23,717 nt of DNA from a virus. Location: positions 1 to 23,717 of IMG/VR virus record IMGVR_UViG_3300028548_002056; one strand, 5' to 3'. Under the pieces are notes generated by a model that had not been told where the DNA came from, ran no database searches, and saw nothing but the letters and a program-made list of their open reading frames with translations. The translations under genes and the position numbers were made by a program. This document shows, in pieces, positions 1 through 23,717 of this stretch (positions are counted from its first letter, which is position 1; the number at the start of each line of letters is the position of its first letter).

Positions 1-1022
1 GTTACACCGAAGGCTAAGTATGAATCAATGAACCATTGTAACTCAATATCTGAGTAATAGACTTTAGAAGTCAATGGGATTGTTTCACCTGCAAGTAATG
101 CTTTAGGTTGTAAGAACAAAGCAATACATTTAGTATCGTTAGTTGTTACATCGTAAGCGTTACCGTTACCCGCGTTAGACAAGAAATGAGTTTGACCTGC
201 ATCTGCTGCTGCTGGGAAGCGGTTAGTTACTTGAATACGTACACCGTTCGCTTGAAGTACTTGACCTTTAGCGAAGTCACCGTTCATCTCTGAGAAATCA
301 CGGTCTAATAACTTATCGTTACGTAGTAAAGTGTAATACTCAGCAGGACGTACTAAGATAACGCCGTCGGAAAGCTCTACGTCTTTCTCTGCGATAGATT
401 GGCACATATCTTGAATGGCACGTACTAACTTGTCGCTATCTGCTTCATCACCTAAGGTGGTAAGCATGATAGGTGTAGCACCTTGGAAGCCTTCTGGGGC
501 TGTACGGATGATCTCAGTGTAGCCACCAACACCGCCTAACCAACCGCCTAACTTAGCACCCGTTGGGTCTTGGTTAGTGATTTGAGCTGCCTTGATACCT
601 TGCACGATAAATGCTTCATCGAAGAACTTACCGATAGTACGACCATGTTCCATACCAACTTCTTTACGCACGTCTAAGTGAGCTAGGAAATCGTCTAACA
701 AGAACTGATTGGTACGCGCTAACACGATAGTATCAACTTTTACACTGATGTTATCGAAGGTAGGACTTGAGTCAGTAGGACGAACACCACGAGCGACTTT
801 CTGTAAAGCTGTGAAGCCCATACGGTCGTTAGTAATAGTATCTGTACCACGTACTGATTTAAAGTTGAAGAACTGACGCATGAAAGATTCTTTCAGGATG
901 CGATGTTCTACTTCACCACCGTATTGCTCGATGAATAAAGGGTTGACTGAACCACTGTTGATTCCGCCTTGGTGACCGTCACGTACTTGTGATTGCGCGA
1001 CTGCTTGACCGATAATTGACAT
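1..1022 (-). CDS. major capsid protein (C-terminus cut by window edge)
   Basis: Forms the icosahedral head shell. About 340 codons are open from ATG at 1022 to the window edge without a stop. The product starts MSIIGQAVAQSQ and includes RILKESFMRQFFNFKSVRGT, a stretch with TNDRMGFTALQK, and ILVRPAEYYTLLRND, the pattern of T7 gp10-like capsid proteins. AGGAG lies about 9 bases before the ATG. It is the last gene of the cluster portal-scaffold-capsid, the usual order in T7-like phages, and is separated from the scaffold gene by 27 bases. Only a few C-terminal residues should be missing, judged by typical lengths of 330-380 residues. Family assignment is from recognised pattern and gene order; no search was run. 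Confidence 0.93.
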   Translation of the reverse strand, partial: MSIIGQAVAQSQVRDGHQGGINSGSVNPLFIEQYGGEVEHRILKESFMRQFFNFKSVRGTDTITNDRMGFTALQKVARGVRPTDSSPTFDNISVKVDTIVLARTNQFLLDDFLAHLDVRKEVGMEHGRTIGKFFDEAFIVQGIKAAQITNQDPTGAKLGGWLGGVGGYTEIIRTAPEGFQGATPIMLTTLGDEADSDKLVRAIQDMCQSIAEKDVELSDGVILVRPAEYYTLLRNDKLLDRDFSEMNGDFAKGQVLQANGVRIQVTNRFPAAADAGQTHFLSNAGNGNAYDVTTNDTKCIALFLQPKALLAGETIPLTSKVYYSDIELQWFIDSYLAFGV

Positions 1023-1049
1023 GTAATGTTTCTCCTAGGAAGTTATGTC

Positions 1050-1901
1050 TTATTTGATACCACGTTGGATAGATTTCATACGTCTTGCATCTAATGCTGC
1101 AATCTCGCGTGACTCTCCATACTGATGACCTGATCTGGTCAGTTTGTTCAGTTCCGTGTTGTATTCAGATTTTGTAATGGATTTGTCGTTAGTACTAGGT
1201 GTCTTATCACCATCTAACAACTCTGCTTCTTGAAACTCTTGAGTACCAATTGATTCTTTGAATGCAGTCGTTAATTCTTGCACAGCTAACTTAGCGGCAA
1301 GTCCACCTTGAGCTAACATTTTGTTAATCTCAGTGCGGTGTTCGTTAGATACGTTAGGTTGCCCTTCTGTTTCTCCCTTAGTCCAAGTAGCTAACTCTGT
1401 CCACATTGACTCACCTGATTGATCAGGGTCGCTTGTAATGCCTTTGAATGCTTCTTTGACTTGGTCGTATACAGCTGTATCTCTTGCAGTTGCCGCTTTG
1501 GACTGTTCGGTATGAATGCCCTTAATCTGGTCAGCTATCAATGATGCTACTGCATCACCATGCTTTTCCTTCAATGCAACTAGTGTCTCTAAGTCAACCT
1601 TACCATCATTGGCTTTGGCGTACTCAGCTACTTCTTTCATGTTCAGACCGGCTTTCTCGATAAGTCCTGTGACTTGCCCAAGGGTTGACTTGTCCACTTC
1701 TTTTTCAGGAAGTGTAGTGTCTTTCTCGCTCTTGTCACCTTTATCTTTTGTCGCCTGTTCATCAATAGGTTTCTCTACTGGTGGAGTTACGGGAGGGGTC
1801 TGTTCATCTTTTACTACTGGTGGTACAACTGGGGCATCACCACCGCCTTGCTCGTCACCTTCCGGTGACATGTAGATGCGGTTTAATCTATTGAAAATCA
1901 T
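1050..1901 (-). CDS. capsid assembly scaffolding protein
   Basis: Internal scaffold that guides head assembly and leaves before or during DNA packaging, as T7 gp9 does. The 283-residue product is very acidic and low in complexity at the N-terminus (residues 10-75: Pro-Val, Glu, Asp and Lys rich), with predicted helical stretches further on, and has a basic C-terminal tail (RRMKSIQRGIK) typical of scaffolds that bind capsid subunits. It sits between portal and capsid genes, which is the diagnostic position. The ATG at 1901 has AGGAA 9 bases upstream. An internal ATG ten codons later (MSPEGDEQ) has no ribosome site and is less likely. Confidence 0.88.
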   Translation of the reverse strand: MIFNRLNRIYMSPEGDEQGGGDAPVVPPVVKDEQTPPVTPPVEKPIDEQATKDKGDKSEKDTTLPEKEVDKSTLGQVTGLIEKAGLNMKEVAEYAKANDGKVDLETLVALKEKHGDAVASLIADQIKGIHTEQSKAATARDTAVYDQVKEAFKGITSDPDQSGESMWTELATWTKGETEGQPNVSNEHRTEINKMLAQGGLAAKLAVQELTTAFKESIGTQEFQEAELLDGDKTPSTNDKSITKSEYNTELNKLTRSGHQYGESREIAALDARRMKSIQRGIK

Positions 1902-1916
1902 GTGCTGAGTTTCCTG

Positions 1917-3461
1917 TTATTGTGGTGGCTGAGGTTGAGCTGCTACTTTAGCTTGCTCTTCCATACCGACCATCTGTGCTTGTTGTTGCATACGCTGTTC
2001 ACGGGCTGCTTCAACTACATCTTTGTCCTTTAAGAACTTCTTGTAGTCTACGCCATGACCTGCGCCTAACATTGCTATAATGTCACTGAATTCCATCCAC
2101 TCTTTCACTTCTTCTGGTACGTCAGAAAGTACGATCATGTCCTGCATAAATGCTCGGAAATTATCTAACTCACTGTTACGAGATAGTGATTCAAGTCCTG
2201 TAACGATGACAGGTTCGATGTCTTTAAATACAGTATCTAAGCTTCTTAGTGCACGTCTAGCTAGAGGTAGTTGTAGTTCAGTAGCAAGTCGTGAATAAAC
2301 ACCGCCTAATGAACCTTCTAACTCTTGTGCCTGCATTCTAATCTCTTGCGCTGTAACACGCTCTGCGTCACGCGTGACTGCTGAGTTTAATAGGAATGCT
2401 GCGCCTAATCGTCTAGCTACTTGGTCAAACTGATGCGATAGGAAGTCAGTAACGTTAGCTACTTGAGGCTGATGTACGAATATATCTTCTTCTCTACCAT
2501 GTACATAAGCACCTGATGGAGATTCTGTTAACTCTCGTACGTCTGTCATACCTGCTGGATTTACTAAGTTCTTCACATCTGTCATAACAGTTGTGTAGTC
2601 TACTATAGCTTCCGATAGGTTAGACAACTTATGAAAGTCACCTGAGTATAATTCTACTAAACCTGTACCGTAGTCTTTACCACGCGCTAAATCCCATGTT
2701 AATGGAATCCAAGGTAGGTCATCCTGCTTGTATACTCCGACTGATCTATGACAGTAGCAAATGTCTTCCAACTCTTGCCATACCATGAACTTGTCTTCGC
2801 CTACTTTCTGGAGACCTGTGTATATAGATACGTTGTCTTCGGACATATAACCTGCTGCTTCTGCAATAGCTGCTAGCTCGTCACTTAGTCCTGACACTGA
2901 TTTAGTCTCACGTATGATACACTTAATCATTCTACCGCGAAGGTCACGTTTGACTATATAGTCACGTAGTGAATACGCTACCATGTCCTCTTTCACGTCT
3001 CTAGGTGCATAGATCAAACTGTTACCAGTAATGATTAACTGCTTCATAACATCGTGCATTATAATACGCGCGTTAGAGGCATTCATATTAGTCATGGCTG
3101 CTCGTTCTGCTTCTGCTAATGAAGCGTCTATCTGTGCACCCTTGACACCTGTAGCTAAGACTTCGTTCCGCTGTTCTTGTGTTAAGTTCATACGGAAGAA
3201 CGGTCTTGATGGTTGGAATAGTGCCATCATTATTTTGTTTGATAAGTTGGTAACTGCTTGAGCGCCTACTGATTGGTAGTCCAGTTGCATCTCATCGTAC
3301 TCCATTAAGGGGTCGTCTGGGAATACCATTGGAATAGTCCAACCTGCGTAACGTTCACAGCGGGTCATTGTTTCCTCTCGGCTATAATCACCTTCGAGGA
3401 ACTCGCCGCGTAGTACATAGTTACCAGATAAATGTTTCTCTGTTATCTCGTCTATGTGCAT
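1917..3461 (-). CDS. portal / head-tail connector protein
   Basis: Dodecameric connector at the portal vertex through which DNA is packaged and ejected; homologous in type to T7 gp8. The 514-residue length is close to T7 gp8 (536). Recognisable stretches are ERYAGWTIPMVFPDD and SNKIMMALFQPSRPFFRMNL near the N-terminus, KQLIITGNSLIYAP in the middle and VTRDAERVTAQEIRMQAQEL before a Gln-rich C-terminus (REQRMQQQAQMVGMEEQ). AAGGAT precedes the ATG at 3461, and the gene lies one base after the small gene at 3463-3711, indicating one transcript. Confidence 0.93.
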   Translation of the reverse strand: MHIDEITEKHLSGNYVLRGEFLEGDYSREETMTRCERYAGWTIPMVFPDDPLMEYDEMQLDYQSVGAQAVTNLSNKIMMALFQPSRPFFRMNLTQEQRNEVLATGVKGAQIDASLAEAERAAMTNMNASNARIIMHDVMKQLIITGNSLIYAPRDVKEDMVAYSLRDYIVKRDLRGRMIKCIIRETKSVSGLSDELAAIAEAAGYMSEDNVSIYTGLQKVGEDKFMVWQELEDICYCHRSVGVYKQDDLPWIPLTWDLARGKDYGTGLVELYSGDFHKLSNLSEAIVDYTTVMTDVKNLVNPAGMTDVRELTESPSGAYVHGREEDIFVHQPQVANVTDFLSHQFDQVARRLGAAFLLNSAVTRDAERVTAQEIRMQAQELEGSLGGVYSRLATELQLPLARRALRSLDTVFKDIEPVIVTGLESLSRNSELDNFRAFMQDMIVLSDVPEEVKEWMEFSDIIAMLGAGHGVDYKKFLKDKDVVEAAREQRMQQQAQMVGMEEQAKVAAQPQPPQ

Positions 3462-3462
3462 A

Positions 3463-3711
3463 CTAGATCCTTATGTTACCTGTGGAGATTTCGTCATCTT
3501 CTAAGTCATCGTCAACTTCTAGGCTAATCTTACCTAGGTCACCAATGCCTTGACCTTCTGTCTCTGCAAATACTTCTGCTTTTCTAGCTTGCTTATCAGC
3601 TTCTAGTGCATCTTTCTCTGCATTCTTCTTGGCTTTCTTTTGTGCTTTCTTTTGTTGTACCGTAGTAGCAACAGATGTTACCACAATAGCGCCAGCTATC
3701 CAAAAACTCAT
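3463..3711 (-). CDS. small virion-type protein upstream of the portal (gp7.3-like by position)
   Basis: An 82-residue protein: a hydrophobic N-terminus (MSFWIAGAIVVTSVATTV, about residues 2-18), a very Lys/Ala-rich predicted helix (residues 19-45), then an acidic C-terminus ending STGNIRI. T7-like phages carry a small Lys-rich protein just before the portal (T7 gp7.3, a tail assembly and host-range protein) whose C-terminus also ends in a short Gly-Ile motif. I infer the same role from position, composition and that ending; the hydrophobic start is not typical of gp7.3 and could instead mean membrane attachment. CAGGA lies 9 bases before the ATG. The gap to the upstream gene is 3 bases. Confidence 0.75.
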   Translation of the reverse strand: MSFWIAGAIVVTSVATTVQQKKAQKKAKKNAEKDALEADKQARKAEVFAETEGQGIGDLGKISLEVDDDLEDDEISTGNIRI

Positions 3712-3714
3712 ATA

Positions 3715-4254
3715 TTAATCCTGATGTGTTAGTTGGTTTAAATAACCTGTGAACTCACCATAGTTATCAAACGTTAAGTCATCAACCAGTTCATCAGGGT
3801 TAATTACGTCCGTTAAGTGTGCTGTGTTCCAGACTGTTTCCTCTGGTGCATACACTACACGTTGAGTACCTGCCTTACTTATAAATGTACAAGGGGCGGT
3901 ATACTCGTTATGTCCATTAGAGTCTATTACAATGACTCGACCTGTGGATATAATATTAACTAATGGTCGCTTATGTACACGGCTAAGGATTATTGAACCT
4001 CTCGGTATTAATAACTCTCTTACGTATAAACCATCAACCATGTGATTAGTTATATTATCTTCTAGCATCATTTTAGCTAGTTCACCAGTCTCATTAAATT
4101 GCTCTAAGTAGGCACGAAGTGGACGTACTTCTTTATCGAATTCAGCAGGAGGAAGTCCTGCCAATTTCATAGAAATTCTTTGAAGGTTTATTCCCTCCGT
4201 GTGTAGGGTATTAGCCAAAGAAGTAGGTGGCTTTTGAAATGTCTTCAATGTCAT
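3715..4254 (-). CDS. conserved phage protein with a cupin-like beta core
   Basis: The frame stays open to 4404, but inside the RNA polymerase gene. The ATG at 4254 has GGGGA 5 bases upstream and gives 179 residues, so I chose it. It overlaps the RNA polymerase end by 44 bases. Residues about 80-155 read as alternating strands: VRELLIPRGSIILSRVHKRP, VNIISTGRVIVIDSNG, APCTFISKAGTQRVVYA, EETVWNTAH. This is the pattern of a common phage protein annotated as cupin-like and often found near structural genes. The conserved TVWNTAH suggests a small sugar- or metal-binding-type barrel, but only one or two His residues remain. Function is unknown; a virion or assembly role is inferred from position. 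Confidence 0.8.
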   Translation of the reverse strand: MTLKTFQKPPTSLANTLHTEGINLQRISMKLAGLPPAEFDKEVRPLRAYLEQFNETGELAKMMLEDNITNHMVDGLYVRELLIPRGSIILSRVHKRPLVNIISTGRVIVIDSNGHNEYTAPCTFISKAGTQRVVYAPEETVWNTAHLTDVINPDELVDDLTFDNYGEFTGYLNQLTHQD

Positions 4255-6604
4255 AATTTCCCCGAGGCAGCCCTCTAGTCGATACATCCTGTTGGTCTGC
4301 CCAATGACGAATTGGGTCTGTTTTAGTGTACATATAGCGAAATGTCCGCCTAATGGTTTTAAACAGCTTACCAGTGTTTCCAGCGTGTGTGCCGAAGTCA
4401 TCATGAATCATTGCATAGGAATGTAAGTCTACCGCATTAATAGTCAATACCATGTGAGAGCTATCAACCGAATGTACGAAGTTAGGTGAAATCCCACTAC
4501 GTTGCCCAGCTCTGTATACAATACCCGCGTTAGCATCGGGTACGTATAGCTTCACTCTACCTTCTAAGTATGTGCACACCTCTACCATATTATCTATCTT
4601 ATAGTGTTGGTATACTGGGAAGCCTAGTATTGTCTTCCATCTACAGAAGTCTGTACCCACGTTCTTTTGAAGCCATGCCATAGCAGCTCTTGCAGCAATT
4701 ACTACCTCACCTATGGCGGACCATAGGATAGGTGTAAGGTACTTAGCCATTATCCACTGTTCTTTCTCGTCCATATTGAACTTAGTCCAGTTGTCTAGTA
4801 CATATTCGAATATGTAACTTCGGGCTGACTGCTGAGTAGCTCCATAGGGAAGCGTCATTACAGGTCTCTTGGTGCACTTACGTGTAATGCCCACCTGTAA
4901 CCAAATTTTAGCTAGCGCACAACCGCCATCAGCTAACACTTGTAGCTTATCTGTTGTAACTTGCGCTACCTCTCCGTAAATGTCTTCTGGCTTATCACAG
5001 TCCATTAGGTTAGTAGCTTTTGCACCCACTTCATCTCTTAACATTGCTGAGAAGTGTTGAAGTCCATTACAACTACCGTCTAGCCCTACAGCTAAATGAC
5101 CTATTGCATGAGGGTCTCTACCATAGTCAGAACGTGCCCATTCAAAACAGAATGCTAGGAACTGATATGGTTTATCCGCTTCACTCCACTGAGTGTTGCT
5201 AAGTGGGTCTTCAACGATAGCTCGTATTAATGGCTCGTTATCTCTCACCCATTTGACTCTATCCTCGTAAGGTAGTTTATCCTCACCAAATACGTTAGCA
5301 CCTTGTACTGCTAACCATTTAATACCTTCTTCACCAAGTCTCACACCCTTAGAGAATCTTAACAATCCTTTCGCTGAGTCTGAACCTTGTGGTGATAAAC
5401 CTGTTGTAGCACAGTATATACGTCCTCTAAAGTCACAGTTATACACGAAGTATAAACTATCCCATGAACGTAGTTCTTGTGCTAATAGATGTCCTTGTCG
5501 GAATCCAACCACTTGACCTTTGCGTTGGCGCTCGTTATCATGTTGTTTCTTACGCAACATCTTCCAAGCTGTGATTTCATCTATCTGATCCTGTGTATGT
5601 GTACCTTTCTCTACATCTGCTAAGTGCTCAGGGAACGGGGTCATCTCTATCGCTTCACGATTAGGGATTCCTATCTTCAAGTTTCTCTGGAAGACTTGCT
5701 CCTGTACCTTCAATACGTCCTCGTTTATTTGCCAAGCTGTACGTTGCATCTTATTCACAGCACGCTTATGTTGAAGCGGGTTGTGTTCTGCTACGTATGC
5801 TCGGGCGTCTTTTCCTGTCGTCTTGATGAACGGCATAGACATACGAGGTGTATAGTATCCTCCGCGTGGGTTATCTTCCCACGGTACTGGTGGACATTTA
5901 AGTGGTAGGTACATAGGGAGTAATAGACCCCGTTCCTTTTCAAACTCAGCAATCCAATCATCAAACTCTGGAGTAGTATCTATGAAGAAATCTGTCTTTC
6001 CTCTACTCATGAGTTTCTGAGTGAATATTAAATCGTCCATACCTTGGAGTAGGTTACGTAGTATACGTGTTCCTACGTGTACTTTCATCTGTGTAGTCCA
6101 GTCATACCACTCTAAACCAAAGTCGTTGAACTTCTTCATTAAAGCTTTCTGCATATGGACAGATGATGTCACTGCTTGGTCGTCGAATGACCGCATGACT
6201 GTGTGGAAGTATGCTGGATACTCCGCTTCGAACATAGCGCATTTAAGCTCTGTCTCTAACTTACTTCCTAACTTAGATACAAACTTAGATACTCCTACCT
6301 TCTTACCTTCACCAATTTTGGCTAATAAGAATTTAAGACCAATGTAACCAACTTTCATGTAGTCTTCATTCTCACCAGCTACTTGTCGTACTAGTTTATT
6401 GTATGAAGCGTTCTTTCCACGTGCGCCTAGCTTGCAGTCGTCTTTGATTAAGTCGCCTACTATCTGCATTCTATCTTTTAAGATGAATGTTGTACTGTCT
6501 GTGAGGTCGTTTCCTTTCCCACGTGTTTTCTGCTGTAAGTCGAGGTATCGTTCTGATCCCCGCTTTAGGCACTCTTGTTCCCATAGAAGTTGGTCTTGTG
6601 TCAT
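4211..6604 (-). CDS. single-subunit DNA-directed RNA polymerase (T7 type)
   Basis: Transcribes phage genes from phage-specific promoters without host sigma factors. The 797 residues carry every catalytic landmark. Motif A is GLDGSCNGLQHFSAMLRD with D509 (T7 D537). Motif B is TKRPVMTLPYG with K579 and Y587 (T7 K631, Y639; Y639 selects ribose). Motif C is AMIHDDFG with D735 (T7 D812). CDFRGRIY at 390-397 matches the T7 DWRGRVY segment. The C-terminus ends YFFG, like the aromatic FAFA end of T7. The stop of the endonuclease VII gene overlaps this ATG as TAATG. Its place just before structural genes is the phiKMV arrangement; in T7 the gene is early. It is shorter than T7 (883), near the phiKMV enzyme. 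Confidence 0.98.
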   Translation of the reverse strand: MTQDQLLWEQECLKRGSERYLDLQQKTRGKGNDLTDSTTFILKDRMQIVGDLIKDDCKLGARGKNASYNKLVRQVAGENEDYMKVGYIGLKFLLAKIGEGKKVGVSKFVSKLGSKLETELKCAMFEAEYPAYFHTVMRSFDDQAVTSSVHMQKALMKKFNDFGLEWYDWTTQMKVHVGTRILRNLLQGMDDLIFTQKLMSRGKTDFFIDTTPEFDDWIAEFEKERGLLLPMYLPLKCPPVPWEDNPRGGYYTPRMSMPFIKTTGKDARAYVAEHNPLQHKRAVNKMQRTAWQINEDVLKVQEQVFQRNLKIGIPNREAIEMTPFPEHLADVEKGTHTQDQIDEITAWKMLRKKQHDNERQRKGQVVGFRQGHLLAQELRSWDSLYFVYNCDFRGRIYCATTGLSPQGSDSAKGLLRFSKGVRLGEEGIKWLAVQGANVFGEDKLPYEDRVKWVRDNEPLIRAIVEDPLSNTQWSEADKPYQFLAFCFEWARSDYGRDPHAIGHLAVGLDGSCNGLQHFSAMLRDEVGAKATNLMDCDKPEDIYGEVAQVTTDKLQVLADGGCALAKIWLQVGITRKCTKRPVMTLPYGATQQSARSYIFEYVLDNWTKFNMDEKEQWIMAKYLTPILWSAIGEVVIAARAAMAWLQKNVGTDFCRWKTILGFPVYQHYKIDNMVEVCTYLEGRVKLYVPDANAGIVYRAGQRSGISPNFVHSVDSSHMVLTINAVDLHSYAMIHDDFGTHAGNTGKLFKTIRRTFRYMYTKTDPIRHWADQQDVSTRGLPRGNYDIEDISKATYFFG

Positions 6605-6987
6605 TATCTTGCCTTCTTTCTAGCACGTGCTAACCGAGCCTTAGCGTTACGTTTGTCTCGCTGCATCTCTGGTGTCATGTGCGTTGGATGTATTAAATTA
6701 AATTTTAGTGCGGGTGGTTCTTCTAGGTACTTACCAAGCCCAATGATATAATCGTTTGCTGACACACCTTTGTGACCTAAGTTAGCCTTAGTCTTTACTC
6801 TACCCTCAGCACCGTTACACGAATTATGTAGTGCACCACGGACGTAACCTGTAGTATGACAATGGTCAAGTACTGCTCTATCTCGTGGTGTGAATGGTTT
6901 CCCACACACAGCGCATTTGTTACCTTGTCTCTTAACCAATTGGTCACATACAGACTTTACTTCTGATGGTTTTAATTGTTTAGCCAT
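6604..6987 (-). CDS. recombination endonuclease VII (HNH, Holliday junction resolving)
   Basis: Cuts branched DNA such as Holliday junctions, clearing recombination intermediates before packaging; in T7 this job is done by unrelated gp3. The 127 residues have the endonuclease VII signature: zinc cysteines C25 and C28 (CAVC), the DHCHTTGYVRG block at 41-51 with the catalytic His region, then LHNSCN at 53-58 with the second metal pair (C57). The C-terminus is basic (RNAKARLARARKKAR), suiting DNA contact. GAGGTGA lies 7 bases before the ATG. It overlaps the previous gene by 8 bases and the RNA polymerase start by one. Confidence 0.95.
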   Translation of the reverse strand: MAKQLKPSEVKSVCDQLVKRQGNKCAVCGKPFTPRDRAVLDHCHTTGYVRGALHNSCNGAEGRVKTKANLGHKGVSANDYIIGLGKYLEEPPALKFNLIHPTHMTPEMQRDKRNAKARLARARKKAR

Positions 6988-7162
6988 GATACGTCACCTC
7001 GTGCCCTGCTACGTTCGATAGATTGAACCTCACGTAGTTACCGTCTTTAAACGTCAACTGGAGATCCACACCACCCCAGCTATAATCAATAGACTTAGGG
7101 AAGTACTCTATATTTGTACCGTTGGTAAAATATATTACTACACGAGCTATATCTCTACCCAT
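6980..7162 (-). CDS. small hypothetical protein (60 aa)
   Basis: Not recognised. The 60 residues look mostly beta: RVVIYFTNGTNIEYFPKS, then VDLQLTFKDGNYVRFNLS, suggesting a single small sheet domain. AAGGAAG sits 7 bases before the ATG, and the gene overlaps its neighbours by 8 bases on each side, which supports it being translated as part of the ligase-to-RNA polymerase operon. No membrane segment or cysteine motif is present. Confidence 0.75.
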   Translation of the reverse strand: MGRDIARVVIYFTNGTNIEYFPKSIDYSWGGVDLQLTFKDGNYVRFNLSNVAGHEVTYHG

Positions 7163-7316
7163 TGTTCACTTCCTTTAACAATAGCTCCCAGCGCATTAGT
7201 TCTACTTCGTTGATTTCTCGCTCATCTTCTGGTACGAGGTCCCACTTAAACGCTGTCTCATATAACCAGATAGAGAACTTTATGTTGCATAATTTAAAGA
7301 ATCTAACCAAGTTCAT
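7155..7316 (-). CDS. small hypothetical protein (53 aa)
   Basis: Not recognised. The frame is open from 7358, but AAGGAG lies 5 bases before the ATG at 7316, so I start it there (MNLVRFFKLCNIKFSIW). The start overlaps the ligase end by 14 bases. It has an amphipathic, aromatic-rich N-terminal half and an acidic C-terminal half (EDEREINEVELMRW). It could be a small regulator or a structural adaptor; nothing in the sequence decides this. Confidence 0.7.
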   Translation of the reverse strand: MNLVRFFKLCNIKFSIWLYETAFKWDLVPEDEREINEVELMRWELLLKEVNNG

Positions 7317-8184
7317 GTACTCCTTTATCAAATCGTCTAGCTTTGAAGCGAGGTTCACGGTACTTACCGTCTTTTAACTTCTTCATAGCTTTAATCTCAA
7401 CTACTGTTCCTATGATAGTATCAGGTGCTTGTAGAATCATACGGCGTTCGTCATGTTTCATACAACCCATACCTATCTCGTGTAGTTGGTTTACTTCATC
7501 TTTACAGACTAGCTTACCGGCTTGTCCTTCATGGTCGCCTAAGCCTTCTATAACCTTAACTACTAACATCTCTACAGTCACTTCTTCCTTGATTTTCATA
7601 AGGGTAGATATGCGTTTTCCGGCAGTATATAAAGCGTCAGAAGCCTTTAAAATAAGCCCTTCCCCGCCATTTGCTTGAATCTTTTCAGCCATAGAATGCC
7701 ATTCTTTAGGGTCTTGAGAGACTCCAAGGATAGGCGATAGACGTACTTGTGGTAGTCCTATTCTACTTACTATCTCTTGAGCAAACTGATAGCGATGATG
7801 TGCTGTCATAGTACAGAATTGGAAGTCAGGTATGAAGTCGTGTACTCTAAGGTATACGTCCTCCGCTTGTTCATATTTACGGTTTAGTATACCGTTTAGT
7901 TCGTGGAATCTATCCACCTCATAACCTTCAATCATAATCTCAAAGATTAAACGTCCTTTGACGTCTGGTCTGTGTGCTCTGATAAGGTCTGATAGTTCTT
8001 TTACTGATGGTATCTCACGTAGTTGCCGTGAGTGGATAATACAGCTAGGTAAGTCTAAGAAACCAAACCAGCCATCATGCTTCTCGAACATCATATAGGG
8101 TTGTTCAATGTCTGGTTTCTTCTTGTCCATTTCTAGGAACAAGTGTTTAGCTTTCTGTATACCCATCATTAGGGTATTAGTCAT
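7303..8184 (-). CDS. ATP-dependent DNA ligase
   Basis: Seals nicks during replication and recombination. The 293 residues show the nucleotidyltransferase motifs of T7-type ligases: motif I EKHDG with the adenylated lysine K35, motif III around RLIFEI (78-83), motif IV NGGEGLILK (172-180) and motif V LMKIKEE (195-201, K197 and K199), then a C-terminal OB-fold-like region (GTVVEIKAMKKLKDGKYREP). It is shorter than T7 ligase (359), consistent with a minimal phage enzyme. The ATG at 8184 overlaps the stop of the 38-residue gene (TAATG); the ribosome site is weak (AGGTA), so translation may depend on coupling. Confidence 0.95.
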   Translation of the reverse strand: MTNTLMMGIQKAKHLFLEMDKKKPDIEQPYMMFEKHDGWFGFLDLPSCIIHSRQLREIPSVKELSDLIRAHRPDVKGRLIFEIMIEGYEVDRFHELNGILNRKYEQAEDVYLRVHDFIPDFQFCTMTAHHRYQFAQEIVSRIGLPQVRLSPILGVSQDPKEWHSMAEKIQANGGEGLILKASDALYTAGKRISTLMKIKEEVTVEMLVVKVIEGLGDHEGQAGKLVCKDEVNQLHEIGMGCMKHDERRMILQAPDTIIGTVVEIKAMKKLKDGKYREPRFKARRFDKGVHELG

Positions 8185-8300
8185 TACAGTAACTTACCTA
8201 TAATATCTATTACTATGTACACTACTGAGTATGTTAATACTACTCGTGTGCTGTGAATACTCAGCTTGAATACTGGTAGTTTATCTAATAAGTTAATCAC
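8184..8300 (-). CDS. tiny membrane peptide, GTG start (38 aa)
   Basis: A 38-codon frame starting with GTG at 8300, with AAGGAG 7 bases upstream and a stop that overlaps the ligase ATG as TAATG. It overlaps the gene before it by 8 bases. The C-terminal half is a likely membrane helix (VVLTYSVVYIVIDIIG). Not recognised. The perfect ribosome site plus coupling on both ends make a real gene likely despite its size; the rare GTG start is the main reservation. Its role cannot be told; small phage membrane peptides include holins and host-membrane modulators. Confidence 0.6.
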   Translation of the reverse strand: MINLLDKLPVFKLSIHSTRVVLTYSVVYIVIDIIGKLL

Positions 8301-8472
8301 TACAAAGCTCCTTAATCATACGTTTGTGGAATTGTACGGGTATACCCCATTCTTTAAATACTATACGTAGCTTACGTTTTGCTACTCGCATAGAGATGTC
8401 ACCCATGTCTATACGCATTACTGTTACTGAGCCACCATCTTCTGACTCGTTTACTGGGATTAAGAAAATCAT
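8293..8472 (-). CDS. small hypothetical protein (59 aa)
   Basis: Not recognised. ATG at 8472 follows the exonuclease stop directly (TAGATG) and has GGGAGA 5 bases upstream. The product starts MIFLIPVNESEDGGSVTVMR and continues with MRVAKRKLRIVFKEWGIPVQ, a small mixed alpha/beta protein with a basic middle (AKRKLR) and KRMIKEL near the end. The basic stretch could bind nucleic acid, but this is a guess. Position between exonuclease and ligase places it in the DNA metabolism operon. Confidence 0.75.
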   Translation of the reverse strand: MIFLIPVNESEDGGSVTVMRIDMGDISMRVAKRKLRIVFKEWGIPVQFHKRMIKELCSD

Positions 8473-9465
8473 CTAAATTCTCCCTTTATGTATGGCACGG
8501 AATGTCTCCACTGCCTCTTGTTGTCTGTTAGTTGGGTGTACTTTATAGCCAACTTCTTTGAAGAAGTCTACTAAGTCCCACTCGTTATCTGTGCGTTGCA
8601 TCCATAATAGGTATGCTTGCTCAACGAATCTAGTCATAGCGTGTGCACCGTAGTACTCGCGGTATGCTTCGTATACTCGTCGCATTGCTTCTTTATCGGT
8701 TGTTACACCTTTCAGCATAGCTACTGCTTTAGCTTCACCACATGCTCCTGCACCTGATGCTCTAGCCTTTCTTGATTTGAGAGGTAAGTAACGGTCTAGT
8801 GTTGTATTGTCTAGCTTCTCTAACCCAGGGATGTTGTCAACCTTATCACCCATAACCATCTGATGCCAGAACCATGAGGTTCCTTCACCGACAAGTTTAG
8901 GTTTAACGTTACCGACTTCTCTGTATTCTGTGTGGTTATAACCAGTCACAGTCCATACTCGTCCAGTCTTAGGACAGGCATGCTTACCCATAATCATCCA
9001 GAGATCTTTATCTCCTGACATTATGATAGTATCCATACCTTCTAGTAAAGCTGCTGTTTGGTAGCGACACATTATGTCGTCAGCTTCAAAGAAATGACAA
9101 GCTACTGATTTGATATGTTCTGACTCGTAGTTAGCGAGTAATAAGCGTAACTCTCTTACACGTACCTTGATAGGTGCGTCTGGGTCACGGTTCTCTTGAT
9201 ATGGCTTTAATGATGCCATCTGTTCACGCCCTGACTTATAGCCAAGTGTGATGAATGAGTTGATTGTACCTGCTCCAACTATTAAACGTTTCATGTTTAG
9301 TAAGTCGAGGAGGTTCTTAAAGTTGTTGGCTGCTGGTACGTCCATATCAGCGACTTCATAACATGCGAAGTCGGCGTCGAACTGTAGTACTCGGGCAGAC
9401 TCAACCTTACGGTTTAAGTTGCCTGAGCCTTTAGCAGCCGCGTTACCAATTGCGGCTAAGTCCAT
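8473..9465 (-). CDS. 5'-3' exonuclease, FEN family (T7 gp6-like)
   Basis: Removes RNA primers and degrades DNA 5' to 3'; T7 gp6 also helps host DNA breakdown and recombination. The 330 residues contain the FEN metal-binding acids: D30 and D32 (LQFDADFA), EADD at 127-130, SGDKDLW at 150-156 and GDKVDNIPG at 206-214, the last being the helix-hairpin entry typical of the family. KPYQENRD (87-94) resembles the flexible arch start. The first 25 residues (MDLAAIGNAAAKGSG onward) come before the family's usual first strand and resemble the starts of two other proteins here (see findings). Confidence 0.95.
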   Translation of the reverse strand: MDLAAIGNAAAKGSGNLNRKVESARVLQFDADFACYEVADMDVPAANNFKNLLDLLNMKRLIVGAGTINSFITLGYKSGREQMASLKPYQENRDPDAPIKVRVRELRLLLANYESEHIKSVACHFFEADDIMCRYQTAALLEGMDTIIMSGDKDLWMIMGKHACPKTGRVWTVTGYNHTEYREVGNVKPKLVGEGTSWFWHQMVMGDKVDNIPGLEKLDNTTLDRYLPLKSRKARASGAGACGEAKAVAMLKGVTTDKEAMRRVYEAYREYYGAHAMTRFVEQAYLLWMQRTDNEWDLVDFFKEVGYKVHPTNRQQEAVETFRAIHKGRI

Positions 9466-9468
9466 AGT

Positions 9469-9603
9469 CTAGTCTCTTGTAGTAGCTAATAGTACCACTG
9501 TCCCTGCTGCTATAGCATATAATAAAGGTGGTACACCTTCTTGGTATACAAACGGTACGGCCACTGCACATATCGTCCAGATGATTATCGTAAGTGTTCT
9601 CAT
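9469..9603 (-). CDS. two-helix membrane peptide (44 aa)
   Basis: A 44-codon frame between the candidate ssDNA-binding gene (stop 3 bases upstream) and the exonuclease (start 3 bases downstream). It is almost all hydrophobic: a first helix about residues 4-18 (LTIIIWTICAVAVPF), a short turn YQEGVPP, and a second helix about 26-40 (LLYAIAAGTVVLLA), ending TTRD. The ribosome site is weak (TTGGA). This is the size and topology of a small class II-type holin or a two-pass membrane modulator; I cannot tell which. No endolysin is adjacent. Confidence 0.6.
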   Translation of the reverse strand: MRTLTIIIWTICAVAVPFVYQEGVPPLLYAIAAGTVVLLATTRD

Positions 9604-9606
9604 AAT

Positions 9607-10359
9607 CTAGTCCAAGCTAGGTACGTCTGTACCATCTACTTCGTCTAAGGAAATGTGTTCTTGAGTCAACGCTTGTGTAGTTGAACCTTCCCACTCGATG
9701 TTTTCCATAACAGTCTCTTGAATCCAGTTCTTTGAAACCTCTATGTTCTTATCGTTGGTACGAGTACCATCAATATAAATGCTTTCCCACATCTCTGTGA
9801 TTTGAGCGTCAGTCATACCGTCTGCTTCCCATAGGAATACTTTAGGTGCGCCTTGTAACTCAGGTACTGGGATAGGTGTAGCAGTGCCTGCAATAGGGTC
9901 TTTCATAGTAGGTTCTGCGAATGACCACGAACCATCAATGTCTAGGTTAGCAAACTTCTTACCTTCCCACTCGTTGTGGTATACTGTACCTAACATAGGT
10001 TGGCCAATCATCTGAGCGATGTGGTGGAAACCGCCACCTAATGCTCGGTTTAATGCTTTGAACAATGGCATATACTTACCTTTGTCTGAATATGTCTTGT
10101 TTACACGTACTGTCATTTTGGCAGGAACTTTCTTGCCATCAAATTCAATCATATGGTCTGGGTGTGATAGCTCAAACGTCAACATAACTTTCAAGCTTGG
10201 CTTGTGCGTTGGGTTCTTTGCTTCATGACGCCCTGTTTCAATGTAGTCTACAAGTCTTAGTAATGCTACGCCTGCACGAGGTATCTCACGGCTGGTTTTG
10301 CGTTCTACGGTCAAGTCTTCTGATTTTGCTGCGGCTTGGCCTAGTGCTGAATAATCCAT
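9607..10359 (-). CDS. candidate ssDNA-binding replication protein
   Basis: A 250-residue protein between DNA polymerase and exonuclease. It starts MDYSALGQAAAKSEDL, followed by a beta-rich core: LLRLVDYIETGRHEAKN, VMLTFELSHPDHMIEFDGKK, MTVRVNKTYSDKGKYMPLFK, MIGQPMLGTVYHNEW. It ends with an acidic tail (EHISLDEVDGTDVPSLD). I recognise this pattern as a conserved phage protein that takes the ssDNA-binding position in marine T7-like phages, and an acidic C-terminus is typical of T7 gp2.5 and bacterial SSB, where it contacts polymerase. The function is inferred from position, sheet pattern and tail; it could also be another polymerase accessory factor. The upstream site is only an AAGAGAAA run. 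Confidence 0.7.
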   Translation of the reverse strand: MDYSALGQAAAKSEDLTVERKTSREIPRAGVALLRLVDYIETGRHEAKNPTHKPSLKVMLTFELSHPDHMIEFDGKKVPAKMTVRVNKTYSDKGKYMPLFKALNRALGGGFHHIAQMIGQPMLGTVYHNEWEGKKFANLDIDGSWSFAEPTMKDPIAGTATPIPVPELQGAPKVFLWEADGMTDAQITEMWESIYIDGTRTNDKNIEVSKNWIQETVMENIEWEGSTTQALTQEHISLDEVDGTDVPSLD

Positions 10360-10379
10360 GGTGTTTCTTTTCTCTTAAT

Positions 10380-12791
10380 TTAATGTAATGTGCTCATAGT
10401 GAACATGTCTTCGCCAATCTCGCTCTCGCAAGGGAATGGCACTGTGATGTTTAACTCGTCGTATGAGTTGTTAAACGTATTTGGTACGTCTTCTAAGATT
10501 GCTTGTACTTCTCGTACGACTGTATCAAACTTATCGCCTTTACCGTCTAACCAAATACAATCGTGTACTGTATTAACTAGTAATATGTCACCATTGAAGC
10601 GGTTATTCTTTAACATATAGCGGAATACTAGACCTAACATGGTCTGTACTATCTCTCCGCCAAAGCCTTGGACCGGATAGTTCTTACGTTCTGTAGGACT
10701 AAACCCAGTATATTTTCCATGCTTGTGCATAAACGTTGGAGTAATGCCCTCTCTCCATATGTACCTAGTCCCTGTAGGCGAGTCCCAATGAGCTTCTCCT
10801 TGCTTGAACGCAACTCCTTCAATAAAGAGGTTATTGCTCGTAGGTATTCTATTAGAGTTGATTTCTGCTTCAAGCATTTGATCAAACTGTTTGACAAGAG
10901 GATACATTCTCTCCTCAAGTGCAATAAGGGTATCGACTTCACTTCTAGGCATACCTGTCTCGTTAGCGATAGTATCTGCCCCAGCTCCATATGCTCTTTG
11001 GAATGAAAAGATTTTAGCACCTGTTCTTCCTCCCTTATAGTAGGCAATCAGTTCTTTAACTAGAACTGTACCTGTTGATAGAGTGAACGTGTCTTTGTCG
11101 GTCGCTAGTTTAAACCATGCTTTAAAGCGGTCGTTCTCCTCTTTGTCTTTTGTAATGTGACAGTAGTCCCATACAAACTCGTATGGTTCTCCTAACTTAG
11201 CTGATAGACGTTTACAATGGAAATCCACCTTGTCACGTAAATCTTGACATAGTTGTGGGTCACCTGTTAGTACACCTTGTACAACTACTTCCAGTTGGCT
11301 GTAGTCAATCTCAGCCATTCTTCCACCATCGTTAAATCTACTGCGGAACATCTTCTTGACGTTTGATGTGTCTCCACGAGGGACATTCTGTAGGTTTGGG
11401 TCGGATGATGATAGTCGTGATGTAACTGTACTTGTGTGGTTAAGCTTGTGGTGTATGAGACCTTGCTCGTCAACGAGAGTAAGCATACCTTTACGCTTAC
11501 CTTTCTTATCTTCTTTCCAATAGTATGTTCCCAAGTCTTTATCAAGACCTGTTCTCTTAACAAGTGCGTCAGTGAAGGGTAAACCTCTTTCAGCAAGCTT
11601 AGATATAATCTTAGCTCCTGTACTGTACAAGGGCTGGTCGTAAGCATCAGTCTGTTCCGATTTCCATGCTGGATGGGCCTTAGTATATCCATCAAACTTA
11701 AAGTAGTGCGGTTTTTGTGCGCCCTTAGGTTTATCGTGATTGTCGGTCTTAACGTTGCGGAACTTACCTTCGCCCGCGCGTTTTCCAGATAGGTAACTAT
11801 CTTGGACTTTGTAGTGTTTGTCGCCATGTTTAAATTGTCCTTGTCCCTCTGGTACTTCTAAGACATATAGCTCACCTGCTTTCTTACACTCACTAGGAGG
11901 TATAGGCAGGTTGTCGAATAGAGGGTGTTTATCAGTCTTCTGTGTGTAGAGTACGTTTCCATTATCATCGGTATGTGCTACCCATTTACTGTACTTCACT
12001 ACACCACCAAAGATGATACATGATTTGTGTGTGTTACTAGCCCAGTTAAATGCTAACTCAGGTGGTAACTCTGGTATAAATTCTTCTAGTGTTGCTGTTG
12101 CCTGTGCTAGTTCAATGATAAGGTCATTACGTAATTCCTCACCTACTTCACTGTCACAGAATACACCGTTGAACTCCATCTCACATGTAGCGAGTAGACC
12201 ATCCATACGGTACTTTAACATTGTTCTAAATTCTTTAGGGTGATTCGCTTTCATCTCTTTGATTTGACCAGCGAATATCAACCATGTGTTCATTATGTCA
12301 CCCACAATCTCACCATTACCAACTAGGTAATCATGGAGTAGGTCTGGTGGTATCTGACTGGTTAAGTAACCATCTTCCCACATTTCTTTAACTGCATCAA
12401 TCTTCGTACCACCACCATACTTGGTAGCAATGTCGTTCATTGAGCACATTTGTACGTCTTGAGTGTGACCACCCATTAGATACTCTGCGTATTGTCCACA
12501 GTATATAGTAGCACCACGAGCCAAGGCTGCTTGGAATGATGGCTGATGCCATACCCATAGAGCGTCGAACTTAGTGTTAAATCCGTTAATGATGTCGCCA
12601 GCTTCTAGCTTATCAAATTGTTCTTTCATAACGTCTGCTCTGTGCCACTCTTCGTAACGTTCTGAGCATACCTTACCACCGTTCCATGACCAACCTGCTT
12701 CTACTACGTAGTTACGTGGGTCAAAAGGGCTTGCTAATCTTTTATTTAGTCGGTGGTTCTCCACCTCGAGGTCAAACGTGAGTACTTTCAT
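10380..12791 (-). CDS. DNA polymerase, family A with 3'-5' exonuclease
   Basis: Replicative polymerase. The 803 residues hold a DEDD proofreading domain: Exo I FDLEVE (D7, E9), Exo II NGFNTKFDALW (D76), Exo III GDIMNT (D165). The polymerase part has the DPNLQNVPRG block (464-473), motif A AEIDYSQLE (D496), the O-helix R589-K593-F597-Y601 in GRTGAKIFSFQRAYGAG, and motif C VNTVHDCIW (H743, D744). Residues about 262-390 are an extension rich in Lys and Gly between the exonuclease and the palm, where T7 has its thioredoxin-binding loop; many phage enzymes of this type carry a similar block. AGGGA precedes the ATG, which overlaps the upstream gene by 20 bases. Confidence 0.97.
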   Translation of the reverse strand: MKVLTFDLEVENHRLNKRLASPFDPRNYVVEAGWSWNGGKVCSERYEEWHRADVMKEQFDKLEAGDIINGFNTKFDALWVWHQPSFQAALARGATIYCGQYAEYLMGGHTQDVQMCSMNDIATKYGGGTKIDAVKEMWEDGYLTSQIPPDLLHDYLVGNGEIVGDIMNTWLIFAGQIKEMKANHPKEFRTMLKYRMDGLLATCEMEFNGVFCDSEVGEELRNDLIIELAQATATLEEFIPELPPELAFNWASNTHKSCIIFGGVVKYSKWVAHTDDNGNVLYTQKTDKHPLFDNLPIPPSECKKAGELYVLEVPEGQGQFKHGDKHYKVQDSYLSGKRAGEGKFRNVKTDNHDKPKGAQKPHYFKFDGYTKAHPAWKSEQTDAYDQPLYSTGAKIISKLAERGLPFTDALVKRTGLDKDLGTYYWKEDKKGKRKGMLTLVDEQGLIHHKLNHTSTVTSRLSSSDPNLQNVPRGDTSNVKKMFRSRFNDGGRMAEIDYSQLEVVVQGVLTGDPQLCQDLRDKVDFHCKRLSAKLGEPYEFVWDYCHITKDKEENDRFKAWFKLATDKDTFTLSTGTVLVKELIAYYKGGRTGAKIFSFQRAYGAGADTIANETGMPRSEVDTLIALEERMYPLVKQFDQMLEAEINSNRIPTSNNLFIEGVAFKQGEAHWDSPTGTRYIWREGITPTFMHKHGKYTGFSPTERKNYPVQGFGGEIVQTMLGLVFRYMLKNNRFNGDILLVNTVHDCIWLDGKGDKFDTVVREVQAILEDVPNTFNNSYDELNITVPFPCESEIGEDMFTMSTLH

Positions 12792-13005
12792 TTAGTAAGT
12801 TCCCTAGATCTTCTACCTTAGCATCTCTAAAGTTAGTATGTTTAAATTCTAGACCTAAATCTGATGGATCCATATCGTGTATACTTCTACCTTCTACTGT
12901 CTCTTCTACTTGTAGAATTAGTACTGTCTTACGCGACATGAATGGTTTATACGGTCGGTATCTCTTGCGGCCTGTTAGTACTTTACTATCTATCTCTACG
13001 CTCAT
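12772..13005 (-). CDS. small hypothetical protein upstream of DNA polymerase (77 aa)
   Basis: Not recognised. It has a basic N-terminus (TGRKRYRPYKPFMSRK), a short strand TVLILQVEE and an acidic, helical C-terminus (DAKVEDLGNLLNES). AGAGG is 7-9 bases before the ATG. Its ATG overlaps the stop of the 53-residue gene as ATGA and its 3' end overlaps the polymerase start by 20 bases, so it is likely co-translated with polymerase. A polymerase-associated role is possible from position only. Confidence 0.75.
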   Translation of the reverse strand: MSVEIDSKVLTGRKRYRPYKPFMSRKTVLILQVEETVEGRSIHDMDPSDLGLEFKHTNFRDAKVEDLGNLLNESTHV

Positions 13006-13163
13006 CGTAAGTCCTCTAACTCTGCTTGTAGCTTATTGTTACGTCGTATCTGTTTACGAGCGGCATCCCGCCAGAACTCTATCTGTCTATCTTTTTGCTG
13101 CATTAAGTCACCTAATTGTTGTAGGTTGTTAATAGATTTCCTAAGTTCTTTAGTTGTTATCAT
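13002..13163 (-). CDS. small coiled-coil protein (53 aa)
   Basis: A 53-codon frame with a strong ribosome site (GAGGAGG, 7 bases before ATG 13163) and an ATGA overlap with the next gene. The product is charged and helical throughout (TTKELRKSINNLQQLGDLMQ, then KLQAELEDLR) with a heptad-like spacing of Leu/Ile, so it probably forms a coiled coil. It is the first gene after the large non-coding stretch and so may be the first gene of the polymerase operon. Function unknown. Confidence 0.75.
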   Translation of the reverse strand: MITTKELRKSINNLQQLGDLMQQKDRQIEFWRDAARKQIRRNNKLQAELEDLR

Positions 13164-13188
13164 CGTAACCCTCCTCAGGTTGTGTGTT

Positions 13189-13336
13189 TAATTAAGTTTG
13201 TATACTGCGGCTTATCCACGCTCGCTTGCGGGCTGTACCCGGGCGTGACGTTTCAAACTGCTCGCATCATTATATGTATTGACCCTCATAGTTACCTCAG
13301 TCGTGGCCTTTGACTTCTAATATACAAACGTAATTA
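13189..13336. repeat. 16-bp inverted repeat flanking a 116-base interior
   Basis: Arms at 13189-13204 and 13321-13336 are reverse complements in 15 of 16 positions. The interior contains a GC-rich section (13218-13248) that can pair with itself (CACGC with GCGTG) and, on the minus strand, a TATAAT hexamer around 13266-13276. The arms could close a long RNA stem or mark the ends of a unit. It lies 26 bases upstream of the first gene of the polymerase operon. Confidence 0.7.
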
Positions 13337-13727
13337 GTGAGCAGCGTTTAACGTCATACTCAGGACGGGTGATCAACACCATGCGCTTGTTAAAGTCTTA
13401 AGTGACCTAGTTCTTCAAGCAGACCAAACTGGATGTTGTTAACTCAAGTCCCAATGGGTCATGTTACAGTCTGTTCCTTGACTCGTTAGTCCTATGGCCG
13501 ACTAAGGGAAGCCTCAGCTAGTTTATGTGAGCGTTCTGTATTCACAGTTTATTGAGCGTTTAACTTCGCTATAGGATGATTTAAAGTCTCTCCCACTCCT
13601 GACTTACCTGTCGGGTATTATCCCAACAAAGGGATTAGTTGTGGGACTCACACCCACTCTATCAGTTAATCTTTACATGCGCTGACTAGCATGAGTACGT
13701 TTCTCTCCTGTACAAGGAGGGCAGACA

Positions 13728-13768
13728 TTTCATCTATACTAGATGCCTTTTCATCTACACTAGATGCC
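13728..13768. repeat. two tandem palindromes with 21-bp period
   Basis: Two 20-base copies (13728-13747, 13749-13768) differ at one base. Each contains a perfect 6-bp dyad, CATCTA and TAGATG around a 3-base centre (13731-13745 and 13752-13766). The period of 21 bp is two turns of B-DNA, so both dyads face the same side, as in paired operators. As RNA each would be a tight hairpin. No protein that would bind them is identified. Confidence 0.75.
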
Positions 13769-13975
13769 TTTACAGTGCAATCAATTGTTCTAAGTACAGG
13801 TCACCAACGCGGCATGACACTACGTTTTGCGTACCTTCTAGGTTTAACGAGTCTGCTTTGCTCGGTTGTTATAGTCGGTGCTGACACGGTTCTTAACCAA
13901 TCAGGAACCGTTATACTCTAGGTTACCATGTCGAGTAAGTGTTTTTACGACTATTCCCACTCAGGTCGATGTTAG

Positions 13976-14045
13976 TTACTCCCAACGGTCTCGAACCGCC
14001 TAACCCAAAGTTCTTTCGGGGCTACAACCAACTGTAGTAGGAGTG
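13976..14045 (-). tRNA. degenerate tRNA-like element (Phe-like GAA in the loop)
   Basis: On the minus strand the ends pair as CACTCCT with GGGAGTA (6 of 7). A D-arm-like CTAC/GTAG stem with a GG-containing loop follows, then a CCCGA/TTGGG stem around a 7-base loop with GAA in the anticodon place, and a T-arm GGCGG-TTCGAGA-CCGTT. Defects: no T before the anticodon, a variable region of only about 3 bases and irregular 8-9 spacing. It starts 5 bases after the peptidase stop. I read it as a decayed tRNA or a tRNA-like fold at the edge of the non-coding RNA region. Confidence 0.4.
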
Positions 14046-14049
14046 TATT

Positions 14050-14421
14050 CTACCAACGCGCGCCATACCCACGTGTATCCACATGTGTAAACGTCTTGTA
14101 TTTACCAATACCTAGTAAGTTCGCATAAGGCAAACCTTTTAGATATAGATAAACTTGTGTTGGTGATATGCCTTCAACGACAATATCTGCCGCGTCCACA
14201 TCCTCATCCTCACGGATTAGATGCTCTGAGTTCTTAGCCCCGCCTACTTTCTTGTTATGCTTAGCACATCTACAGGTACTGTTAATAGTAACAGGTACGC
14301 CGAAGTGCATTCGCACAGTTTCCACTAGTATTAGTAAAGCTACACTCATTTGGCCTTGTCCACAGCAAGGACACACCATCATGGGGTCTGTTGCTACGGC
14401 GAAGTGTTGTGTACTTCTCAT
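14050..14421 (-). CDS. M15-family peptidase, probable endolysin
   Basis: Likely cuts peptide cross-bridges of peptidoglycan at lysis. The 123 residues match the short phage M15 peptidases: an N-terminal Cys cluster CPCCGQGQMS (17-26), TINSTCRCAKHNKKVGGAKN in the middle, the metal-binding NSEH (H67) and ADI (D79), and the second His in FTHVDTRG (H113). The usual spacing from the first His to the Asp is 7; here it is 12 because of an acidic insert (IREDED). No signal peptide, so it would need a holin to reach the wall. AAGGAG precedes the ATG, which overlaps the MazG-like stop (ATGA). Confidence 0.88.
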   Translation of the reverse strand: MRSTQHFAVATDPMMVCPCCGQGQMSVALLILVETVRMHFGVPVTINSTCRCAKHNKKVGGAKNSEHLIREDEDVDAADIVVEGISPTQVYLYLKGLPYANLLGIGKYKTFTHVDTRGYGARW

Positions 14422-14963
14422 AAGTCTATCTCCTTAATAAACACACCATCATACATACGACCTTTACGGTCTTTTATATCATCGTATGCTACTTGTAAGC
14501 ATTCTCGCAGATTGAGATAGTTCTCGTCAGCTATTGTACCTAGCACTTTGATAATGCCGCTAATACTAGCAGATATACCGTTAACGTTAGGTTTAATACC
14601 CTCATTACCATCACCGAAGTTCATAGATAACTCACTACATCTCTGTATAAGTTTAATGAAGTGCTCTTTGCCTACAGACTCAATTCTATTAAACATAGGT
14701 GGGAACGCTGAATTACGATACAACAAAGGAGATACTACAAGCATACGTAACATGTTACGTTCTGCAATGTTAATCAATACAACTAACATATCTCCAAGAT
14801 CATCCTTAATACACTTACCTTTACAAAGGTTGTCTGATAACTCAGATGCTTCTTGTATAAGTTTATGATATTGGTCAGCATCTGATGCACCTAAGATTAG
14901 ATTCCGGTCATGATGCCATCCTCTAACACTATTTACTAGTTCATGCATAGTCATTATTGACAT
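14418..14963 (-). CDS. MazG-like nucleotide pyrophosphohydrolase with internal repeat
   Basis: Predicted to hydrolyse nucleoside triphosphates or ppGpp-like alarmones; phage MazG-like proteins are thought to steer host nucleotide pools. The start HELVNSVRGWHHDRNLI, the acid cluster IQEASEL and KDDLGDMLVVLINIAER match the first half of the fold, and ECLQVAYDDIKDRKGRMYDG is the usual phage MazG ending. Between them lies an extra block of about 70 residues resembling a degenerate second copy (KLIQRCSEL, then ISASISGIIKVLGTIADEN). Usual length is about 110; here 181. I start at ATG 14963 (AAGGAG, 10 bases upstream); ATG 14954, coupled to the NrdA stop as TAATG, is also possible. Confidence 0.85.
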   Translation of the reverse strand: MSIMTMHELVNSVRGWHHDRNLILGASDADQYHKLIQEASELSDNLCKGKCIKDDLGDMLVVLINIAERNMLRMLVVSPLLYRNSAFPPMFNRIESVGKEHFIKLIQRCSELSMNFGDGNEGIKPNVNGISASISGIIKVLGTIADENYLNLRECLQVAYDDIKDRKGRMYDGVFIKEIDL

Positions 14964-16657
14964 ACTGTACATTCTCCTTTTGACGCGTCTACGCCAGCGG
15001 CGGTACGCATGTAGTAAATACCCTTGATGTTCTCATTCATGAAAGCTTCTTGGTGTATTTCCATTATATATTCTTCATCTTCATCTGCTGCAAAGAACAG
15101 GTTGAGCGATTGACCTTGACATATCTTAGGTTGTCTAGCTGCTGCTAGTCTAATAAGTGCCCGTTGGTCTATCTCATACGCTGTCTTAAATACAAGCTTC
15201 TCATGGTCTGTTAACCAATCCAAGTGTTGTACTGAGCCTTGACTATGAAGTGTTAAGTCTTCTACTAAAGCGTCAGTGAATTCACCACGTTCTTTAGCGA
15301 GTCTAAGGAACACAGGATTAACTCTATATAACTCACCTGCTGATGTTGGTTGAACATAGATGTTAGCTACCGTAGGCTCAATGCCTTGTGACACACCACC
15401 ACAAATCAATGCTAGGGTTGTCGTAGGTGCTATCGCTGTTCTATGAGTATTACGTACTCCGTAACCTTTACACCATTCTGGTTCACCAAGTTCCTTCGCC
15501 ATCCATTGTGAGGCTCTTAAAGACTCATCATGAATGTGCTGGAAGATAGTGTTGTTAGTAAAGTGTGCATCCATCGATTCAAACGGTATACTGTTCTGTT
15601 GTAGGTATGTGTGGAAACCACATACACCTAAGCCTAATGCTCGTGACTTCTCTGTAAACCTTACGGTCTTCTCAAAGCCTAACTTGCCCTTAGCTTGTTC
15701 TATGAACTCCTGAGCTATACAGTCAAGAAATACTGTTGCAACGAATACTGCATCTGTGTCCTTCCACTCGTCGAACTTCGCAAGATTCATACTTGCTAGT
15801 ACACACGTAAAGGAGTGGTCAGCATCACTGAACAGATTAATTTCGATACATAAGTTTGAAGCTAATACTTTTAAGTCTAAGTCTTTGTACATCTGTGGAC
15901 TAGCACGATTAACTTTATCTACAAAGAAGAAGTAACCTTTACCAGTTCGCACCTTGATGAACATTGCACGTTTAAGTCTACGAGTCGCATCTTCATCACC
16001 AGCGTTAAGCTTAGCAATGAATTCATCTGTAACAACCCAACCAATGTTTAAGTCGTCATGATGATGTAACAGATAGTCTGCTACTTCGTCGTAGTCTCCA
16101 TGATCCATAGGTAGGTAACCTGCCCATGCTCCACGTCGTGCTGTACCTTGTGCTACCTTACGCATTATATCTACGCAAGACGTTATAACATCAATTACAC
16201 CTGATGCCTTACCACCCACACTAATGCAAGAACCGCGTGGTCTAATGTTACCTAAGTAACTACTAGTACCAAAGCCATTCTTAGTGAGGACGGCAAGCTC
16301 ATGCGCACTCAAGTAAAAGTCACTAATAGAATCGTCTACCAATTGTCCTGAGCAGGACACAGGTGAACCACGTGTGGTACCCATATTTGCTAAGATTGGT
16401 GTTGATAACCCTAAGTGACTTTTGTACATAATATCAAAGAATCTACCTGCCCAACTATCTGACGTGTCAGGCATATGCTTAGCTGCTGCTTCTGCTATAC
16501 GCAAGTAAGTCTCTAGTATAGAGGCATTCTTAATTTGATACTTCTGCTTGAACATCTGCCAACCACCAGTGGTAAACCACTCTGGTACAGCTCCTATCGA
16601 TTGCAACTCCTTCCGTTCAATGGAAAGCTTTTCGTACATCGTTAGTTCTTTTGCCAT
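14954..16657 (-). CDS. nrdA: class I ribonucleoside-diphosphate reductase, alpha subunit
   Basis: Reduces ribonucleotides to deoxyribonucleotides with the NrdB radical subunit. Start chosen at ATG 16657 (AGGA 10 bases upstream), giving 567 residues; the frame extends 7 codons to a TTG without support. Catalytic residues are all present: C102 (PVSCSG), N268-C270-E272 (NLCIE) and C285 (TCVLAS), radical-transfer Tyr pair Y548-Y549 (IYYMRTA) and C-terminal redox Cys pair C563/C566 (ECTVCQ). It lacks the N-terminal ATP-cone of E. coli NrdA (761), so overall activity control by ATP/dATP through that domain is absent. It overlaps the nrdB end by 16 bases. Confidence 0.97.
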   Translation of the reverse strand: MAKELTMYEKLSIERKELQSIGAVPEWFTTGGWQMFKQKYQIKNASILETYLRIAEAAAKHMPDTSDSWAGRFFDIMYKSHLGLSTPILANMGTTRGSPVSCSGQLVDDSISDFYLSAHELAVLTKNGFGTSSYLGNIRPRGSCISVGGKASGVIDVITSCVDIMRKVAQGTARRGAWAGYLPMDHGDYDEVADYLLHHHDDLNIGWVVTDEFIAKLNAGDEDATRRLKRAMFIKVRTGKGYFFFVDKVNRASPQMYKDLDLKVLASNLCIEINLFSDADHSFTCVLASMNLAKFDEWKDTDAVFVATVFLDCIAQEFIEQAKGKLGFEKTVRFTEKSRALGLGVCGFHTYLQQNSIPFESMDAHFTNNTIFQHIHDESLRASQWMAKELGEPEWCKGYGVRNTHRTAIAPTTTLALICGGVSQGIEPTVANIYVQPTSAGELYRVNPVFLRLAKERGEFTDALVEDLTLHSQGSVQHLDWLTDHEKLVFKTAYEIDQRALIRLAAARQPKICQGQSLNLFFAADEDEEYIMEIHQEAFMNENIKGIYYMRTAAGVDASKGECTVCQ

Positions 16658-17628
16658 ATGAACTTTTCCTCGTTCCAATCTTGGTTGTAACTGTTGTCAA
16701 CTCCTGTAAAGAAGTCGCTTAACTTAACCATGTTAATGTTTTGGTAGAACCAGTCTGCAATTGGATTGTCTCCTATTTCAAAGTATGGTCCCATACCTAG
16801 GTTAGTTAGACATATGTTTAATCGGGACTTAACAAATACCTTCAACGATGTCGCTGTGATACCTTCAATGTCACCTTCTGAGAATAACATATCTACTATG
16901 TGTACCTCATGATTATACATCTCTATTGCTACGTCTTGTAGCTTAGATTCCAGGGCCATTATATCAATGTTATGACCTGCTTCTTGTCTCTCTTTAAGTA
17001 GTTGTCTGAACGCCCATGCCCCACCTTCACAGTGAAGGTTCTCGTCCCGTACTGAGTAACCAATACCTCGGACAACGTTCAATAATTTATTCTTTCCACC
17101 CGTTTGAAAATGCTTTAAAAAGGCGAAAGCAGAGTACAAAACAGCGCCCTCAACCATGCTAAAAGCACCAATTGATACTAAGTCATCAAGATTATTTACA
17201 TAACCCTCTACGCATTCCATACGAGCTTTAAGGATAGGGTCATTAACGTAGTCTGTATAGAATTCGTCATTGTCTAGCCTAAGTGCTTTATTTATCTTGT
17301 TATAGAACGGTGCATGTATACCTAGTTCTGTGAAAGCGAATGTTGATGCCATTTGACGTATGTCATGACGTGGGAACATGCGTTTAAAGCGTCCTCCCCA
17401 GTATTCGTTTCCTGCTACTAGTTCATATAGAGTGAATAACTTGAGTGTGGTTATAACACCATGTCGCTCAGGTTCAGACATATATACTTTCATATCCATT
17501 ATATCTTTATCTACTTCTATATGAGATGCTGTCCAAAAGACTTTCTCTTGTGCTTCGGCCATTTCTATAGCTGGTGGGTAGTCAAACGTATAAGCTTCCT
17601 TATAGGTCTGCATCTGTACTTTATCCAT
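16642..17628 (-). CDS. nrdB: class I ribonucleoside-diphosphate reductase, beta subunit
   Basis: Di-metal ferritin-like subunit that generates the radical for NrdA. In 328 residues the probable ligands are E69 (LYELVAGN), E101 and H105 (FTELGIHAPFYNKI), E160 (SMVEGAVLYSAF), E196 and H199 (RDENLHCEGG). Y109 stands at the radical-tyrosine position, four residues after H105 as in E. coli (H118, Y122). Two points differ from E. coli: the first ligand is Glu rather than Asp, and E101 to H105 is four apart rather than three. AGGAGAG precedes the ATG, and a 52-base hairpin lies upstream. NrdB before NrdA, overlapping, implies equal expression. Confidence 0.96.
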   Translation of the reverse strand: MDKVQMQTYKEAYTFDYPPAIEMAEAQEKVFWTASHIEVDKDIMDMKVYMSEPERHGVITTLKLFTLYELVAGNEYWGGRFKRMFPRHDIRQMASTFAFTELGIHAPFYNKINKALRLDNDEFYTDYVNDPILKARMECVEGYVNNLDDLVSIGAFSMVEGAVLYSAFAFLKHFQTGGKNKLLNVVRGIGYSVRDENLHCEGGAWAFRQLLKERQEAGHNIDIMALESKLQDVAIEMYNHEVHIVDMLFSEGDIEGITATSLKVFVKSRLNICLTNLGMGPYFEIGDNPIADWFYQNINMVKLSDFFTGVDNSYNQDWNEEKFIWQKN

Positions 17629-17655
17629 TTACTCTCCTATTAATAGTACGCCTAC

Positions 17656-17707
17656 GGCACAGGTGTAGTATACTGTTTACTAAGTCTAGTTGCTAAACTC
17701 CTGTGCC
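17656..17707 (-). promoter_or_regulatory. long hairpin in the nrdB leader
   Basis: GGCACAGG at 17656-17663 and CCTGTGCC at 17700-17707 form a perfect 8-bp stem around 36 bases that can pair further (TAGTA with TACTA). It fills most of the 93-base gap between the DUF3310 gene and nrdB, the largest gap in this operon. No T-run follows on the minus strand, so a simple terminator is unlikely; an RNase III-type processing site or mRNA stabiliser is a reasonable inference. Confidence 0.55.
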
Positions 17708-17721
17708 ATGACTGTAATAGG

Positions 17722-18261
17722 TTATTTACTATATTGTTCCTGTAAGATACGCTCTAGTACTGAGATAGCTTTACGGATGTCTTCTTCACCATTCTTTAAC
17801 TTGTGGCGGTCAATGTATTTGATAGCTGAGTGCTGTAAACAATCATGTTCACGTGCTAGTGAGAAATCGAATACGTCGTCTTTATCACCGTAGTGAGTAC
17901 CACCTACTTGATCTCCTGGGGCAGTATCTTCTTCTTCAGCACTGGCTGCCCTTAGTATATCTGCTAATTGTACCCCCGGATTGTACCCTGTGATTAATGG
18001 TACTTTTGGGTGGGGGTTAACCTGTGATGGTTTAATAGCAATATGGTTGATTGGTCTTAGTAACTCCCACTGACCAGTATTTAAATGTTCATTGATTTTC
18101 TTTAGTGTCCATTTAGAAGGTTTTAATAAAGAATCTAATCTATTTACTGCTTTTATGATTAATTTATCTGACTCTTCGCAGTCTAAGAAGATTAGTGGGT
18201 TCTTTACGCTAGTTTGGAAGTATACGTTTAATAGATGTTCTTTAGTGTATTTGAAGTTCAT
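17722..18261 (-). CDS. DUF3310-domain protein with N-terminal extension
   Basis: The C-terminal 65 residues have the DUF3310 pattern: DQVGGTHYGDKDDVFDF, then LQHSAIKYIDRHKLKNGEED and IRKAISVLERILQEQY. These phage proteins are often labelled nucleotide kinase-like, but no biochemical role is firmly known to me. The first 115 residues (MNFKYTKEHLLNVYFQTSVK onward) are not recognised and make this longer than stand-alone DUF3310 proteins of about 70-100 residues. GAGGGA precedes the ATG, which overlaps the helicase stop (TAATG). Lying between helicase and nrdB, it probably belongs to nucleotide metabolism or replication. Confidence 0.85.
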   Translation of the reverse strand: MNFKYTKEHLLNVYFQTSVKNPLIFLDCEESDKLIIKAVNRLDSLLKPSKWTLKKINEHLNTGQWELLRPINHIAIKPSQVNPHPKVPLITGYNPGVQLADILRAASAEEEDTAPGDQVGGTHYGDKDDVFDFSLAREHDCLQHSAIKYIDRHKLKNGEEDIRKAISVLERILQEQYSK

Positions 18262-19508
18262 TAGAAGAATCTCCCTCTATCTGCATCGAATGTAATCTCC
18301 TCTCTCAAGTCTGACTTACCTTCGCGCTTTGATTTAGTTTTAGGCATACTTATGCCGCGTTTAGCTTGTAGTAATGGATCGTCTGAAGATCCCAACATTA
18401 TAATTCCATCACAGGCGCCCTGCTTACCCGTTTTTGAGTCCTTCAACATATTCTCTGTTGGGAACATAAGGCCTGCACCCTCATTACTTATCTGAGATGT
18501 AGGGAATACGGGACAGTTGTATATGACTCCGAGTTCTCTGCTCCACTGATACAGTTGTTCGAGTCGTTGATCTTCGCGCAGGTCTTTTCTGGTGGGAAAC
18601 TTAACATTGTCAAGCATATCAATGACGATAGCACCAACATTATCAAGGCCAATGCCATCAAGCACGTCTTCCAGATACGAGTTGTTCTTACCGTGAATGT
18701 CGTATACTCTAACCCTGTCTTTACTTCCCATAACTTTGACATACTCATTAGTGAGTTCTCCGTTGGCTTTTAGCTTAGCTAGTTCACCGTTAGTCATGTT
18801 TAATGTAGACATAATCTGTCTAGACATTATACGTTGTCGTCTTGATTCGTTATTGAACCAGACAACTATCTTGTTGTTAGGCATCTGCTGACACATGCTC
18901 CAGTTAAGGAACGTTAGGAATGAGGTCTTACCCTTACCCGGTCTAGCACATATGATGTATTGGTCACCGCCTTGTATGTTACGATATGTTTCGTTCATAA
19001 CATCTAGAGGCCATAGCATACCATTATCGTCGTCTTCTTCACCTACTGTTGAATCATCTAAGTCAGAGAACTCATGCGATGATGATCGCTCTATTGACTC
19101 TTTAACTTTGGTGGTTATGTTATCAATAGCTAATACTATCTCAATCTCTTCACCTTGTTCGTACTCACTGATTAAGTTGCCTATGTCTGTTGCAAACTCT
19201 AACTCCAGTAGTTGGTTTATAATGTTCTTTTTAACTGACTCTGCAACGTCTGTCTGCATACGGTCAATTAGTTGGTTGTAATAATCGCAGTCACTCTCAC
19301 CCATGCCTTTATGCCATGTTGTGAAGAACATACTACGGAATGCTGGGAAGTCAATTACTGCTTCCTCTGTATTCATTTCAAAGTACTTACGAATGTCGTC
19401 TGTTACAGCCTTAGTTCGTTTGTCTATTGCACTACGTGGGATGTATCGATGTACTTTGTCGAATTGTTCTTTGTATTTAATAATACGTAGTAATGCTAAG
19501 TCAATCAT
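18261..19508 (-). CDS. replicative DNA helicase, DnaB/SF4 type
   Basis: Ring helicase that unwinds the fork, corresponding to the C-terminal half of T7 gp4. The 415 residues have Walker A ARPGKGKTS (188-196, K194), Walker B GAIVIDML (292-299, D297), PTSQISNEGAG (336-346), LKDSKTGKQGACDGIIML (355-372) and the closing FDADRGRFF. The first 170 residues are a helical region ending in an acidic linker (DDSTVGEEDDDNG). Primase is a separate gene upstream, unlike T7. AAGGGGT precedes the ATG, which overlaps the 59-residue gene. Its first 46 bases are repeated twice upstream (see other entries). Confidence 0.95.
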   Translation of the reverse strand: MIDLALLRIIKYKEQFDKVHRYIPRSAIDKRTKAVTDDIRKYFEMNTEEAVIDFPAFRSMFFTTWHKGMGESDCDYYNQLIDRMQTDVAESVKKNIINQLLELEFATDIGNLISEYEQGEEIEIVLAIDNITTKVKESIERSSSHEFSDLDDSTVGEEDDDNGMLWPLDVMNETYRNIQGGDQYIICARPGKGKTSFLTFLNWSMCQQMPNNKIVVWFNNESRRQRIMSRQIMSTLNMTNGELAKLKANGELTNEYVKVMGSKDRVRVYDIHGKNNSYLEDVLDGIGLDNVGAIVIDMLDNVKFPTRKDLREDQRLEQLYQWSRELGVIYNCPVFPTSQISNEGAGLMFPTENMLKDSKTGKQGACDGIIMLGSSDDPLLQAKRGISMPKTKSKREGKSDLREEITFDADRGRFF

Positions 19509-19680
19509 TAATCATACCCCTTAATTTAGCCCTGAGTTCAGTATATTCTTGTACCCATTCTTCCGGTATAGTTTTGAATACTGCCTCATACCGTAACATA
19601 GCCTCTAATAGTAGTACTCTACGTGTATGGTCATGCTCACCCATGGGTATTATACCTAGTGGTGGTTTTGTAGTAGACAT
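19501..19680 (-). CDS. small conserved phage protein (59 aa)
   Basis: A 59-codon frame whose product starts STTKPPLGIIPMGEHDHTRR and contains AMLRYEAVFKTIPEEWVQEY. I recognise the pattern PLGIIP...AMLRY...IPEEWVEEY as a small protein common in tailed phages, function unknown. Its ATG lies inside the short frame carrying the second copy of the helicase start and has AAAGAGATAAAGAA before it; its stop overlaps the helicase ATG by 8 bases. This explains the 8-base overlap and supports translational coupling to the helicase. Confidence 0.85.
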   Translation of the reverse strand: MSTTKPPLGIIPMGEHDHTRRVLLLEAMLRYEAVFKTIPEEWVQEYTELRAKLRGMIND

Positions 19681-19745
19681 TTCTTTATCTCTTTATCTGA
19701 TTGTTCTTTGTATTTAATAATACGAAGTAGTGCTAAATCTATCAT
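19656..19745 (-). pseudogene. second copy of the helicase start, fused to a primase-tail-like end (29 codons)
   Basis: ATG at 19745 directly follows the stop of the 146-residue gene and has GGAG upstream. The product MIDLALLRIIKYKEQ equals the first 15 residues of the helicase, then continues SDKEIKKCLLQNHH, which resembles the primase C-terminus SDKEIRKCL. Over the first 46 bases (19700-19745 against 19463-19508) there are four differences, all synonymous. It stops inside the next gene. It is either a relic of recombination between the helicase start and the primase end or a translated leader peptide. Confidence 0.8.
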
Positions 19746-20186
19746 TTAATACTCCAAATCTACTACATTATGTAACCCATGAGTTCTTGCATCTTCCACA
19801 AACAGTAACTGATCTTTCACATACTCTCTATGTACTTCATAATACCAAGCCTGACCGTACATGTCTAAACGGAACGCTTCTACCTCGGTTACACATACTT
19901 GTGCTTCCTTTAATTGGCCTATCTGATTTTCTATTACAGCTAATTCATCTAAAAACGAGAATCCTCTCCCTGTAGTTACGTGGACACAGTCATGCCAAAA
20001 CCTTAGTAGTATGTTTAAATCTCTTCCCCAATAAGTCTTATCGCAACCAATTGTTGAAATTTTTATATGTTTATCTTGTAGTAACACAGTTGAGTTATTT
20101 TGTTCTGAGTCTACTGTCTCATATGTGTAACCAGCCCCAACATAGCGTTTAGTAATTTTATCTACTGCATCTTGTAATGATTGCAT
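19746..20186 (-). CDS. hypothetical protein with an HDxxH-type motif (146 aa)
   Basis: Not firmly recognised. The middle reads LLRFWHDCVHVTTGRGFSFL, followed by DELAVIENQIGQLKEAQVCV; His-Asp motifs of this kind with a following Gly-Phe-Ser-Phe occur in unassigned phage proteins and may bind metal (H64-D65, H68). The rest is helical (EAFRLDMYGQAWYYEVHREY). AAAGGA lies 7 bases before the ATG. The gene is bounded on both sides by copies of the helicase start (20205-20240 and 19700-19745), so it looks like an inserted unit. Confidence 0.8.
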   Translation of the reverse strand: MQSLQDAVDKITKRYVGAGYTYETVDSEQNNSTVLLQDKHIKISTIGCDKTYWGRDLNILLRFWHDCVHVTTGRGFSFLDELAVIENQIGQLKEAQVCVTEVEAFRLDMYGQAWYYEVHREYVKDQLLFVEDARTHGLHNVVDLEY

Positions 20187-20204
20187 AGTTGTTCCTTTAT
20201 TTCT

Positions 20205-20240
20205 CTATTTGATAATACGTAGTAATGCTAAGTCAATCAT
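20205..20240 (-). pseudogene. third copy of the helicase start (11 codons)
   Basis: ATG at 20240 overlaps the stop of the 57-residue gene (ATGA) and has GAGAAAGG upstream. The frame reads MIDLALLRIIK and stops. Bases are identical to the helicase start for the first 29 positions, with one synonymous change just after. It ends 18 bases before the 146-residue gene. Too short to be a functional protein; likely a recombination footprint or an upstream leader frame. Confidence 0.8.
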
Positions 20241-20410
20241 ACGCAGTTTACCTTTCTCCATTCATGGTTGTTGTAAGCTGCTATGGCGTCGGTGTTGAAA
20301 TTATCTTTGTATATCCGTAGTACACCTTTTGAAGATATTCGAAAGGTACAATTATTGTGTATTGTTTGTTCACCACAACGTAGTTCTACGATTAAGTCAC
20401 TGCTAGGCAT
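20237..20410 (-). CDS. small hypothetical protein (57 aa)
   Basis: Not recognised. ATG at 20410 lies inside the primase 3' end with AAGGAG 8 bases upstream; the stop overlaps the third helicase-start copy (ATGA). The product MPSSDLIVELRCGEQTIHNN continues CTFRISSKGVLRIYKDNFNT and ends EWRKVNCV, a predominantly beta pattern. The ribosome site and coupling on both sides support a real gene. Confidence 0.7.
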   Translation of the reverse strand: MPSSDLIVELRCGEQTIHNNCTFRISSKGVLRIYKDNFNTDAIAAYNNHEWRKVNCV

Positions 20411-21180
20411 TTTCTTATCTCCTTGTCGGAAAGTTCTTTAGGGTCTAAGGGAGTTAGTATATTACTAACTGTTGTTAAAAGACTTAACGTCTTTCTAATT
20501 TTGTATGAGCCTTGGCGGCCTGCTGTGTCGCTGTCAAGCCACGTTGTGACCTCGTTGTATTTACCGAGGTAGGCAGCTTGTGCGGTTGTAATCTTGGTTC
20601 CTAGCATAGAGAATGTTTTTGCACTTCTTCCTACCGCTATCGCTGATAGTATATCTTCTACTATAACTATAGATGTTGCATCATCATGACCTAGTGATTC
20701 GAACATCACGGAGCTTCTATCGAATGCTGGTTGTAAGTACTTAGGCTTTTGCCCTTTATGTAAGGCTCTTGCTTGAAACCAAATTAACTTGTTATCTTTA
20801 TATATAGGCATTATTACTCTTTCTAACTTAGCTGAGTAGCCTATTCTGTACTTTGACCAGAGTGGTTGTGTTATACCTGCTGTATACAGCCATAACCTAC
20901 CTTCTAGTGGTATATCTTCTGTGAAGTCTTTGGGTAGTTTTAACTCTAGGACTTCATTCTCTGCATTGTCGTTCAGTTGCTTTATTCTAGACAGTTCAGC
21001 TAGTGATTGCTTACCTTTGTATTCACTATCGGTAAAGCCGCAGCGGTAGCAATTCACCCAATATGACTTCATTGAATGAGTCACACTTAGCTTCTCGCCA
21101 CTACCACACATTTCGGGGCATATTGTTTGTGTCTTACCGTTTAAGGGTAATTCTTTAGCAATGTCTTTCCAGTTCTTCAT
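20392..21180 (-). CDS. DNA primase (zinc-binding and TOPRIM domains)
   Basis: Makes RNA primers at the fork; equals the N-terminal half of T7 gp4 as a separate gene. Of 262 residues, the N-terminus has a zinc ribbon with Cys pairs in CPEMC and NCYRCGF. The TOPRIM core follows: SIVIVEDILSAIAVGRS with the catalytic Glu, and TTWLDSDTAGRQGSYKIRK with the DxD pair. The frame extends to a TTG at 21195, but GAGGA is about 8 bases before the ATG at 21180 (MKNWKDIAKELPL), so I start there. The C-terminal KELSDKEIRKCLAVT is the donor-like sequence seen in the hybrid frame at 19656-19745. Confidence 0.93.
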   Translation of the reverse strand: MKNWKDIAKELPLNGKTQTICPEMCGSGEKLSVTHSMKSYWVNCYRCGFTDSEYKGKQSLAELSRIKQLNDNAENEVLELKLPKDFTEDIPLEGRLWLYTAGITQPLWSKYRIGYSAKLERVIMPIYKDNKLIWFQARALHKGQKPKYLQPAFDRSSVMFESLGHDDATSIVIVEDILSAIAVGRSAKTFSMLGTKITTAQAAYLGKYNEVTTWLDSDTAGRQGSYKIRKTLSLLTTVSNILTPLDPKELSDKEIRKCLAVT

Positions 21181-21271
21181 CTTCATTATCCTCAAGGAGT
21201 TGACGCATTAGGTCTTGCTCCTCAGGGGTGTATGAAGCAATCATGTCGTTTATGTCTTCTTCAGTTGGCAT
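21155..21271 (-). CDS. small acidic protein upstream of primase (38 aa)
   Basis: A 38-codon frame with an excellent ribosome site (CGGAGG, 7 bases before ATG 21271). The product PTEEDINDMIASYTPEEQDL, then LLEDNEDEELERHC, is highly acidic and helical. It overlaps the primase start by 26 bases and its stop lies within primase, so the two are probably translationally coupled. An acidic peptide next to primase could be a DNA-mimic or partner protein, but nothing proves this. Confidence 0.72.
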   Translation of the reverse strand: MPTEEDINDMIASYTPEEQDLMRQLLEDNEDEELERHC

Positions 21272-21285
21272 TTCTAGCCTCCGTT

Positions 21286-21298
21286 GTTAATGTATTTA
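21286..21298 (-). promoter_or_regulatory. AT-rich direct repeat, copy nearer the primase
   Basis: On the minus strand TAAATACATTAAC, preceded by ACACA, sits 15 bases upstream of the 38-residue gene. The same 13 bases, with similar flanks, occur at 21501-21513. A promoter or RNA-processing signal is possible; the function is inferred only from the repetition and position. Confidence 0.35.
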
Positions 21299-21406
21299 TG
21301 TGTTGTACCCTCATATGCATCAACACCGCTAAGTGAATCATTTCACATATTCCCGTGAGTACTTCGGATAGTAGCCGCTAAGCTGTACAACCATAAATAT
21401 ACTAGT

Positions 21407-21500
21407 TGGTACGGGATGCAGGATTCGAACCTGCCCGTTACACCTAGTGGTGAACACCTCCTTCAATAGAGGCGCGTCTTTCCAGCTCCGCCAATCCCGT
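21407..21500 (-). tRNA. tRNA with long variable arm (Leu/Ser type), CCA encoded
   Basis: Strong tRNA on the minus strand, 94 bases with an encoded ACCA end. Acceptor ACGGGAT/ATCCCGT pairs 7 of 7. A Leu-like D-arm begins TGGCGGAGCTGGAAAG. The variable arm (GTTCACC ACTA GGTGTAAC) is long and well paired with one bulge. The T-arm GCAGG-TTCGAAT-CCTGC is perfect. The anticodon arm is odd: CCTCT and GGAGG leave a 6-base loop ATTGAA, or CCTC and GAGG leave 8 bases. TGA (Ser) is the best anticodon reading, but D-arm and A73 look like Leu. Isotype is therefore uncertain. Confidence 0.85.
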
Positions 21501-21513
21501 GTTAATGTATTTA
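21501..21513 (-). promoter_or_regulatory. AT-rich direct repeat, copy at the tRNA 5' end
   Basis: Second copy of TAAATACATTAAC on the minus strand, directly abutting the first base of the tRNA at 21500. Together with 21286-21298 it brackets the tRNA. The upstream flanks are also alike (ATGC...ACACAT). It may be a promoter or a 5' processing signal. Confidence 0.35.
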
Positions 21514-21863
21514 AATGTGTAGCACCTACGCCTAGGCATGAAGAATCCTCCATGTATCTTTAGTAGCCAACCAAGACTGGTTGCTGCGTTCTACTGTTTC
21601 AATACTACCCTTTAAATATACTAATTTAGCTCCTATTTCCCTGTCACAACGAGGGTTAGACGACAGCAAGTGATGCTATTCTCATGTATAGGTACATCAA
21701 TAGGTTGGCTCCGACCATTCTACTATCATCGTATGGTCTGCGCCCACCTTAGGAGTGGGATTTTACATGTTTGTTATCGTGATGCGATACAGTATACGTA
21801 CACAGCTTCTAACTATTGCAGGTACTACCCAATGACTTACGCTGTGAGGAATTTCACACTTTA
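21514..21863 (-). ncRNA. hairpin-rich non-coding stretch between two tRNA elements
   Basis: About 350 bases without a supported gene. It has consecutive short stems: GACCAT/ATGGTC (about 21713-21738), CCCAC/GTGGG (about 21743-21759), TATCG/CGATA (about 21775-21789) and CTGTC/GACAG (about 21641-21666). Read on the plus strand, the CCCAC/GTGGG stem is followed by ATTTT like a weak terminator. It may be tRNA operon spacer, decayed tRNA genes or a structured RNA. No reading frame has a ribosome site that I can support. Confidence 0.35.
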
Positions 21864-21933
21864 GTTGCTATGCGGGAGTCGAACCGCGCGACCAATCTAT
21901 GCAGACTGCTCTACCTGACTGAGCTAATAGCTA
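21864..21933 (-). tRNA. tRNA-like element with a shortened anticodon arm
   Basis: On the minus strand TAGCTAT pairs with ATAGCAA (6 of 7), with an outer G-C pair possible as in tRNA-His. TA at 8-9 and the D-arm GCTC AGTCAGGTA GAGC are canonical, and the T-loop TTCGACT is present. But only 24 bases separate the D-arm and T-loop where 28 are expected. The anticodon region (AGTCT GCAT AGATT) folds with a 4-base loop and no normal anticodon, and the T-stem is one base out of register. This looks like a decayed tRNA gene or a tRNA mimic. Confidence 0.45.
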
Positions 21934-21942
21934 CCATAAAGC

Positions 21943-21957
21943 ACCCTACTAGAGGGT
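21943..21957 (-). terminator. short hairpin after the 149-aa gene
   Basis: ACCCT/AGGGT stem with a 5-base loop, followed on the minus strand by GCTTTAT. It lies 30 bases after the stop of the 149-residue gene and just before the tRNA-like element. The stem is short and the T-run weak, so it may be a leaky terminator or a processing hairpin. Confidence 0.35.
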
Positions 21958-21986
21958 ACTTGAGTTAGCTACTAAAGATACTAGTC

Positions 21987-22436
21987 TTATAGTTCTTCAA
22001 TGCTATCGTCAGCTTCTAAAGCGTCTAAGTCAACGCCTTCTGGAGCTTGTTCTGCAATAGGGTCTTCTAAAGACTCTTTTGCAACTTTAACTTTGTTTAC
22101 TGGGTTAGCTTTGAACTGTGCTGCAACGATAGCTTCATCGAATGCACCAGCGTCTAAGCCAGCTTGTAGTTGTTCAGTGAAAGCTTCTACTTGCTCTGCT
22201 GAACAGTTGATGCGAGTTGCTCGTGGAGCTACTGCGTCTAACGCTACTGTAATACGACCAATTGTTAAGGTCAAGGCTACAGTGCCGTCTTCTTTAGCAA
22301 CTTTGTTACCGTCTTTAATCTTAACCGCTTTACGCGCTTCTTCGATTGTTAACAAGTAAGAAGGAGTAGCTGAACCTGAACGTGAGTTGTTGTTTGCTAC
22401 GGCTTGTGATGCTAGTGCTGAAAAGTCAAATGACAT
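21987..22436 (-). CDS. hypothetical protein with acidic tail (149 aa)
   Basis: Not recognised. Starts MSFDFSALASQAVANNNS, akin to the starts of the exonuclease and the candidate ssDNA-binding protein. A middle of strands follows (YLLTIEEARKAVKIKDG, GTVALTLTIGRITVALDAV), then an Ala-rich helical part and a strongly acidic C-terminus (EGVDLDALEADDSIEEL). The Ala-rich composition differs from its neighbours and suggests high expression. The acidic tail and shared start suggest a link to the replication proteins. AAAGGAAA precedes the ATG, and a 115-base leader with four hairpins lies upstream. Confidence 0.85.
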   Translation of the reverse strand: MSFDFSALASQAVANNNSRSGSATPSYLLTIEEARKAVKIKDGNKVAKEDGTVALTLTIGRITVALDAVAPRATRINCSAEQVEAFTEQLQAGLDAGAFDEAIVAAQFKANPVNKVKVAKESLEDPIAEQAPEGVDLDALEADDSIEEL

Positions 22437-22551
22437 ATTAGATATTTCCTTTAATAAGTGGTATCTCTACCATGTTTGTACAAAATTGTACGTGTTGGGT
22501 GAGCTTACTTCCCAATGATTAAGCTCAATCGACTGAGGTTATTCCTCGGTA
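22437..22551 (-). promoter_or_regulatory. leader with four hairpins upstream of the 149-aa gene
   Basis: Four stems in 115 bases: 22459-22463/22468-22472 (on the minus strand TGGTA-GAGA-TACCA, a GNRA-type tetraloop), the dyad GTACAA-AA-TTGTAC at 22478-22491, GAGCTT/AAGCTC at 22501-22506/22521-22526, and CTGAGG/CCTCGG at 22533-22538/22544-22549. Likely a 5' untranslated region that stabilises or controls the message, or a promoter with operator. Confidence 0.5.
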
Positions 22552-22800
22552 CTAGAATAGGCTACTATCTTTGACATAACCTATTGCTAATTCTTTGTGT
22601 ACTTGCTGTACAATTTGTTTTGTTGTGGCTTGTTTGTCTGTGGTTACTGATGCTATAATGTCTGCGCTCCCGGCCCATACATGGATTGTTATATCCCAAT
22701 GGCTGTAGGTTATTGTGATATTATGGCAATCTACATGTTTACGTACTGCTTTTTCAATACGTTTTCTAGCTTTCGCTAATTCAACGTGTAGTTTGGTCAT
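22552..22800 (-). CDS. small hypothetical protein (82 aa)
   Basis: Not recognised. A basic helical start (ELAKARKRIEKAVRKHVDCH) is followed by strands (NITITYSHWDITIHVWAG, DIIASVTTD) and a C-terminal helix (KQIVQQVHKELAIGY), a compact alpha-beta-beta-beta-alpha pattern. The ATG overlaps the stop of the gene before it (ATGA). The ribosome site AAGG is very close to the start, so translation probably relies on coupling. Confidence 0.75.
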   Translation of the reverse strand: MTKLHVELAKARKRIEKAVRKHVDCHNITITYSHWDITIHVWAGSADIIASVTTDKQATTKQIVQQVHKELAIGYVKDSSLF

Positions 22801-23042
22801 ACCTTAAACCGACCTACTAAGTTAATGATCTTCTGCATACCACGTGATAGGCGTAAGCCTTTAATCATCTCTGGGTTGAATGGGCTATCCTCTGCACACT
22901 TGGCTGAGAAGGTAGGCAGACCATTGGATAGCAATGGGATGGTTGGTGTAATTGATTTAACTAAAAGACGTGCTTTACGATTATTCTTCTTTAATGAGAA
23001 GTTAGCACCTGTTAAGATACCTAATTGTTTCTGTTTACGCAT
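22797..23042 (-). CDS. small basic hypothetical protein (81 aa)
   Basis: Not recognised. Basic N-terminal third (MRKQKQLGILTGANFSLKKN, then RKARLLVK), Pro/Ser-rich centre with one Cys, and a basic helical end (KGLRLSRGMQKIINLVGRFK). GGAG lies 8 bases before the ATG. Overlaps of 8 and 4 bases with its neighbours support co-translation. The charge suggests nucleic acid or membrane contact; this is an inference. Confidence 0.75.
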   Translation of the reverse strand: MRKQKQLGILTGANFSLKKNNRKARLLVKSITPTIPLLSNGLPTFSAKCAEDSPFNPEMIKGLRLSRGMQKIINLVGRFKV

Positions 23043-23211
23043 GTGCTGTACTCCGATTTGTACGTGTGATTGTTAAGGGTTTGTTGTTTGCTCTGGTACG
23101 CCAGTTTTCTTTACCATTTGCTACTACACCATAGGCACTATCTAATGTTTCAGGTGATTTGTTCATTGCGTCATCTACTAGACGTACTGCGTCCTTTAAT
23201 GATTTTCTCAT
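23035..23211 (-). CDS. small hypothetical protein (58 aa)
   Basis: A 58-codon frame with AGGAA 6 bases before ATG 23211, overlapping the next start by 8 bases. The product MRKSLKDAVRLVDDAMNKSP continues ETLDSAYGVVANGKENWRTR and ends in a basic tail. A helical N-terminal half and a polar C-terminal half are visible. Not recognised. Confidence 0.7.
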   Translation of the reverse strand: MRKSLKDAVRLVDDAMNKSPETLDSAYGVVANGKENWRTRANNKPLTITRTNRSTAHA

Positions 23212-23223
23212 GTTAATTCCTAT

Positions 23224-23427
23224 TTAGCGTCTGTTAGCAATTACTATGTCTAATGTTTTAAGTACATAGATTGCTAGTGAAGTTCGTTTACCTTGCCACC
23301 CTCTCAGGTGTATAGGTCTATTTGTGAAGTTGTTAGTACATTCTGTTATAATACGAGTTCCTAACAAGTTGAAGTAGTATCGCACTGTAACTGAAATGTT
23401 TATGTCGTCTATGAGTAATGTATTCAT
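23224..23427 (-). CDS. small hypothetical protein (67 aa)
   Basis: Not recognised. The frame is open from 23472, but GAGGA 6 bases before the ATG at 23427 sets the start (MNTLLIDDINISVTVRYYFN). The middle is strand-rich, with GWQGKRTSLAIYVLKTLDIV towards the end. First supported gene from the right edge, just downstream of the structured non-coding block. Confidence 0.7.
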   Translation of the reverse strand: MNTLLIDDINISVTVRYYFNLLGTRIITECTNNFTNRPIHLRGWQGKRTSLAIYVLKTLDIVIANRR

Positions 23428-23717
23428 TTTAATCCTCAGTGTCGGTTTATTATGTGTGAATTGGTCGGTCAATGTCGGTTTCCCTCCCGCACTGGCGAGG
23501 TGTCTCTTTACCGAGCTGCACTTGGAGTTGCCTTCGCTAGAAAGCCTTGCGGCTGGAGCAGTCTTTTGAACTATGCTTTTGACCTGTGACGTGGGAGCGC
23601 AGCGACCTCAGTCACCAACGCGGTAAAGGCACAATTAAGTGCCTTTATTAGTTGTTTGCGTTAAGGTTAACTAAACAAATAAGTACTCTCTAGCACATCG
23701 TTTAAGTTTAGCCCGTT
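23428..23717 (-). ncRNA. structured non-coding block at the right edge
   Basis: About 290 bases without a gene. TTTACCG at 23507-23513 and CGGTAAA at 23621-23627 pair across about 110 bases. Inside is AGCC-GCAA-GGCT on the minus strand (23543-23554), a stem with a GNRA tetraloop, plus a GTGAC/GTCAC stem. A perfect 8-bp hairpin AAAGGCAC/GTGCCTTT (23625-23632/23639-23646) overlaps one arm, so the two folds compete. GTCGGTTT occurs twice at 23447-23481. It could be a structured leader, a terminator plus promoter region, or a small RNA. It continues past the window. Confidence 0.45.

Follow-up and report, generated by a model that had tools for sequence, protein, structure and literature searches.

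A tRNA-like domain that lacks a normal anticodon arm is found joined to other helices in tmRNA and in the tRNA-like structures of plant RNA viruses. GOLLD (RF02032) is a large non-coding RNA of phages and prophages with a conserved and a variable part, often located near tRNAs, which are sometimes found inside its linker, and ROOL (RF03087) is a large phage RNA encoded near tRNA islands (PMC12286853). The region compared here with these systems, NC1, lies in a window of 23,717 nucleotides (the whole stretch of DNA analysed, from IMG/VR virus record IMGVR_UViG_3300028548_002056), in which all genes are on the minus strand. With a probability of about 0.6, the sequence comparisons described below suggest that NC1 encodes, on the minus strand, a large modular structured non-coding RNA, located in the replication operon of a marine phage of Alteromonas type, Foturvirus-like and thus assigned to Autographiviridae, and acting in trans.

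The gap and its gene setting

13164-14049, minus (sense) strand: NC1, 886-nt non-coding region, carrier of the proposed RNA; no conserved frame, relatives with a gap at this locus
13169-13176, minus strand: Shine-Dalgarno sequence of ORF 13002-13163, from sequence
13728-13769, minus strand: two tandem palindromic hairpin units of 21 nt each, from repeat search D13

NC1 is flanked by a peptidase M15 gene (14050-14421, minus strand, Pfam PF08291) and by a 53-aa ORF (13002-13163, minus strand), which precedes the DNA polymerase gene (10380-12791). The region is non-coding: its sense strand lacks ORFs of 50 aa or longer, the only one of this size inside 13164-14049 being located on the plus strand (13691-13921), no reading frame of NC1 is conserved in the related contig L001, and a 180-nt block conserved between both is interrupted by stop codons in all six frames, in the window as well as in L001. 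A sequence-only reading of this DNA had found no supportable frame here, an observation that is borne out, and a protein frame conserved in relatives, which it had named as evidence against an RNA, was looked for and is ruled out in the conserved block by these stops.

The hairpin richness to which the same reading had pointed did not hold up as evidence. Indeed, the folding of the NC1 sense strand is no stronger than that of shuffled sequences (z = -0.73) whereas that of the antisense strand is (z = -2.55), and sliding 150-nt windows on the sense strand gave a mean z of -0.34 in NC1 versus -0.75 in the polymerase gene. The folding energy of the single sequence was dropped as evidence for NC1, given the lack of signal on the sense strand. 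An element of the related phage R8W, well supported by covariation, is also ordinary in single-sequence folding, and thus the measure is uninformative here. The three-way junction described at 13591-13646 is without comparative support, because this part aligns poorly with L001.

Known RNA families and tRNA-like elements

An Rfam 15 scan of the window with lax filters yielded no match to GOLLD or ROOL, and nothing in the gap, up to E = 10. No match in the window exceeded an Rfam gathering score, group I/II introns and other classes included, and its best sub-threshold match lies outside the gap. At gathering and lax thresholds, only tRNA and chance matches were obtained for the window, L001, L024, R8W and the Vibrio phage CHOED. 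Searched directly, the GOLLD model had no match with E <= 10 in the window and seven related records, and the ROOL model none in the eight records, although this latter search is weak by itself because the ROOL control found nothing either. The membership in GOLLD or ROOL proposed from the letters alone is thus not supported, and the other half of that proposal, a new class, is the better-supported one; no Rfam family matched. ARAGORN found no tmRNA in the window, and a limited literature search retrieved no mention of this phage RNA.

NC1 resembles GOLLD in its phage location and tRNA company, with a cloverleaf at its 5' end and tRNA-like elements in related gaps, but its family is made of other modules and has tRNA-like elements with degenerate anticodon arms. 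GOLLD is characterized by a conserved 3' and a variable 5' region, and the window and L001 keep a 3' block of 180 nt best, but the GOLLD model finds no match in this block, which R8W does not share. The proposed RNA is similar in size to ROOL, but length (264-1306 nt) and module order differ widely within the lineage. GOLLD forms a homo-oligomeric RNA nanocage and ROOL is highly abundant. As in tmRNA and the plant virus structures, the NC1 RNA would join a tRNA-like domain to other helices, although, in contrast to the latter, its carrier is a dsDNA phage. By these comparisons, NC1 is GOLLD/ROOL-like in setting; membership in either family is unsupported, while it may resemble them in the way it works.

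13977-14044, minus strand: tRNA-like cloverleaf, MFE -23.7 kcal/mol; 4/3000 shuffles; unique in the window
21271-21986, minus strand: NC2, a further non-coding region, lying downstream of a 149-aa ORF; L001's contig has a homologous gap
21863-21934 and 21407-21500, minus strand: tRNA-like elements of NC2, one with 34.2 bits against the Rfam tRNA model

The tRNA-like element noticed at one end of the region in the first inspection was confirmed. This cloverleaf starts 5 nt past the stop codon of the M15 gene, at the 5' end of NC1, and shows a 7-bp acceptor stem, GG in the D loop, a UUCGAGA T loop and no CCA; a comparable fold was reached by only 4 of 3000 dinucleotide shuffles, and no other 67-mer on either strand of the window passed the cloverleaf test. 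It shares the D loop, T loop and acceptor stem with phage tRNA genes, but it was called by neither ARAGORN nor Rfam, lacks CCA and heads a long non-coding stretch. When a functional tRNA is defined as one that is recognised and has a 7-nt anticodon loop, neither the uncalled NC1 element nor the one in NC2, called by ARAGORN without a clean anticodon, qualifies. Further tRNA-like elements, mostly with an abnormal anticodon arm, were found in L024, R8W, G003 and G007, while no cloverleaf was seen by eye at the 5' end of the L001 gap. R8W was reported as lacking tRNAs (PMC8228385). In NC2, the element at 21407-21500 is flanked by a 24-nt direct repeat (21280-21303 and 21495-21518, 83%), and the homologous gap in L001's contig has a module in common with L024 and CHOED.

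Conservation and covariation among relatives

13838-13866, minus strand: Box 1, ACCGAGCAAAGCAGACTCGTTAAACCTAG, small hairpin CGAG/CTCG plus tail
13368-13408, minus strand: Module A, GUC/GAC mini-helix, AACAAGCGCAU, then hairpin GGUG/CACC
13187-13364, minus strand: conserved 3' block, 87% identity to L001 over 180 columns (E about 1e-57)
13321-13335, minus strand: 5' strand of the closing stem, AATTACGTTTGTATA, pairing with 13190-13204 with one mismatch; kept in L001
13190-13204, minus strand: 3' strand of the closing stem, TATACAAACTTAATT; the Shine-Dalgarno sequence of the next ORF follows after about 14 nt
13339-13349, minus strand: candidate pseudoknot strand, AAACGCTGCTC, complementary to 13255-13263 with a 2-nt bulge; by eye, window and L001
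13255-13263, minus strand: candidate pseudoknot strand, GAGCAGTTT, partner of 13339-13349; by eye, window and L001

According to the polymerase, the nearest relatives are IMG/VR contigs and the Alteromonas phages vB_AmeP_R8W and vB_AspP-H4/4 (genus Foturvirus). Non-coding gaps at the same locus in the window and relatives measure 886, 840, 264, 608, 271, 504 and 374 nt. The polymerase of L001 is 85% identical to that of the window, and its gap of about 840 nt aligns with NC1 in islands only, much of NC1 being unaligned. Box 1 is identical in L001 (29/29) and in L024 (28/28); in a scan with a relaxed Box 1 pattern, 12 of 15 matches were discarded as chance, their flanks having no further similarity. 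Within the 3' block, the comparison of the window with L001 shows only a single double-sided pair, with z = -3.2, and one polymerase control window reaches -2.6. In most relatives, 0-4 nt separate the end of a long stem from the anchor at the next Shine-Dalgarno sequence; per-sequence p-values are 0.002 to 0.3 and the Fisher value is about 1e-5, figures that are indicative only because the sequences are related and one genome is counted at two anchors.

Module A, a hairpin module of 48 nt, is common to the pre-polymerase gaps of the Foturvirus relatives R8W, G004 (H4/4), G003 and G010 and to a non-coding stretch of L024. A covariance model built from these five sequences, leaving out the window (model R1), gave one match in the window gap, at 13368-13408 on the right strand (E = 0.0004 over the window). 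Scores were 26.5 bits in the window and 26.1 bits in L001's contig, in the right gap and strand, compared with a best unrelated score of 12.0 bits in 247 kb of other contigs, and over 420 kb no further new match was found beyond L001's contig. In the seven sequences, 5 of 8 pairs are changed on both sides, including a C-G/G-C exchange in helix 1. The covariation score was reached by none of 500 shuffles, a result that is supportive rather than a probability because the test ignores relatedness (the alignment was, in addition, fitted to the model).

The strongest example, the alignment of the R8W and G003 elements, comprises 388 columns and 100 consensus pairs, none of them broken and 17 double-sided. 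RNAalifold compared with column shuffles gave z-scores of -11.5 to -11.9 on the sense and -8.7 on the antisense strand, while five control alignments from the polymerase gene, with similar or somewhat lower identity, ranged from -0.93 to +0.35. Since these controls also hold 4-10 double-sided pairs each, more weight is given to the energy z-score and to a control with slid partners than to the raw count: the 3' domain alone has 8 of 57 pairs double-sided, and 0-1 when partners are slid. By this analysis covariation spans the whole element, which encloses a tRNA-like structure whose acceptor stem is included. A model of the 3' domain had no match in the window. Thus, covarying pairs in homologues, proposed at the outset as a check, are present in Module A, in the whole R8W/G003 element and in its 3' domain, and these data, together with the conservation in L001, lend comparative support to the large structured RNA initially suggested.

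Two other explanations bear on these data. The several tRNA-like elements with broken anticodon arms, as well as the extent of NC1 that does not align with L001, could indicate a decayed tRNA island, that is, a few degenerate tRNAs plus spacer lacking an RNA function of their own; this is very improbable, considering that the 87% identical block and the identical 29-nt box lie outside the cloverleaf, that Module A covaries and that covariation in the R8W/G003 element takes in the tRNA-like acceptor stem. If the region acted as DNA, for instance as a replication origin or a recombination hot spot, with DNA hairpins and decayed tRNA genes, this would explain the location among replication genes, the inverted repeats in the gap and the different gap content of relatives. 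Nevertheless, we regard such a DNA element as improbable, since the R8W/G003 covariation favours the sense strand (z of -11.9 vs -8.7) and uses G-U pairs, and the modules are oriented like the genes in every genome.

Spread of the modules and proposed role

Across the lineage, the length of the element (264-1306 nt) and the order of its modules are variable, and modules also occur apart from the polymerase gene: Box 1, Module A and module C were found in L024 and/or CHOED. In the contig L024, with other neighbouring genes, a non-coding stretch of about 1.3 kb contains Box 1 and an Rfam tRNA match. Conversely, G006 and G008 keep the polymerase in the absence of the RNA, the gap of G008 being 178 nt. 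Modules B and D were absent from the window, contig scans for the 3' end and for module C gave no match, and a blastn search with the gap as query had no significant match among 50,697 phage records.

Several additional observations were made in these genomes. In G006, a 122-aa ORF (L006 1647-2015), nucleotidyltransferase-like by eye, occupies the RNA's place before the polymerase. CHOED (L068 3824-5316) has 1493 nt without annotated genes and with internal repeats, as well as a weakly covarying 95-nt module 81% identical to L024. A 22-nt element with the shape of an H-type pseudoknot, CTGGTRGCGCAGNATAAAACGC, is found in L064 (136-155 and 1305-1324), both times directly ahead of Shine-Dalgarno sequences, and also in G002, G007, G010 and L063. 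A 32-nt element that could form an H-type pseudoknot, AGACTTTGKCAACTAGTCTATAAAATAAGTTG, is present in R8W (L066, about 14497-14530), G002, G004 and G001, with one stem exchanged in the latter.

The main rival explanation assigns the region a role in cis, as a long, structured 5' leader for the control, insulation or stabilisation of the DNA polymerase mRNA, with the stems abutting the Shine-Dalgarno sequence gating or protecting translation. Both this role and the part ascribed to the stems appear unlikely, though less so than the explanations discussed above. The element lies directly before the polymerase gene in nearly all Foturvirus-like relatives having it, and its 3' stem ends within 0-4 nt of the anchor at the next Shine-Dalgarno sequence, as a leader would predict; however, the same modules are found upstream of other genes (NC2, L024 and CHOED), G006 and G008 dispense with the RNA, and size and module order vary. 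The occurrence of modules in other contexts and the loss of the RNA in these two genomes argue for an accessory RNA.

In the trans-acting RNA that we propose, which would not be an obligatory leader of the polymerase gene, the transcript would be produced together with the operon; host RNase P/Z would then trim it at the tRNA-like element, and RNase III might do so at the long closing stem. The RNA set free would work in trans, its most probable role being that of an accessory RNA scaffold or a decoy, in the niche of GOLLD and ROOL. On comparative grounds, NC1 most likely represents a previously uncatalogued family of modular, large phage RNAs containing tRNA-like elements, located beside DNA-replication genes. 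More tentatively, and with odds somewhat below even, it could belong to a new class of large, modular phage RNAs that act in trans and are built from structured modules that can be exchanged. Such a class would be shared by Autographiviridae with at least one Vibrio phage unrelated to them, and its members might form particles made only of RNA or serve as decoys for host tRNA- or ribosome-binding factors. The modules of such a class may include pseudoknot-like elements, a covarying hairpin and tRNA-like domains lacking a working anticodon arm.

Very large phage RNAs, such as GOLLD and ROOL, are known in small number only. The family described here is present in R8W, a cultured lytic Alteromonas phage, so that expression, processing and the phenotype of a deletion are directly testable in the laboratory, and the covarying tRNA-like element inside the RNA offers a handle on why such RNAs accompany tRNAs.
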